DNA of 53,650 nucleotides. It comes from a virus. Under the pieces are notes generated by a model. That model did no database searches, was not told the origin of the DNA, and saw only the letters and a program-made list of their open reading frames with translations. The translations under genes and the position numbers were made by a program. Within the stretch, counting starts at the first letter, position 1. Each line of letters begins with the position of its first letter. Below are positions 1 to 53,650 of this stretch, piece by piece. The stretch lies in IMG/VR virus record IMGVR_UViG_3300031707_000026, positions 1 to 53,650 of that record; one strand, 5' to 3'.

Positions 1-133
1 TGCTATAGCACATGGTATTATTCATCTTGCGGACGGGCAATATTCTAAGATTTTCTGTCACATCCAAATAACCGCTGGGGATGTAATTGGGTGTGCAGGC
101 CCTCTTATTCCAGAAGGCCCAGGATACGGAGCA
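1..133. repeat. Terminal redundancy, left copy
   Basis: These bases repeat at 53518-53650 with one difference (C at 127, T at 53644). The tail gene stays in frame when the copies are merged, so this is assembly overlap of a circular molecule or circularly permuted phage DNA. Confidence 0.95.
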
Positions 134-379
134 AGCATTTGTCAGTGGGATTATTTCTATGCTGTCTCTTTTTCCGGCATCGTAGCGGGAGATCCTGATC
201 CTGTTCATAGTTGGGGTAGTTCGTGGCATGGTGGCGTAGCCCAAACTGCACTGCCAAACCCTTCTGTTCGAGGAGGTATTACTGTACATCAAGAAGGGGC
301 ACTACAGCTCATTGCGGGAACGGCTCAACCGTTCTCCGCAGGTCTTGGCCCTGTTAATATATATAACATTTGTGTCTAG
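1..379 (+). CDS. Tail tip/receptor-binding protein, C-terminal end (continues from 50741 across the contig join)
   Basis: This is the 3' end of the large tail gene that starts at 50741. The frame at 53518 continues exactly into base 1, where codons begin at position 2, and the frame stops at the TAG at 377-379. Across the join the gene is 3,156 bp, about 1,051 residues. This part is rich in Gly, Trp, Tyr and His and looks like a beta-rich C-terminal receptor-binding or fibre domain. No start codon belongs to this piece alone, so it should not be annotated as a separate gene. Confidence 0.85.
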   Translation, partial: AIAHGIIHLADGQYSKIFCHIQITAGDVIGCAGPLIPEGPGYGASICQWDYFYAVSFSGIVAGDPDPVHSWGSSWHGGVAQTALPNPSVRGGITVHQEGALQLIAGTAQPFSAGLGPVNIYNICV

Positions 380-386
380 AACAGCT

Positions 387-2315
387 ATGAAGATAAAAGA
401 TGCTGTAACCAAGCGATTAGAGATTTACCAACAGAAGCCCAACGTTTTGTTTGGCGTTATTGGTAATCTCTCGACGGGTATCATAGAAGTACCAGGTAAG
501 ACGTCGATAATCTATGTAACACTTAAGACTGGGGTAGTCCTTGATAATGTTCTAAATGTTCGTGTTCCCAATCTATCAGGGCTAGAAGTCAAAATTGGTT
601 ATGATCCGGCTAGTAGCTATCCAGGTACCTTACAAGTTTTGGGAGTGCGAGATTCGTTCTATGGTGTTCCTGGTGTTGGTGTTGGTGTTGGTACTGGGGT
701 TGGTCCTGTCTGGCACCACAAACAACATGAGTGGCCGAGTGGAGATACTGTCTATGTTCGAGGCGAACAGTTCCTACCTTCGATGTATTACCCTGTTGTT
801 AGTACATTGACTGTAGATATCTACCCAAATGCTTACCGCACGACCACTGGTTGGAAGGTGTACTCTCAGATAACTAATGTCAGTCTAGCAGACAGTGTCA
901 CACCCATTACTACGGGTTATGCTAGGTTTGCTGTTATCGTTGTTGATGTAGATGGGGTCTTTGCAGTTCGAGATGGCGATCTTGTAGCGGAACAGGCGGA
1001 CCCATTCATCTCAGCATACATGATGCTAACAGAAACTGACATCCCAGAGTTGGAAGACGGAGACAGAGCTATCTGTGCGGCCAAGCTATACTATGGCCAA
1101 ACAGCACTACGCTGTACCGGCAACGTCAATGACTTCGTAGACTTACGATTTGTTTCTACAGGTAGTGGAGGTGGTGCTGGCGGGCACATCATCCAAGATG
1201 AAGGGACCCCATTAGCAGCACAACCAAACCTTAATTTCAAAGGTACTGGTGTCTTAGCCGAAAACGATCCAGCTAATACTGCCACGACAGTTACGATAGA
1301 AGGGGCACCAATAGCAACGCGTGCAGCTGTTTTTACCTTTGAAGGTAGGTTAACTGCTGTTAGTGGTACGATCCGGATATACAACAAACTAGGTGTAACG
1401 GCAACCATCTCTCAGGTTTATCTTACAGCTACTGTCGCGCCGACTGGGGCTGCGATTATTGTAGATGTTCATAAGAACGGAACAACTATCTTCACGAACC
1501 AGGCACATCGACCACAGATTGCCGATGGTGCACACACTGGTTTTTCAGTAACTGTGGACGATACTTCTTGGGCTGATGGCGACTACTTATCAGCTGATAT
1601 GGACCAAGTTGGAAGTACCTACGCAGGTGAAGACTTAACCGTTCACGTTATTGCTACATTTAACTCTCCTATGGGGGAGGTGGGGGATATGCTTAAGTCC
1701 ATCTATGACACTGATGATGATGGCATTGTAGATGACGCAGCCGCAATCGCTGGGACGACTGTTGATGCAGATATTACTCCAGGTGATGCACAAGTCTTAA
1801 CGTGGGTTGACGTAAACGACCAGTGGGAGGCAAAAGATCTCCCCGAAGCAGGTATAGAAGAAGCGCCTATAGATAGCACGCCCTACTCGAGACAAGATGC
1901 AGGCTGGGTGAGTTCACCTAGTGCAGGCGGCGATGTTTATGGTGATGCTGGTGCAACCGATGAACATCTAGCAGTATTCGATACAGATGGTTATCATATC
2001 AAGGATGGTGGTACAGTTCCTGCAGGCGGTGGCGATGTAGTAGGTCCAGCAGATGCTGTTGATGGGAACATGGCTGTTTTTGATACGACGACTGGGAAAC
2101 TTATAAGAGATGGTGGTGCGCCGGGTGCAGGCGGGGGTCACGTTATTCAAGATGAGGGAACGCCGCTTGCTGCCGAACCAAATCTTGACTTTGCAGGGGT
2201 GGGAGTTACTGTTACTGATGTTCCAGGTAGTTCAAAAACTCTCGTGACAATTCCTGGTGGTGGTGGCGTAGCTGCTCCCGCACTGGCTGTATACTTATAT
2301 TCTAATTTCACTTAG
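387..2315 (+). CDS. Virion tail-fibre/adhesin-like structural protein with glycine-rich repeats
   Basis: The protein has 642 residues from the ATG at 387, eight bases after the stop of the tail-tip gene. The open frame extends upstream to 312 but that part overlaps the previous gene. The N-terminal third is beta-rich with a GVGVGVGTGVG linker near residue 100. Two copies of a HxIQDEGTPLAA motif occur (near residues 271 and 588), each after a Gly-rich linker. Between them lie two copies of a motif pairing DxxxAVFDT with KDGG or RDGG. Modular Gly-linked repeats of this kind are typical of phage tail fibres and adhesins. Position between the tail tip and lysis genes supports a virion role. The exact function is inferred. 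Confidence 0.7.
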   Translation: MKIKDAVTKRLEIYQQKPNVLFGVIGNLSTGIIEVPGKTSIIYVTLKTGVVLDNVLNVRVPNLSGLEVKIGYDPASSYPGTLQVLGVRDSFYGVPGVGVGVGTGVGPVWHHKQHEWPSGDTVYVRGEQFLPSMYYPVVSTLTVDIYPNAYRTTTGWKVYSQITNVSLADSVTPITTGYARFAVIVVDVDGVFAVRDGDLVAEQADPFISAYMMLTETDIPELEDGDRAICAAKLYYGQTALRCTGNVNDFVDLRFVSTGSGGGAGGHIIQDEGTPLAAQPNLNFKGTGVLAENDPANTATTVTIEGAPIATRAAVFTFEGRLTAVSGTIRIYNKLGVTATISQVYLTATVAPTGAAIIVDVHKNGTTIFTNQAHRPQIADGAHTGFSVTVDDTSWADGDYLSADMDQVGSTYAGEDLTVHVIATFNSPMGEVGDMLKSIYDTDDDGIVDDAAAIAGTTVDADITPGDAQVLTWVDVNDQWEAKDLPEAGIEEAPIDSTPYSRQDAGWVSSPSAGGDVYGDAGATDEHLAVFDTDGYHIKDGGTVPAGGGDVVGPADAVDGNMAVFDTTTGKLIRDGGAPGAGGGHVIQDEGTPLAAEPNLDFAGVGVTVTDVPGSSKTLVTIPGGGGVAAPALAVYLYSNFT

Positions 2316-2324
2316 GAGTATGAA

Positions 2325-2720
2325 ATGACTGCAAACATAAGCCCTGTATTTGAACTCACTCCTGTAGACGCGGGTGTTACAATTGTTAACGCCGACAGCA
2401 CTAACTTAAAAACTATCTACACCGCAGGAGCCAACGGAGGACGCATTGACGGGATCCTTGTTTGCTCTAATGATACTGCTGCCGTGAATCTGGCGTTCTA
2501 CATTAACGATGGAGTGAATGATCTCTATATTGGGAACGTGAATATTCCCATTGGTAGTGGGTATACAACTGTTGTAAAGGTGGATGCCCTCGCTACGTTG
2601 AAACCAGCATATCAATCCTTCATTCAATTGCACGCCACCTACATTCTGAAATGCAATGCAGTCGCAGCAGTTACTGCCGCCAAGACCGTGACGGTAGTCG
2701 CGATAGGCGGGGACTTCTAA
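2325..2720 (+). CDS. Small virion-associated protein, unknown function
   Basis: The protein has 131 residues and starts at the ATG after a GGAGTATGAA ribosome site. It has an alternating hydrophobic/polar beta-strand pattern, no signal peptide and no long hydrophobic segment. It lies between two adhesin-like genes and is separated from them by 9 bp and 1 bp, so it is probably a tail accessory or fibre-associated protein. I do not recognise a family with confidence. Confidence 0.6.
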   Translation: MTANISPVFELTPVDAGVTIVNADSTNLKTIYTAGANGGRIDGILVCSNDTAAVNLAFYINDGVNDLYIGNVNIPIGSGYTTVVKVDALATLKPAYQSFIQLHATYILKCNAVAAVTAAKTVTVVAIGGDF

Positions 2721-2721
2721 A

Positions 2722-3681
2722 ATGCCAGCATCGCAGGGCTTTTATGGCATCCCTCATTCCGAAACATTGGGACTCTGGTGGTTTCGCAAGCAAATAACTA
2801 TCGCTCCCACTAGCGATGGGGCTCTAACAAACTATGTGATGAGGCTATATATCAATCGCTCTGTTGGTGTAGATTCTGGAAACAATGTTTATGTAGGTAC
2901 AAAATGTCTCGCTAACTATAACGATATTCGCTTCACGACCTCAGATGGCAAAACCCCTCTCTGTTATTGGATAGAGACCTACAGTGACAGTCAGGCCATG
3001 GTTTGGGTTCGATTTGATTCTGTAAAAGCCTCCCCAGACAATACAATTTTCTACTTGTACTATGGGAATGTCAATGCCGCTGCCTATAGTAGTGGTGTCA
3101 AGACCTTTCTCGTGTTCGATGACTTCAACGGTCCAGCGTTGAATACAACCCTCTGGACTCAACGAGGTGGCGTTGCTACCTTCTCGGGCAGTACCCTTAT
3201 CTTAACAGGCAACAACACCACCGAATCGAAGTTGATGGCAAACCTTGGGGGCGCAAAAAACTTTGTTTTGAGAACAAGAGGAAAGATAAATGCACTTTAT
3301 CGGTTGGGAGTTGCTGTAGAGACAGATATTACTAATGGTAGAGGGTATTGTTACTTAATAAGGGACACTGAATTAAAATTCTACTTCTTAGATGATATGG
3401 TAGCCTGGGGAAGTACTTACGATGCAGCAGCAGTAGATACCTATTATCTTATGGAGATTTGGCATGATGGCACAAACATAAAAGCCACCATAAATGATGG
3501 AACAGTTCGTAGTTGGGCACGAACAGGTAGGAATGGGACTCTCGCTCTTTCTTCATCCCCGAACACAAGTGTCGCTACATTTGACTGGGCCTTTATTCGG
3601 TACTTGTCCCCAACTGAGCCAACTTGGAGCGCTTGGGGGAATGAGGATGCCTCGACTGCTGACTATCAGGAGACAACATGA
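2722..3681 (+). CDS. DUF2341-type carbohydrate-binding-like tail protein
   Basis: The protein has 319 residues. Residues about 15-125 resemble DUF2341 (a jelly-roll-like module common in phage tail and surface proteins): WFRKQITI, then YNDIRFTTSDGKTPLCYWIE, then FYLYYGN. After the FDDFNG sequence (about residue 132) comes a concanavalin-like sandwich of about 180 residues. The family is typically found in extracellular or virion adhesins. It overlaps the next gene by 4 bp (ATGA). It is likely a receptor- or glycan-binding accessory of the tail. Family assignment is by sequence resemblance only. Confidence 0.65.
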   Translation: MPASQGFYGIPHSETLGLWWFRKQITIAPTSDGALTNYVMRLYINRSVGVDSGNNVYVGTKCLANYNDIRFTTSDGKTPLCYWIETYSDSQAMVWVRFDSVKASPDNTIFYLYYGNVNAAAYSSGVKTFLVFDDFNGPALNTTLWTQRGGVATFSGSTLILTGNNTTESKLMANLGGAKNFVLRTRGKINALYRLGVAVETDITNGRGYCYLIRDTELKFYFLDDMVAWGSTYDAAAVDTYYLMEIWHDGTNIKATINDGTVRSWARTGRNGTLALSSSPNTSVATFDWAFIRYLSPTEPTWSAWGNEDASTADYQETT

Positions 3682-4703
3682 CTCGATTATTTACAGACGG
3701 TGCAGAAAGTGGCGATAAATTACGCACTAATGCCTCTTCTTCTAATATGTCTGCCACGACCTCACAAAAACGAACCGGCAATTATAGTTATTATCTCCCT
3801 AGTGGCACTCTTAACAGTTCTTATTACGGCGTGGATTTGGGAGTTAATTATACAGAATTCTATGCTCGGATTGCATATAGAATCGAAGGATTTACGGCAG
3901 GCGGCCATCTTTTTAATTGGAGGAATAGTGCCGGCACAACTATTGGATCTTTGCAAGTTAAATCTTTCGCCCCATTGGTAATTGCAATGTATGATAGTAC
4001 TACCGAACGGGTAGCCTCTGCAAATCTTAATGTATTGGTCAATGAATGGCATGTTTATGAAGTTTGGGTAAAAATTAACGGTGCCGGAGTAGGCAGATTT
4101 CGAGTAAAACTCGACGGATCATTAGTGTGTGACTTTACAGGGGTAACAAATACGGCTGGCGCGAATGTTTCTAAATTCTATTCTTTCGTCGTTGGTGTTT
4201 CAGCTGATGCCTTTATAGACGATATAGCTATTAATGATACCGTCGGTGCAATTGACAATTCTTGGTGTGGTGACGGCGGTGTGTTGGCGGCCCTAGTTCC
4301 GATTACTGGCGCTGCTGAATATGCTGACTTGATCGCTAGTGCTGGAGATGCCTGGGACTGCGTGAATGAGATTCCGGCCAATAGCACCGACTATGTTTAT
4401 GAATCTACTGTGGACAAGAAATCTACTTATCTCCTGTCCGACTTAGCCGGATTGCCAAGTGGTGCATCCATTGCACGAGTATGGGTAGAGGTAGATGCTC
4501 TGGAAACGGCAGCAGATGGAGATAAAATCGCCACACTCCTGCGTAGCGCCACAACAGATGCACAGGGCGCCGATCAAATTCTGACACTTGCCTATGCGCG
4601 CTATTTATCTGCCGAATATCTTGTAGATCCTGCAGGGGGCGAGGATCCTACTTGGACAGAAGCAAAAGTAAATGCCCTGCAAGCGGGAGCGGTTGTGAGA
4701 TAA
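3678..4703 (+). CDS. LamG/concanavalin-like tail adhesin
   Basis: The protein has 341 residues. Residues 1-185 read like a laminin-G/concanavalin A-like lectin fold: the opening LFTDGAESGD, a central EFYARIAYRIEGF strand pair, and FIDDIAIND near residue 180, a common end strand of these domains. The C-terminal part (about 215-341) is a separate beta-rich domain. The start overlaps the stop of the DUF2341 gene, so both are probably translated together as parts of one host-contact apparatus. The glycan target is unknown. Confidence 0.65.
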   Translation: MTRLFTDGAESGDKLRTNASSSNMSATTSQKRTGNYSYYLPSGTLNSSYYGVDLGVNYTEFYARIAYRIEGFTAGGHLFNWRNSAGTTIGSLQVKSFAPLVIAMYDSTTERVASANLNVLVNEWHVYEVWVKINGAGVGRFRVKLDGSLVCDFTGVTNTAGANVSKFYSFVVGVSADAFIDDIAINDTVGAIDNSWCGDGGVLAALVPITGAAEYADLIASAGDAWDCVNEIPANSTDYVYESTVDKKSTYLLSDLAGLPSGASIARVWVEVDALETAADGDKIATLLRSATTDAQGADQILTLAYARYLSAEYLVDPAGGEDPTWTEAKVNALQAGAVVR

Positions 4704-4704
4704 T

Positions 4705-4911
4705 ATGGCTGATCGCAGAGTTACACAGGTTCTGACCGAAGTCGAATACGCAACCCCTACTAATGTTAGGCGTGTCACTCAAGTACTAGCAGGAGTCGAA
4801 TACGCAACCCCTACTAACTTTCGTAGAATTACTCAAGTGCTGATACAAGTTGAATATCGCGGATCGTGGCCGGTACCAGGTCGAAAAGGTCCCCCGGTGC
4901 AGGTCATCTAA
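4705..4911 (+). CDS. Short protein made of three 18-residue repeats
   Basis: The protein has 68 residues and starts one base after the LamG-like gene. Its first 52 residues are three repeats of the form RRVTQVLxxVEYATPTN (18 residues each, third copy diverged and ending VEYRGSW). The DNA repeats are similar too (GTCGAATACGCAACCCCTAC occurs twice), indicating recent duplication. Repeated short beta-hairpin units suggest a fibre or assembly accessory. I do not recognise the family. Confidence 0.6.
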   Translation: MADRRVTQVLTEVEYATPTNVRRVTQVLAGVEYATPTNFRRITQVLIQVEYRGSWPVPGRKGPPVQVI

Positions 4912-4921
4912 AGGAGACAAC

Positions 4922-5191
4922 ATGACTGAGCGAACAAATAATCGTTTTCGAGCTGGAGAGGTCGCCGCAGAGTTAAGGGCTATTAATTCCCGCTTAGATC
5001 AGATTGTGTCGAACCAAGAGAACATCGCTGGCTGGCAGTTAGATGTCGTCAAGTATATGGCAACATCTAATGAGCGCGTCGATACATTACGTCGAGATCT
5101 GGGACGTTCTGACCGGATAGTTGGAGCGATTGCCGTAATAATTTCAGCGGGGTTTTCAAGCATCGCTGGCTGGTTCGGGAGCCGACAATAA
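4922..5191 (+). CDS. Coiled-coil membrane protein, possibly XhlA-type holin partner
   Basis: The protein has 89 residues from the ATG at 4922, preceded by AAAGGAGACAAC. Residues about 12-65 form a helical, heptad-like region, and residues about 68-84 are a hydrophobic segment (VGAIAVIISAGFSSIAGWF). A soluble helix followed by one C-terminal membrane span matches the layout of XhlA/haemolysin-type proteins that assist lysis. It lies directly before a lysozyme remnant and a holin. The role in lysis is an inference from layout and position. Confidence 0.55.
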   Translation: MTERTNNRFRAGEVAAELRAINSRLDQIVSNQENIAGWQLDVVKYMATSNERVDTLRRDLGRSDRIVGAIAVIISAGFSSIAGWFGSRQ

Positions 5192-5192
5192 T

Positions 5193-5327
5193 ATGACTCG
5201 AGCACATGGTGTAGACTTATCTCATTGGGATGTCTCGTTTGACCCTACGAAAGCTACAGGGCAGACTAGCGGAGAGCCCGTAAGTTTCAGGTCATGGTTT
5301 CTGCGTAACGTGACTTTTGAGCCGTAA
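5193..5327 (+). pseudogene. Truncated GH25-type lysozyme (44 codons)
   Basis: The frame starts at the ATG at 5193 and stops at 5325-5327. It begins MTRAHGVDLSHWDVSFDPTK, the normal N-terminus of GH25 (Chalaropsis-type) lysozymes, with the first conserved Asp of the GVDLSHW motif. A full domain is about 190 residues, but here similarity ends after about 22 residues and the tail is unrelated. It overlaps nothing and sits between the coiled-coil protein and the holin, the normal place for an endolysin. It is probably a deletion remnant. No other recognisable endolysin is seen in the genome. Confidence 0.6.
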
Positions 5328-5378
5328 CCGGTAACCCCGGCTTTGTCATTCAACAGAGCCGTTTGAAAGGAGCACCAA

Positions 5379-5729
5379 ATGTCAGTGTTAGATATGCTCG
5401 TGAAGCTCACTGTCCAGTTCGTCTCCCTATTGGGAGTCGCCGCTCTCGTGGCGGTCGTTGTGAACCTCCTGAAGGTCTTCGGCGTGATTAAGGAAGGCAC
5501 GTCAGCATACTGGGCCTCAGGCCTCGGCTTGGCAGCATTCATCACTGCCGCGGTTCTGGGTATCTTCAACCCAGACTTGACCCCCGCATTCCTAAACGAG
5601 GCCGCCCTTAAGATTGCTACCGTCCTGACGTTCGTCTTGGGCTTCATTACACAAATCGCCGCTGCTCCGCTATTTCATAAGGCGTTGAGCTCAGGCAGTA
5701 TTCCCCTACTCGGGAAGAAGCTCAGCTGA
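5379..5729 (+). CDS. Holin-like three-span membrane protein
   Basis: The protein has 116 residues after the ribosome site GAAAGGAGCACCAA. Three hydrophobic segments are visible (about residues 8-36, 45-63 and 76-98), followed by a short tail ending LLGKKLS. Size, three spans and position next to a lysozyme remnant match class I-type holins, which form the inner-membrane lesion that releases endolysin. It is the last gene before a large hairpin at 5813-5851 and likely ends the late transcript. A channel or spanin function cannot be excluded. Confidence 0.65.
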   Translation: MSVLDMLVKLTVQFVSLLGVAALVAVVVNLLKVFGVIKEGTSAYWASGLGLAAFITAAVLGIFNPDLTPAFLNEAALKIATVLTFVLGFITQIAAAPLFHKALSSGSIPLLGKKLS

Positions 5730-5812
5730 TTTGTTGTTGTCGTACAGTTAGTTAGGTCGTCTGACTGACTCTCAGAATAACTCGACTAACCTGTCTTAAG
5801 CAGGAATAGCAT

Positions 5813-5851
5813 AGTTAGTTTGTCCCTTATTACATAAGGGACAAACTAACT
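5813..5851. repeat. 18-bp perfect hairpin, related to the one at 34306-34345
   Basis: An 18-bp stem (AGTTAGTTTGTCCCTTAT with its complement) closes a 3-base loop. The outer ten stem bases are identical to the hairpin at 34306-34345, and the inner eight differ with both sides changed. The flanks are also similar (CAGAATAACT..ACTAACCT versus CTGAATAACT..ACTAACCT). It follows the holin gene and may terminate late transcription, although the following T run is short (CTTTTTCT). Confidence 0.7.
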
Positions 5852-5864
5852 AACTATGCTTTTT

Positions 5865-5907
5865 CTAATCTGATTCTAATGCGTCTCTAATCTTGATATC
5901 TTATTAT
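5865..5907 (+). promoter_or_regulatory. Promoter P1 of the replication/modification operon (11-bp direct repeats)
   Basis: CTAAT cores begin at 5865, 5876 and 5887, exactly 11 bp apart, and a -10-like TATTAT lies at 5902-5907, 15 bp after the last core. The same geometry recurs at 11231-11273, 33424-33488 and, on the other strand, 32895-32936. It precedes the first gene of the rightward operon at 5946. Repeats at this spacing resemble binding sites for OmpR/PhoB-type activators. The activator is unknown. Confidence 0.65.
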
Positions 5908-5945
5908 TAAGTATCAGACTTTAACACACTCTTTCGGGAGGCAGA

Positions 5946-6227
5946 ATGTCAAGATCAGTCCCAAGCACTACCCTCAAGCTACCAGATCTCCCAATCGACA
6001 TTCCTTGCGTATATGACAATCTCTGGTCTACTGATCTTTCAGGGGCGTCTCCGGGGGGATTCATTATGTGTTCTAACTGTGGCAAGATAGTCTCAGAAGA
6101 GGGAGCTAAGTTCGGGTCGTTTAAGATCTTGACTCCCCCTGAGCCGCACTGTCGCGAGTGCTCGAAGTTAGCTGGTTTCTTTGATCGATCTGCTTGGTCT
6201 CCGCATCAAGCAGAATCTGTGTTCTAA
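5946..6227 (+). CDS. Small zinc-ribbon-like protein
   Basis: The protein has 93 residues after the ribosome site CGGGAGGCAGA, and is the first gene behind promoter P1. Two CxxC pairs (CSNC near residue 40 and CREC near residue 67) can form a single zinc ribbon, with HC just before the second pair. There is no membrane segment. As the leading gene of the early operon it could be a small regulator or host-takeover protein. No family is recognised. Confidence 0.6.
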   Translation: MSRSVPSTTLKLPDLPIDIPCVYDNLWSTDLSGASPGGFIMCSNCGKIVSEEGAKFGSFKILTPPEPHCRECSKLAGFFDRSAWSPHQAESVF

Positions 6228-6238
6228 GGAGGCACATC

Positions 6239-7267
6239 ATGCACGACTTATTTGATGAACGTTTCTTTTCGACTCGTCCTGAGTGGCATGGGTTGGGGGA
6301 GATCTCAGAAATCCCAACGACAGCGACTGAAGCTTGGAGTCGAATGACTCCCTACTCAATTCGAATGGCAGATCTTCTCATATCTCGGCCTGGCAAAAAG
6401 CCCGTCCCTTCAAGGTATCGCGCTATCGCTCGCGAGCCTGTTCCCGATGATCCAATCGAACGCATCTTTGGAGTCATCGGCCCTGATTACATCTTGATTG
6501 AGCCTCAAGAGATCTGCGAAATCTTCGATGCAGCTGTTCAGACGCCTATTCAGACGTTAGGAGCTCTCGGAAAAGGAGAGACGCTGTTCATGTCAGTTCA
6601 TCTCCCTGATCTGAATATCCGAGGTGATCCAGTCGAGAACTACTTGGTCTTGATTTCGCCATACTTCGGGAATGCAGCTCTCAGGACGATGATTACTCCT
6701 GTTCGTCCTGTCTGTAGAAACACTCTTCGTATGGCTTCGTACGCTGCAACTGAAGTCTATCGCGTGACTCACGATCCTTCAGCACAGAAACACTTGTCTG
6801 CGTGGATGTCAGGGATGATGACTCGTGCTAAACAACGTACTGAAACCCTTCAGCAAGCCTTCGAGATGTTCGTATCGTACCAGCCTTCAACGAAGATCGT
6901 CCCGAACATCGTCGAGAGAGTCTACTCGTACCCTGAGGCTCCTGCTGGGGATGACGTCGATGTAGAGCTTGCAGCTCGTCGCATCGCGAACTACGAAGCA
7001 ACTGTCGTGACTCTTGATCGTTCTCGTGAGGCTGTTCAAGAACTCTTCGACGGACGAGGTACTGGCTTAGAAGTCCCAGCATGTCGCGGGACTGGTTGGG
7101 GCTTGTACAACGCAGTTGCTGAATGGGAGAACTGGCGTCACACAACGAATGATCAATCTCGTGGCGAGTCAGTTCTTGTTGGGGCTCGAGGTGCTGTGAT
7201 CGAGAAGGCGTACAAAGTCGTCTACGACTACGCTTCTCGTGCAGCTAAGCGTCAAGGAACTGACTGA
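6239..7267 (+). CDS. DUF932 phage/plasmid-like protein
   Basis: The protein has 342 residues from the ATG at 6239, seven bases after the ribosome site AAGGAGG. The frame extends upstream but would overlap the previous gene. It matches the DUF932 family (phage/plasmid-like TIGR03299 type): early WHGLGE, the YILIEPQEICEIF segment, and the conserved PVRPVCRNTLRMA near residues 155-167, followed by a helical C-terminal half. The family is widespread in phages and plasmids, usually near replication genes. Its biochemical role is not established. The frame ends one base into the next ATG. Confidence 0.75.
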   Translation: MHDLFDERFFSTRPEWHGLGEISEIPTTATEAWSRMTPYSIRMADLLISRPGKKPVPSRYRAIAREPVPDDPIERIFGVIGPDYILIEPQEICEIFDAAVQTPIQTLGALGKGETLFMSVHLPDLNIRGDPVENYLVLISPYFGNAALRTMITPVRPVCRNTLRMASYAATEVYRVTHDPSAQKHLSAWMSGMMTRAKQRTETLQQAFEMFVSYQPSTKIVPNIVERVYSYPEAPAGDDVDVELAARRIANYEATVVTLDRSREAVQELFDGRGTGLEVPACRGTGWGLYNAVAEWENWRHTTNDQSRGESVLVGARGAVIEKAYKVVYDYASRAAKRQGTD

Positions 7268-7485
7268 TGATAGATATTGTTGTCGAGCGAAAAGCATCAG
7301 TACGAATTCTGACTGGTCAAGTCGTCTACTTCACTTGAATGGGAAACGTTCGTCCAGCTCGCCTGGATGGATCGATGACACCAGTTGGTGTTGCTGCGCA
7401 CGATATAGAGAAGGGTGATCTCATCGAGTATAACCCTCTTGAGAACACGAGAGATATCCTTATCGACTTAAAGGGAGACGATTAA
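7267..7485 (+). pseudogene. Small gene interrupted by an in-frame TGA (23 + 48 codons)
   Basis: An ATG at 7267 overlaps the DUF932 stop and opens a 23-codon frame ending in TGA at 7336-7338. An ATG at 7339 follows immediately in the same frame and encodes 48 more residues to the TAA at 7483-7485. Read through, the product would be one protein of 72 residues (TGQVVYFT-x-MGNVRPARLDG, then VAAHDIEKGDLIEYNP). Either two short genes are translated separately, or one gene carries a nonsense codon or is read through. The second part has no ribosome site of its own, which favours disruption or reinitiation. Confidence 0.5.
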
Positions 7486-7886
7486 TGAGCAACACTTCTG
7501 TTCAAGTTATTCAGTTTGGATTCAAGAAGATCAATCTTCGCAGCGAAGGAGAGCAGTTCCTGACTGAAGAGGGTCATGTTCGTTTCTGGTCGTCAGAAGG
7601 GTATGCTCTCAAGTTCCTCAGAAAGACTGGGTATTCTTGGGTTGTGACGAAGCTTGACGGCTCGATCGAATATGTGAATTGTTTGTCCCTAGAAGACGAA
7701 GACAAGTATGGCCCTCATGATTGGGAAAAGAAGAATCTTGTGACACTCGTAGACGGCGCCGGGATGTATGATGTCATACGATGCTCACACTGTAACGAGG
7801 AGAGGAAATGCTACGGGTTGTATCGTCCCTCGGGAGGGACTTGTAAGCAGAACATCCTTGAGAAGGAGCTTGAAGTAGATGGCTGA
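7485..7886 (+). CDS. Unknown protein with C-terminal cysteine pair
   Basis: The protein has 133 residues. Its start overlaps the previous stop (TAATG) and its end overlaps the next gene by 8 bp. The N-terminal half is mixed alpha/beta. The C-terminal part has a CSHC motif (near residue 103) followed by C109 and C123, a possible small zinc site. It lies inside the rightward early operon directly before the helicase block. Function is not recognised. Confidence 0.6.
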   Translation: MSNTSVQVIQFGFKKINLRSEGEQFLTEEGHVRFWSSEGYALKFLRKTGYSWVVTKLDGSIEYVNCLSLEDEDKYGPHDWEKKNLVTLVDGAGMYDVIRCSHCNEERKCYGLYRPSGGTCKQNILEKELEVDG

Positions 7887-8259
7887 CATCACTCCAGGCA
7901 CCCCTGTTCAAACCCCTGATGGGGAAGGAATCGTTGACAAGTGTGTTTGGGCTGATCCTTCAATACCCGAGCCTGTATGGCTAGTTCGCTTAGTCAAGTC
8001 TAATGAGTTCCGATCGTTTCGACAAGGTGTCCTGACGGTCTTGTCTTCTCCTACGAAAGTAAAGACAAAGAAGGGAACAGACTCTATCTCATCAGATCTT
8101 ATCGGGAGTCGATGGCGAAATCGAAAGAATCAAAAGATCTGGAAGTACGTTAGTCTTAGTCTTGAAGGCGTTGTTCGATTAGATCTCGAGGGAACCCCCG
8201 GGTATTTTTATAACGTGTTGTCAAGAAATCTCGAGAGTCGATATGAGAGGGTCGCATGA
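7879..8259 (+). CDS. Unknown small basic protein with SH3/KOW-like start
   Basis: The protein has 126 residues. The first 55 (TPGTPVQTPDGEGIVDKCVW, then WLVRLVKSNEFRSFRQGVLTVL) look like a small beta-barrel of the type seen in SH3-like nucleic-acid-binding folds. The second half repeats a similar strand pattern (LIGSRWRNRKNQKIWKYVSL). It overlaps its neighbours by 8 and 4 bp and is translationally coupled to the helicase. A nucleic-acid-binding accessory role is plausible but inferred. Confidence 0.55.
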   Translation: MADITPGTPVQTPDGEGIVDKCVWADPSIPEPVWLVRLVKSNEFRSFRQGVLTVLSSPTKVKTKKGTDSISSDLIGSRWRNRKNQKIWKYVSLSLEGVVRLDLEGTPGYFYNVLSRNLESRYERVA

Positions 8260-9839
8260 TAATCGTTCGAGAAGATCTCCAAGGACTCGTCGTTGAGGGT
8301 GTATCAACTTCAGCAGACAAGTCTGTTTTGAAGACCCTAGGAGCAAAGCAGATTGATCTCTCTCGATTTGTTCTTCCAGGAATTCGCGCTAGCTATCATC
8401 GACTAGTTCGTGCTTTTGGTCATCACATCCCTCTACAGCCCCCTCTTTGTTCTGGCGACAAGTTCTTTGATCTTTGTTCTCACTCGAAGTGGGAGGATCT
8501 GTATGATTTTCAACAAGATGCTGTTAGATTTCTCTGTAGGTCACAGCTTCGAGGATCAATGCTCTGTCTCTCTCCAGGATTGGGAAAGACTGCTGTAGCA
8601 ATTGTTGCTGCTCAAGGTCTTCACCTAGAGAAGATCCTTGTCGTTGCCCCTCTGACACTTCTTCGAACATGGAAGAGAGAGATCAAGGCTTGGGGAGGTG
8701 AGGATGCATTTCTTGTTCATGGGATCCCTCTCGACTTAGATCTCGACCATCGATGGGTTGTCACAAACTACGACTCTGTTTCTCGTCATTCTGAAGCGTT
8801 CTATCGAGAACGAGATCTAGTCATCATCGACGAGTCGATTCTAGTCAAGAGTCGAGGAGCAAAGCGTACAAAAGCTTTGAGGTCCGTGACTACTAAAGCC
8901 GAGAAGGTCTGGGCGTTGTCTGGGTCGCCAACTTCGAGATATCTCGACGATCTGTTCTCACAGTTTCAGATTCTTCTACCCAAGGCTTTTACAAGCTACT
9001 GGCGATTCAGCGAAGAATATTGTTACGTCCTACGAGATCAGTGGGGATGGAGTGTCACAGGGTCTCGTCAGAATATCAACATGCAGAAAGAGTTCGAAGA
9101 CATCATGTTCGTTCGAAGCATGAAAGATGTCATCGACCTCCCTGAGGAGCTTCAAGAAACGATCGAGCTTGATCTCCTTCCCGGGCAAAGAGTAGTGTAT
9201 GATCAGATCCTCAGAGAGTTCAAGACTGCTCTTGCTTGTGGGAAGATCTTGGATGTCCCGAATCGAATGGCACAGCTTGTTCGGCTGCAGCAAGTTACTT
9301 CTGGGCTTCGATCTCTTGATCTATCAGCAGATGACATCTCATCCAAGTTCGATGCCATCGAAGAGCTCCTCGAAGTTGGGAGAGCTGAGCCTCCTGTCTT
9401 GATCTGGACACATTGGATCGAGACTGGCAAAGCGCTTATAGAGAGGTTGCAAAGACATTGGAAAGTTGCTCGAATTTCTTCATCAACTTCTACTGAAGAG
9501 AGACAAGCTATTATTGATGCTTTTCAATCTGAGAAGCTTCAAGTACTCATCTTTTCGATTGGGACAGGCAAGTATGGACTGACGTTGACTCGAGCTAACT
9601 CGATCATCTATTGTGACAGATCTTGGGATGCAGACGCTGTCTTTCAAAGCTCGTTTAGAGTTCGTCGCATTGGGTTGAATCACTCTCCAGTAGTGATCTC
9701 GCTGCAATGTCCCGGAACTGTTGATGATCTTGTCACAGAAAATCTAGCTGGAAAGCTCCAAGACATCGCTCGTCTCACGAACACTGATCTACTTAGTCTT
9801 CTCTCAAGAATCGAGATATCTCATGACAATACTCAGTAA
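8256..9839 (+). CDS. SNF2/DEAD-like superfamily 2 DNA helicase
   Basis: The protein has 527 residues. Domain 1 (about 80-260) has motif I LSPGLGKT (Walker A, near residue 108), motif Ia VVAPLTLLRTWKRE, motif II as IIDES (in place of DEAH/DExH) and motif III ALSGSP. Domain 2 (about 330-500) has GTGKYGLTLTRANSIIYCDRSWD and the arginine-rich motif VI FQSSFRVRRIG. This matches SNF2-type ATP-dependent translocases found in many siphoviruses, thought to act at replication forks or in recombination. The end overlaps the RuvC-like gene by 17 bp. Confidence 0.85.
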   Translation: MIIVREDLQGLVVEGVSTSADKSVLKTLGAKQIDLSRFVLPGIRASYHRLVRAFGHHIPLQPPLCSGDKFFDLCSHSKWEDLYDFQQDAVRFLCRSQLRGSMLCLSPGLGKTAVAIVAAQGLHLEKILVVAPLTLLRTWKREIKAWGGEDAFLVHGIPLDLDLDHRWVVTNYDSVSRHSEAFYRERDLVIIDESILVKSRGAKRTKALRSVTTKAEKVWALSGSPTSRYLDDLFSQFQILLPKAFTSYWRFSEEYCYVLRDQWGWSVTGSRQNINMQKEFEDIMFVRSMKDVIDLPEELQETIELDLLPGQRVVYDQILREFKTALACGKILDVPNRMAQLVRLQQVTSGLRSLDLSADDISSKFDAIEELLEVGRAEPPVLIWTHWIETGKALIERLQRHWKVARISSSTSTEERQAIIDAFQSEKLQVLIFSIGTGKYGLTLTRANSIIYCDRSWDADAVFQSSFRVRRIGLNHSPVVISLQCPGTVDDLVTENLAGKLQDIARLTNTDLLSLLSRIEISHDNTQ

Positions 9840-10248
9840 CCTTTCGAAGTTCTTCGTAGGAATTGACCCTGGGATCACGACCGGGTATGCTATAGTTGAT
9901 GATCAAGGGACTCTCCTCGAGTCAGGGAATCTTCTACACGAGGATCTGAAAGAATCAATGATGTGTAGTGTTGTAGGTCTCCTAGGAGTTTCTGTCATCA
10001 TCGAAGATACTCCAATCCCTACACGATCTCAGATGAATCGAGAACTTCAAGAGATCATCTCAGATCTTCATCAAGTATTCCCAGCCGCTACGACAATCCC
10101 TTCTGGAGTCTGGAAGCAAGCTGAAATCTCAAAAAGATACCCGTTCCCTACAAAACGATTTCCTCACCCGACGCAGCATCAACGAGATGCATATCACCTC
10201 GTGATGTTCTTCATCAACTCTCAGAAAATCAAGGAGGCACATGAATAA
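9823..10248 (+). CDS. RuvC-like Holliday-junction resolvase family protein
   Basis: The protein has 141 residues with an RNase H-like fold signature: first strand FVGIDPGITTGYAIVD with the catalytic Asp, a second acidic site VIIEDTP near residue 65, and a C-terminal acidic helix HQRDAYHLVMF. This arrangement of three acidic sites is that of RuvC-like nucleases, which resolve four-way junctions during recombination and before packaging. It sits between a helicase and a Cas4-like exonuclease, as expected for a recombination module. Confidence 0.75.
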   Translation: MTILSNLSKFFVGIDPGITTGYAIVDDQGTLLESGNLLHEDLKESMMCSVVGLLGVSVIIEDTPIPTRSQMNRELQEIISDLHQVFPAATTIPSGVWKQAEISKRYPFPTKRFPHPTQHQRDAYHLVMFFINSQKIKEAHE

Positions 10249-11227
10249 CACAGTCTCTGTCACAGAACTTCGCGACTTCCTTGACTGTCGCAGAAAAAGC
10301 GTACTTCTCTCGAAGTGGAGACCGATCAAGCCAGAACCTGCTCTGTGGTTTGGGACGATCGTTCATGCAGGGCTTGCTGGGTACTACTCTCACGAACGAG
10401 ATCGAAATGCCGGGAGAGAAGCTCTGAAGAAGTGTGCTGAAGACTCGCTGTCGAAGATCTCTCGAGAGTTCAGTCAGATTTGGTTGAACATTCATCAAGA
10501 ATTCGACGACTACTGGGACACAGCTTGGAAGGTATATCAGAACTATGTTAACTATGATGCAGAAGAATCTCTTGTTGGAGACATCGTCGACGTTGAGAAA
10601 CGATACACTGTTAGGCTCCCCAACTCTGATGTTACTCTCACTGGTCAGATCGACTTAGTTCTAGATAGAGCTGATGGGCTTTGGGTTGTAGATCACAAGA
10701 CTGCAAGTCGACCCTTAGAGTCAGCTGCTCTCGAAGTTGATGAGCAGGTTACAGGGTACATATATCTCGTCTGGAAGAAGACAGGAAAGATCCCTCAAGG
10801 GTTCTTATTCAATACTCTAGTGAAGAGTGTCCCGATGCCCCCGGCTGTCTTGAAGGGCGGAGGCTTGTCAAGAGCTCAAGATCAACCTACAACAACTGCA
10901 TTGTATCTCGAAGAGATTCAGCGTCGCAGCTTGAATCTCGACGACTACAAAGACTATCTCACCCTCTTGAAAGCAAGAGGATGGAAGCGATACTTCATCA
11001 GAGAAGGAGGTCATCGTAACTTGTCAGAACTGCGTGCGTTCGAGAAGCGTACTATCACAAAAGCTGAAGATATCCAAAAAAGTATTTTGCATCCTGATAC
11101 TTATGCGTATCCTGCGCCGTCCGTATATCGTTGCGGGTATTGCCCGTTGATTGCAGTATGTAAGGCCAAGGATGATGGGGGTGATTTTCAAGCCTTACTA
11201 GATTCACAGTTCGCGAGGATAGCATGA
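10241..11227 (+). CDS. PD-(D/E)XK exonuclease, RecB/Cas4-like with Fe-S cysteines
   Basis: The protein has 328 residues from an ATG after AGGAGGCAC. The nuclease core shows GTIVHAGLAGY (motif I His), GQIDLVLDRADGLWVVDHKTAS (near residues 130-153; catalytic D, then D-x-K), and downstream Q/Y residues. A conserved Cys in CRRKS near residue 17 and the C-terminal CGYCPLIAVC cluster are placed like the four cysteines of Cas4/AddB iron-sulphur nucleases. It probably resects DNA ends to feed the neighbouring Sak4-like annealing system. It ends just before promoter P2. Confidence 0.8.
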   Translation: MNNTVSVTELRDFLDCRRKSVLLSKWRPIKPEPALWFGTIVHAGLAGYYSHERDRNAGREALKKCAEDSLSKISREFSQIWLNIHQEFDDYWDTAWKVYQNYVNYDAEESLVGDIVDVEKRYTVRLPNSDVTLTGQIDLVLDRADGLWVVDHKTASRPLESAALEVDEQVTGYIYLVWKKTGKIPQGFLFNTLVKSVPMPPAVLKGGGLSRAQDQPTTTALYLEEIQRRSLNLDDYKDYLTLLKARGWKRYFIREGGHRNLSELRAFEKRTITKAEDIQKSILHPDTYAYPAPSVYRCGYCPLIAVCKAKDDGGDFQALLDSQFARIA

Positions 11228-11230
11228 ATT

Positions 11231-11273
11231 CTAATCTAACTTTAAGGCTCTCTTAATCTTGATCAAATAGACT
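11231..11273 (+). promoter_or_regulatory. Promoter P2 (11-bp direct repeats) before the Sak4-like gene
   Basis: Cores CTAAT at 11231, TTTAAG at 11241 and CTTAATC at 11252 put their TAA-type centres 11 bp apart. A -10-like TAGACT at 11268-11273 lies 15 bp after the start of the last TTAA (11253), the same distance as in P1, P3 and P4. The last repeat and following bases (CTCTTAATCTTGAT) are nearly identical to P1. It lies in the only sizeable gap between the nuclease and ATPase genes. Confidence 0.65.
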
Positions 11274-11297
11274 TAAGTTCATTCGGAGGACAATCGT

Positions 11298-12062
11298 ATG
11301 GAAATCACTCAACCTGAAAGTAACCGTTTTCTCAAGTGTCTAATCTTCGCTCCCTCGGGGCAGGGAAAGACACGCTTCATCGCGACTGCAAATGATGACG
11401 AACGAACAGCCCCAATGCTCCTGCTCGACTACGAAGGAGGCACTCAATCCTTAGTCGGTCGTAAGATCGACATTGTTCGCATCACTTCGTGGGATGATTA
11501 CAATCAAGTGTATGCGATGTTAAGTGGGACTGAGCACCAGTTCAAGTCTGTCGGACTCGATTCGATCTCTGAGACACATCTGTTCGCTCTCTTGTCTCTA
11601 CTTACGCAGGGTGACAAAACCCGAAAAATCCCAGATCTGCTGGAGCAGGGAGATTACGGGATTGCTCTTGTTCAGATGCGACGCTTTCTCCGAACATTTC
11701 GTGACTTGCCGATGCATCTCTTTGCAACAGCAATGTCGAAGTCTGACATCGATCCTCGTGAAGGCACTGTCATCAAACCAGCATTAGTGGGAGCTCTAGC
11801 AGACGAAGTGCCTGGGATCTTCGATCTCGTCTCGTATCTCGCGACTACATCTATCTTGAATCCAGAGACTCAAGAAGACGAAATTCATCGCGTGATGGTC
11901 CTGCAGAACTATCCCAAGTTCCGTACAAAAGCTCGCATTCCTGAGGGTCTTGATGCTGAAGTACCTGATGAGATTGTCGACCCTACTGTTACATCCTTGA
12001 TGGATGTACTTCACTTCCCAAAAGCTACTGGGAAGACTTCTAAGAAGGAAGGAAGCAAATGA
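11298..12062 (+). CDS. Sak4-like RecA-fold ATPase (single-strand annealing/recombination)
   Basis: The protein has 254 residues after the ribosome site CGGAGGACAATCGT. The Walker A is APSGQGKT (residues 18-25), Walker B-like LLLDYEGG lies near residues 41-48, and a second strand SVGLDSISETH lies near 88. This is the AAA_24/Sak4 pattern: phage RecA-core ATPases that act in single-strand annealing, commonly beside a DUF669-like protein and a RecB-like nuclease. Both partners are present here. The gene has its own promoter-like element (P2) and overlaps the next gene by 4 bp. Confidence 0.75.
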   Translation: MEITQPESNRFLKCLIFAPSGQGKTRFIATANDDERTAPMLLLDYEGGTQSLVGRKIDIVRITSWDDYNQVYAMLSGTEHQFKSVGLDSISETHLFALLSLLTQGDKTRKIPDLLEQGDYGIALVQMRRFLRTFRDLPMHLFATAMSKSDIDPREGTVIKPALVGALADEVPGIFDLVSYLATTSILNPETQEDEIHRVMVLQNYPKFRTKARIPEGLDAEVPDEIVDPTVTSLMDVLHFPKATGKTSKKEGSK

Positions 12063-12559
12063 CCAAGCAAATCCAGATCGATTTCGGCGCAGTTGAAGAC
12101 TTCGCTGCCCTCCCTGATGGGAGCTATCCTGTCGCTGTCGATCACGTCGAGATGCGTGATTCGAAGTCCAGTGACATCCCCTATCTAAGTTGGGACTTGA
12201 TCGTGAGCGGCGACGAGTATGCAGGTCGTCATCTGTTCTTCACGACATCCCTCTCGGAGAAGAGCCTGTGGCGGTTGAAAGCTGTCCTGAACAACCTACA
12301 CATTCTCGAAGATCAGATGTCCTTCGAAGTTGATGAAGAGTCGAAGTACATCATCTCACCTGAGCTGGCTGGCTTGCCAGCTATTGCAATCGTCTCGACA
12401 GAGATCTATCAAGGACGTACTCAAAATCGTGTCGAAGATCTCGTGAGTGCAGAAGAAGCTCCTATTGTCAAGCCTGCACTAGTCAAGACTACCAAAGCTG
12501 CTGGTCCAACAGCTCCTCCTTCAACTACCAAGAAAGCTCCAGCTCTCAAGCTTCGATAA
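12059..12559 (+). CDS. DUF669-like single-strand-DNA-associated protein
   Basis: The protein has 166 residues. The N-terminal 120 (FAALPDGSYPVAVDHVEMRDSK, YLSWDLIVSGDEYAGRHLFF, SLWRLKAVLNNL) follow the DUF669 pattern, an OB-like protein that accompanies Sak4-type recombinases and may act as the phage SSB. The last 35 residues are Ala/Pro/Lys-rich and disordered, like SSB tails. It is coupled to the Sak4-like ATPase by an ATGA overlap. An SSB role is inferred from family context. Confidence 0.65.
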   Translation: MTKQIQIDFGAVEDFAALPDGSYPVAVDHVEMRDSKSSDIPYLSWDLIVSGDEYAGRHLFFTTSLSEKSLWRLKAVLNNLHILEDQMSFEVDEESKYIISPELAGLPAIAIVSTEIYQGRTQNRVEDLVSAEEAPIVKPALVKTTKAAGPTAPPSTTKKAPALKLR

Positions 12560-12726
12560 TCTCTCGACTGTGCATCGGCTGTGAAACTGGTGTCGAAGTC
12601 GTCCCTTGTGTCCATCCAACCAAGGCTATTAGCCAGTCGACAAGTGAGACTCCAACGCAGCTTACGCTGTTGTAATGGCGCTCACAGGAAAAGGTAAGCC
12701 GAGCCGGACAGTGTAACCGGCATCGA
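12560..12726 (+). other. Gap before the tRNA; short possible peptide, no firm gene
   Basis: This stretch has no ATG-initiated frame longer than 13 codons. An ATG-less frame of about 38 codons reads SRLCIGCETGVEVVPCVHP and contains a CxxC and a later C/H, reminiscent of a small zinc knuckle, but it has no acceptable start. Short GC-rich inverted repeats are present. It may be processed leader of the downstream tRNA or the remnant of a gene. Confidence 0.35.
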
Positions 12727-12799
12727 TGCGGGGTGGAGCAGCGGTTAGCTCGCGTGGCTCATAACCACGAGGTCGCGGGTTCAAATCCCGCCCCCGCTA
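12727..12799 (+). tRNA. tRNA-Met (CAT), initiator-like
   Basis: The 73-base cloverleaf has a TGCGGGG/CCCCGCT acceptor with an unpaired T1-T72, D stem GAGC/GCTC, anticodon stem CGTGG/CCACG with loop CTCATAA, and T stem GCGGG/CCCGC with loop TTCAAAT. The 1-72 mismatch, A11-T24 pair and overall sequence closely resemble bacterial initiator tRNA-fMet. The anticodon stem has T29-A41 instead of the third G-C pair of canonical initiators. CCA is not encoded. An elongator Met or lysidine-Ile role cannot be ruled out. Confidence 0.85.
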
Positions 12800-12821
12800 C
12801 TTATTTGTAGAGAGGAGTGTT

Positions 12822-13010
12822 ATGCAGACTCAAGATAAGAGTTCAGGCACAAAATGGTGGCTAAAGATTGTAGGTCCTCCTGATCAGCTAGTTAAAGTCT
12901 CGAGAAGAGTTCACGAGCCAGTCAAGCCTGCATCGAACAATCAACCTGCACACGTTGATGTACCAGCGAGAAAAGTTGGCAGAATCCCGTTCTTTCAGAA
13001 GGAGGACTAG
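12822..13010 (+). CDS. Small basic protein, unknown
   Basis: The protein has 62 residues, 23 bases after the tRNA, with ribosome site AGAGAGGAG. It is rich in Lys, Arg, Pro and Val (KVSRRVHEPVKPASNN) and has no cysteines or membrane segment. Its stop abuts the ATG of the GNAT gene. It probably belongs to the same transcript as the base-modification genes. No family is recognised. Confidence 0.5.
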   Translation: MQTQDKSSGTKWWLKIVGPPDQLVKVSRRVHEPVKPASNNQPAHVDVPARKVGRIPFFQKED

Positions 13011-13670
13011 ATGAGTAATTTCAGAATTCGATTTGCTACACTCAAGGATCTTGACGAGATCCAGAATCTCTTCAATCACCCAGACATCATTGCTGGGCTT
13101 GGTGGCTTCACAATGAGAGATCAAATTCGAGACTGCATCAAGGTCCGCCCATCTCTTTGGGTTGCAGATCTCGATGATAAGATTGTCGGGGCTCACATGT
13201 TCGGGGGTCGCCCACAAAGTCATATGATCAAGCTTGGACATGTTGGAGTTCTTCCCGAGTATCGCCGCCAGCGAATCGAGACATCATTGTACTTCACAGC
13301 AGTAGCACAAGCTGTCCTCGAGGGTCGTCGATTGATTGAAGATACTATCGTAGGCGACAACGAAGCTCAGAAGATTGCTCTGCCGACGATGGGATTTCGC
13401 CTTGCTGGAGAGCTCGTTCATCGAACTGGCTCAGAGAAGTCGATCTTCTTGTATCAGCTCTCTCTACTCTGGGACAAGGCTTGGAGTCTGATCTACTCGC
13501 GATGTCCCCCAGATCTCTGGATCGAACTTAAGACGAACTCATACACATCAGATCTTTGGGAGAAGAACATGACGCTCTATACTTCGAAGAACAGCAAAGC
13601 TTCAACAATTGTTGTATTGATACGCAAGTTTCTTGAAGGAAGCCCAAATGTTCAAATCTTCAGAGAATAG
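13011..13670 (+). CDS. GNAT-family N-acyltransferase with C-terminal extension
   Basis: The protein has 219 residues from ATG after GAAGGAGGACTAG. Residues 1-150 have the GNAT fold: RIRFATLKDLDEIQNLF (beta1-alpha1), LWVADLDDKIVGAHMFGG (beta2-beta3), HVGVLPEYRRQRIETSLYF (beta4 and the acetyl-CoA pyrophosphate loop, here RRQRIE) and the C-terminal MGFRLAGEL strand. About 70 further residues resemble no domain I know. The last 23 bases overlap queF, so the two are translationally coupled. GNAT enzymes acylate primary amines, and preQ1, the QueF product, has one. Mu Mom is a precedent for a GNAT-fold DNA-modifying enzyme. The substrate is inferred. Confidence 0.7.
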   Translation: MSNFRIRFATLKDLDEIQNLFNHPDIIAGLGGFTMRDQIRDCIKVRPSLWVADLDDKIVGAHMFGGRPQSHMIKLGHVGVLPEYRRQRIETSLYFTAVAQAVLEGRRLIEDTIVGDNEAQKIALPTMGFRLAGELVHRTGSEKSIFLYQLSLLWDKAWSLIYSRCPPDLWIELKTNSYTSDLWEKNMTLYTSKNSKASTIVVLIRKFLEGSPNVQIFRE

Positions 13671-14082
13671 TTCTTTTGAAGCTCTAGGTAAGACAGTTCG
13701 GGGTGCTCGCAAGCAGCTTGAGACATTCCCAACACCCAAAGGTGTTACTCATGTAACCATGACGAGTCACGAATTTACTTCTGTTTGCCCGATTACAGGA
13801 CAACCAGACTTCGGGTCTGTCGAGATCTCTTATAACCCGCGCGACAAGTGTCTAGAGTCTAAGAGTTTGAAACTATACTTGATGACATTTCGTGAAGCAG
13901 GAACGTTTTGTGAGGCTCTAGCAGCAGAGATTGCTCGAGACGTTCAAGACGTTCTTGATGCGACGAGTGTGAAAGTTACAGTCACACAAGTCCCTCGAGG
14001 AGGGATTGAGATTAGAGCAGAAGCTGTTGCGTGGGCACCCAAGTTGAAAGGAGGTGGCTGTAACTTACCAATGCAGGGCTAG
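13648..14082 (+). CDS. queF: QueF-type NADPH-dependent preQ0 reductase
   Basis: The protein has 144 residues from the ATG at 13648, after GAAGGAAG inside the end of the GNAT gene. It aligns with unimodular QueF: catalytic Cys47 in EFTSVCPITGQPDF, Asp54, the NADPH-binding ESKSLKLYL (70-78), and Glu89. QueF reduces 7-cyano-7-deazaguanine to 7-aminomethyl-7-deazaguanine. The residue before Glu89 is Cys88 where B. subtilis-type QueF has His (FHE becomes FCE), which may affect activity. The intact NADPH motif argues against a QueF-like amidinotransferase. Its presence predicts a preQ1-type base in the phage DNA. Confidence 0.85.
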   Translation: MFKSSENSSFEALGKTVRGARKQLETFPTPKGVTHVTMTSHEFTSVCPITGQPDFGSVEISYNPRDKCLESKSLKLYLMTFREAGTFCEALAAEIARDVQDVLDATSVKVTVTQVPRGGIEIRAEAVAWAPKLKGGGCNLPMQG

Positions 14083-14130
14083 TCCCCCAGATGGTCGAAG
14101 CAACCCATTTCAAACAAAAGGAGTATCATA

Positions 14131-14769
14131 ATGTTTCGCAAACGCTTCTCATTCCTGTTCGTCGTCTTGGTCGCTCTGTCTTCAGTAGCCTTGATCGTGT
14201 CCAACATCATAGCTGGAAAGCTCTGGCAAGCACCTTTCGGGTTGATCTTTACTACAGCTGTCTGGCTGTTCCCGATCGTCTACATCCTGAACGATGTGAT
14301 CCCAGAATGTTATGGCTTGAAGACAGCTCAGAAAGTTATCTTCACAGCCTTTGGGTTGAATGCCCTGGCTGTTCTATTCTTCTACATCTGCTTGTGGCTT
14401 CCAGCTCCAGTCTTCTGGCAGAATCAAGCAGCCTTTCAGACAGTCTTGGGATTTACCGTTCGACTCTTGATTGCTTCGTTTGCTGGGTACCTGGCCGGCT
14501 CTAACTTGAACGTCTGGATCATGGTAACTATCAAGAAGCTAACTCACGAGAAGTACTTGTGGGTTCGAACGATTACTTCGACGATCTTCGGCGAGTACTT
14601 GGACACCTTGATCTTCGCATCCATCGCCTTCTATGGGACGATGCCACTTTCAGCTCTAGGATCCTTGATTCTCTCGATGGGAGCTTTCAAGATCCTCTAC
14701 GAAGTCTGTGCTACCCCATTGACATACATCGTTGTTAACTGGGTCAAGAAAGTCGAGAAAGAAACATGA
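14131..14769 (+). CDS. yhhQ: YhhQ-family queuosine-precursor transporter
   Basis: The protein has 212 residues and about six hydrophobic spans after AAAAGGAGTATCATA. Family marks of YhhQ (DUF165, VUT family) are visible: LIVSNIIAGKLW, the acidic turn PIVYILNDVIPECYGL, and TSTIFGEYLDTLIFASIAFYG near residues 148-168. The family imports preQ0/preQ1 across the inner membrane. A phage copy beside a complete biosynthetic set suggests salvage of precursor from the medium as well as synthesis. It overlaps queD by 4 bp. Confidence 0.85.
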   Translation: MFRKRFSFLFVVLVALSSVALIVSNIIAGKLWQAPFGLIFTTAVWLFPIVYILNDVIPECYGLKTAQKVIFTAFGLNALAVLFFYICLWLPAPVFWQNQAAFQTVLGFTVRLLIASFAGYLAGSNLNVWIMVTIKKLTHEKYLWVRTITSTIFGEYLDTLIFASIAFYGTMPLSALGSLILSMGAFKILYEVCATPLTYIVVNWVKKVEKET

Positions 14770-15143
14770 TTGAGACACGAATCTGTAAAGAATTTACATT
14801 CGAAGCTTCTCATCAACTCCCCAATCACAAAGGGAAGTGCAAGAACCTTCATGGGCACTCGTATCGAGTTCAAGTCGAACTCTCAGGAGAGATCAACTTA
14901 GTAGAGGGAGCCTCTGATGAAGGGATGATCACAGACTTCGGAGATCTCTCAGAGATCGTCAAGACTGAAGTTCTCGATCGATTTGATCATCATCACTTGA
15001 ATGATCTGATCGTAGCTGTCCCGACAGTAGAGATTCTAGCAATGATCATCTTCAAGATCATCCGAAGAAAGACATCGAAAGTCTCCCGAGTTCGTATCTA
15101 TGAGACAGCTACATCGTATGCAGAGGTAGTTGATGTCGAATAG
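14766..15143 (+). CDS. queD: QueD, 6-carboxytetrahydropterin synthase
   Basis: The protein has 125 residues. It has the PTPS/QueD zinc triad (His16 in FEASHQL and the CKNLHGHSY motif with catalytic Cys24 and His28/His30), then DFGDLSEIVK and DHHHLND. QueD converts dihydroneopterin triphosphate to carboxytetrahydropterin, the second step towards preQ0. The length is normal for the family. It overlaps yhhQ by 4 bp and queE by 11 bp. Confidence 0.9.
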   Translation: MIETRICKEFTFEASHQLPNHKGKCKNLHGHSYRVQVELSGEINLVEGASDEGMITDFGDLSEIVKTEVLDRFDHHHLNDLIVAVPTVEILAMIIFKIIRRKTSKVSRVRIYETATSYAEVVDVE

Positions 15144-15816
15144 CTTTCCTGTCGTCGAGATCTTTGGGCCTACTCTTCAAGGAGAAGGCCCTCAGATCGG
15201 CCTCAGATCAACATTTGTTCGATTTGCTGGCTGCGATCTTCGCTGTACATGGTGTGATTCGATGCATGCTGTCTCGTCTAATCCAAGAACGAAGATGCTC
15301 TCAATTGAAGAGATTCTATCGCGTATTCGATCTCTTCTTGAAGTCGAGTGGGTCGTCCTGACAGGAGGAAACCCTCTATTATATGACTTGAGTGATCTCG
15401 TGTCTCGTCTTCAATCGGGAGGGTATCGAGTAGCTGTTGAAACTCAAGGAACACTCTGGAAGCCTTGGATAACTTGGGTCGACTGTCTCGTTGTCTCTCC
15501 TAAACCCAAGTGGTCTCAGCCTGAAGCATATCAACAACGAACATGCGTAGATCATCGATTCGAACATCTTCGAAAAAGCGAGTTCTACAAGATCGTTGTC
15601 TTCGAAGAAAGAGATCTCGATTTTGCTGAACAGTTCTCTGAAGTCGGAGATCATCTCTATCTATCATGTGGGACTCTCCCAACAGACTCTTCAAGTGATG
15701 TTCTTCAGAGACTTCGAGATCTGACGAAGAGATCTTTTGATCGTCCTGCTCTTCGAAGTGCCTATTTTCTCCCACAGCTTCATGTTCTTCTGTGGGGACA
15801 CAAGCGAGGTGTGTAG
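15133..15816 (+). CDS. queE: QueE, 7-carboxy-7-deazaguanine synthase (radical SAM)
   Basis: The protein has 227 residues from the ATG at 15133 (a TTG just upstream at 15130 is less likely). It opens with EIFGPTLQGEGPQIGLRSTFVRFAGCDLRCTWCDS. The GEG near residue 17 and the CxxxCxxC radical-SAM cluster (about residues 32-39) are characteristic, followed by VLTGGNPLLY and AVETQGT. QueE converts carboxytetrahydropterin to CDG with SAM and a 4Fe-4S cluster. It is followed by folE after one base. Confidence 0.9.
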   Translation: MSNSFPVVEIFGPTLQGEGPQIGLRSTFVRFAGCDLRCTWCDSMHAVSSNPRTKMLSIEEILSRIRSLLEVEWVVLTGGNPLLYDLSDLVSRLQSGGYRVAVETQGTLWKPWITWVDCLVVSPKPKWSQPEAYQQRTCVDHRFEHLRKSEFYKIVVFEERDLDFAEQFSEVGDHLYLSCGTLPTDSSSDVLQRLRDLTKRSFDRPALRSAYFLPQLHVLLWGHKRGV

Positions 15817-15817
15817 A

Positions 15818-16375
15818 ATGTCTGATCGACTTGAGACTCTCATTGAGAGCCTTCTGATAGAATCTGGAGATGACTATACTCGAGAAGGGCTCAAAGATAC
15901 TCCTCGAAGAGTCGCTGCTGCCTATCGAGAGATGTGGGCAGGGTATGGTCAAGATCCTGCAGCAATCCTTCGAACTTTCGATTCTGAAGGACATCACGAC
16001 TTGATCTCAGTCACTCAGATTCCTTTCTATTCGACATGCGAGCATCATTTGTTGCCGTTCTTCGGAGTAGCTCATATTGGGTACATCCCTGAAGACAAGA
16101 TCATCGGGATCTCAAAAATTGCTCGAGTCGTCGAAATCTTTGCTAGACGACTTCAAGTCCAAGAGAGACTGACAGCGCAAGTTGCTGATACGTTGTTCGA
16201 AGAGCCTCTTGGGCCTCAAGGAGTCATTGTTGTGCTTCAAGCTGAACATCTGTGCATGGCAATGCGAGGCATTCTGAAGCCTGGGACGATTACAACAACA
16301 TCAGCAATTCGAGGAATCTTTGTCGATGATGTCGATCTTCGAGCTGAATTCTTATCTTTGATTCAAAAGAGGTGA
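15818..16375 (+). CDS. folE: FolE, GTP cyclohydrolase I
   Basis: The protein has 185 residues from ATG 15818; a longer in-frame start would lie inside queE. Diagnostic segments are STCEHHLLPFFG (zinc Cys and His), ISKIARVVEIFARRLQVQERLT, and the late HLCMAMRG with the second zinc Cys, then TTTSAIRG. It makes dihydroneopterin triphosphate from GTP, the first step to 7-deazaguanine. A phage copy would increase flux beyond host folate synthesis. The stop overlaps the region of the queC start. Confidence 0.92.
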   Translation: MSDRLETLIESLLIESGDDYTREGLKDTPRRVAAAYREMWAGYGQDPAAILRTFDSEGHHDLISVTQIPFYSTCEHHLLPFFGVAHIGYIPEDKIIGISKIARVVEIFARRLQVQERLTAQVADTLFEEPLGPQGVIVVLQAEHLCMAMRGILKPGTITTTSAIRGIFVDDVDLRAEFLSLIQKR

Positions 16376-16377
16376 CT

Positions 16378-17040
16378 ATGAGTGCTGTCTTACTACTTTC
16401 TGGAGGGCTCGACTCAGGAACTCTCTTGACGAAACTCTATCACGAAAGCATCGATGTCATCCCTCTATCTATCGACTATGGCCAGAGGCACAGAGGTGCT
16501 GAGGGAGAGGCTGCTCAACATCTATCAGACTTCTTCAGAGTACCCCTGAAAACTTTATCTCTCGAAGATGTCTTCTCTTTTATTCCCATGGGAGCTCTCT
16601 TGAGTACCACACCCATGCCTCATCTGTCGTATCAAGAACTGGCAGAAGAGGTTGGCCCTTCCCCGACGTATGTTCCCTTCCGGAATGCAGTCTTGATTTC
16701 AGCTGCAGTCTCGATAGCTCTTCAAATCGAAGCAGACTCAGTCTACATTGCTACTCATGCTGAAGATGCTCGTAATTGGGCCTACCCTGATTGTACCCCT
16801 GAGTTTAACGGCTCCATGGCGGCAGCAGTCTATGTTGGGACGTACTCGAAGGCCCGGCTGTTCACTCCCTTCCAGTGGATGATGAAGCGAGACATCGTTA
16901 AGCTCGGCCACGAGCTGAATGCTCCGTTCCACTTAATGTGGTCTTGCTACGAAGGAGATCTGACTCCTTGTAGAAAATGTCCCACATGCATAGAAAGAGC
17001 AGAAGCCTTTCGAGCAAATGGTCTTAAAGACCCTATGTAA
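16378..17040 (+). CDS. queC: QueC, 7-cyano-7-deazaguanine (preQ0) synthase
   Basis: The protein has 220 residues from ATG 16378; a GTG two codons earlier overlaps the folE stop and is an alternative. The N-terminal PP-loop LSGGLDSGT binds ATP, the mid-region YVPFRN is conserved, and the C-terminal CYEGDLTPCRKCPTC provides four zinc cysteines. QueC converts CDG to preQ0. There is no fused glutamine amidotransferase domain as in phage 9g Gat-QueC, so archaeosine-type modification is not predicted from this gene. Confidence 0.92.
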   Translation: MSAVLLLSGGLDSGTLLTKLYHESIDVIPLSIDYGQRHRGAEGEAAQHLSDFFRVPLKTLSLEDVFSFIPMGALLSTTPMPHLSYQELAEEVGPSPTYVPFRNAVLISAAVSIALQIEADSVYIATHAEDARNWAYPDCTPEFNGSMAAAVYVGTYSKARLFTPFQWMMKRDIVKLGHELNAPFHLMWSCYEGDLTPCRKCPTCIERAEAFRANGLKDPM

Positions 17041-17049
17041 GTAAATCGA

Positions 17050-17070
17050 CTCGCAGGCTAGACCTGCGAG
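17050..17070 (+). other. Short hairpin before the tRNA-like gene
   Basis: CTCGCAGG and CCTGCGAG form an 8-bp stem around a 5-base loop, ten bases after the queC stop and four before the tRNA-like gene. It may mark the queC mRNA end or a tRNA-processing site. No T run follows, so it is unlikely to be a simple terminator. Confidence 0.5.
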
Positions 17071-17074
17071 CCTC

Positions 17075-17150
17075 GGGCCCGTAGTTCAACTGGGAGAACC
17101 ACTTGTTGCCTCCCGGCAAGTGATAGAGTGTTCGAGTCCTCTCGGGTCCA
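17075..17150 (+). tRNA. Aberrant tRNA-like gene (Gly-type anticodon region) with enlarged anticodon loop
   Basis: The acceptor stem GGGCCCG/CGGGTCC has seven pairs (one G-T), D stem GTTC/GAAC four pairs, and anticodon stem ACTTG/CAAGT five pairs. The loop TTGCCTCCCGG is 11 bases instead of 7; two G-T pairs could reduce it to 7. The T arm has TTCGAGT but its stem AGAG(T)G/CCTCT needs a bulged T. GCC or CCC could serve as anticodon (glycine). It may be an unusual, decaying or repurposed tRNA. A GGGTAT-AAAG-ATACCC hairpin follows at 17173-17188. Confidence 0.6.
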
Positions 17151-17237
17151 CTCAAAATTGCTCAAAATCTTAGGGTATAAAGATACCCTTCTCACTAAAT
17201 GGACATGTCCTAGACAGTCCTACAAGGAGATTCTACT

Positions 17238-17513
17238 ATGCCAAGCTTTGTTGAAGTGGTCCAAGAAGAAATTCAAGAGTGTCAAAAGATCATCCAGATT
17301 CACAGTGAAGCTGGAGAGAATGCTGTTGTTCCCATCGAGCAGATGTTTCCTCACGGGATTTCTGATGTAACCTACACGATCTTTATGAAGGCTGCTCGAG
17401 CAATCGGGTACGAGATCTCGGGAGACGAGGATCGAGTTCGTGAGGAAGTTCGCGACATAGTAAATTACTGTGGGTTTCTCTTGGCACTTCTGAGAAAGAG
17501 AGACTGGTCATGA
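17238..17513 (+). CDS. Small helical MazG/DUF1599-like protein
   Basis: The protein has 91 residues after CAAGGAGATTCTACT. It is largely helical and ends with EDRVREEVRDIVNYCGFLLALLRKRDW, which resembles the acidic helix of MazG-like and DUF1599-type (nucleotide-modification-associated) proteins. Such proteins often accompany base-modification genes or hydrolyse nucleotide triphosphates. Only half of a MazG domain is present and the key acidic motifs cannot be fully assigned. It overlaps the YkgJ-like gene by 4 bp, linking it to the modification cassette. Confidence 0.5.
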   Translation: MPSFVEVVQEEIQECQKIIQIHSEAGENAVVPIEQMFPHGISDVTYTIFMKAARAIGYEISGDEDRVREEVRDIVNYCGFLLALLRKRDWS

Positions 17514-18196
17514 CGCTTTCAATTCCCTCAACTGTTATTCGAGAGCTCAAGCATCTTGTGCTACTCTCCCCCTCTCGATTTCCTGTTCGAGTCATCTTCG
17601 AAGAGGTACCCGAAGATCTCTTCCCGTCTAAAGCTGTCAAAGTAGGTCCCTCGATCTATCGCAAGTTCATCTGCGAAGATTTGTGTAGCGTATGTTGTCG
17701 ATCCTTCGGCCCTCTTACTCTAGACTATCTCCCGATAGAGTCTGAGTGGTTGAAGCTCGATCCACAAACTCAATCAATGTTCGAAGAAAAGTCTATTTGG
17801 GTTGACGAGACCAAGAAGGTATTCTACTCTCTCGTCAAATCTAAAGAGTACTGTCCTCTTGCATCGTCGAGAGGGTGTAGCGTGTGGCCTCGAAATCCCT
17901 TAGCATGCGCAGCCTCGGCACGTATTCAGATCTCGAAATACCTCGAGACGACGATGATCTTGAAGAAGGGATTCTCTCGAGAGTGGCGATGGGCTGAACG
18001 AGCTCAATGCGAGTATCTTGACATTCTCGAGTGGGATGCTTCAGAACTCGGGAAGGATCTTCAGATTCTTGATCGTTATGAAGCTTGGGCGAAGTACTTT
18101 AATATCCCTACAATCGTCTCTGAGATTTGTACGAACTTGACAGCATCGTACCTTCTCGAGAAGATCATACCGTTCCAGTGTAATTTTGAGGAGTAG
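17510..18196 (+). CDS. YkgJ-like cysteine-cluster protein next to dpdA
   Basis: The protein has 228 residues. Near residue 52 it has CEDLCSVCC, the CxxxCxxCC cluster of the YkgJ (PF03692-type) zinc- or iron-chelating family, with further cysteines in YCPLASSRGCSVW and LACAASAR (about residues 114-135). The C-terminal 90 residues are helical. It starts inside the MazG-like gene and ends three bases before dpdA. Placement suggests a role in making or altering the 7-deazaguanine base. Published phage dPreQ1-modifying enzymes (DpdM, DpdN) are obvious comparisons, but I cannot confirm homology. Confidence 0.6.
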   Translation: MTLSIPSTVIRELKHLVLLSPSRFPVRVIFEEVPEDLFPSKAVKVGPSIYRKFICEDLCSVCCRSFGPLTLDYLPIESEWLKLDPQTQSMFEEKSIWVDETKKVFYSLVKSKEYCPLASSRGCSVWPRNPLACAASARIQISKYLETTMILKKGFSREWRWAERAQCEYLDILEWDASELGKDLQILDRYEAWAKYFNIPTIVSEICTNLTASYLLEKIIPFQCNFEE

Positions 18197-18199
18197 TGC

Positions 18200-19084
18200 A
18201 TGAAACCAACAATCCTTCCCCCGATCCCAAATCTTAGCTTGGCTGTAGGTCGACAGCATCACTTGGTTCTATCTCACTTGCTTCAAAGCCCGAGATACGA
18301 AAACTTTTATATTACTGAATCTTGGAATGGTGCTTACATCATTCTAGACAACTCGGCACACGAGAAGAAGCATGGGGAGTCTCCAGAAATTCTCTTGCAG
18401 CAGGCTGAAGAGATCAGAGCTTCTGAGATCGTCTGTCCTGATCACTTATTCGATCGAGCAGACACTGTTCGTCGTACTCGAGAAGCTCTTCAATTCTTTC
18501 TTGTGAATGAAGCGAGGCTGCGACAGATGACTCCAATTCCTCGTCTGATGCTTGTACCTCAAGGATCTTCTCCTGCTGAGTTCTCGTCTTGTTTACAAGA
18601 GCTGGTTCTCGAGTTCCTTGCTATCCAAAAAAAGTCTGGAGAATCATCGACTTTCTTCCCTACAATTGGAGTCTCAAAAGACTACGAGATGTGGGAAGGA
18701 GGGTTGCATCATCTGCTGAGACATGTCATCTTTCCAGTAGCTGCAACGCTTTCTGATCCTGAGATTCATCTTCTTGGGTGGGGGAGAGATCTTTGGGCTC
18801 TCGAGTCGATCGTCGAAGATTTTGGAGATCTCATCAGATCAATCGACTCAGCTAAACCTATCGTCTATGGGATTGCAGGACTTCGTCTTGACCCAAACGT
18901 TCCTGCACCAGAGTATCCTAGGCGATCTAAGATCTACTTCACCACTTCTATCTCAAGCGAGAATCTCGAGATCGTTCGAGAGAACATCAAGGTGTTTGAT
19001 ACTATTGTCTCGGGAGGCGCTAGTGATACCCAACTACGAACCCTGCCTAAAATGTCCACTCAAGGATTGCCCTCCAGTCCCTAG
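18200..19084 (+). CDS. dpdA: DpdA-type DNA guanine transglycosylase
   Basis: The protein has 294 residues. It follows the phage DpdA pattern related to tRNA-guanine transglycosylase: YIILDNSAHE (Asp50, base recognition/proton acceptor), RLMLVPQG near 115-122, IGVSKDYEMWE near 155, HLLGWGRDLWALE near 192-204 and IDSAKP near 217, a candidate nucleophile Asp. DpdA exchanges guanine in DNA for preQ0/preQ1-type bases after replication. Its 3' end overlaps the start of the polymerase gene by 62 bp in another frame. Subfamily (DpdA1-DpdA4) cannot be assigned by eye. Confidence 0.82.
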   Translation: MKPTILPPIPNLSLAVGRQHHLVLSHLLQSPRYENFYITESWNGAYIILDNSAHEKKHGESPEILLQQAEEIRASEIVCPDHLFDRADTVRRTREALQFFLVNEARLRQMTPIPRLMLVPQGSSPAEFSSCLQELVLEFLAIQKKSGESSTFFPTIGVSKDYEMWEGGLHHLLRHVIFPVAATLSDPEIHLLGWGRDLWALESIVEDFGDLIRSIDSAKPIVYGIAGLRLDPNVPAPEYPRRSKIYFTTSISSENLEIVRENIKVFDTIVSGGASDTQLRTLPKMSTQGLPSSP

Positions 19085-21449
19085 CATACTAGTCTCAGAG
19101 GGGGTTGCTGTTGTGGGAGAAGCTCCCGGGGCTGTCGAAGTTGTTCAGAAAAAGCCTTTTGTAGGAGTATCAGGCCAGCTTCTTCGCGAGACCTTAAAGG
19201 CTGCAGGAGTTGATCTCGAGAAAGTGAGCTTTCTCAATGCCTGTTCATGCAGACCGCCTGACAACAAAACCCCCTCACAGTCTGCGATAAACGCTTGCTC
19301 AGAACGACTGATGAGAGAGCTCGAACAAGTCTCTCCAACTAAAATCCTGACAGTTGGAGGAAGTGCAGCTTCGACGATGTTGTCTCCTGGGAAGACTACG
19401 GCGATCACGAAAGTTCATGGTCAGGGGATGATGTGGAGTCACTCTACGTCATCGAAGTCAATATATCTTGTTTCAACGTTTCACTCAGCTGCTGTAACTC
19501 GAAACCCTGATCTATTTCGGGACTTTTCAAAAGATATTTTGAAGTGGAGCTTGAGCTTCTCCCCCTACTCATCTCCCGAGATTACAACCCTAGTAGCCCA
19601 ATCTATCGAAGAAGCTCTCGAGTACTTGGGATATCTACAGGGTGCTTCTGTGGTCTCGTGTGACTTGGAGACATCTGGGTTCGACTTCTTGTCAGACGAG
19701 ATCTTCTCCGTTGGGTTTGGGGCAATTGATCAAGACGATTCTCTTCGAGGACTCGTTGTCATCATTCCATTTCAATATGCGAATACTACACAAGTGAGTC
19801 AGCGAATCATTGATTTGCTGATCGATGCAACAAAGACTATCGTGTTTCATAACTGTAAGTTCGATTTGCAGTTCCTTCAAACATGGCTCGACGAAGATTT
19901 CGAGCCCTCGAATATCGCAGATACGATGCTGATGCAGTATGCTCAGGATGAACGTGGATCGGGAGATGCTGTCACAGGTCGAGGGTATCGATCTCTAGGA
20001 TTGAAAGATCAAGCTCGACTTCGATATGATATCTCTGACTATCGTTTCGACTTCGAGTCGTTCTTGAAAACCCCATCTAGTGAACGATCTTGGGATGCTC
20101 TCTATCAATATCATGCAATGGATTGTTACTGTACTGTTCGTCTGTACTTTGATCTTCTCGAAGAACTCGACGAAGAATCACCAAAACTCATGCAGCTAGT
20201 CAATCGAATTCTAGTCCCAGGAGCTCGAGCCCTCGCTCAAGTCGAACGAACAGGAGTCCCGATCAATGTGGAATACTTCAAGACACAATCAGATCTCTTG
20301 ACTGGAGAATTGTTACAGCTCTCAGAAGTTCTTGCGAGTACTGCAAGAGCACATGGGATCGAAGATCTCAATCCTGCATCACCTTTGCAGATCAAGAAGG
20401 TAATGAAGGCAATGAAGATCAATCTCGTATCAACAGAACGTGATTTCGTAAGCTCATACCTCAAACATTACAAGCTTTCTGAGATCGCCAGGCTATTCCT
20501 GACAACCCTAATGGAGTACCGTCAGAAGTCAAAAGTCCTTCAGACATACATGACTGGGCTTCTCGAACGTTCTCGCAACGGTCGAGTTCATCCTGATTTC
20601 TTGCTGACAGGAGTAGATACTGGCAGATTAGCTTGTCGTGATCCAAACCTCCAGAACATCCCAATTCTAATGGGGAGGATCGTTCGAGATGGCTTCGAAG
20701 CCCCTGATGGGTACATGCTCATGGAGGGTGATTATTCGCAGCTCGAATTAAGAGTAGTTGCATGGTATTCTCGAGATATAAACATGGCTACAATCTTTAG
20801 GACTGGTCGAGACATCCATCGAGAAGTCGCGGCGACGATGTTCAGAAAGTCTACTAAAGACGTTACTGAGCTTGAGCGCTACATGGCTAAGTATGTTGAC
20901 TTTGGAATTATCTACGGGCGTGGAGCTAAATCTCTCTCAGAAGGGTGGGAGATGGACTATGTAGTCGAACATGGAGGAACTCCTTGGACATTCTGGGAAG
21001 CTGAGAAGTTTTTGAACGACTTCTTGAATGGTTTCCCGGGACTGCGTGATTGGATTGATCGACAGCATCGTCTAGTTCGAGCCCAACGATTCGTCGAAAC
21101 ACCGACTGGACGTCGTCGAAGATTCCCTCTGATGCTTCAGGATACTATCTATTTGATGGAGCGAAAGGGTGTAAACACCCCCATCCAATCCCTAGCGTCG
21201 GACATATGCCTCACGAACTTGATCTATTTGAAAGAACATGTTCTCCCCAAAGAGATTCGAATCATCTCGACAGTTCACGACTCAATTCTGTTTCTCGTTC
21301 CCGAAGAGATGATCGAAGAATGGGTCCCTACGATTGAATCGACTATGGAGGTTTGCAGAGCTCTTCCCGATGGAGTCGTTTTTGATATTCCTTTGAAAGT
21401 CGATGTTAAGATCGGAAAACGATGGGGTGACATGACGAAGGGATTTTAA
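19023..21449 (+). CDS. Uracil-DNA glycosylase (family 4/5-like) fused to DNA polymerase I
   Basis: The protein has 808 residues from a GTG at 19023, chosen because GGGAGG lies 6 bases upstream and the first domain starts directly after it; the frame stays open to 18774 inside dpdA. Residues 1-185 are a 4Fe-4S UDG: C8xxC11, GEAPGAVEVVQKKPFVG, CRPPDNKTPS then NAC, and TFHSAA. Residues about 200-380 are the 3'-5' exonuclease (CDLETSGFD, FHNCKFDLQF, YHAMDCYCT). The rest is PolA: motif A DYSQLELRV, motif B KYVDFGIIYG, motif C VHDSI. It replicates the phage genome. Phage SPO1 polymerase has a similar fusion. Confidence 0.88.
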   Translation: MIPNYEPCLKCPLKDCPPVPSILVSEGVAVVGEAPGAVEVVQKKPFVGVSGQLLRETLKAAGVDLEKVSFLNACSCRPPDNKTPSQSAINACSERLMRELEQVSPTKILTVGGSAASTMLSPGKTTAITKVHGQGMMWSHSTSSKSIYLVSTFHSAAVTRNPDLFRDFSKDILKWSLSFSPYSSPEITTLVAQSIEEALEYLGYLQGASVVSCDLETSGFDFLSDEIFSVGFGAIDQDDSLRGLVVIIPFQYANTTQVSQRIIDLLIDATKTIVFHNCKFDLQFLQTWLDEDFEPSNIADTMLMQYAQDERGSGDAVTGRGYRSLGLKDQARLRYDISDYRFDFESFLKTPSSERSWDALYQYHAMDCYCTVRLYFDLLEELDEESPKLMQLVNRILVPGARALAQVERTGVPINVEYFKTQSDLLTGELLQLSEVLASTARAHGIEDLNPASPLQIKKVMKAMKINLVSTERDFVSSYLKHYKLSEIARLFLTTLMEYRQKSKVLQTYMTGLLERSRNGRVHPDFLLTGVDTGRLACRDPNLQNIPILMGRIVRDGFEAPDGYMLMEGDYSQLELRVVAWYSRDINMATIFRTGRDIHREVAATMFRKSTKDVTELERYMAKYVDFGIIYGRGAKSLSEGWEMDYVVEHGGTPWTFWEAEKFLNDFLNGFPGLRDWIDRQHRLVRAQRFVETPTGRRRRFPLMLQDTIYLMERKGVNTPIQSLASDICLTNLIYLKEHVLPKEIRIISTVHDSILFLVPEEMIEEWVPTIESTMEVCRALPDGVVFDIPLKVDVKIGKRWGDMTKGF

Positions 21450-21946
21450 TGAAGATTTCTGGTGTCTATCAAATCACTTTCTCGTGTTCTGAGACGAGGT
21501 ATATTGGATCATCGAGTGACATGCTTTTTCGAAGAGACTGTCATCTATATGATCTAAGATGTAGAGTTCATGTTAACTCACATCTTCAGAATGCTTTCAA
21601 CAAGTATGGTGAAGGAGCTTTTAGGTTCAGGGTCCTCCTGTATTGTGATCCCTATAATTGTACTCTATACGAACAGAGACTCATAGACTTCTTGGGATTA
21701 GAGAAGCTTTATAACATTTGTCCGCAAGTTAACTCTGTAGCTCGAACTAGAGTAAGACCCTATCATCTGTCTTTCGATCATCGAGAAAAGATTAGTCGAG
21801 CTAACAGGGGTAAAACTCGTACTCAGAAGATGCGAGAAAGAAACAGTCTTACTCACAGAGGCAAGTACCCTTCACAAGAGACTCGAGAGAAACTCAGACA
21901 AGCTCAAAGAGCTCGAAGACTTAGGGAGAAGATGAATGACTGCTGA
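21449..21946 (+). CDS. GIY-YIG homing endonuclease
   Basis: The protein has 165 residues. The GIY-YIG catalytic module occupies about residues 4-90: GVYQITF, YIGSSSDMLFRRDCH, NAFNKYG and the catalytic Glu in YEQRLID. NUMOD3-like DNA-binding repeats follow (SFDHREKISRANRG, SQETREKLRQAQ). It starts on the last base of the polymerase gene and runs 11 bp into the primase-helicase gene. Free-standing enzymes of this type invade conserved replication genes of related phages. A relative lies at 35355-36035. Confidence 0.85.
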   Translation: MKISGVYQITFSCSETRYIGSSSDMLFRRDCHLYDLRCRVHVNSHLQNAFNKYGEGAFRFRVLLYCDPYNCTLYEQRLIDFLGLEKLYNICPQVNSVARTRVRPYHLSFDHREKISRANRGKTRTQKMRERNSLTHRGKYPSQETREKLRQAQRARRLREKMNDC

Positions 21947-23795
21947 CAAGTCTCTTTCGTGGTGGCTCGAGCATCTCGAAGGAGTAGCCCCTTCGAGTAA
22001 CGGCTATACAGCTGTCTGCCCGGCACATGCTGACAAAGTCGCCTCGTTGTCGATAACTGAGACTCCTGAAGGGAAGGTCCTGATTCACGATTTTGCTGGG
22101 TGTAAATATCAAGATATCCTTGAAGCTATTGAAGGTCAGAGTGAGCCTCCAATCGTCACTATCGTCCCTTCAAGTACAGAGTCAGCGTCGTCTTGGTGGG
22201 AATCATACACAGGGATCAATGCGTCTGAATGGGAATCGTGGGGCGTCGCATTTAGTAAATCTACGATCAAGTTTACTTGGGAACGCTCTCAAGTCACAAA
22301 ACATAGAACTGCTGGGGGGAAGATGTACTCCTGGCACCCTCCAGGAGGAGCAACTCCTCCTCTGTGGCCAGATCCTCTAGAAACTCTTCCTTCTCGACTC
22401 TACTTAACAGAAGGAGAATCAGACTGTGGAGTCTTGCGACACTTGGGACTCCCTGCTTTTGGAGTTACGAAAGGAGCTCTTACTCCAAATCTAGATCGGA
22501 GCTTTGCTCGATTCAAAGCACTGGGGGTTCGAGAGCTCGTGATTCTATTCGACTACGATGAAGCTGGTCAGACATCTCAAGCATCGATTGCTGAGATATG
22601 TCTAGCTGAGGGGATTATCCCAATCTCGTGTGAGCTATCAAAGGTCCTCGATCCGTTCCGAGGAGAAAAAGATCTTCGAGATGTCTGGCTGCGAGTTCGA
22701 GATGTCGATGAGATGTCAAAGATGATCGAGCACTTGATCGAATCAGCGACAAGGAAGCGCTCTCGACGAGTCTCAAGAGCTACTTTGACTGATTTCCTCG
22801 AGTCGCCTGTTCGAGAGGGTCGATGGCTCGTTGATCATATTTTGCTCGCAGAATCTGTTGGGATGATCGTAGGAGCTCCCAAGATGGGGAAGTCTTGGCT
22901 AGCTCTAGATCTTGGAATCTCTGTTGCTTCAGGGAAGCCATTCCTTCAGAAGTTCGACATACCTCGAGCAGGCCCTGTCGTGATCATCACGAAAGAAGAT
23001 CCAGACTACCTTCTTCAAGATCGTTTTCAGAAGATCTTGATCTCGAAAGGGCTGGGTGGAAAAGTAAGTCTTCCAAGCGTATCTTTCCCGAAGGTAAAGC
23101 TTCCTTTGTATCTAGATCTGTCAAGGGAGTTCCTCTTTACAGCAAGAGATACTGCTGACTTGCTTACATGGCTTCGCGAGATCAAAGATCGTCACGGAGG
23201 CTTAGCTTTAGTAGTCTTTGACCCTACTTTGAGAATGCTCGAGGATGTCGACGAATTCAAAGCTTCTGAAGTAGGGAACAGTGTCTTCGCTACAGCTCAG
23301 ATCATTCAAACAGAGCTGAAATCGTCTGTTATCCTTGTGCATCACAGATCTAAAGGAGCAGGAGACTCGAAGTCATCCTATGGGAGTGTAGCTTTTCATG
23401 CATTTTCAGAAGGGACGTTGTACTTGAAAGGAGATCGACCAACCTCTGAAGGCTGGGTTTCAGTCGAGTCCGAATTCAAGTCTGCAGCAGGGTCATCGTG
23501 GTCGTTTCGGTTTCTGGATCTTGATCAACACTACGAGGTCGAAGTTTCTGAAGCAGAGATGACAAAAGGTCCCCAAAGTATAGATGTCTCTCTAAAGATT
23601 CTTCAGCTACTTGAAGCTGCACTCGAGGGATTAACCGTCATACAATTGTGCGAAGGTCTCCCCGAAGCCTCGGACTATATGATCCGAGCAGCTCTGAAAG
23701 CTCTCGAGGCCTCGAAGCATGCAAGACACGAGAAGGCGTCAGCCGAGGAGGGTAAACGTGGCGGCCCCAGATCTGAACGGTGGTATAGAGTATGA
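21936..23795 (+). CDS. Primase-helicase (zinc ribbon, TOPRIM, RepA/AAA_25 ATPase)
   Basis: The protein has 619 residues. A CHC2-type zinc-ribbon start (CPAH near residue 29, C near 55) is followed by a TOPRIM primase core (LYLTEGESD near 148-156 and LVILFDYDEAG near 197-207) and a RecA-like helicase domain (Walker A VGAPKMGKS near 312, Walker B-like LALVVFDPT near 424, VILVHHRSKG near 464). The last 80 residues look like a winged helix. It supplies lagging-strand priming and unwinding alongside the phage polymerase. Start overlaps the GIY-YIG gene. Confidence 0.85.
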   Translation: MTADKSLSWWLEHLEGVAPSSNGYTAVCPAHADKVASLSITETPEGKVLIHDFAGCKYQDILEAIEGQSEPPIVTIVPSSTESASSWWESYTGINASEWESWGVAFSKSTIKFTWERSQVTKHRTAGGKMYSWHPPGGATPPLWPDPLETLPSRLYLTEGESDCGVLRHLGLPAFGVTKGALTPNLDRSFARFKALGVRELVILFDYDEAGQTSQASIAEICLAEGIIPISCELSKVLDPFRGEKDLRDVWLRVRDVDEMSKMIEHLIESATRKRSRRVSRATLTDFLESPVREGRWLVDHILLAESVGMIVGAPKMGKSWLALDLGISVASGKPFLQKFDIPRAGPVVIITKEDPDYLLQDRFQKILISKGLGGKVSLPSVSFPKVKLPLYLDLSREFLFTARDTADLLTWLREIKDRHGGLALVVFDPTLRMLEDVDEFKASEVGNSVFATAQIIQTELKSSVILVHHRSKGAGDSKSSYGSVAFHAFSEGTLYLKGDRPTSEGWVSVESEFKSAAGSSWSFRFLDLDQHYEVEVSEAEMTKGPQSIDVSLKILQLLEAALEGLTVIQLCEGLPEASDYMIRAALKALEASKHARHEKASAEEGKRGGPRSERWYRV

Positions 23796-23840
23796 TCAAA
23801 GCAATTGAAGTTCGACGAAGGCAGAAGAAAGGATCAAGCT

Positions 23841-24116
23841 ATGAACAATAATGCAAAGCTTAGTCTAGAACAACTCAAGACTCGACGAAGTGCTCGACAG
23901 CTCAGACTTGCTGTAATAACGAATGTCTACAAACAAAATCTCTTGTCAGATTCTGAGGCGAAAGAACTACTTCAAGGGCCACTAGTTCCCGGTGATGATA
24001 GTACAATCATCGATGATTCTGAGCTGCTTGGAGATCTCGAAGGTCTTGAAAAGATCAACAAAGAGTACGAGATGATAATCATTGCGCAGTTGATGGGAAC
24101 AGAGTACAAGAAATGA
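23841..24116 (+). CDS. Small acidic helical protein, unknown
   Basis: The protein has 91 residues from the ATG at 23841; the frame is open upstream to 23805 but without a better ribosome site. It is helical and acidic in its second half (DDSTIIDDSELLGDLEGLEKINKEYE). It overlaps the methyltransferase start by 4 bp. No domain is recognised. It could be a small accessory of the replication module. Confidence 0.5.
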   Translation: MNNNAKLSLEQLKTRRSARQLRLAVITNVYKQNLLSDSEAKELLQGPLVPGDDSTIIDDSELLGDLEGLEKINKEYEMIIIAQLMGTEYKK

Positions 24117-24697
24117 GTACTGCTTCGAGTCTTGATCAAAAGGTCATTCTAGGAAATGCGTGGGAGATCATTCGGGCTTCGACCTCAATCTTCGACTGCA
24201 TCATATCAGACCCTCCCTACGATGCTGTTGATTTCGATCTAGCAGAACTTCAGAGGGTGTGTAGAGGGAATATTCTAATTTTCTGCAAGCCTGAGCATCA
24301 GTTTTTCATTCCAGACGAGTTTTTGTTTTGGGTCAAAATGCCCAGCACAAAGAATTTTACGAGGAAATGCGGGCGTTTCGTAGAAATTATTCTCGTCAAA
24401 CGTCAAGGATCAACTTTCAATCTCCTCCACTGGTCACAGATGACAGGCATCTTTGATGATAGACTAGTGCTTCCTCCCATGCACCCCTTCGAGAAGCCAC
24501 TATCATTGATTGAGCGCCTTGTTAGGATCTACTCTAACCCAGGTGACTTAGTTCTCGATCCTTTCTGCGGGAGCGGAACTACACTCGTCGCGTGTCAAAA
24601 TCTAGGTCGTAGGGTCGTTGGGATCGAACAAGACCCGAAATATATCGAACTTGTGAAGTCAAAGCTCGACTTCGAGAAAATAGGAGATGAGAAATGA
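24113..24697 (+). CDS. DNA N6-adenine/N4-cytosine methyltransferase (small, beta-like order)
   Basis: The protein has 194 residues. Catalytic motif IV DPPYD lies near residue 34 and the SAM-binding motif I DPFCGSGTT near residue 146, so motif IV precedes motif I as in beta-class enzymes. GIEQDPKYIELV (motif II) follows. The region between them is short (about 100 residues), leaving little room for a target-recognition domain. It may protect phage DNA or tune gene expression in addition to 7-deazaguanine. It overlaps both neighbours by 4 bp. Confidence 0.82.
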   Translation: MSTASSLDQKVILGNAWEIIRASTSIFDCIISDPPYDAVDFDLAELQRVCRGNILIFCKPEHQFFIPDEFLFWVKMPSTKNFTRKCGRFVEIILVKRQGSTFNLLHWSQMTGIFDDRLVLPPMHPFEKPLSLIERLVRIYSNPGDLVLDPFCGSGTTLVACQNLGRRVVGIEQDPKYIELVKSKLDFEKIGDEK

Positions 24698-24927
24698 CGA
24701 CGCTGTACACTATCGACGATGTTGCTGAGATGATTCGTGCTCTTGCGCGCAAGACGGGAAGCGTGAACAACGCAGCCACAGCCATGTTCGTTACACCATC
24801 ATATCTCAGTCAAGTTCTTCATGGACATGTCCCTGGCCCTGCTATCCTTGAGTACTTTGGGCTTCGTAAAGTCTATGGCTTGAAAGAGAAGTACGAAATG
24901 ATCCCCATTGAAGGAGACAAGCTGTGA
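24694..24927 (+). CDS. Small helix-turn-helix DNA-binding protein
   Basis: The protein has 77 residues. Residues about 22-60 (NNAATAMFVTPSYLSQVLHGHVPGPAILEYFGL) match the Cro/CI-like helix-turn-helix pattern often seen in phage proteins of the form AAxxxGVSxSYLSxVLxG. The C-terminal tail is short. It is the best candidate in the genome for a protein that binds a repeated DNA site, such as the GTTAAG boxes near 33 kb, but nothing in the sequence connects the two directly. Confidence 0.65.
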   Translation: MTTLYTIDDVAEMIRALARKTGSVNNAATAMFVTPSYLSQVLHGHVPGPAILEYFGLRKVYGLKEKYEMIPIEGDKL

Positions 24928-25100
24928 TCAAGCGAAAGTATCGTTCTCTGTTTACTCTATGTCTCGCTGGCATATGGCTTTCGATATTTGCTCCTAAGCT
25001 TGTGAAACAGTACTACCCAACTGAATTTTGCGTAGACAATAGAATCGTGTGTTATGTCTTCGCTAAACATACTTGGTTGCTCAAAAGGAGACGAAGATGA
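24924..25100 (+). CDS. Small single-span membrane protein
   Basis: The frame starts at a GTG at 24924 that overlaps the previous TGA and ends in a TGA at 25098-25100 that overlaps the next ATG. It encodes 58 residues: a basic start (VIKRKYR), one hydrophobic span (SLFTLCLAGIWLSIFAP, about residues 8-24), a short loop with two cysteines and a very basic end (LLKRRRR). Positive residues on both sides of the span give an ambiguous orientation. Tight overlaps on both sides support it as a real gene. Confidence 0.55.
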   Translation: MIKRKYRSLFTLCLAGIWLSIFAPKLVKQYYPTEFCVDNRIVCYVFAKHTWLLKRRRR

Positions 25101-25342
25101 AACCTCTGACGACTTCTGAAAAAAGAGACTTGATAAATCTTCGACGAATCGTGAAGCTCTTAGACGAAGTCTTATCTCTAACAGGAGACGAGACGTTGTT
25201 TCTAACTGCTCGAGTCGGAACGATCGATCCTATTCAAGACAATGCTTTGAGAGCGCGTCTAGCAGCTGCAAATGTGCTGTGTGATTTTCATGACACTTCA
25301 GCAGTGATAACTAACCCGCCTCATCAGATTCGAAGAGTCTAA
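25097..25342 (+). CDS. Small helical protein, unknown; last gene of the rightward operon
   Basis: The protein has 81 residues from the ATG at 25097, seven bases after AAAAGGAG. It is predicted helical with a heptad-like N-terminus (LINLRRIVKLLDEVLSL). It overlaps the membrane-protein gene by 4 bp and ends the block of rightward early genes. No family is recognised. Confidence 0.55.
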   Translation: MKPLTTSEKRDLINLRRIVKLLDEVLSLTGDETLFLTARVGTIDPIQDNALRARLAAANVLCDFHDTSAVITNPPHQIRRV

Positions 25343-25446
25343 GCATGATTCGCTCAAACCTGAGACGAGCTCTGCAATTTTGGAAGACACAGTTCGCTCA
25401 AACCTAAAGCAAGCTCGACAGCTTCGAAAGCGCGAACGTGCGACAA
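25343..25446. other. Convergent intergenic region with a 24-bp imperfect direct repeat
   Basis: TTCGCTCAAACCTGAGACGA at 25349 recurs as TTCGCTCAAACCTAAAGCAA at 25393, 44 bp apart, each followed by AGCTC. No convincing gene is present; an open frame crossing the region runs through the terminator hairpin and is rejected. It may hold the 3' end of the rightward transcript. Confidence 0.5.
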
Positions 25447-25483
25447 CAAAAAACCCTCGAGAGCCCGAAAGCTCTCGAGGGTT
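25447..25483 (-). terminator. Intrinsic terminator for the leftward operon
   Basis: A 13-bp perfect stem (AACCCTCGAGAGC with its complement, 25452-25483) closes a six-base loop. On the minus strand it is followed by a run of T (the AAAAAA at 25447-25452 read in reverse), the classic intrinsic terminator form. It ends leftward transcription. On the plus strand the following bases are less T-rich, so rightward termination would be weaker. Confidence 0.85.
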
Positions 25484-25571
25484 CATGCGTTTTGCGGGGG
25501 GTACAGTTATACCCTACTCTGCAAACGAATGCGTCCTAGGCTGTCCTACACGTGAAGATCCTATAGAAATA

Positions 25572-25646
25572 GCGATGCAGTGCAAGAACCAACGATCGCG
25601 CTGGTAGGAGACAGGGAAGATGACAACCCTGCTCGCACTGCATCGC
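25572..25646 (-). ncRNA. Structured 3'-end RNA, possible three-way junction
   Basis: A 12-bp perfect stem (GCGATGCAGTGC with its complement) encloses about 51 bases containing two smaller hairpins, ACCA...TGGT and CAGGG...CCCTG. The region lies between the last leftward gene and the leftward terminator, so it would form the 3' part of that transcript. Strand is inferred from the terminator orientation. It has no good coding frame. Function is unknown. Confidence 0.5.
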
Positions 25647-25649
25647 AGA

Positions 25650-25713
25650 CGAGCGGACGAGAATCGAACTCGTCTACACAACCATGTCGCTCGTGACGTT
25701 CTAAAGCCCGCTC
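25650..25713 (-). other. tRNA-like element overlapping the last leftward gene
   Basis: On the minus strand, GAGCGGG pairs with TCCGCTC as a 7-bp acceptor-like stem (one G-T), and GACGAG(TTCGATT)CTCGTC is a perfect T-arm. The region between is about 9 bases too short for a normal D arm plus anticodon arm; CACGA/TTGTG can make one stem with a 9-base loop. It overlaps the 3' end of the gene at 25701-26372. It is a degenerate or minimal tRNA mimic rather than a confident tRNA. Confidence 0.4.
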
Positions 25714-26372
25714 TCGCATCCCTGAATGTCGTTCAGGATGTCTTCCCAAGCAGACTCGATTCGAGTCTGAGCTTCGTTATCGAGCTCTTCTTGCCAAGCT
25801 TCGTGGCGCTTCTCAAGTTCTGTCCCGATCTCTTCTTTGTGCTCGTCAGCGTCGAACTCAGCATCCTCCTCGAGAGTCTGCTGTTCGAGCTCGTGAATAA
25901 TCTCGTCTCGAGCAGCATTCTCGTCCCACTCTTCGTACTCGTTCTTGACATCTTCTCGAATCTGATCTTCGTCGACTTCAAGATCAAACCCTTCGAGATC
26001 GCCAGCCCACGACTCTAGCCCATCAATACGCTCCTGAAGGAGTTGGCCTGCGTTCGACGATTCCTGGAGCTGCTCTGGCATGTTCGAGAGACTGTCTTCA
26101 CAAGTCGAACGAAGATCGTTGATTCGATCGACGAAGCTGGGGACTTCATCAGCGAGGGACTTGTCTGCAGAGAGAGCTCCAAGACCATCTTCGATCTCGT
26201 AGAGCTCTTGAAGGAATGAACTCTGCGTCAGCTGACCGCGAGTTGGAGGTGTCAGCTGCATGTGAAGCACACTATCGAAGCGAAATTGCCACCAGTAGTA
26301 CGAATCCCCTTTCTTAATTCCGTACTTCGGGTAATCTCTACGTGCATGTTTGACGTGCGTTACTTGAGGCAT
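25701..26372 (-). CDS. Acidic coiled-coil protein, unknown
   Basis: The protein has 223 residues. The first 60 are mixed (YYWWQFRFDSVLHMQL), then a long, strongly acidic helical region follows (VDEDQIREDVKNEYEEWDENAARDEI is one stretch of it in shorter pieces). Charge and helicity suggest a DNA-mimic or scaffolding-type early protein that binds a host factor, but this is speculation. It overlaps the preceding leftward gene by 35 bp and is the last coding gene of the leftward transcript. Confidence 0.6.
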   Translation of the reverse strand: MPQVTHVKHARRDYPKYGIKKGDSYYWWQFRFDSVLHMQLTPPTRGQLTQSSFLQELYEIEDGLGALSADKSLADEVPSFVDRINDLRSTCEDSLSNMPEQLQESSNAGQLLQERIDGLESWAGDLEGFDLEVDEDQIREDVKNEYEEWDENAARDEIIHELEQQTLEEDAEFDADEHKEEIGTELEKRHEAWQEELDNEAQTRIESAWEDILNDIQGCESGL

Positions 26373-26550
26373 ATTCTTCTCCCTTCATCTTCTCGACTTC
26401 ACGAATGACTTCAGTCAAGGTAACATCTGGTGTCTTGTCGAACAAGGCGACCAAGCGTACCCAATCTTCCCACCTGAAGACAACCAGGGCGTCATCAGTG
26501 ACGATACTTTTCTTGCTCTTAAGCTCTTCTTGAACAATGTGATGTGTCAT
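26338..26550 (-). CDS. Small unknown early protein
   Basis: The protein has 70 residues from an ATG preceded by AAAGGAGAAAACAT. The sequence is mixed alpha/beta (DALVVFRWEDWVRLVALF in the middle). A class B three-hairpin RNA element (26571-26650) lies directly upstream. No family is recognised. Confidence 0.5.
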   Translation of the reverse strand: MTHHIVQEELKSKKSIVTDDALVVFRWEDWVRLVALFDKTPDVTLTEVIREVEKMKGEEYASSNARQTCT

Positions 26551-26570
26551 ATGTTTTCTCCTTTTCTCTT

Positions 26571-26650
26571 GATCGTGCCGAATTACACGATCTCTTCAAG
26601 CTGACTAGACCTCGCTAGTCAGCTTGAAGAGATCAGGGAGATCGACTCCC
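26571..26650 (-). promoter_or_regulatory. Class B intercistronic RNA element (three hairpins)
   Basis: In the leftward RNA this reads: a GGGAG/CTCCC hairpin (26636-26650), a 20-bp perfect hairpin (26589-26634, 6-base loop), and a GATCGTG/CACGATC hairpin whose loop contains AATTCG, just before the ribosome site of the gene ending at 26550. The last two stems share bases 26589-26592, so they compete. Related elements lie at 31025, 32116 and 32462. Confidence 0.6.
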
Positions 26651-26658
26651 CGATCAAC

Positions 26659-26763
26659 TCACGATATGATGATAATGAGAGTGCACCCAGCGATGAGAAG
26701 CACGATGACAAGAAGGAGGGTCACTGAAATGATCACGAACACTCGAAGCATTCGAGCGATCAT
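26659..26763 (-). CDS. Very small hydrophobic membrane protein
   Basis: The frame starts with an ATG overlapping the stop of the SWIM gene (ATGA) and encodes 34 residues: MIARMLRVFVIISV, then LLLVIVLLIAGC. It is one membrane span, and LIAGC resembles a lipobox, though most of the protein precedes it and only nine residues follow. Start-stop overlap supports translation. Function is unknown. Confidence 0.55.
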   Translation of the reverse strand: MIARMLRVFVIISVTLLLVIVLLIAGCTLIIIIS

Positions 26764-27104
26764 ACTTTGATCCTTGACGTAAGAATCAACCCATCTCCAA
26801 GCTCATGAATTCGCTTGTGTTGTCGATGAGCATCCTCGATCGACGACCACACACTAAGACGACGACCCTCAGCCTTCTCAGCAAGAAAGTCTCTCACAGC
26901 GACGACATGAGAACACCCACAAGGAGTGCCAGGCTCACGATACTTGCCCCACTCGCACGTACAGGTCACGTTCGCTGCTTCTGTGAACTTCACTGTGTAC
27001 AGCTCGCCGGAAGCTCCACTGACGACAAGATACTCGTCTTCACTTAGAGGGGTGACTTCATGAGAGCGACTTTTTACTTGCATCTCTTTCGGAAATCTGT
27101 TCAT
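26760..27104 (-). CDS. SWIM zinc-finger domain protein
   Basis: The protein has 114 residues after GGGAGGAGCTT. Residues about 30-75 form a SWIM domain: YTVKFTEAANVTCTCEWGKYREPGTPCGCSHVVAV, i.e. CxC...CxH as zinc ligands. SWIM domains bind DNA or proteins. In phages small stand-alone copies occur among early genes of unknown role. Confidence 0.75.
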   Translation of the reverse strand: MNRFPKEMQVKSRSHEVTPLSEDEYLVVSGASGELYTVKFTEAANVTCTCEWGKYREPGTPCGCSHVVAVRDFLAEKAEGRRLSVWSSIEDAHRQHKRIHELGDGLILTSRIKV

Positions 27105-27125
27105 AAGCTCCTCCCGAAGCTTTGC

Positions 27126-27512
27126 TTAGCCAGCACGATAGTTGCAGAGAACGATCCCTGCGTCACCTCCTGCAAGCAACTCGATACACGTCGACTTGCG
27201 GTGCTTGAGCCAAACATCTCCACCTTCGTCACCATGCGCAAACGCCGCAATCTTGCGAGCTTGTAGTTCAGTCGCCGCTCGAACTACGACCCCGTTGACG
27301 ACATCGTAGGCATCGCTCTCCTCCTTTGAGTGTAGAAGCCACAGCTTTATCGCATCTTCTGTCTTGATTATCTTGACGCTGCCGTTAAGATACGCAACGC
27401 GATCTGCAGCTTTCTCTCGATCAGTGTGATCACTGTCAGGATGCCAAACCCCCTTCGGGTCGTAGAAGCCGACTGTCCAGAGACCTGGCTCTGATTGAAT
27501 GTAGACATACAT
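27126..27512 (-). CDS. Unknown early protein
   Basis: The protein has 128 residues from the ATG at 27512, preceded by GAAGGAGAATCCC; the longer frame upstream overlaps the next gene and lacks a ribosome site. The first 50 residues have a small beta-sheet pattern (YVYIQSEPGLWTVGFYDPKGVW). No cysteine cluster or membrane span stands out. Function is not recognised. Confidence 0.55.
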   Translation of the reverse strand: MYVYIQSEPGLWTVGFYDPKGVWHPDSDHTDREKAADRVAYLNGSVKIIKTEDAIKLWLLHSKEESDAYDVVNGVVVRAATELQARKIAAFAHGDEGGDVWLKHRKSTCIELLAGGDAGIVLCNYRAG

Positions 27513-27525
27513 GGGATTCTCCTTC

Positions 27526-27777
27526 CTAGACGTTATAGTGAGGGATCGTATCAGCGATCGTCGAGAACAAGAGACGAGCAGCTTCGAAGGGAACTGTGTC
27601 TCCCTCAGCAGCAACACGATCATCACTCCAATCAGTCAGACCGCGATACGCAGTCCAAAAGTGATCTGAGTGAATGACTGCGATGACCTTGTAGCCGAAG
27701 AGATCTCTTGACTTGATTTCATTCCCTTGAACAACATAGGGATTCAGCGTCCCGTTCTCATTTGGATTTCGAGACAT
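27526..27777 (-). CDS. Unknown small early protein
   Basis: The protein has 83 residues and starts 20 bp inside the end of the upstream leftward gene, indicating translational coupling. The core (GYKVIAVIHSDHFWTAYRGLTDWSDDRV) looks like a compact alpha/beta fold. No family is recognised. Confidence 0.5.
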   Translation of the reverse strand: MSRNPNENGTLNPYVVQGNEIKSRDLFGYKVIAVIHSDHFWTAYRGLTDWSDDRVAAEGDTVPFEAARLLFSTIADTIPHYNV

Positions 27778-28150
27778 GATTCACCTGCTCTCTAGCTGCT
27801 TTGACAAAAGCATTGAGCTCGCAATCAAACCGCTTGAGGAACTGAGCACGAGTCTTCGTTGAAGCATTCGTCTTGAGCCCAACCCAGCGCTTTATCTCGG
27901 TTGGTGTGAAGAAGACTGGTTCTCGATCAACGATCTTGCCCTTGTCGTCGAAGTCTCGGCCAATGCGAAAAGCACTACTCGTGATTTCGATGAGATGAAT
28001 TCGGGCATACACTTCAGGCCAGTTGCTCTTGGTGATCTCAGGGATCCCAGACGAGATTGATCCGAAGACCAGACATTCGCGTGCTGCACGATCATTATCG
28101 TCGATCGGTTTGGGAGGCACACACTTTGTTGAATCGACCTGTAGAGACAT
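27758..28150 (-). CDS. Unknown early protein
   Basis: The protein has 130 residues after the ribosome site GAAAGGAGAAACAAG, directly below a class A RNA element (28169-28229). It has mixed charged helices at the C-terminus (TRAQFLKRFDCELNAFVKAAREQ). No domain is recognised. Confidence 0.5.
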   Translation of the reverse strand: MSLQVDSTKCVPPKPIDDNDRAARECLVFGSISSGIPEITKSNWPEVYARIHLIEITSSAFRIGRDFDDKGKIVDREPVFFTPTEIKRWVGLKTNASTKTRAQFLKRFDCELNAFVKAAREQVNHVSKSK

Positions 28151-28168
28151 CTTGTTTCTCCTTTCTCT

Positions 28169-28229
28169 GAGGCTGAACCGCCTCGTGCTACTCTCGAGTC
28201 GTATCGAGAGTAGCCAATGAAGGTTCAGC
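28169..28229 (-). promoter_or_regulatory. Class A intercistronic RNA element (pseudoknot-like)
   Basis: Plus-strand GAGGC-TGAACC-GCCTC (28169-28184) is a hairpin with hexaloop TGAACC, next to an 11-bp hairpin (28187-28214). The loop is complementary to GGTTCA at 28222-28227, so in the leftward RNA a distal segment can pair with the loop nearest the ribosome site. The long-range match extends to eight bases (GCTGAACC with GGTTCAGC). Confidence 0.65.
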
Positions 28230-28455
28230 TTTTCTGAGCGTCGTGGATGATCACATTGATGGCGTCGTGGATGATCACATTGATGTGACCTGTGAGAGCA
28301 TAGAACACATTACCTTCAGCTTCGATCAGTCGAAGTGAAGCATCTCGATCTTGAGACTCAGGGATCTCTGCGACGAGCTGTTCGAGGAGCTCGTGAGCTC
28401 GAAGAAGAAGCTGTTGAGCTCGTATAACTTTGTCAAGCTGTTGCGATGAGATCAT
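28225..28455 (-). CDS. Small helical protein with duplicated tail
   Basis: The protein has 76 residues, mostly helical (SSQQLDKVIRAQQLLLRAHELLEQL). The C-terminus repeats NVIIHDA twice because of a 24-bp tandem duplication in the DNA (GCGTCGTGGATGATCACATT twice, 28239-28286). There is no ribosome site as strong as in neighbours. Function is unknown. Confidence 0.45.
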   Translation of the reverse strand: MISSQQLDKVIRAQQLLLRAHELLEQLVAEIPESQDRDASLRLIEAEGNVFYALTGHINVIIHDAINVIIHDAQKS

Positions 28456-28456
28456 A

Positions 28457-28678
28457 CTACACCGAAGCCTTTCGCCCGAGATAGAGGTTCATCTTGAGCT
28501 GGCCAGGAACAGCTGTGAAGCCGCCAGTCGAAGCGATGCCAATCATCTTGCCTGAAGAGCTCGCTCCGATCTCTTTCGTCGTATCGACGACGATGATCAG
28601 CAAGTCGTCCTGTTTGACGATCTTTAAGTTCTCACCAACAGCCTTCGCGTCCTTGAGATTTACAGAGATTGTGTCCAT
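28457..28678 (-). CDS. Unknown small early protein
   Basis: The protein has 73 residues after AAAAGGAGAAAAGCA. It shows a beta-rich pattern (ISVNLKDAKAVGENLKIVKQDDLLIIVVD, then IGIASTGGFTAVPG). The stop lies one base from the next leftward gene. No family is recognised. Confidence 0.5.
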   Translation of the reverse strand: MDTISVNLKDAKAVGENLKIVKQDDLLIIVVDTTKEIGASSSGKMIGIASTGGFTAVPGQLKMNLYLGRKASV

Positions 28679-28693
28679 TGCTTTTCTCCTTTT

Positions 28694-28996
28694 CTAGCTC
28701 TCGATCACATCGAGAAATCGAGAAACGAACTCACTTGCACTGAGCGTCTGAATCTTCTCTCGTTGTCGTCGCTCGATCTGTTGAGTCTCTCCCAAACAGA
28801 GACGCTCGCTCAGACGGCGATAGATAACACTCAGTGCTTTCAAGTCAGCATGGTACTCTTCTGACTGATTGGGCCCATGACGAATGACTACCTTGAACCA
28901 ACAGCGAGACCCGATCTTGCGAAATAGGTAGTCGTCTGGGCCTATGCCCCCAGACTTGAGGGTTAGATTCCCTCCTTCAAAAAACGTCGCTGTCAT
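28694..28996 (-). CDS. Unknown early protein with ribosome-proximal class A element
   Basis: The protein has 100 residues from the ATG at 28996, preceded by TAGGAGAGAAAAGT; the longer frame upstream reads through the RNA element and is rejected. Beta-rich first half, helical second half (ALSVIYRRLSERL). No family is recognised. Confidence 0.5.
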   Translation of the reverse strand: MTATFFEGGNLTLKSGGIGPDDYLFRKIGSRCWFKVVIRHGPNQSEEYHADLKALSVIYRRLSERLCLGETQQIERRQREKIQTLSASEFVSRFLDVIES

Positions 28997-29013
28997 ACTT
29001 TTCTCTCCTATTT

Positions 29014-29073
29014 GGGACTGAACCGTCCCTGACCGAGTCTTAACATTTGTTAAGACTCGGATATGAAGGTTCA
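29014..29073 (-). promoter_or_regulatory. Class A intercistronic RNA element (pseudoknot-like)
   Basis: Hairpin GGGAC-TGAACC-GTCCC (29014-29029), then a 13-bp hairpin CCGAGTCTTAACA/TGTTAAGACTCGG (29033-29060), then GGTTCA (29068-29073) complementary to the first loop. The leftward ribosome site follows directly. Compared with 29929 and 31595, the loop and partner both change (TGAACC/GGTTCA versus TGAACG/CGTTCA), as do the two sides of the stem. Confidence 0.7.
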
Positions 29074-29913
29074 ATCTGTTAGCTGCTTGTTTCGACCACC
29101 CATACTCTTCTGTCCAATGTGTAGAGTGGCACCGACTTCAGAGCCCTTAGCGTAGCCGAGAGTGTTGAAATCATTACCCCCAGAGCTCACAGTGTTAAAG
29201 CCTTTCGAGAACAGCTTCCACTTAGCTGCGAGATTCTCGTCAAAGACAACAAGCGCTAACGAGACGTTCTTGGTGCGAGAATCTTCCTGCTCTTGCAGGG
29301 ACTTGCTGACAGCAGACAAGCATCCCTGCAACCAAGACTGGCGGAAGACGTTTGGGTGTTCACCCATCAACCCTGAGATGCGATATGCGCTGTTGACGCT
29401 GCGAATGCCTCGATTGAGCTCGTTGTACTCAGTGACGAGCTCTTTGCAATACACAGATGTCGCTTCTAACGCCATCAGCGTGAGCTTGTTCAACCACTCG
29501 ACGAACAGCTGAGAAGCAAGCTCTGCACTCGATTCCTTTCCGTAGAAGCCAATGGTCTTGCCCAACGAGCGTTCATAGCCGTACACAGTCTTCATTGGCT
29601 TGTCATCGTCTGTATACTTCCCTGTCGAGAAGTGCTTCGTGTGCGTGATGTGAGCGATGACGCGAGCAAGCTGCCAGTGCCAAGAGCGAATAACACCAAA
29701 CATGGCGTCTGCGTTCTTGGACTTGAATGCTTCGTCGATGACGACGTTGCCTGCTTCGTGCACTTCGGCCATCGAAATCGAATACTTATCCATCAGACGC
29801 TGCATCGCTGCTGATGCGTTCGCGATCTCGCCTTCGAAAGCACCGCTGTCTGGGTTCACGATCTCAGACAGCTTGCGAACTTGCTCGATGATTTTCTTAC
29901 GACTTTTTGTCAT
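29071..29913 (-). CDS. DUF2786-like early protein
   Basis: The protein has 280 residues from ATG 29913 after AAAAGGAGACTCAAG. The N-terminal 50 residues (KKIIEQVRKLSEIV, then GEIANASAAMQRLMDKYSIS) match the DUF2786 helical module found in many phage and bacterial proteins, followed by a larger alpha/beta region (FFGVIRSWHWQLARVIAH-like, with YGYERSLGKTIGFYG). Its biochemical role is not established. A class A element lies immediately upstream. Confidence 0.65.
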   Translation of the reverse strand: MTKSRKKIIEQVRKLSEIVNPDSGAFEGEIANASAAMQRLMDKYSISMAEVHEAGNVVIDEAFKSKNADAMFGVIRSWHWQLARVIAHITHTKHFSTGKYTDDDKPMKTVYGYERSLGKTIGFYGKESSAELASQLFVEWLNKLTLMALEATSVYCKELVTEYNELNRGIRSVNSAYRISGLMGEHPNVFRQSWLQGCLSAVSKSLQEQEDSRTKNVSLALVVFDENLAAKWKLFSKGFNTVSSGGNDFNTLGYAKGSEVGATLHIGQKSMGGRNKQLTD

Positions 29914-29928
29914 CTTGAGTCTCCTTTT

Positions 29929-29986
29929 GGGATTGAACGATCCCAGTGTGCTCATCTCTTTTGAGATGAGCACTAGCGAGCGTTCA
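29929..29986 (-). promoter_or_regulatory. Class A intercistronic RNA element (pseudoknot-like)
   Basis: Hairpin GGGAT-TGAACG-ATCCC (29929-29944), 11-bp hairpin GTGCTCATCTC/GAGATGAGCAC (29948-29973), then CGTTCA (29981-29986) complementary to the loop. It lies between the gene ending at 29988 and the DUF2786 start. Confidence 0.7.
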
Positions 29987-29987
29987 A

Positions 29988-30302
29988 CTACTTGCTAAAC
30001 TCTTTCTTGAACAGTTGTTGGACTTTCTTCTCAACAAGGTCGAGCTGGATCGTCTCGAGATCGGCGACATTCTCGATGCAGCTTTCGCCGAGGATGCGAA
30101 GAGCTTCACCCACATCTGGGAATTCTTCTTCAGAGCTCTGCCGCATCTCATAACCGATCGAGATGAGTTGGGTTTTGTACTCGGAGACGAACTCATCAGC
30201 AAGGAACTCGTCTGAAGGGTAGCCACAAGCAGCACAAGCCTTCCGCTCGAGAGCGTTAAGCTCGGCTGTGCTCATAGCAGGGACTGAAACTCTCGTAGTC
30301 AT
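29988..30302 (-). CDS. Unknown small acidic protein
   Basis: The protein has 104 residues. A CAAC motif near residue 23 followed by acidic helices (VSEYKTQLISIGYEMRQSSEEEF) is visible. It overlaps the upstream gene by 4 bp. Function is not recognised. Confidence 0.5.
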   Translation of the reverse strand: MTTRVSVPAMSTAELNALERKACAACGYPSDEFLADEFVSEYKTQLISIGYEMRQSSEEEFPDVGEALRILGESCIENVADLETIQLDLVEKKVQQLFKKEFSK

Positions 30303-30562
30303 TCTACACCTCCTAGAACAGAATTGCGATCAAGCGATACTGCTAGAATTGCTGGCGAGCCTTCTGTACAAGAAAGCATGAACCCCTTCTCGAACCTGTT
30401 GCCCATGCTTAGCTCCTCGAGGCGATGACGACTTGCGAGCGTGACATGGTTATATGATCGAGTAGCAGTGTCCGTCGATGTGCCAGGAATGTATTCTGTA
30501 ACGAGTGCACTACCACCGTCCCAGAAGGTCAAGCGCTTGTCGTTCTTTACTTTTGAAGCCAT
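30299..30562 (-). CDS. Unknown small beta-rich protein
   Basis: The protein has 87 residues from the ATG at 30562, preceded by AAAAGGAGATGTTAAA; the upstream extension would read through the RNA element. Beta-rich sequence (RLTFWDGGSALVTEYIPG, FMLSCTEGSPAILAVSL). A class A element (30579-30639) precedes it. Confidence 0.5.
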   Translation of the reverse strand: MASKVKNDKRLTFWDGGSALVTEYIPGTSTDTATRSYNHVTLASRHRLEELSMGNRFEKGFMLSCTEGSPAILAVSLDRNSVLGGVE

Positions 30563-30578
30563 TTTAACATCTCCTTTT

Positions 30579-30639
30579 GGGATTGAACGATCCCTTCCTA
30601 GCTTCCAGCGAATGCTGAAAGCTAGGCCACGAGCGTTCA
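30579..30639 (-). promoter_or_regulatory. Class A intercistronic RNA element (pseudoknot-like)
   Basis: Hairpin GGGAT-TGAACG-ATCCC (30579-30594), a 13-pair hairpin with one mismatch (30597-30626), then CGTTCA (30634-30639). The middle hairpin sequence is unrelated to those of the other elements while its length and position are kept. Confidence 0.7.
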
Positions 30640-30640
30640 A

Positions 30641-30780
30641 TCTTCTCCTACCATCTTCACTATGCCCTTACTCGACTTTGTTCTCGAGCGTGGGGGAGCT
30701 TACAAGAGAAGGGGTTTTCGCTCAAAGACAAACTCGCTCTGAGCAACTTGGTAAGACTGACGATGCGCTGCAGACAAAGG
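30641..30780. other. Leader/spacer without a convincing gene
   Basis: Only short frames are present. On the minus strand the frame following the stop of the gene at 30781 stays open for about 23 more codons to a TAA, which could be a readthrough tail or chance. No hairpin family member is found here. Confidence 0.4.
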
Positions 30781-31008
30781 CTACTCGACATTAACCCACT
30801 TCATGCAAGTTTGCAAAAGGTGATTGTAGTCGCCGCTTGTCGCTTCGCCCATGAAGGCATCGCAGTCTTCCTTCGAGACGTCGTTGCTCTTCAAGGCCTT
30901 GGAAACCTTGCCCAAAACGAAGAAGGCGTTGCCGTCTTCGCCAGAAAGTTGGACGGTGATCTCGGGGAACTTGACAGCACCTGCGGTCGTACTTTGATTT
31001 GTCGTCAT
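30781..31008 (-). CDS. Unknown small early protein
   Basis: The protein has 75 residues after TAGGAGATGTCAAG. The sequence alternates a short beta segment (FPEITVQLSGEDGNAFFVLG) with a helix (KVSKALKSNDVSKEDCDAFMGEA). This FxVLGKVxxALxxxGV-type pattern is common in small phage proteins of unknown role. A class B element lies upstream. Confidence 0.55.
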   Translation of the reverse strand: MTTNQSTTAGAVKFPEITVQLSGEDGNAFFVLGKVSKALKSNDVSKEDCDAFMGEATSGDYNHLLQTCMKWVNVE

Positions 31009-31024
31009 CTTGACATCTCCTAGA

Positions 31025-31110
31025 TTGCATTGAATGATGCAACCTTAACAAATCATCTAACAAGGAGTTAGATGATTTGTTAAGGTTGAGCAACTGAGAA
31101 GTTGCTCAAC
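31025..31110 (-). promoter_or_regulatory. Class B intercistronic RNA element (three hairpins)
   Basis: Plus-strand order: TTGCAT-TGAATG-ATGCAA hairpin (31025-31042), a 21-bp perfect hairpin whose base is AACCTTAACAAATC (31041-31087), and a hairpin GTTGAGCAACT/AGTTGCTCAAC (31085-31110). In the leftward RNA the first lies next to the ribosome site. Adjacent stems share one or two bases. Confidence 0.6.
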
Positions 31111-31120
31111 TTTGATCTTT

Positions 31121-31372
31121 CTAGAAGTCTAGCCAGAGAGGGAGCTTCTCGAACTCTCGACCCCACCACTCGATCATTGAGTCGCCTTGATCATACGCCT
31201 TCATTACTAGGCATCGAAGGTTGTTCGAGTGAAAGAGATCCATTGTTATCGTGCCGCGCTCGATTGCCAAGAATGTGTTGCTGAGTTCGATGTAGGCATC
31301 AGTTTGTGCAGCATTGTATAAGCGGGCAGCTTCCTGCTTGTCCCATTGTTGCCAAACGGGTAGCATAGTCAT
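31121..31372 (-). CDS. Unknown small early protein
   Basis: The protein has 83 residues from the ATG at 31372, preceded by AAAGGAGAAATGAA. It is largely helical (WQQWDKQEAARLYNAAQTDAY) and ends EWWGREFEKLPLWLDF. No family is recognised. It starts 13 bp below the stop of the next gene. Confidence 0.5.
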   Translation of the reverse strand: MTMLPVWQQWDKQEAARLYNAAQTDAYIELSNTFLAIERGTITMDLFHSNNLRCLVMKAYDQGDSMIEWWGREFEKLPLWLDF

Positions 31373-31385
31373 TTCATTTCTCCTT

Positions 31386-31580
31386 TCACAAATAGCCAAG
31401 CTGTCGAAGCGAGCGACTAGCCTTCATGAATTGACTCCAGCGCTTCACAGCCCACATCTCAGCAAGTTCGCGGTCAGTGAAGAAACGTTTCCCGACGAAC
31501 ACTTGCGAGTTCCCCTGCACGGCGCTTAGACGAATCGTGACGCCGTTTGGTGCATACTTTCGGTCGACTTTTACGTGCAT
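31386..31580 (-). CDS. Unknown small basic protein
   Basis: The protein has 64 residues from the ATG at 31580 after CAAAGGAGAAACAAG. It is basic with a beta-rich first half (VKVDRKYAPNGVTIRLSAVQ) and a helical end. A class A element (31595-31654) is directly upstream; the longer frame through that element is rejected. Confidence 0.5.
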   Translation of the reverse strand: MHVKVDRKYAPNGVTIRLSAVQGNSQVFVGKRFFTDRELAEMWAVKRWSQFMKASRSLRQLGYL

Positions 31581-31594
31581 CTTGTTTCTCCTTT

Positions 31595-31654
31595 GGGATT
31601 GAACGATCCCTGACTCAACCTTAACATTTGTTAAGGTTGAGATGCGAGCGTTCA
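31595..31654 (-). promoter_or_regulatory. Class A intercistronic RNA element (pseudoknot-like)
   Basis: Hairpin GGGAT-TGAACG-ATCCC (31595-31610), 13-bp hairpin CTCAACCTTAACA/TGTTAAGGTTGAG (31614-31641), then CGTTCA (31649-31654) complementary to the loop. The middle hairpin contains an inverted pair of the GTTAAGG box. Confidence 0.7.
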
Positions 31655-31661
31655 ATTAGCT

Positions 31662-32087
31662 TTAGAGCATCAACTCATCGCGCAGGAACGGCGGCAAGTG
31701 AGAATTGTGGTAATAGTAGCTCGTCGCGATGAACGGCGCTACTTCTTCATACCACTTCTTGGTGCTGCGATATGCTTGCCGAATCTTGCCGTCGACAACT
31801 ACTGCATGCTCAATCGTCTCATCGCGTCCCCACTTGCTGATGCGAAAGATTGTGCCGACCGAGCCTTCCTGCTTGCCGTCTGCAGAGCTCATCAACGCTT
31901 CGAGATTGGTGCGAGCTTCACCAAGCGTCACAAAGTCTTCAGAGCGAGCTGTTTTGTGAAGCTTGTCGTCGTCGCCGATGACGCGCAGCGTTGCAAAGTA
32001 GCGAGTTGTCGTAGTGCCATGCTTGATCATGCGGGCTCGCCTTGCAGAAAACTTGCTCATCATCCTTTCGTCGAACATTGTAGCCAT
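31662..32087 (-). CDS. Unknown basic early protein
   Basis: The protein has 141 residues after AAAGGAGAGCAAAG. Basic N-terminus (MMSKFSARRARMIKHG), a beta-rich core (YFATLRVIGDDDK, GTIFRISKWGRDETIEHAVVVDGKI) and a Tyr/Pro-rich end. No family is recognised. It shares an almost identical leader with the gene at 32214-32435. Confidence 0.5.
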   Translation of the reverse strand: MATMFDERMMSKFSARRARMIKHGTTTTRYFATLRVIGDDDKLHKTARSEDFVTLGEARTNLEALMSSADGKQEGSVGTIFRISKWGRDETIEHAVVVDGKIRQAYRSTKKWYEEVAPFIATSYYYHNSHLPPFLRDELML

Positions 32088-32115
32088 CTTTGCTCTCCTT
32101 TTTGCAAAAAATAGA

Positions 32116-32206
32116 TTGTAGCCGAATTGCTACAACCTTAACAAGTCGTCCAAACTAGTTGAACGACTTGTTAAGGTTGAGGAGCTCCTCCTCGAGCTCT
32201 TCAACC
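32116..32206 (-). promoter_or_regulatory. Class B intercistronic RNA element (three hairpins)
   Basis: Plus-strand order: TTGTAGC-CGAATT-GCTACAA hairpin (32116-32135), a 16-bp hairpin with base AACCTTAACAAGTCGT (32134-32178), and a 13-bp hairpin GGTTGAGGAGCTC/GAGCTCTTCAACC (32175-32206, one G-T). The first hairpin is identical to that at 32462. Confidence 0.6.
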
Positions 32207-32213
32207 TAAAACC

Positions 32214-32435
32214 TTACGCTGAGTGCCAGCCGAAGCGGTAGTAGAAGCGTCGCATCTTTGCTTCGCCTTCAACCTGCACTGTCGCGCGAACATAGACGCC
32301 GCTTGGGCCTAAGCCGCACGTCACAATTTTCGCTGACTTGCCAAGCTTGGCTGCAAGCTTAGCAACCTTGACTTCAAGCTCCCTGCGAGTCATTACAACA
32401 TATTTCGCGTTTTCCTTCTCGTCTTCTGTAGCCAT
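32214..32435 (-). CDS. Unknown small basic protein
   Basis: The protein has 73 residues after AAAGGAGAGCAAAG. An N-terminal helix (RRELEVKVAKLAAKLGKSAK) is followed by beta strands (GVYVRATVQVEGEAKMRRFYYRFGW), giving a KH- or dsRBD-like alpha/beta impression that I cannot confirm. It is the first clear gene of the leftward operon and has a class B element upstream. Confidence 0.5.
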   Translation of the reverse strand: MATEDEKENAKYVVMTRRELEVKVAKLAAKLGKSAKIVTCGLGPSGVYVRATVQVEGEAKMRRFYYRFGWHSA

Positions 32436-32461
32436 CTTTGCTCTCCTTTTGCAAAAATAGA

Positions 32462-32554
32462 TTGTAGCCGAATTGCTACAACCTTAACAAATCACTCAAA
32501 GGCAAACTTTGCTTTGAGAGATTTGTTAAGGTTGAGCAACTCTCGTTGCTCAAC
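32462..32554 (-). promoter_or_regulatory. Class B intercistronic RNA element (three hairpins)
   Basis: Plus-strand order: TTGTAGC-CGAATT-GCTACAA (32462-32481), a long hairpin AACCTTAACAAATC.CTCAAAG with its complement and one A-A mismatch (32480-32533), and a 10-bp hairpin GTTGAGCAAC/GTTGCTCAAC (32531-32554). Confidence 0.6.
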
Positions 32555-32641
32555 TTTTTCATCGGCGAGGTCGTCGCAAGCTTCAAATAGCTCGCTCATT
32601 CATTCGCGAGTCGTCGCAAGCTAAATATCTTTGCTCGCTCG

Positions 32642-32734
32642 TCACAAATTGTATCCGGTGCTATCTACGCGCATCAAAAGATGTCGCCCTACTTTCGCTT
32701 GGGTTTCGCGATTTTGGATTCTGTCGCTTCGCAT
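32642..32734 (-). CDS. Possible 30-residue leader-region peptide
   Basis: An ATG at 32734 is preceded by the very strong ribosome site CTAGGAGGTGGGG and encodes 30 residues (MRSDRIQNRETQAKVGRHLL...). It would be the first translated frame of the leftward transcript, about 155 bases downstream of promoter P4. A 20-codon frame starting with a GTG overlaps its stop. The ribosome site is the main support. Confidence 0.4.
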   Translation of the reverse strand: MRSDRIQNRETQAKVGRHLLMRVDSTGYNL

Positions 32735-32890
32735 CCCCACCTCCTAGCCTACTATTACCTTTTTGAGCCTTGTTAAGGTTAGTTTTCACTGCGCTTCTGC
32801 TTGCGTACCTGCCTTCGCAGCTACTTTCCTTAATGCTCGCGGATTGGAGGTGATGTGGTGAAAAGTTTGGTTGTTAAAGTGCTATCTTAT
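32735..32890. other. 5' leader of the leftward transcript
   Basis: No gene is seen. One GTTAAGG box lies at 32772. The sequence is between promoter P4 and the first leftward ribosome site. Confidence 0.4.
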
Positions 32891-32894
32891 ATTT

Positions 32895-32936
32895 ATTATA
32901 GAGCCTAAAGATTAAGGGGCGATTAAGAGATAATAA
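32895..32936 (-). promoter_or_regulatory. Promoter P4 of the leftward early operon
   Basis: On the minus strand, TTAT, TTAA and TTAA cores (starting at plus positions 32936, 32926 and 32915) are 10 and 11 bp apart and a consensus -10 TATAAT (32900-32895) lies 15 bp after the last core. This is the P1-P3 geometry on the opposite strand. It can drive the genes from 32734 down to 25701. Confidence 0.7.
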
Positions 32937-32964
32937 GAGTTTCGCGGACTGTTAGGAGGAGTAG

Positions 32965-33413
32965 TTGTGTAAAGTTTTGTTAAGGTTGTTAAGGTGGGGA
33001 GCGAGCGCGCGTGATTTGTTAAGATACTGCTCGCACGCTTTCAAGCCTGCGCGCAAAGCGACGCGCTCGTTAGGGTTGTTAAGATTGTTAAGGTTGTTAA
33101 GATTGTTAAGGTTGTTAAGACTCGCGCGCACACTCGCTCGCACTCACTCGCTCTCTCGCACGCACTCGCGCGGTCGCTCGCTCAAAGTTGAGCTTGCGCC
33201 GAGCGGAGTTGTGAAGCGCGAGTTGTTAAGGTTGTTAAGGTTGCGCGTATCTTAACAAATGTTAAGGTTGTTAAGGTTGCGCGTATCTTAACAACCTTAA
33301 CGGCTGCGCGTACCTTAACAACCTTAACAACTGCGCGGTGTTAAGGTTGCGAAGAGCTGCGATTTGTTAAGGTTGTTAAGGTTGCGCGTACCTTAACAAC
33401 CTTAACAAATCGC
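32965..33413. repeat. Dense array of GTTAAG boxes between divergent promoters P4 and P3
   Basis: I count 15 forward GTTAAG and 7 inverted CTTAAC hexamers, mostly as 9-bp steps of TTGTTAAGG. Several form large inverted repeats, e.g. a 24-bp stem at 33359-33382/33390-33413 around TGCGCGT. CGCG- and CTCG-rich stretches separate the blocks. Position between two divergent promoters suggests an operator array or replication-initiator iterons. Confidence 0.75.
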
Positions 33414-33423
33414 ACCAAATCCT

Positions 33424-33488
33424 CTAATCTTCTTCTTAGCGCCTTTTAATCTCCTCTTAATACTCTCTTAATCTTGGTAGCCTATAAT
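33424..33488 (+). promoter_or_regulatory. Promoter P3 of the cytosine-poor gene
   Basis: CTAA/TTAA-type cores begin at 33424, 33436, 33446, 33457 and 33468 (spacing 10-12 bp), and a perfect TATAAT at 33483-33488 starts 15 bp after the last. It has the most repeat copies of the four related promoters. Confidence 0.7.
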
Positions 33489-33540
33489 ATAGGTATAAAG
33501 GAAGCCGCCGGTTTCCTAAAAGAAGAAAAGGAGAAATGAA

Positions 33541-33822
33541 ATGAAAGAAAGAATTGAAAGGGAAATAGAAAGAGTAGGAAATGAGTATGGGGTGAGAGTT
33601 GGAGAGAGGTTGGAAGAGAGATTGTTAAGGTTGGAAAAGTTAGGAAAGGAGATTGAAAGTGTTAAGGCTTATGTTTTTGAAGGAAAGGAGAAGGAGATAG
33701 GTTATGCAGGAAGAAGGGGATATGGTAGGGGTTTTTGGAAAAGAGGAGTTGTTAAGGTTGTAGGAGAAGTAGGATTAAGGAGATGGTTTTGGTATGGAGG
33801 AAGGTGGTGTAATAGTAGATAA
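33541..33822 (+). CDS. 93-residue protein encoded by an almost cytosine-free gene
   Basis: An ATG follows AAAAGGAGAAATGAA. The coding strand has only two C in 282 bases, and no more from about 33517 to 33841. The protein therefore lacks Pro, Thr, His and Gln and has two Ala. The first 45 residues look like a charged helix (ERIEREIERVGNEYGVRVGERLEERLLRLEKLGKEI), and the rest is basic, Gly- and Trp-rich. Three GTTAAGG boxes lie inside it. It has its own promoter (P3) and terminator. Function is unknown; the DNA or RNA composition may matter more than the peptide. Confidence 0.6.
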   Translation: MKERIEREIERVGNEYGVRVGERLEERLLRLEKLGKEIESVKAYVFEGKEKEIGYAGRRGYGRGFWKRGVVKVVGEVGLRRWFWYGGRWCNSR

Positions 33823-33835
33823 ATAGATAGGTAGG

Positions 33836-33872
33836 AAAAGGAACCTTAACAAATGTTAAGGTTCCTTTTTTT
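33836..33872 (+). terminator. Intrinsic terminator after the cytosine-poor gene
   Basis: GGAACCTTAACA pairs with TGTTAAGGTTCC around a two-base AA turn, followed by TTTTTTT, and the A run before it pairs into the T run. The stem is an inverted pair of the GTTAAGG box, so it may serve as both terminator and protein-binding site. Confidence 0.85.
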
Positions 33873-33873
33873 A

Positions 33874-34000
33874 AGATTGTTAAGATGCGTTAAGGTTGTT
33901 AAGGTTGCGCGGCTCGTGTTAAGGTTGTTAAGCTCGTTAAGGTTGTTAAGCTCGTTAAGGTTGTTAAGCTCGTTAAGGTTGTTAAGCTCGTTAAGGTTGG
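33874..34000. repeat. Second GTTAAG array with 18-bp tandem repeats
   Basis: Twelve GTTAAG hexamers occur in about 125 bp. From 33933 the unit CTCGTTAAGGTTGTTAAG is repeated exactly three times (33933-33986) with a partial fourth and a 20-bp variant before. All boxes point the same way. Open frames through it (Leu-Asn-Asn or Arg-Leu-Leu repeats) are artefacts. Confidence 0.8.
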
Positions 34001-34235
34001 CAACCCCCGGCGCGTGCGCGATGCGCGAGAGCCCGGGAGCTGTGTGCGACATCAGCGACAATCGCATCTCACATCTCTCACTACGCATCTACAACGCCCA
34101 GATCAAGTCACATCTCGCATCTCCCTACACTATGCAACCCCAAAAGGCCGCCAAACTTTAGGAAACAGCACGCTTAAAAAGCACGCTTGCAACGCCCCCT
34201 ACAACGCCAAGGTCTAGAGAACAGCACGTCTCGAA
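34001..34235. other. Non-coding spacer
   Basis: No convincing gene. A partial direct repeat is visible: AACAGCACGCTTAAAAAGCA (near 34164) versus AACAGCACGTCTCGAAAGCA (near 34220). Confidence 0.4.
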
Positions 34236-34437
34236 AGCATCGTTTGACATGTCAAACTAACTTCCCTGAATAACTTTACTAACCTATCCCGAGCAAAGTT
34301 AGCAAAGTTAGTTTGCCGCATATATACATATGCGGCAAACTAACTATGCCCAACTATGCTTTGTGGGGGAAAAACTGTCAAAATAACCGCAGTTCTTTTA
34401 AGTTATTTTGACAAAAACATGCGTGTCAAACGATGCT
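34236..34437. other. Nested inverted-repeat region, possible origin or control site
   Basis: A 14-bp inverted repeat (AGCATCGTTTGACA at 34236, TGTCAAACGATGCT at 34424) brackets about 175 bp. Inside lie a 16-bp palindrome GTTTGACATGTCAAAC (34242-34257), an 18-bp hairpin (34306-34345) and an 11-bp hairpin GTCAAAATAAC/GTTATTTTGAC (34377-34412). Confidence 0.6.
34306..34345. repeat. 18-bp perfect hairpin, partner of the one at 5813-5851
   Basis: AGTTAGTTTGCCGCATAT pairs with its complement around ATAC. The outer ten bases match the 5813 hairpin. The inner part differs but pairing is kept, so structure rather than sequence appears to be selected. The two copies bracket the early half of the genome. 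Confidence 0.7.
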
Positions 34438-34519
34438 TTTTGCAGAGATTTCAGCAAGACGACAAACTAACCACACATATTCTTCGTCGTATTCTTAGTT
34501 TCTACACGGCGGACACCCC

Positions 34520-34548
34520 TTGATTTCCTCCCGAGAACATTATATACT
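34520..34548 (+). promoter_or_regulatory. Sigma70-like promoter of the packaging/structural genes
   Basis: TTGATT (34520-34525) and TATACT (34543-34548) are separated by exactly 17 bp. Three GTTAAG boxes (34550-34558, 34561-34569, 34570-34578) cover the expected transcription start and the bases up to the ATG at 34581, as expected for an operator. It lacks the 11-bp TTAA repeats of P1-P4. Confidence 0.6.
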
Positions 34549-34580
34549 ATTGTTAAGCTATTGTTAAGGTTGTTAAGACT

Positions 34581-34829
34581 ATGGCTCTTAAATGGATTCA
34601 GCCCAGATTATTTTATCTCTTCTCTGACGGTCCCATTGTTCGCATTGGGACGGAGTACACAGAAGAAGCGAAGCGAAGACCCCGTCTAGCTCGTCTTGGG
34701 ACGAAGCACTCTGAAGAGACGAAGCGAAAGATTGGCTCGTACCACCTTGGGACGAAACACTCTCCCGAGACGATTCAAAAGATGCGCGATACCTACCAGA
34801 GGAACCATGGCCTTCGGCAGCAAAGCTAA
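34581..34829 (+). pseudogene. NUMOD3-repeat fragment of a homing endonuclease
   Basis: An 82-codon frame contains two and a half NUMOD3-type repeats (ARLGTKHSEETKRKI, HLGTKHSPETIQKMRD) like the DNA-binding tail of the GIY-YIG genes in this genome, but no catalytic module. The ribosome site is weak. It overlaps the terminase small-subunit start by 23 bp. It is probably a remnant of an endonuclease that once interrupted this position. Confidence 0.6.
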
Positions 34830-35358
34830 CAATATTCCCAATAGTCCAGAACACGTCTCAGAAGCTCCTGCTGCTGGCAAGGCTCGACGTGCCTTGACGA
34901 CGATGCTTCAAGACGCTGGGGATCAAATCATTGCTGTCAAGCAGGGAGAGGGAGCTACAGCCGAAGAGATTCTTCGATCGAAGTCTCAGATCCTCTCAGA
35001 TCTTGTATGGGAGATGCTGCTTTACAGAACAGTTCACTTCCCCGACGGTACGACCCTCAAAATCAACTCAATCGCAGAATGGTTCGAAGCAGTCAAGTTC
35101 TTGTATCGTCAAGTGGATGGTGCGCCGCCTGCTGAAGTTGGCTTGACTTTGAATCCGAACTTCGACCCGAAGGCTTGGGCAGAAGAGCGTCGGCAGCGTC
35201 TCGAGTCTACAGTCGCAGAACTTCCTGACGAGTCTGTGCTAGCAGTCCCTACTCCGCAATCTCAAGAAACTTCGTCGACAGATGACCTTGAAGCTGCTCT
35301 CGAAAACGCGGAGCCAGTTACAGGTACTGTATTTGATATGAATCGAGATGTAGCATGA
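34807..35358 (+). CDS. Probable terminase small subunit
   Basis: The protein has 183 residues from the ATG at 34807 (AGAGGAACC upstream); the longer frame lies in the endonuclease remnant. It has a helical N-terminal half (ARRALTTMLQDAGDQIIAVKQGEG, RSKSQILSDLVWEMLLYRT), a central segment (AEWFEAVKFLYRQVDG) and an acidic, low-complexity C-terminus. There is no clear terminase signature. The call rests on size and position before the large subunit. It would recognise DNA for packaging. Confidence 0.55.
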   Translation: MAFGSKANNIPNSPEHVSEAPAAGKARRALTTMLQDAGDQIIAVKQGEGATAEEILRSKSQILSDLVWEMLLYRTVHFPDGTTLKINSIAEWFEAVKFLYRQVDGAPPAEVGLTLNPNFDPKAWAEERRQRLESTVAELPDESVLAVPTPQSQETSSTDDLEAALENAEPVTGTVFDMNRDVA

Positions 35359-36035
35359 TTGCTGGCGTCTACGAGATTAGAAATGTTTTGAACGGACATA
35401 GATATGTGGGGAGTTCGAGTGACGTGCGCTGGCGATTTCTATGCCATCAAGATGATTTGCAAAAGGGCCTACATCATAGTCGTTATCTACAGAGAGCTTG
35501 GAACAAGTATAGCGCTGAGAATTTCGTGTTTCGTGTTCTCCTCAGATGTGATCCCGATATGCTCATCTTCTTCGAGCAGAGACTCATGAACGTCATCAAG
35601 CCTGAGTATAACATTTCACCGACCGCTGGGAGTCCTCTAGGATGCAAGCATTCTGAAGAAACGAAGTTGAGATTGAGTATAATCAATCGAGGAATCAAGC
35701 GTACTGAAGACCAGAATCGAGCGAGGAGTCTTGCTCGTCAAGGGTGCAGACACTCTGAAGAGACGATCTCGAAGATGAAGATCAGTCATCGACGGGAGAA
35801 TCTATCAAAAGAGACACTTCAAAAGATGAGTCTAGCCAGTCGAGGACGAAAGTGGTCTAAAGAAACGAGAACGAAGCATCAAGGGATTAGACCTTCAGAT
35901 GAGACTAGACAGAAGATGCGAATAGCTAAATTGGGACGAAAGCAGTCTAGGGAAACAATTCAGAAGAGATGCAATACTCGAGCTTACAATCATCGACGCC
36001 TTGCTCTTCTTGCTTCGCTGGGGGGTTGGGTATGA
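35355..36035 (+). CDS. GIY-YIG homing endonuclease with NUMOD3 repeats
   Basis: The protein has 226 residues. The catalytic domain comprises GVYEIRN, YVGSSSDVRWRFLCH, RAWNKY and the FFEQRLM Glu. It is followed by about six NUMOD3-type repeats (LGCKHSEETKLRLS, RQGCRHSEETISKMK, LGRKQSRETIQKR). It is inserted between the terminase subunits, overlapping both by 4 bp, with no damage to either. It is related to the enzyme at 21449-21946. Homing endonucleases commonly sit beside terminase genes. Confidence 0.85.
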   Translation: MIAGVYEIRNVLNGHRYVGSSSDVRWRFLCHQDDLQKGLHHSRYLQRAWNKYSAENFVFRVLLRCDPDMLIFFEQRLMNVIKPEYNISPTAGSPLGCKHSEETKLRLSIINRGIKRTEDQNRARSLARQGCRHSEETISKMKISHRRENLSKETLQKMSLASRGRKWSKETRTKHQGIRPSDETRQKMRIAKLGRKQSRETIQKRCNTRAYNHRRLALLASLGGWV

Positions 36036-37486
36036 ATACCCCCCTATCGTTGAAAGCACAATGGGCCCTGGAGTTTGTGGATTTACCAGCGGCAGCTCAG
36101 ATCGATGGTGCTCGTTGGGAAGCGTTTCAAATGCGAGAGCTCGGGAATACTAGTCGCTATGGCCTGACTGTGAAAGCACGTCAAGTAGGGTTTTCCTTTA
36201 CTAGTGCCCTAGATGCGTTTTGTGATAGTCGATTGAACCCAGGCTGGCCATATGTGTTTGTATCGATAAACTTGGAGGAAGCTACCGAAAAAATCCGGTA
36301 TTTGAGAAACATCATGGCTGCCACAGACTTGCCAGTAAGACCTCAAAAGTTTATTACAGATTCTCAAACTGAATTAGAATTTAGTGACCACAGCCGATTT
36401 TTGAGCCACCCCTGCAAAGTGGTTCGAGGGAAGGCGGGAGCTCGTGTGTATTTGGATGAACTCTCTCACTACCCCGAAGGATTAGATCGCGAAATTTATA
36501 CTGCCGCGCTACCTGCTACTACGAAGGGAGGAGGATATCTTCGTATTGGGAGCTCTCCCCTCGGTGCACGAGGGTTGTTTTGGGAAATCGCCTCCGAAGC
36601 TATTAGAAGCTGGCCTGGGTTTACTAGGACTTGGGTTCCTTGGTGGTCAACTTTTGCGTTGTGTAATGATGTGTTGTTAGCATCAGCTCTAGCTCCTCAC
36701 ATGGCTCCCGAGGATCGAGTCGAGAAGTTTGGGACAGAGATTTTGAAAGAAATCTTCTCGAATATGTTTTTGGACGATTTTGAACAGGAGTACTCGTGCC
36801 AATGGATTGATGAAGCCTCTTCTTGGCTCCCTTGGGATATCATCATTCGCAATCAACGGCCTTCGCTCTTGACCTTCAGATACAAGAACGTATCAGAAGT
36901 ATTCGCGGGTATCGACGACATCAAGGAAGCGATTCAATCAAGTAGAATCGAGGGAGTTCTCGCTGGTGGGCTTGATGTGGGTCGCAAACATGATTTGACT
37001 GAGTTCGTCGCGGTCGGCAAGTCGACTTCTGGCGAGTCTCCCCTGCGTATCTCAGTATCATTGGACAGAGTAGAGTTCGATCAGCAGGAAGCGTGCTTAA
37101 CTAAGTTGATCGAAGAGCTGCCCTTTACTTCAGTACTAGTAGACAAGAATGGAATAGGCTCTCAGCTCTCAGAAGCTCTCGAACGCACTTGGAAAACAAC
37201 AGGCGTCGATTTTACAAACCCAAACAAAGAATTGTGGGCTGTGAATGCTAGAATTGCTATGCAGAGGAACCTAACGCCGATCCCCGAAGATCGAGAGCTC
37301 GCCTATCAGATTCATTCAGTTCGAAAGCAGGTGACGAGTGCTAAGAATAACGTCTTTGACACTGAACGAAATGCGAAGCACCACGCTGACAAGTTTTGGG
37401 CCTGGGCCCTAGCGTTGTATGCAGCTAATTCAGAAGGCGCTGAAGCTGAGTATTCAGAATCAGTTGCTGTAGATTATCGAGGTTGA
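36032..37486 (+). CDS. terL: Terminase large subunit
   Basis: The protein has 484 residues from the ATG at 36032 inside the end of the endonuclease gene. ATPase: Walker A-like KARQVGFSFT (near residue 50), Walker B VYLDELSH (near 138-145), coupling segment IGSSPLGARG. Nuclease: GGLDVGRKHDLTEF (first Asp, near 311), FTSVLVDKNGIGSQLSE (second Asp) and HHADKFWAWALAL (third Asp). It drives DNA into the prohead and cuts it. The circular contig suggests headful or overlap-type ends, but the packaging mode cannot be read from this protein. Confidence 0.88.
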   Translation: MNTPLSLKAQWALEFVDLPAAAQIDGARWEAFQMRELGNTSRYGLTVKARQVGFSFTSALDAFCDSRLNPGWPYVFVSINLEEATEKIRYLRNIMAATDLPVRPQKFITDSQTELEFSDHSRFLSHPCKVVRGKAGARVYLDELSHYPEGLDREIYTAALPATTKGGGYLRIGSSPLGARGLFWEIASEAIRSWPGFTRTWVPWWSTFALCNDVLLASALAPHMAPEDRVEKFGTEILKEIFSNMFLDDFEQEYSCQWIDEASSWLPWDIIIRNQRPSLLTFRYKNVSEVFAGIDDIKEAIQSSRIEGVLAGGLDVGRKHDLTEFVAVGKSTSGESPLRISVSLDRVEFDQQEACLTKLIEELPFTSVLVDKNGIGSQLSEALERTWKTTGVDFTNPNKELWAVNARIAMQRNLTPIPEDRELAYQIHSVRKQVTSAKNNVFDTERNAKHHADKFWAWALALYAANSEGAEAEYSESVAVDYRG

Positions 37487-37489
37487 GAG

Positions 37490-37738
37490 ATGACGTTAAT
37501 TGAGCTGATACGACAAGAGTACAACGATTGTAGCTTTTCGGCAGGGAAGGTTACAGATCATCCCTACGATACGTTGTATCTGAAGCTCGATCGTCCTTCT
37601 GACGGAGAACCGTTAGTGGTTGTTCTTCGTCCCGATGAAGCTGCTATTATTGCATGGTGCCTGTCTGGTGTTTTATGGTCCGATCACATGGAGAGTCGAT
37701 TCGAAGGATTGCGAAAAGTCATCAACATGTCTATCTAG
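37490..37738 (+). CDS. Small unknown protein between terminase and portal
   Basis: The protein has 82 residues and starts three bases after the terminase stop. The sequence (YDTLYLKLDRPSDGEPLVVVLRPDEAAIIAWCLSGVLWSDHM) suggests a compact alpha/beta domain. It is in a conserved head-gene setting but resembles no family I recognise. Confidence 0.55.
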   Translation: MTLIELIRQEYNDCSFSAGKVTDHPYDTLYLKLDRPSDGEPLVVVLRPDEAAIIAWCLSGVLWSDHMESRFEGLRKVINMSI

Positions 37739-37748
37739 GAGACGTAGA

Positions 37749-37901
37749 GTGCCGTATTCTGTTAGGAGACTGAAAGGTGGTAGGGTTCGAGCAAGGAATA
37801 AGCGAACTGGCAAGGCCCGCACGTTCCGCAGTATGGCATCGTTTAATCGATGGAGGCGTGTTGCAGAAGCAGTTCGTCATGGTTTTAAGCCGAGACGTTA
37901 G
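37749..37901 (+). CDS. Small highly basic protein
   Basis: The frame starts at a GTG (37749) preceded by CTAGGAGACGTAGA, and encodes 50 residues with 16 Arg/Lys (RRLKGGRVRARNKRTGKARTF). Strong positive charge suggests nucleic-acid binding. The upstream open frame to 37620 overlaps the previous gene and is rejected. Location before the portal is typical for small accessory genes. Confidence 0.5.
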   Translation: MPYSVRRLKGGRVRARNKRTGKARTFRSMASFNRWRRVAEAVRHGFKPRR

Positions 37902-37910
37902 GGTGACGCA

Positions 37911-39509
37911 ATGTCATTTTGGAGTAGAATGAGTGCAGCTGTCAAAGCATTTCGTGAACAGTATGTAGCTTCTGATTTCATCGATCCTGATGATTTTGAA
38001 GACTATCCGGCTCGTCTGATTCGCTATCAGATCCTCTGGGCTTGGTATGAGAATACAGCCTTTAGGGATATTCACTCGTGGGCTCCGTTGTACCGCAAGC
38101 AGTATGGGTTGTACAAGTACATTCGAAATATATATAACCCGTCGTATCGTCTAGCTGAGTTTTGGAAGATGATGATTTGGGGAGGGTTGTTAGACCCAGA
38201 TGCTTTAGATGTTGGAGCTATCCCGATTACTACGACGAAAGAAAATCTTCGACCTGCGTTGGCAGCTCTCTGGCTCGCGTCTGGCTGGGGTTCTAACAAG
38301 GACCTCATCACGCTCTGGGGTGCTTGTCTTGGAGATGTTGGCATCCGAATTGTTGATGATATTACTCGTAAGGAAGTTAGGCTCGAGCCTATTCATCCCT
38401 CCTCGATTAAAGATCTCGAGACTGACAAGAGGGGGTATATCAGAGGGTACGTTCTCGAAGAGACTAGAGAGTTGAACGGAAAGGATGTTACATATACAGA
38501 GAAAGTCTCGAGAGGGGAAGGAGATGTCGTAACGTTCGAGACTCTCGCGAATGGAAAGCCCTACGCATGGAATGGTGTAGCAGAATCGTGGAGTGAATCT
38601 TATGGCTTTATCCCGTTTGTAGCGATTCAGCACAACAACGTCGGGTTTAATTACGGGTGGGCAGAAATTCACCCGCTGCGATCTAAAGTCAACGAAATCG
38701 AAGATCTTGCTTCGAAGTTACACGACTACATCCGAAAAGCTGTTGATCCTGTTTGGCTGTTTAACTTCAAGAAGCCTAGAGGAGAAGTAGCTTCACCAGG
38801 GTCGTCTACTCCTTCAGCTGGGAGAGACGAGACTCCAGCAATTTACGTTCCTGATCCAAATGCAAAAGCTCAAGCCTTGATTACCGATCAGCTCGACATC
38901 CAGAAGACTGCCGAAGAAATTGGACATCTTCTGAAGGAGACAGAGCGTGATTATCCAGAATTGCAGATGGATATTTGGACCGCTGGAGAAGATACTTCTG
39001 GTAGAGCTCTCCGTCAAGCTCGTCAGCGTGTTGAAACGAAAGTGATCCAGCGTAGAGCAAGTTACGACGGAGCGTTAGTCAGGGCCCATCAGATGGCTGT
39101 CGCTATCGGGGGTTTTAGAAAATATGATGGGTACGACGGGTTTGATTTGACGAGTTACAAGAAGGGAGATCTTGATCATACGATAACCCCTTCTCGTCCT
39201 ATCTTTGAGACGGACCCAAGAGAAGAAGCTGACATCAAGAAGCTGTTTTGGGATGCTGTTCGAGCTGCTACTGATTCGGGAGTCCCTGTCGAGATTGTTT
39301 TAGCAGACATGGGATGGGATGAGAAGAAAATTACCGCGTTGAAAGCAGCCCTCGCAGTCGCTGAAGCAAAGAAAGCTGCAGAAGAAGCGAAGAAGGCTGA
39401 AGAGGAGACAAAAAGACTAGAGCAGGTTCGGCTTTCTGCTAAGCCTGAAGAAAGTCCGTCACCTTTGTTGAAAGCTGGCTCAAGAGGAGCCTCATTGACG
39501 AAGGTTTAG
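37911..39509 (+). CDS. Portal protein
   Basis: The protein has 532 residues. Position directly after terminase, length, and the SPP1/HK97-like layout support a portal: N-terminal helices (ILWAWYENTAFRDIH), beta-rich clip/stem segments in the middle (VYEKVSRGEGDVVTFETL-like), the long helical EIEDLASKLHDYIRKAVDP and WTAGEDTSGRALRQARQRVETKV in the wing/crown part, and an Ala/Lys/Glu-rich coiled-coil C-terminus. It forms the dodecameric DNA channel at one capsid vertex. Confidence 0.75.
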   Translation: MSFWSRMSAAVKAFREQYVASDFIDPDDFEDYPARLIRYQILWAWYENTAFRDIHSWAPLYRKQYGLYKYIRNIYNPSYRLAEFWKMMIWGGLLDPDALDVGAIPITTTKENLRPALAALWLASGWGSNKDLITLWGACLGDVGIRIVDDITRKEVRLEPIHPSSIKDLETDKRGYIRGYVLEETRELNGKDVTYTEKVSRGEGDVVTFETLANGKPYAWNGVAESWSESYGFIPFVAIQHNNVGFNYGWAEIHPLRSKVNEIEDLASKLHDYIRKAVDPVWLFNFKKPRGEVASPGSSTPSAGRDETPAIYVPDPNAKAQALITDQLDIQKTAEEIGHLLKETERDYPELQMDIWTAGEDTSGRALRQARQRVETKVIQRRASYDGALVRAHQMAVAIGGFRKYDGYDGFDLTSYKKGDLDHTITPSRPIFETDPREEADIKKLFWDAVRAATDSGVPVEIVLADMGWDEKKITALKAALAVAEAKKAAEEAKKAEEETKRLEQVRLSAKPEESPSPLLKAGSRGASLTKV

Positions 39510-39543
39510 TAAATTAGGCAAGATGCCTAGAAGGAGTATTGAA

Positions 39544-40281
39544 ATGCCTACGCCAGAAGAACTTGCTGCCGCTGCTGAGAAAGCTGTTGCGGACGCGAAG
39601 AGAGTAGCTGATGAGAAGAAGACAGCTGAGGATGCGGCGATTGCTGCAGCTAAAGCTAAAGCTGATGCAGCTGCTGCCGCTGCGGAGGAAGGCGAAGAAG
39701 AGGATGAAGAGATCCCCGAGGACGAGATCCCTGAGTTCCTAGCAAAGGCGACACCTGAAGTGAAAAAAGCATACCTTGCTCACAACAAGGGTCTGTTGTC
39801 AGCACTTCGGAAAGAACGCGAGTTTCGTAAGACGAACAAGGATGTCGTGAAGGAAGCTGCTGCTCTTAAAGCAGCTGAGACGAAGCGTCAAGAAGTTGAG
39901 ACGAAGCGTAAAGAAGCCGAAATGACCGAGACGGAAAAGCTTCGCACGCAAGTCTTGAAGGCTGAGACTGAACGAGACTCTCTAAAACAGAAGCTTGCTG
40001 AGACTCTCAAAAAAGCTGTTGTAGCTAGAGTCGCGACGAAGCTGGAGTTCATCGATCCTGATGATGCTTTCATTTTAGTCGAAGCTGAGATGAAAGACAT
40101 CGATGCTACGAATAAAGATGGCATCACAGAAATTGCAGAAATCCTGCTGGCTTTGGCTAAGGCTAAGCCCTACCTTATCAAGGTTGATAAGGGTGATGGG
40201 GTTGGGTCTCCTTTGAGCAAGTCAAAGAAGAAGAAAAAAGAAGATCAAGTAAAATCGACGCGACCCTTGATCAGATTCTAG
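39544..40281 (+). CDS. Scaffolding protein
   Basis: The protein has 245 residues from the ATG at 39544, after the ribosome site AAGGAGTATTGAA; an ATG seven codons earlier lies before that site. It has an Ala/Glu/Lys-rich coiled coil (residues 1-50), an acidic patch (GEEEDEEIPEDEIPE), a second coiled coil (about 95-165) and a basic C-terminus (KSKKKKKEDQ) as in scaffold proteins that bind the capsid lattice through a positive tail. It lies between portal and capsid genes. Confidence 0.75.
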   Translation: MPTPEELAAAAEKAVADAKRVADEKKTAEDAAIAAAKAKADAAAAAAEEGEEEDEEIPEDEIPEFLAKATPEVKKAYLAHNKGLLSALRKEREFRKTNKDVVKEAAALKAAETKRQEVETKRKEAEMTETEKLRTQVLKAETERDSLKQKLAETLKKAVVARVATKLEFIDPDDAFILVEAEMKDIDATNKDGITEIAEILLALAKAKPYLIKVDKGDGVGSPLSKSKKKKKEDQVKSTRPLIRF

Positions 40282-40296
40282 AAAGGAGAAATACCT

Positions 40297-40722
40297 ATGA
40301 CTAACGAAGTTGTTGTAACTGCTGCTCAAGTTGGTCTAGTGGACCCGCTGAAGGCGACAGTCAAATCTTACATTGCCGGCGTGACTATCACGAAAGGTGA
40401 GGCAGTGTATATTATCGCTGCATCCGGCAAGTTGGGGCTGTGTACGGCTGCGGCTGCGAATCAAGCAGCTCAGTTCCGTGGCGTCGCTCTGACTGGCGGT
40501 GCTGCAGGTCAGGCGATTGACGTGTGCGAAGATGGAGAGCTTTACGGGTTCACCTTAGCCGGGAACTACGACACGATCATCCATGCACACGACACTGCAG
40601 GAGTTCTGTCCACGGCGACTGGTTCGGTCCAAGTCCATGTTGGACGAGTCGTCCCAATGGCGAACGCAGCTCTCACGAAAGTCCTGCGAATCTTCACGTC
40701 TCGATATGCTGATTGGGCCTAA
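40297..40722 (+). CDS. DUF2190-like capsid decoration protein, copy 1
   Basis: The protein has 141 residues. The pattern ITKGEAVYI, FRGVALTGGAAGQAIDVCEDGELYGF matches DUF2190-like beta-rich head-decoration proteins, which trimerise on the capsid surface and stabilise it. It is about 60% identical by eye to the next gene, so the pair arose by duplication. Ribosome site AAAGGAG. Confidence 0.65.
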   Translation: MTNEVVVTAAQVGLVDPLKATVKSYIAGVTITKGEAVYIIAASGKLGLCTAAAANQAAQFRGVALTGGAAGQAIDVCEDGELYGFTLAGNYDTIIHAHDTAGVLSTATGSVQVHVGRVVPMANAALTKVLRIFTSRYADWA

Positions 40723-40732
40723 GAGGTGAGAT

Positions 40733-41140
40733 ATGACTACTATTGCTGTAACCGCTGCTCAAGTTGGACTCGTCGATCCCTTGAAAGCGACTGTGAAGTC
40801 GTACATTGCATTAGAGGCTATCCTCAAGGGCCAGGCTGTGTATATTGCTACCACCGGGAAGGTTGGTCTAGCTGATGAAAACGGCTCTGGCACTCTTCAA
40901 TTCCGCGGGATTGCTCTCTGTGGTGGAGGGATTGGTCAAGCAATCGACGTAGTCGAAGACGGCGAAGTCTATGGCTTCACGCTAGCAGGAGATTACGATG
41001 TTCTCGTATATCTTTCTGCTACACCCGGGGCTCTTGATACGGCAGGAAGTGTTGTTGTAGGTCGTATCGCTCCAATGTCAAACGCTGCTCTTACGAAAGT
41101 GCTGCGCGTCTTCACTTTGCGTCATGTAGATCAGACGTAA
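40733..41140 (+). CDS. DUF2190-like capsid decoration protein, copy 2
   Basis: The protein has 135 residues and is a paralogue of the preceding gene (shared VTAAQVGLVDPLKATVKSYI start, AIDVVEDGEVYGFTLAGDYD centre and ALTKVLRVFT end). It starts 10 bp after its partner. Two similar decoration proteins may occupy different lattice positions or reflect recent duplication. Confidence 0.65.
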   Translation: MTTIAVTAAQVGLVDPLKATVKSYIALEAILKGQAVYIATTGKVGLADENGSGTLQFRGIALCGGGIGQAIDVVEDGEVYGFTLAGDYDVLVYLSATPGALDTAGSVVVGRIAPMSNAALTKVLRVFTLRHVDQT

Positions 41141-41161
41141 TTCTTAGAAAGGAGATATGCA

Positions 41162-42241
41162 ATGGCAGGAATGTTTGGCCATCTCAATGTTTCGGACTCG
41201 GACCGCAATTTCATTAATACTGTCGGTCAGAGTGTTGTTTGGGAAGCTGTACAGGAGTATCTAGATCGTGTGAATGCCGAGCTAGAAGCTGCAGTCGCAG
41301 TTTTCGTCGAAGAGACGACTGAGGACTTCAAGCGTCGATTCAAGCTTCCTGGTGGTGGGACCTTACAGCGTCGTGGTGCTGATGGGCGCTACGGAGCTGT
41401 GAAGGCTATTGGCGAGTGGGATGTTGCCTTCCCTCTGGAAGACTTCGGTGCCCAGATCGCTTGGAACGATGTTGATATGGCGTACATGACTCCAGTGGAG
41501 TTGGAACGTCACTTCAAGACCATCGTTACGCAGAACGTGAACACCGTCCGACTCGAGATGATGAAGGCAATGTTCCGTGCTACAGCGCTTACATTCGTCG
41601 ATCCTCGGTCGAGTTCAGGGACCCTGACGATTGAAGGCTTAGCGAACGGCGATGCTGTTCTCTATCCTCCAGTTTTGGGTTCAGATACCGAAGCGATTGA
41701 AGATCACATTCTGTCTTCGGGGTATGCTGTTTCTGCAATCTCGGACGTGAATAATCCGTTCGAGACGATCAAAGCTGAGCTCGAAGAGCACTTCGGTGCT
41801 CCATCAGGAGGTAGCAACATCGTAACCTTCATCGATCCCCTGACGACCCCATACGCTGAAGCTCTGACAGACTTCGATGCTGTCGATGATCGTTTCGTCA
41901 ATCCTGGAGCTGACACAGATCGTCTGATGGGTCTGCCTGAAGGCGTTCCTGGCCGGATTGTTGGTCGCACTAACGGCAACTGGGTAGTCGAGTGGCGTCA
42001 GATTCCTGCGACGTATGCTCTGTCTATTCATTTGGATGCTCCGAAGCCGTTGATCAAGCGTCGTGATCCTCTTGATACTGGTTTGGGTGAAGGCCTCCAG
42101 CTTGTTGCTGAAAACGAAGCATTCCCGTTCAAGGGAAGCTTCTGGCGTCATCGCTTTGGCTTTGGCGTCGGCAATCGCTTGAACGGCATTGCGATGATCA
42201 TCTCAGCATCGGGCTATTCAGTGCCTGCGGCATTCGCATAA
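41162..42241 (+). CDS. Major capsid protein (HK97-like)
   Basis: The protein has 359 residues after AAAGGAGATATGCA. Position after scaffold and decoration genes, length, and the mixed beta/alpha pattern fit the HK97 fold: an N-arm/E-loop region (FKRRFKLPGGGTLQRRGADGRYGAV), long helix (LERHFKTIVTQNVNTVRLEMMKAM), P-domain and a C-terminal A-domain (GFGVGNRLNGIAMIISASG). It is expected to be the most abundant virion protein. Confidence 0.78.
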   Translation: MAGMFGHLNVSDSDRNFINTVGQSVVWEAVQEYLDRVNAELEAAVAVFVEETTEDFKRRFKLPGGGTLQRRGADGRYGAVKAIGEWDVAFPLEDFGAQIAWNDVDMAYMTPVELERHFKTIVTQNVNTVRLEMMKAMFRATALTFVDPRSSSGTLTIEGLANGDAVLYPPVLGSDTEAIEDHILSSGYAVSAISDVNNPFETIKAELEEHFGAPSGGSNIVTFIDPLTTPYAEALTDFDAVDDRFVNPGADTDRLMGLPEGVPGRIVGRTNGNWVVEWRQIPATYALSIHLDAPKPLIKRRDPLDTGLGEGLQLVAENEAFPFKGSFWRHRFGFGVGNRLNGIAMIISASGYSVPAAFA

Positions 42242-42256
42242 TTCAAGGAGGTCCTA

Positions 42257-42484
42257 ATGGCTAAGGCTTCAAGAGTTGCCTCAAAGTCGGCAAAAGCTCT
42301 AGTAGCTATCGAAGCTCGTCTCGAGGTTATCGAAGCGATGCTTCGCGAAACTCTTACGCTTCAAGGGAAGCCAGACAAGGCTCTTCAGTATGCTGAAGCT
42401 ACTCTCAGAGCAAAAGCCGGAGAACGTACTGCTCCGCTTGAGCCTCCGCTAAAGGTCAAACCTACCTTGAAAAAGAAAGTTTAG
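42257..42484 (+). CDS. Small basic helical protein, unknown
   Basis: The protein has 75 residues after AAGGAGGTCC. Helical and Ala/Lys-rich (SRVASKSAKALVAIEARLEVIEAML), with a Pro/Lys-rich C-terminus. It lies between the capsid gene and the repeat protein. It may be a small head-associated or assembly protein. No family is recognised. Confidence 0.5.
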   Translation: MAKASRVASKSAKALVAIEARLEVIEAMLRETLTLQGKPDKALQYAEATLRAKAGERTAPLEPPLKVKPTLKKKV

Positions 42485-42546
42485 AAGAGAATCGGGAGGG
42501 GTCAAAACAGAGACTCTTCCTCGATTCTCAAAGGAGGTACTTTAAT

Positions 42547-44532
42547 ATGGCTAAGACACCTCGTCACGATGATGTCATCTTCGTGAAGGTCCTAGATGTC
42601 TTGAAATCGCTGAAGGTTAAGGGAGTAGAAATCTCGACAGAGCTAGCTACTCTCGCTGGGCTTACGTCGTCAGTAGCAGAACTCAATCTTAATGATGGTG
42701 CTGCTCCTGGTGTAGTTCTAGCATCGAAGGCGGCAATTTACGACGCTGTTGGGAAGCTGTTTCGATCCAGTCTCTCACCAGCTGCCGCAGGCTCTTCTAT
42801 TACTGATGCTACTACTTTGACAGCAGAACTAAATGCTGTTACAGGAGCTAACGACGCTAAGGGCGTGAAGCTCCCAGTGGCTGCTGCTGACGAGATCGTG
42901 ATTGTTATCAACACAGACACTACCCATGCTCTACTCGTCTACCCAGTAGCTAGCTCGCAGATCAATGCTCTAGGAGCAAGCAATCCTGTTACTCTCCCTG
43001 CTAGTCAGTCAGCGATCTTCATCGGTCGTTCAGCTACTCTCTGGTACTGTGATGTTCGAAGTGTTACAGATCTTTTGTACATTTACGGCATTACAGCTTC
43101 AGCAGCTGAACTCAATCTTGTCGATACTGCTGTAGCCGGTACAGTCGTAGCATCGAAAGCAGCAGTCTATGATGCTGCAGGAAAACTGTTTCGATCCAGT
43201 CTTTCACCGATTGCTGCAGGTTCGAGTATTACTGATGCTACTGCTTTGACTGCAGAAGTAAATGCAGTTACTGGGGCTAACGATGCTAAGGGGGTAAAGC
43301 TCCCTATTGCTGCAGCTGACGAGATCGTGATTGTCATCAACACAGATCCTGCTGGAGCCCTGCTTGTTTACCCTGTATCAGGTTCTCAGATCAATGCTCT
43401 GGGTGCGAGCAATCCTGTGACACTCCCTGCAAGTCAGATGGCGATCTTTGTTGGTCGATCAACAACGCTGTGGTACTGCAATGTTCGGAGTGATTCCGAG
43501 CTTCTAGAGGTTTTTGGTATCACATCCTCGGCTGCTGAGTTGAATTTGGTTGACACTGCTGTAGCCGGCACAGTTGTGGCGTCGAAGACAGCAATCTACG
43601 ACGCAGCTGGTAAGCTCTATCGATCTAGCGCTTCACCCGCAGCGGCAGGAGGGAGCATTTCTGATGCTACCGAGATGACAGCAGAGGTAAATGCTGTCAT
43701 TGGGGCTGATGATGCGAAAGGCGTCAAGCTTCCTATAGCAGCTGCTGATGAGATTGTGATCGTTGTCAACACTGACACTTCTCACAACCTGCTGGTGTAT
43801 CCTGTTGCCAGTTCTCAAATCAATGCCCTTGGTGCAAGCAACCCAGTTACCATCCCAGCCAGTCAAATGGGAATCTTCGTCGGGCGCTCTGCCACGCTGT
43901 GGTACTGTAACGTTCAAAGCGTAACTGATCTTCTAGAGATCTACGGCATCACAGCAAGTGCAGCGGAACTCAACGTCCTAGATGCTGATGTAGCTGGCGT
44001 CATGACTGCTGGGAAGCCTGCCATCCCTACTACAGGTGGTGTCATCGATCAGCTCGATATCACAGCCCTCAAGATCGGGGGCGTGTCTGCTACCCCAAGT
44101 GTAGTGCAGCAGACTGAACAGATGGTAGAACGCACCTTTGTTGAGACAGCAGGAGCGGGAACTTATACCGCCACTGTCGTGATCCCTCTAGGGGCAACTG
44201 TTGAAGACGTGATGTGGAAGAACACAGTTGTTTGGGACAACGCTGGTACATGTGTTCTCAACGTTGGAGATGACGATGATGCTGATGGTTACTTCGATGA
44301 TGTTGATGTGAAGACGGTTCCAGCGGCTGACGTTGTTGGATATGGTGGTGCGAGTACCAAGCTGTCCGATACCGGCGCTGGTGTCTACAAAGGCAAAGCT
44401 GGCAAGTACTGTGCTGCCGAGAAGACCATCACAGCAACTGTTGTAACCAGTTCTACTGGTGGTGGTGCTGGTCGTTCTCGTTTGCTCGTCAAGTACTCCC
44501 TGCCTACTACAGCAGCAGCTAGCAAAGTGTAA
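42547..44532 (+). CDS. Head-associated repeat protein with three 143-residue tandem repeats
   Basis: The protein has 661 residues after AAAGGAGGTAC. Residues 38-466 are three repeats of exactly 143 residues (429 bp, boundaries 42658, 43087, 43516, 43945), each starting G(I/L)TxSxAELNL and containing DAKGVKLPxAAADEIVIVxNTD, VTLPASQ and a LWYC end, plus a partial fourth start. The C-terminal 150 residues are a distinct domain (TYTATVVIPLGATVEDVMWKN). Similar Gly/Ala-rich repeats occur in capsid fibres and surface proteins. It is probably a decoration or fibre on the head. Confidence 0.65.
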   Translation: MAKTPRHDDVIFVKVLDVLKSLKVKGVEISTELATLAGLTSSVAELNLNDGAAPGVVLASKAAIYDAVGKLFRSSLSPAAAGSSITDATTLTAELNAVTGANDAKGVKLPVAAADEIVIVINTDTTHALLVYPVASSQINALGASNPVTLPASQSAIFIGRSATLWYCDVRSVTDLLYIYGITASAAELNLVDTAVAGTVVASKAAVYDAAGKLFRSSLSPIAAGSSITDATALTAEVNAVTGANDAKGVKLPIAAADEIVIVINTDPAGALLVYPVSGSQINALGASNPVTLPASQMAIFVGRSTTLWYCNVRSDSELLEVFGITSSAAELNLVDTAVAGTVVASKTAIYDAAGKLYRSSASPAAAGGSISDATEMTAEVNAVIGADDAKGVKLPIAAADEIVIVVNTDTSHNLLVYPVASSQINALGASNPVTIPASQMGIFVGRSATLWYCNVQSVTDLLEIYGITASAAELNVLDADVAGVMTAGKPAIPTTGGVIDQLDITALKIGGVSATPSVVQQTEQMVERTFVETAGAGTYTATVVIPLGATVEDVMWKNTVVWDNAGTCVLNVGDDDDADGYFDDVDVKTVPAADVVGYGGASTKLSDTGAGVYKGKAGKYCAAEKTITATVVTSSTGGGAGRSRLLVKYSLPTTAAASKV

Positions 44533-44546
44533 CCAAGAGGTCCTAG

Positions 44547-45404
44547 ATGATCAGGCTAGACTCGTCAACACTCAGCAATCAGAATCTATCAGCTCCTCTT
44601 CTTAGTCACACATATACTGTGACTGTAGATGGTGATCTAGTAGTCTCTATATTCCTCGCTCAGATCGCAGGGAATGGGGATTACTCTGCTTACTTAACGA
44701 TCCAACGACAAGGAGTAGGAGATGCTTTTCAGACTGATCCTGTCATTAGATCTGTTGCTGCAGGTGTCACGAGTGTTCCTCTTCTGATCAAGAACGTTCC
44801 TCCAGTAAAGACCGACGACATCATCAAGGTGTATGTCGTCGGTCTGCCTGCTGATACGACGACTCCTGATGTCATCACAGAGATTTGGGAAGAGTCGCTG
44901 ACACTTACAGAGACCATCGTAGTCTCGACTGAGGCATACTATGGGAGTGCAACAGAAGTAGCTGCTCTTGCTCAGATTTGGACGAGAGAAGGCTCTTGGG
45001 TTAATGCTTCTCCTGGGGTTGATGCTACTATCCCGAGTCTGTCGCAAGTTGCAGCTTGGTTAGTCACTGTCTCGGCGATGATTGATCTTGCTCTAGTCGG
45101 AGCTGGATTTACTACCCCAGTTGTAGTCTCGACAGTCCTCAGCGCAGCAGGAATGTTCGTTTCAATCCTTGTTGCAGATCTGTGTCATGCAGCTAATTCG
45201 AGTGGACGTTTTTACACTAGCAAAGTTCTTGAACGAGGAGGTGCAACAATCATCTGGGATGAGATCTTGAAGTGGGTTGAACTGTATGCTGATGGTTTCG
45301 AGTCTGCTGGAGTGCCTCGATCTGCAACCCCAAATCTCGCGTACATTGGGTATCGAAGTTCTGATCTCGAAGAGAGAATCTTCGGGATTTGGGATAGTCA
45401 ATAA
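44547..45404 (+). CDS. Head-tail adaptor protein with N-terminal beta domain
   Basis: The protein has 285 residues. Residues 1-120 are an Ig- or jelly-roll-like beta domain (YTVTVDGDLVVSIF, GVTSVPLLIKNVPPV). From about 128, YGSATEVAALAQIWT, IPSLSQVAAWLVTVSAMIDLALVGAGF and the C-terminal helices resemble gp6/gp15-like connector proteins that bind below the portal. Fusion of an extra beta domain to the adaptor is uncommon. Placement after head genes supports a neck role. Confidence 0.6.
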   Translation: MIRLDSSTLSNQNLSAPLLSHTYTVTVDGDLVVSIFLAQIAGNGDYSAYLTIQRQGVGDAFQTDPVIRSVAAGVTSVPLLIKNVPPVKTDDIIKVYVVGLPADTTTPDVITEIWEESLTLTETIVVSTEAYYGSATEVAALAQIWTREGSWVNASPGVDATIPSLSQVAAWLVTVSAMIDLALVGAGFTTPVVVSTVLSAAGMFVSILVADLCHAANSSGRFYTSKVLERGGATIIWDEILKWVELYADGFESAGVPRSATPNLAYIGYRSSDLEERIFGIWDSQ

Positions 45405-45904
45405 TGCCTCAACTCACATTTCGATCTAATGCAAGGATCGTGCGTCAAGGTCTCGAACAGCTTCGAGCAGCTCTCCCAATGATTGGTCGAAAGCGTCTGT
45501 ATGATGCAGCTGTTGATCTTCGAGATCGAATGGCAGTCCCTGGCAGTCAACCTGTATACCCAATCAGCTGGGATAGTTCCCGACAGAAACGAGCGTTCTT
45601 TGCATCAGATGGCTTCGGAGGAGGGATTCCCACAGTTCGCAGCGATCGATACGTCGAAGGATGGAAGGTTGAACGCGCTGATGCAGGGTACAGGATCAAG
45701 AACACAGCCCCAGGAGCTAAGTATATTGGAGGCTCGGCTCGAGGAACATATCAATCTAGTATTCACGTTGGGCGATGGCGATTGTTCAGAGATCAAGCAG
45801 ATCTTGTGATGAGATCGCTTCCCAAACTCGTTGTTGAGAATCTTCGCGAGTTTGTGAAACGAACTTTTGCGTCGACCAAAGAAAGTCGGTTCATGGGAAG
45901 ATGA
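45404..45904 (+). CDS. HK97 gp10-like neck/tail-completion protein
   Basis: The protein has 166 residues, and its start overlaps the previous stop. Helical start (IVRQGLEQLRAALPMIGRKRLYDAAVDLRDRM), central beta region (YVEGWKVERADAGYRIKNTAPGAKYIGG) and C-terminal helix (LPKLVVENLREFVKRTF) follow the gp10-like pattern of proteins joining head and tail. Placement between adaptor and tail terminator fits. Confidence 0.6.
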   Translation: MPQLTFRSNARIVRQGLEQLRAALPMIGRKRLYDAAVDLRDRMAVPGSQPVYPISWDSSRQKRAFFASDGFGGGIPTVRSDRYVEGWKVERADAGYRIKNTAPGAKYIGGSARGTYQSSIHVGRWRLFRDQADLVMRSLPKLVVENLREFVKRTFASTKESRFMGR

Positions 45905-45905
45905 G

Positions 45906-46370
45906 ATGACAGATTACTACTCAGAGTGTGAGGACGGGTTCGTTGCATTGCTCCAGACCTTGTCGACATTCTTCAAACATGATTGGCAAGTGTCAAACGA
46001 TGACTCTAATCTAGCTCGAGGAGCAGAATATTTCGTTATCGTCAGACCTGGAGCCCTTCCTCACACGATAGTTTCAGATCAGCAACGTGAGTTCCATTGG
46101 GAGATTATTTTCGATCTCGATGTCAAGTTTACCGAATATAAGACTTCTTGGAACAAGTTCAAAGAAGTGCGATCTGCTATTATCAATCTAGTCTTCTCGA
46201 ACCCAACGATGCTAGATACCCCGGGAGTCTTCAGTGTCAATATAGACTCCTCAGAACGAGCTCAGTATTTGAAGTTCTCTGAGGGTCCTAAAGCTATAGC
46301 TGCATTCATCATCCAAACTATGCGAGCTACTATTACTCAGCTTGTGAAGTTCGAAGGTGGTGAGTTTTGA
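45906..46370 (+). CDS. Tail terminator-like protein
   Basis: The protein has 154 residues from the ATG at 45906, one base after the previous stop; the longer upstream frame is rejected. The sequence (GFVALLQTLSTFF, REFHWEIIFDLDVKF, FKEVRSAIINLVFSNPTML) has the alpha/beta layout and position of tail-terminator proteins that cap the tail tube. The assignment is by position and size. Confidence 0.55.
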   Translation: MTDYYSECEDGFVALLQTLSTFFKHDWQVSNDDSNLARGAEYFVIVRPGALPHTIVSDQQREFHWEIIFDLDVKFTEYKTSWNKFKEVRSAIINLVFSNPTMLDTPGVFSVNIDSSERAQYLKFSEGPKAIAAFIIQTMRATITQLVKFEGGEF

Positions 46371-46382
46371 AAGGAGATACTC

Positions 46383-46562
46383 GTGAGTGATAAAGTGAAA
46401 TGTCCCATGTGTGGTGCAAATCTTGATCTTGTGCCACACCCGTCTGAAGCCAATCGACAGGTTGCTTACTGTACTTGTCGTGGTGCTAAAGTCCCAGTGA
46501 TTAGTGTCTTGAAATCTCACATCACTCGGACACCTCCTGAGAAGAAAGAAGGTGAAAAATGA
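46383..46562 (+). CDS. Small zinc-ribbon protein in the tail module
   Basis: A GTG at 46383, after GAAAGGAGATACTC, opens a 59-codon frame that overlaps the major tail gene start (ATGA). It contains CPMCG near residue 7 and CTC near residue 31, a small zinc ribbon with a spacing of about 20. It is too short for many annotations and easily missed. Function is unknown. Confidence 0.6.
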   Translation: MSDKVKCPMCGANLDLVPHPSEANRQVAYCTCRGAKVPVISVLKSHITRTPPEKKEGEK

Positions 46563-47368
46563 CTGAAGTTTCTGGTGAGATGTATGCTGTTGGTGCACGT
46601 CGTGCAATACTGTTCGAGTTGGATGCTGAAGGATATCCTGCAGCCATTGCGCCCGCTACCACTCCGTACGAAGGTATTGAGCTTCTAGGCATTAAAAGCT
46701 TTGATCTCAATATCCCTGCTGTTCGCAAGATCGTTCATTCAGGCAACGATCGTGTACTGGCCCATGACTTCCTGCCTGCTCTTGAGGGTGCTGGTGGGAC
46801 GTTGACGGTCGCAGGACGCAGCTTGGCGTTGGATGCTATGATAGCTGGCATCAACGTAGTGACTTTGGGTGAGAGTCAGTTTATCCCTCAGGATACTGAC
46901 CAGCAAGGCTCCGAGCCTGATGTAGCACTGTTCATTGCTCAACAGGCTAAAGATGCTACTAGTCGCAGTCGTCGATATCGCTATCAGATTGTCCCGAAAT
47001 GCGTCGTCTCTGCAGCTCCCCCTGGCATGAACGAGAACCCAGCTGAGTCAAAGTACGAGATTGCGATTAGTCCAACAACCAAGCATTTGTGGGGCTTGGA
47101 GTTCACAATCGCTGATGACGGCTGTCTTGAGGCTGGCGTGATCGAAGGTATGGCCGAAAATCGACCGAACATTGTAGCTTGGTTGGCAGATGCTAGCGAG
47201 GATGAGTTCTTGTTCCCAGTTGCCAAGCCGGCAGTGTCTGTAGACAAGATTCACGCTACATACGTGAATGGTGTTCTGACTGTCCCGGATACTATTGCTG
47301 TTGACAGTCTCAGTTTTACTGCGCCTCCAGCAGACGATGCAATCATCGTCTGCTTCTACGAGTACTAG
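46559..47368 (+). CDS. Major tail protein
   Basis: The protein has 269 residues. Position between the terminator and tail-assembly chaperone, plus a beta-rich sequence with a central segment LAHDFLPALEGAGGTLTVAG, YRYQIVPKCVVSAAP and GLEFTIADD, support a tail-tube subunit. The tail tube of siphoviruses is built from hexamers of this protein. There is no clear C-terminal Ig-like extension. Confidence 0.68.
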   Translation: MTEVSGEMYAVGARRAILFELDAEGYPAAIAPATTPYEGIELLGIKSFDLNIPAVRKIVHSGNDRVLAHDFLPALEGAGGTLTVAGRSLALDAMIAGINVVTLGESQFIPQDTDQQGSEPDVALFIAQQAKDATSRSRRYRYQIVPKCVVSAAPPGMNENPAESKYEIAISPTTKHLWGLEFTIADDGCLEAGVIEGMAENRPNIVAWLADASEDEFLFPVAKPAVSVDKIHATYVNGVLTVPDTIAVDSLSFTAPPADDAIIVCFYEY

Positions 47369-47369
47369 A

Positions 47370-47756
47370 ATGGACCTCAAGAAAGAAGTTGTTGAGTTCC
47401 GTGATGGCTCGAAGGTAACTGTAGCTGAAGCTACTTGGTCGGTCTCGATTCGACTACAAGAGCTCGAAGAACAAGCTAGCAAAGCCCCACGAGAAGATCC
47501 ATCAGAGCAGATCTTTCATCTTCTCGTGTACCCCAAGCTCCTAGCTTGTTCTTCGGGAGACGTCCCTGATTTGGAGACAGCACTGATGATGCCATCGTCA
47601 GAGATCGATAGGTGGTACTTCGCTGTCAAACGAATCAACCCTGATTGGTTTGTTGCTCTCGAACAGGCTGCGAAGCTGGCTGAAAGCAAAGAGCTCGAAT
47701 CGGAGACCATCTCAAAAAAAGGGAAGAAGCCGATAGGATCTACTCCAAGCTCATAG
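47370..47756 (+). CDS. Tail-assembly chaperone, short form (gpG-like)
   Basis: The protein has 128 residues from the ATG at 47370. It is acidic and helical with Ser/Lys at the end (LESETISKKGKKPIG). It lies directly before the tape measure, the fixed position of lambda G-type chaperones. An A-AAA-AAA slippery heptamer at 47714-47720 near its 3' end allows a -1 frameshift to make a longer form. Confidence 0.72.
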   Translation: MDLKKEVVEFRDGSKVTVAEATWSVSIRLQELEEQASKAPREDPSEQIFHLLVYPKLLACSSGDVPDLETALMMPSSEIDRWYFAVKRINPDWFVALEQAAKLAESKELESETISKKGKKPIGSTPSS

Positions 47757-48004
47757 CTCTCGTCGAGAGTGATAGAGGTGGAGATCTACCAGACTATCTC
47801 GATCTTCCTGAAGGCGAGATCCTCAAAGCTTGGCCACAGTGGGTCCTGTGGAGAGCTACTGGTAGACGGCTCGACTTCTTGTCGGCACAAGACCTGCCTT
47901 CGAGGATCCTTGATGTCATCTTGCTCTTAGATGATCTATACGGGCGACTAGAATTGCAGCAAGCTTCGAAGAAGCGACTTAACAGAGGAGAAGAAAATGC
48001 CTAG
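47370..48004 (+). CDS. Tail-assembly chaperone, frameshifted long form (gpGT-like)
   Basis: A -1 shift at A-AAA-AAA-G (47714-47721) joins the first 117 codons to a frame that runs without a stop to TAG at 48002-48004, giving 211 residues. The extension (ALVESDRGGDLPDYLDLPEGEI, LKAWPQWVLWRATGRRLDFL) is acidic then helical. It overlaps the tape-measure start at 47997. This mirrors lambda G-GT, in which frameshifting sets the ratio of the two chaperone forms. Confidence 0.78.
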
Positions 48005-50333
48005 GACTGTTACAGCTGGTGAAGCTGAAGCTCGACTTTGGTTACAACTGCTTCTCGATAACGAGTCTCTGGATAAGACCCAGCAGGGTCTTAAAGATCT
48101 GGCTGCAGGGATTGCGGGGATGGAGCAGGCTTCAGCTGCAGCATCAAAAGCTTCTGGGACAGCATCAGATCAAAATCTGAAAAGACTGAGGGCTGAAGAG
48201 GTCCAGACTGTACATACTCAGTCTCAGTATCGACGTCTTCAGTTTGCTGCTCGATCTATGGGAGAAGTATTCACGATTACAGCTGTAGCTTCTACAGCGA
48301 TATTCGCAGGAGCTGCCGCCTGGGCCAACAAGTACATCACTGATGCTAAAGCCTCGACAGCTGTTGTTCAAGGGTGGCGAGTCAAGGTTGATCAGCTGAA
48401 GACTTCACAGAGTCGAGTGGGAGCAGTCTTAGCTGCAGAGCTGCTACCTCTTCTAGAGAAAGCCGCAGAGCTGGCAGACAAGGGAGCGGCTTTCGTAGAA
48501 GCACATCCTGACATCATCAAAGCTGTTCTTACTACAGCAGGTGCTGTAGCTGCGATTTCTGCGATTGGCTTAGCAGTAACTAAAGGGTTCAAGATCTATG
48601 CTGATATTGGGTACATAGCAGCAACATATCGTCAAGTTCAAGCTTCAGCTGCGTATGCCTCAGCAACAGCTGTAGGTCTAGAAGCTGCAAAGATTCAGAT
48701 GGCAGCTGCTACTATGCAGGTTACTGGTGTCCCAGCTGCAGCAGTAGCAGGAGCTGCCATGGGTCCTGCTGGTGCTGCTGCAGCTGGTTTTGCATGGAAT
48801 GCGGCAGCCGGTCGATACATCAGTACGACAACTGGTCGATTTGTTACAGCAGGGGCAGCAACAGCAGTCGCTACGGGAGTCCCAATAACTATAGGAACTG
48901 CTGCACTGACGATAGGTGCTCTCATTCTCGGAGCTGAAGCTGGGTTGATTGTAGGCAATGCAATCGCTAAGTTGATATATGGAGCGGGATATGAAAAGCA
49001 AGGCTGGGGAGATCTATTAACTACTCTTGTAGGAGGTTGGACAAGTATTGGTGGGGCTGCTATTCTTGCTCTGGAGAAAATAGGGTTATCTGAGACTGCC
49101 GCTAAGTCTGCGTGGGAAGTTCTAAGTAGAACAGCTGAAGCACGTTATACAGAAAAGGCTGCAGTCGCTCCAGCTGTTGGTTCTATCGAATACGTGAGCT
49201 TATTCGTCAAGCAAAATCTTCAACTATGGGTAGATTATAACAAACAGATAACTGCTGCTACAGAATCCTATGCTAAGCAGCGAGTAGCTTTGGAGACTAA
49301 CTATGAGAAGCAACGTAATGCTACTGTAGCTAGTTATGCTAAACAACGGGCGGCATCGGAAGCGAGTTACAATCTTGGTGTTTCTAGAGACTGGCGTGCC
49401 TATTTGCAAAGCGAAGGGGATGCTCAACGTCAGTACTATGCTAATAGAATACAAGCTGTTAGAGACAACACTGAGCAAGTTCGTAGGATAGAGCAAGATC
49501 ATCAGATCGAGATGACTCGTGATCTAGAAGATCACGAGATTAAACAGAGAGACCTACTCGAAGCTCGTGATGGTCTAGCAATGATCCGCGAGGACGAACA
49601 GTACGAGCTGGAACGGCGACGTAAAGAGGAGGACTACATTCTAGAGCTTGGTCGCATTCGTTCTGAGACCGCTGCTCGACTAGGCGAAATGGAGAGTCAG
49701 TTCGCACAAGAACGTGCTTTACGTCGTCGTGATTTCATGCAACGACTGGCCGATAATGCTCTCAACCACAAGATCGAGATGGAGCAGATGGCGGCTAATT
49801 ATGCAGAGTCCTTGAAACAAGAGGAGGCCGACTACAACGAGCAGGTTAGAGCGCTAGAGGAGTCGTACCGCGAGCAAATCTCTATGCTGGAGAAAGCTTT
49901 TAGAGAGAGGCTGATAAGTCTGGATAACGCTATCCTAGGTGACCTTGCAGCTGTTCAAGCTGCTACGGCTAAAATGGTCGCGAGCTTTCGAGCGTGGTTG
50001 ATTAAGGCCGCTCAGTTAAACTTACCAGCTCCTACCGGCACCAAAGCAGCTGGTGGGTACGCCGATTACGGTCTTTACTGGTTAGGAGAGGGACGGAAAA
50101 GAGAGTTCGTTCTGAACAACCGCTCTACGCAAATAGCAGAACGTGCTATTGGAGGCCAGCTATCTCAAGAACGGATTCTTGCTGCTATGATGGGTGGAGG
50201 CGGCCGTGGCGGCAGGTATGTAGACCAACGTACCATACAGTTTACTGGCGTAACCGAAGCTGATCGTGCAGCCATTAGACGCGACATGTACGAAGTCTCA
50301 TATGAGGTGGTTGCGGAGGCGATGAAACAATGA
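47997..50333 (+). CDS. Tape measure protein
   Basis: The protein has 778 residues after AGAGGAGAAGAAA. It has helical N-terminus, hydrophobic Ala/Gly-rich segments (about residues 85-110, 180-200 and 255-325), then a long charged coiled coil (about 425-650) and a C-terminal LNNRSTQIAERAIGG region typical of tape measures. At about 0.15 nm per residue the tail would be near 117 nm long. It overlaps the chaperone frame and the next gene (4 bp). Confidence 0.85.
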   Translation: MPRTVTAGEAEARLWLQLLLDNESLDKTQQGLKDLAAGIAGMEQASAAASKASGTASDQNLKRLRAEEVQTVHTQSQYRRLQFAARSMGEVFTITAVASTAIFAGAAAWANKYITDAKASTAVVQGWRVKVDQLKTSQSRVGAVLAAELLPLLEKAAELADKGAAFVEAHPDIIKAVLTTAGAVAAISAIGLAVTKGFKIYADIGYIAATYRQVQASAAYASATAVGLEAAKIQMAAATMQVTGVPAAAVAGAAMGPAGAAAAGFAWNAAAGRYISTTTGRFVTAGAATAVATGVPITIGTAALTIGALILGAEAGLIVGNAIAKLIYGAGYEKQGWGDLLTTLVGGWTSIGGAAILALEKIGLSETAAKSAWEVLSRTAEARYTEKAAVAPAVGSIEYVSLFVKQNLQLWVDYNKQITAATESYAKQRVALETNYEKQRNATVASYAKQRAASEASYNLGVSRDWRAYLQSEGDAQRQYYANRIQAVRDNTEQVRRIEQDHQIEMTRDLEDHEIKQRDLLEARDGLAMIREDEQYELERRRKEEDYILELGRIRSETAARLGEMESQFAQERALRRRDFMQRLADNALNHKIEMEQMAANYAESLKQEEADYNEQVRALEESYREQISMLEKAFRERLISLDNAILGDLAAVQAATAKMVASFRAWLIKAAQLNLPAPTGTKAAGGYADYGLYWLGEGRKREFVLNNRSTQIAERAIGGQLSQERILAAMMGGGGRGGRYVDQRTIQFTGVTEADRAAIRRDMYEVSYEVVAEAMKQ

Positions 50334-50734
50334 CCACTCGATATCTCTTTATGATCGGCACTACTATGACGGGAGGGGCAGACCCGATAACCAACTTAGA
50401 GGAACTTGCGGTCCCTATCATTCCACCTAAGTCTACGTTCTCGTTGTACTCATCAATAGTAGAATTAGCTGACGGGAGCAAACGAGGTATTGGTGCTCCT
50501 GTTGCATCATGGCACTGGGGTTTCCTCCCAAGGAACATGAGAGACAAACTACGTGAATTCTGCCCGGGAGTATCATCGGCAGTATACATACGTACATATA
50601 CCAAGGACAACGCCGGAGCTCCCAAGTACTTTTTGTGTCAGATGATATGGCCATCGATTGACGAGGAAACTGACAACACCAAGGCTCTCGACTTCACCCT
50701 TGAATTCAGGCAGTTGGAACTACAAGGAGGCTGA
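50330..50734 (+). CDS. Distal tail-type structural protein
   Basis: The protein has 134 residues, overlapping the tape-measure stop. It is beta-rich and starts with a short hydrophobic stretch (RYLFMIGTTMTGG), then FSLYSSIVELADGSKRGIGAPVASWHWGFL and a C-terminal ALDFTLEFRQLELQGG. Position after the tape measure is that of distal tail or minor tail proteins. No specific family is recognised. Confidence 0.6.
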   Translation: MTTRYLFMIGTTMTGGADPITNLEELAVPIIPPKSTFSLYSSIVELADGSKRGIGAPVASWHWGFLPRNMRDKLREFCPGVSSAVYIRTYTKDNAGAPKYFLCQMIWPSIDEETDNTKALDFTLEFRQLELQGG

Positions 50735-50740
50735 TCCCCA

Positions 50741-53650
50741 ATGGCCCTTCGAGACGCTTCTACTGACGAGAAAGCGTACTTGAGAACCGACGGGCAACAC
50801 AGTCGGTTGTATTTAGCTTTCCCTCAACCTGCGATAGTGTTCAAGGCTCTAGTCAACAACGCTAGCATTAACAACGACATGATTGCTAGTATAGAGTACG
50901 ATACCATCGATGAACCTGGCTCTTGGGCTAACATACTTCCTGATATGACCTTGTTAGTAGGATCTAACGAAGGCGAATGTGATTTGGGAATAGCACGAAT
51001 GCGTAAGGACGGTGTAGCTGACGCCCCTGCCACTGACGCATTGCTCTACATCGGCGAAACATCTGAAGTGAAATTCGCCGATGACATGCATCTGACTGTT
51101 ATCGACGAGTATGGACTATGGCCTCGTCACAAGTATGTTCAGTCCGGCGACGAGCACATTGACTACATGGATAGAAACGTTGTGTACACTGATCAGCACG
51201 AACTACTAGACCCTGTGCCAGTGCTGGGGCCAGACCGTGTGTTGTTTTATAAAGGTGTTTTGGCTGCGCATCCAGGTAACAGTGTTTCCACCCAAATGGA
51301 CGCGTCCGAATCCTACTGCCTTAGTTCATCCGACGGAAAAGCCTATTTGTGGACAGCTGCAACTGGTACAATTGATGACGATTCTATAGCCAATCCAACC
51401 ATTCACTTCCACGCACCCGGGACACACCGAGTTTCTTGTGAAGTAACAATCGGTGGTAAGAGCTTTACAGGACGTCGTGTTATAGTAGTGTATGACGATA
51501 CATCGCTACCAGTTAGCGACTTCAAACTCGCATCCTGCCGCGGCGATTATCAGGGCGGCGGCTGGGACTTCAAAGTGACTATGTACGGCCACGCCGACCT
51601 GGACTTAGTTCGTGACCGAGCACAGGTGATTTTGTTTGCACGAGACTGGTATGGAGATGTAACTAGTCACCTAACTTCTGCAGCGATATCATTTGAGGCC
51701 TCCTCACACAAGATAAAGAAGTCTTCAGGACTAGATATATTCCCTGCAGGATCAACTATTCAAGTAAGTGGGTCAGCCCACAACCGTGGTACTTTTACTG
51801 TCCTCTCCGGCAGCGGCTCGTCCTACCTCATCGTTACAGAAACTATAGTAGACGAATCAGCTGGTGCCTCTGTAACCATCCAAATACTGAATGGCCATAC
51901 AGAGCTTAGCATCGGGCAGATCCCCGGATGCGAGAACATTATAGCCAGTGGCTGGATAGACAAAGAGGACTTGAAGCTAGATGTCGACGGCGGGACTGCT
52001 TCATTCACTGCTCACGGCCCTAACTACTGGCTCAACCAAATGGAGGGCTTCATATCCGGTCTACGACATAGTGAGACTGCCCCAACAGAGTGGAACTACG
52101 TACTAGACCTGACAGTAGACAAGGGCTTGTGGGATCTGCTTCATTGGCGCTCTACTGCTACTGTGGTAATAGATGTTAAACTGACGGGGAGTACTCAGTT
52201 GATACCCACTATGGAGTCGGTGTCAGTAGGCTCTTTATGGGAACAAATAACAGGCCAAGCGTACAGCACGATGTTAGCTACGGCGTGTTGTGACCGGTAC
52301 GGACGATTGTTTATAGAAGTTAACGGCCAGTACGTCCCACTTGGCGAAAGAAACTTCATCAGCGTGATGACCATTGAAGCATATGATCGTATAGGCGAGA
52401 TAGAAGTTGAGCGCTCGACTGTCGACCCAACTAGCACGATTGACCTCTCAGGTGTTTGGTTTGACGGTGTGACAGGATATGCAGTACATGCACTAGCTTA
52501 TGGTCATGTTATGGGTAGGTATGGCAGGACAGAGGGGATAGACAAAGTAATCGTAGAAGACCAAGAGCATTGCAACGAATTAGCCGCACTCATTCTAGCC
52601 CAACGTAACAACGAATATCCCAACATGCGTATCGAGTTGGCCAGCAATATGCGGCTGGTAGACGTGTGTCCGCAGCAACAACTGTTTGTGGTAACAGATA
52701 CTGACATGAATCCCCGAGAGATCACTATCAGCAACAACATATTTGTAAGAGGAATGACCATTGCATTCAACGACAAGGCTAAAAGCATATCAATCGAGGT
52801 CGATGGAGAACCTGAGACTGTTGAAGTAGTCAACGTGGTTACAGGTGGTATCCCCATCATCGTTGAACCACCTGATGACATTACGCCTATTGAGTACCCA
52901 ATCCCTATATTCCCCCCAATTATTCCGATTATTGTGACACCGCCACCGCCGCCTCCTCCTCCTCCACCGCCGCCAGAAAATTGCCTAGATGATTCTCCGG
53001 CAAACGGTCCATTCTTTGCTAATTGGGATAGACCGTGGATAGATGGGAACTCCTCGACACCCGGGACTCATAGCACATACTTGTGGCATACAAGTACTCT
53101 CCGCTCAGGAGCGGCGACTAATCGAACAGTTCTCATATTCAACATCACTAACAGAGGAAGTTCTTACTCGCACTTACATCTTTATGGTATCGATGCAAGC
53201 GGGGCACGAATTGCTGTTGGCAACTTATATGTACTCTCAATTAATGGCAATGTCTATACCATGGAAGGTACTTTCGCTCAGTCTGCGGCTACTTCTATAG
53301 CTGGGTACGAACTAGTGATGGATGAGGGGTTTGATGCAGGTATGGGACCAGACTTAAATCTGGATGAGTCAACCGCTTATGCTGACATATATGAGTACGG
53401 CAGTTCTCATGCCGAAATTACACATCAGGAATTATATTTTCCCGGTACGAACCAAATACTATTCTATTGGGGAGCCGACACTACTGGTTATGGGTTGTGG
53501 TGGTACTATGCAGCATATGCTATAGCACATGGTATTATTCATCTTGCGGACGGGCAATATTCTAAGATTTTCTGTCACATCCAAATAACCGCTGGGGATG
53601 TAATTGGGTGTGCAGGCCCTCTTATTCCAGAAGGCCCAGGATATGGAGCA
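50741..53650 (+). CDS. Large tail tip/hub and receptor-binding protein (continues at 1-379)
   Basis: The gene starts at ATG 50741, after AAGGAGGCTGATCCCC, and has no stop before the contig end. It continues in frame at base 2 to 379, total about 1,051 residues. Domains in order: beta-rich N-terminus, a PKD/Ig-like segment (FHAPGTHRVSCEVTIGGKSF, near 225), a central hub-like region (near 400-690), then a run of 12 prolines (52940-52975, residues 734-745) as a rigid hinge, and a C-terminal domain of about 300 residues likely to contact the host. It combines hub and receptor-binding roles by layout. Confidence 0.78.
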   Translation, partial: MALRDASTDEKAYLRTDGQHSRLYLAFPQPAIVFKALVNNASINNDMIASIEYDTIDEPGSWANILPDMTLLVGSNEGECDLGIARMRKDGVADAPATDALLYIGETSEVKFADDMHLTVIDEYGLWPRHKYVQSGDEHIDYMDRNVVYTDQHELLDPVPVLGPDRVLFYKGVLAAHPGNSVSTQMDASESYCLSSSDGKAYLWTAATGTIDDDSIANPTIHFHAPGTHRVSCEVTIGGKSFTGRRVIVVYDDTSLPVSDFKLASCRGDYQGGGWDFKVTMYGHADLDLVRDRAQVILFARDWYGDVTSHLTSAAISFEASSHKIKKSSGLDIFPAGSTIQVSGSAHNRGTFTVLSGSGSSYLIVTETIVDESAGASVTIQILNGHTELSIGQIPGCENIIASGWIDKEDLKLDVDGGTASFTAHGPNYWLNQMEGFISGLRHSETAPTEWNYVLDLTVDKGLWDLLHWRSTATVVIDVKLTGSTQLIPTMESVSVGSLWEQITGQAYSTMLATACCDRYGRLFIEVNGQYVPLGERNFISVMTIEAYDRIGEIEVERSTVDPTSTIDLSGVWFDGVTGYAVHALAYGHVMGRYGRTEGIDKVIVEDQEHCNELAALILAQRNNEYPNMRIELASNMRLVDVCPQQQLFVVTDTDMNPREITISNNIFVRGMTIAFNDKAKSISIEVDGEPETVEVVNVVTGGIPIIVEPPDDITPIEYPIPIFPPIIPIIVTPPPPPPPPPPPPENCLDDSPANGPFFANWDRPWIDGNSSTPGTHSTYLWHTSTLRSGAATNRTVLIFNITNRGSSYSHLHLYGIDASGARIAVGNLYVLSINGNVYTMEGTFAQSAATSIAGYELVMDEGFDAGMGPDLNLDESTAYADIYEYGSSHAEITHQELYFPGTNQILFYWGADTTGYGLWWYYAAYAIAHGIIHLADGQYSKIFCHIQITAGDVIGCAGPLIPEGPGYGA
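53518..53650. repeat. Terminal redundancy, right copy
   Basis: It repeats bases 1-133 with one mismatch (T at 53644, C at 127), and joins the tail-tip reading frame across the ends. Confidence 0.95.

Follow-up and report, generated by a model that had tools for sequence, protein, structure and literature searches.

Class A elements form a real and previously undescribed family of structured RNAs in a group of uncultured phages, where they are used repeatedly within one operon. Judging from the sequences, two helices of the element, S1 and S2, are maintained by compensating changes, and the element probably controls either the translation of each gene block or the cutting of its message. The copies within a genome differ in every helix yet stay paired, and they thereby provide a ready-made set of natural variants. 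With this set one can ask how a phage adjusts the output of its individual gene blocks, and also whether a stop codon can belong to a switch that controls the next start.

The sequence studied here, the window, is the whole of positions 1 to 53,650 (53,650 bases) of the IMG/VR virus record IMGVR_UViG_3300031707_000026. It carries genes for DNA polymerase, primase, helicase and terminase as well as head genes, and no close relative of it was found in the phage collection searched. The elements lie in a leftward operon (25701..32435, minus strand) of ~17 small genes, most of which have no family match. The genes downstream of the five class A copies differ from each other and have no assigned function.

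The gaps between the genes of this operon (n=16) fall into two kinds: eight measure -35 to 21 nt and are free of elements, while the other eight measure 74-218 nt and each contain an element, class A in five and class B, a different arrangement of hairpins, in three. All gaps above 21 nt thus carry a class A or B element and no shorter gap does. The elements therefore lie at borders between tightly packed gene clusters, and they sit at the borders of translational units in the operon.

Read in the RNA sense (minus strand), a class A element has a length of ~60 nt and consists of the S1 strand TGAAC[G/C], a 7-nt linker, a hairpin of 11-13 bp, 2-3 nt, S2, the Shine-Dalgarno sequence (SD) and an ATG. 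S2 is a 5-bp hairpin, and in all five window copies its 6-nt loop is exactly complementary to S1. The linkers around the middle hairpin are near-constant, with 7 nt before and 3 nt after it. From the end of S2 to the SD there are 2-6 nt in the window layout; among all copies, most have 2-4 nt there and two have 6 and 10 nt. The window contains the full layout, SD and start included, five times, against two occurrences in total in 60 dinucleotide-preserving shuffles (0.03 per shuffle).

All five copies are on the minus strand. Element 1 (31595..31654) has S1 TGAACG at 31654-31649, the linker CTCGCAT, a 12-bp middle hairpin at 31641-31614 (CTCAACCTTAAC/GTTAAGGTTGAG) followed by TCA, and S2 at 31610-31595 (GGGAT-CGTTCA-ATCCC); next come the SD AAAGGAG and the start at 31580. 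Element 2 (30579..30639) combines S1 TGAACG (30639-30634) with a 13-bp hairpin (30626-30597) and S2 GGGAT-CGTTCA-ATCCC (30594-30579) ahead of a start at 30562. The same S1 and S2 sequences are found in element 3 (29929..29986), with S1 at 29986-29981, an 11-bp hairpin at 29973-29948, S2 at 29944-29929 and the start at 29913. Element 4 (29014..29073) has S1 TGAACC (29073-29068), a 12-bp hairpin (29060-29033), S2 GGGAC-GGTTCA-GTCCC (29029-29014) and a start at 28996. Finally, element 5 (28169..28227) has S1 TGAACC (28227-28222), an 11-bp hairpin (28214-28187), S2 GAGGC-GGTTCA-GCCTC (28184-28169) and a start at 28150.

The initial annotation had described five such elements ahead of the SD, and all were recovered. 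Its parts are present, but in the RNA their order is the reverse of the one it gave: the element opens with the single-stranded partner, and the hairpin bearing the loop stands at its end, beside the SD. Loop and partner do change together, as exact complements (CGTTCA with TGAACG in three copies, GGTTCA with TGAACC in two), and the S2 stem changes on both sides, giving three versions among the five copies (GGGAT/ATCCC three times, GGGAC/GTCCC, GAGGC/GCCTC). The middle hairpin keeps its length within 11-13 bp as its sequence changes, and in three of the five copies the sequences are unrelated. Inside the window, S1 covariation amounts to a single pair position (C-G versus G-C), and the strong evidence for S1 comes from relatives. 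A promoter reading, with TTGAAC as a -35 box, was dropped, since inspection showed no -10 box at a fixed distance.

A covariance model of the window's five copies alone, which described S2 and the middle hairpin and left the S1 pairing out, matched copies in contigs G001-G005 of IMG/VR at E 4e-4 or better. The metagenome search proposed earlier thus found the element in five other contigs, two of them from distant phages; the remaining matches were these palindromes read in antisense and a few with E >0.2. Starting from the protein of gene 29071-29913, two contigs were reached at 68% identity; their matching operons contain 9 and 11 copies, eleven being the highest number on one genome fragment. 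DNA patterns together with a terminase scan gave a third contig of this group and the two distant phages, L050/L202 (G002, 4 copies) and L203 (G001, 2 copies). G001 has tail genes and distant replication genes in common with the window, and G002 little except the terminase. Between G001 and G002 no common protein was found at E 1e-4, G002 being possibly incomplete. Further, window gene 28457-28678 has no element whereas its relative in L203 has one, so the element is not bound to particular genes.

A second model (R1), built from 22 copies, added one further copy, L010:1727-1786. It had no match in 28 whole contigs with relatives of the terminase or of phrog_1933, and no class A copy was found in a distant primase relative or in a fragment of a close one. 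Searching the window with Rfam 15 at gathering score returned tRNA only, and a relaxed Rfam search of 28000-31800 gave a single chance CRISPR match (E 1.1). The element cores gave nothing convincing with blastn against 50,697 phage records. A pattern scan of ~85,000 prokaryote genomes yielded 14 matches that we read as chance; the S2 stem matches in L210 alone, where S1 is unpaired. Matches from a loose pattern scan of viral contigs were likewise mostly chance.

The covariation set consists of 23 copies (21 distinct) from six contigs and about three lineages. Pairs changed on both sides number five of six in S1 and four of five in S2, together nine of eleven, and the pairing rate is 91% for S1 and 99% for S2. 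Paired cells make up 94.7%, compared with 22-54% when the partners are slid. None of 500 shuffles reaches the observed covariation score; related copies are counted repeatedly in the cells, and the shuffle counts are therefore not probabilities.

Individual copies illustrate how the pairing is kept. In L202b, TGAACC/GGTTCA has become TGAGCC/GGCTCA. The GTTCA core, almost invariant in the distant phages, is replaced in L010:1727-1786, where the S1 pair is TAGAGC/GCTCTA; this copy was found by a model blind to S1 pairing. ORF 1631-1729 ends in frame on the TAG of this copy, which means that pairing and stop codon have changed together. The exceptions are a mismatched sixth S1 pair in two copies of the L009/L010 group and one of L203, and three G002 copies in which S1 pairing requires a bulge (TGAC[A/G]C). 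Both inside the window and in the out-of-sample copies, the data strongly support the earlier view of covariation that marks a conserved RNA fold.

S1 starts with a stop codon in every one of the 23 copies, TGA in 22 and TAG in one. The upstream reading frame ends exactly at this stop in nine copies and 4-10 nt earlier in 13, so that in 22 of 23 the upstream stop lies 0-10 nt before S1. In the window, the TGA of S1 is the stop of gene 29071-29913 in element 4 and of gene 28225-28455 in element 5, while the upstream stop precedes S1 by 4 nt (TAG) in element 3 and by 10 nt in element 1. The exception is element 2, where 144 nt separate the end of the upstream gene from S1 and a possible five-codon mini-ORF, ATGGTAGGAGAAGATTGA, terminates on the TGA of S1. 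The proximity of stops to S1 may partly stem from genome compaction.

S1 can pair in two forms, either with the S2 loop while S2 stands, which is a hairpin-loop kissing pseudoknot, or as an outer nested stem that abolishes S2. Without linker pairs the energy of the S1-nested state minus that of S2 averages -1.4 kcal/mol (range -2.8 to +1.0, 15 copies). When every pair may form, the nested state is the more stable one in 22 of 22, by 2.5-7.8 kcal/mol. However, pairing of the linker with the 5' arm of S2 is no better than in composition-matched shuffles (combined P 0.90). A nested stem extended through the linker, attractive in folds, is kept as unproven given this value and an energy permutation P of 0.23; an in-register permutation of the extension gave P 0.008 (9 combinations). 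Y2-R67 pairing, a competitor of S2, has P 0.046. The 3' arm of S2 and the SD form a weak hairpin (mean -1.6 kcal/mol, range -0.2 to -3.0).

With near-equal energies and extra linker pairs at chance level, the pseudoknot is one of two models. The pseudoknot proposed earlier is possible, but a nested S1 stem, which needs the same pairs, has about the stability of S2. As far as the alignment tells, the S1/S2 covariation is compatible with simultaneous and with alternative pairing alike.

We tentatively favour a role of class A as a translation-start module for the following unit, in which the S1 strand would lie under the ribosome terminating upstream. A terminating ribosome covers ~12 nt past the start of the stop codon. 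Ending on the upstream gene, it would cover all or much of the S1 strand, and S1 would then be free to pair with the S2 loop only in the absence of a ribosome terminating there. With S1 blocked, S2 would form and its 3' arm (UCCC or CCUC, complementary to the SD) would be held off the SD; with S1 free, S1 would either compete with S2, releasing the anti-SD arm, or knot it. Initiation of the next unit would in this way sense translation of the previous gene. An iterated relay gated by stop codons, in which the ribosome ending each block covers one strand of a loop-pairing switch and so sets initiation of the next block of the operon, is rather unlikely; if true, the stop codon would be a built-in part of the switching helix.

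The translation-start module is consistent with the S1/S2 covariation, the stop at S1, the near-equal energies, the weak SD hairpin and the location in long gaps. Against it count the very weakness of the hairpin sequestering the SD (-0.2 to -3.0 kcal/mol), element 2, where no full gene ends at S1, L010:1727, where no SD follows directly, and class B, which has a different fold in equivalent positions; moreover, the stops near S1 may reflect nothing but genome compaction. Further, short gaps already couple genes, and elements at the borders could equally uncouple them. The suggestion that the element controls translation fits its position, with S2 beside the SD, but a role in mRNA processing fits too.

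Such processing is the main rival, although somewhat unlikely. The nested S1 and the middle hairpin would form an irregular duplex of ~18-25 bp that receives an RNase III-type cut, after which S2 would refold into a hairpin that protects the 5' end of the downstream message, and class B would play the same role with a near-perfect duplex of ~20 bp. The elements are indeed located where short-gap gene clusters meet, the nested state is slightly favoured before a cut and S2 is able to form after it, and gaps of the equivalent kind contain class B hairpins of comparable length. An RNase III site calls for a duplex of ~20 bp or more; class A reaches ~18-25 bp if S1 nests, with conserved mismatches, and the linker pairs with the 5' arm of S2 at chance level (P 0.90), so the duplex is interrupted. 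Moreover, processing leaves the stop codon in S1 without explanation. A static pseudoknot, with the helix between S1 and the S2 loop stacked on S2 and the middle hairpin with its 7-nt and 3-nt linkers as the bridge, might act as an insulator or enhancer beside the SD. That all 6 nt of a loop pair is possible, as TAR-TAR* illustrates; every copy keeps both S1 and S2, the 7-nt and 3-nt linkers are near-constant, and the linker shows no preference for pairing with S2. We regard this arrangement as decidedly unlikely, since S1 in three copies of G002 pairs only with a bulge (alternatively CGCC pairs with GGCG of S2) and Y2-R67 pairing would compete with S2.

Two readings place less weight on the fold. 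An operator through which a trans-acting RNA-binding protein controls all copies jointly would agree with the near-invariant GTTCA core in distant phages and the many copies in each genome; it is improbable, for the core is replaced in L010:1727, and G001 and G002 both carry elements without a common protein at E 1e-4, although G002 is perhaps incomplete. That the copies are a DNA-level repeat without a function in the RNA, be it an operator or a mobile palindrome, would account for the CTTAAC motif, which is repeated elsewhere in the genome and often found in the middle hairpin. Such a repeat is highly improbable: the copies are always sense-oriented right after a stop and nearly always ahead of an SD, and the pairing of three helices is kept despite varying sequence and spacing.

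By analogy, class A would work somewhat like phage leader pseudoknots and translational attenuators. The gene 32 mRNA of phages T4, T2 and RB69 has a 5'-leader pseudoknot that controls translation (PMC3014915). That pseudoknot is one copy for one gene, lies 67 nt upstream of the start and is bound by gp32, whereas class A has many copies at the SD, an inserted hairpin and a stop codon within a helix. Rather than a single pseudoknot before a single-strand binding protein gene, we find five copies before different genes. In the repYZ leader of IncI/IncB plasmids a loop pairs with a distal segment near the SD, and termination of an upstream frame is needed. It shares the loop-distal pairing near the SD with class A, but is a single copy controlled by antisense RNA, with another order of parts.

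In erm-type translational attenuators, SD-like and anti-SD-like segments alternate, with a ribosome translating an upstream frame as the gate. For class A the gate would instead be ordinary gene termination and not a stalled leader peptide. As in an attenuator, an upstream reading frame ends at the first segment (22 of 23 copies, 0-10 nt), which compaction could produce as well; where exclusive helices and a sequestered SD would be expected, the S1-nested and S2 states are near-isoenergetic and the SD hairpin is weak. The RNase III processing sites of T7 are irregular hairpins between early genes, just ahead of the next SD, and compared with these class A has the extra S2 hairpin and the loop pairing.

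The SAS/ESAS repeats of Cluster K mycobacteriophages and Cluster EF Microbacterium phages likewise occur in many copies, in short intergenic gaps and with inverted repeats, and like class A they lie at start sites, in their case of non-structural genes. However, a repeat of this kind would be expected to have the 13-bp core at start codons and 17-bp inverted repeats lacking compensating changes, in contrast to the nine of eleven S1/S2 pairs changed on both sides. Pairing between the left and right ESAS repeats in RNA is, according to the authors, generally not supported (PMC3203893), and the 13-bp core GGGATAGGAGCCC has no match in the window with up to 2 mismatches. We agree with the initial annotation that the analogy is loose.

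In general, class B elements have three successive hairpins (~7-10 bp, 18-25 bp and 5-8 bp) ahead of the SD, the last often with the loop AATTCG. The one at 31020..31105 (minus strand) has hairpins of 10 bp, 18-22 bp and 6-7 bp, the last with the 6-nt loop CATTCA, and an SD. Others lie near 32105-32205, 32455-32550 and 26575-26655 (minus strand) and, in a relative, at L010:320-470, 690-800 and 1030-1130. The ends of the long hairpin in the window are common to neighbouring hairpins (CAAC/GTTG in three, GATC/GATC in one), which allows adjacent hairpins to exchange base pairs.

Some further features were observed. A 32-aa membrane-like ORF (L010:1631-1729) lies between two class A elements, and after L010:1727-1786, which no SD follows, the next likely start is near 1935. 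The CTTAAC motif forms the middle hairpin in two class A elements of the window and in nearly all L009/L010 copies. CTTAAC/GTTAAG occurs 68 times in the window against 26 expected, and its repeats are dense in the noncoding stretch 33000-34010, perhaps a replication origin or a protein-binding array. Degenerate 38-nt direct repeats (CTTGGGACGAAGCACTCTGAAGAGACGAAGCG...) with a spacing of ~51 nt are found at 34644-34783 and 35637-35776. Finally, two near-perfect inverted repeats of 19-22 bp, at 5802-5866 and 34302-34349, have AGTTAGTTTG in common although they are far apart.
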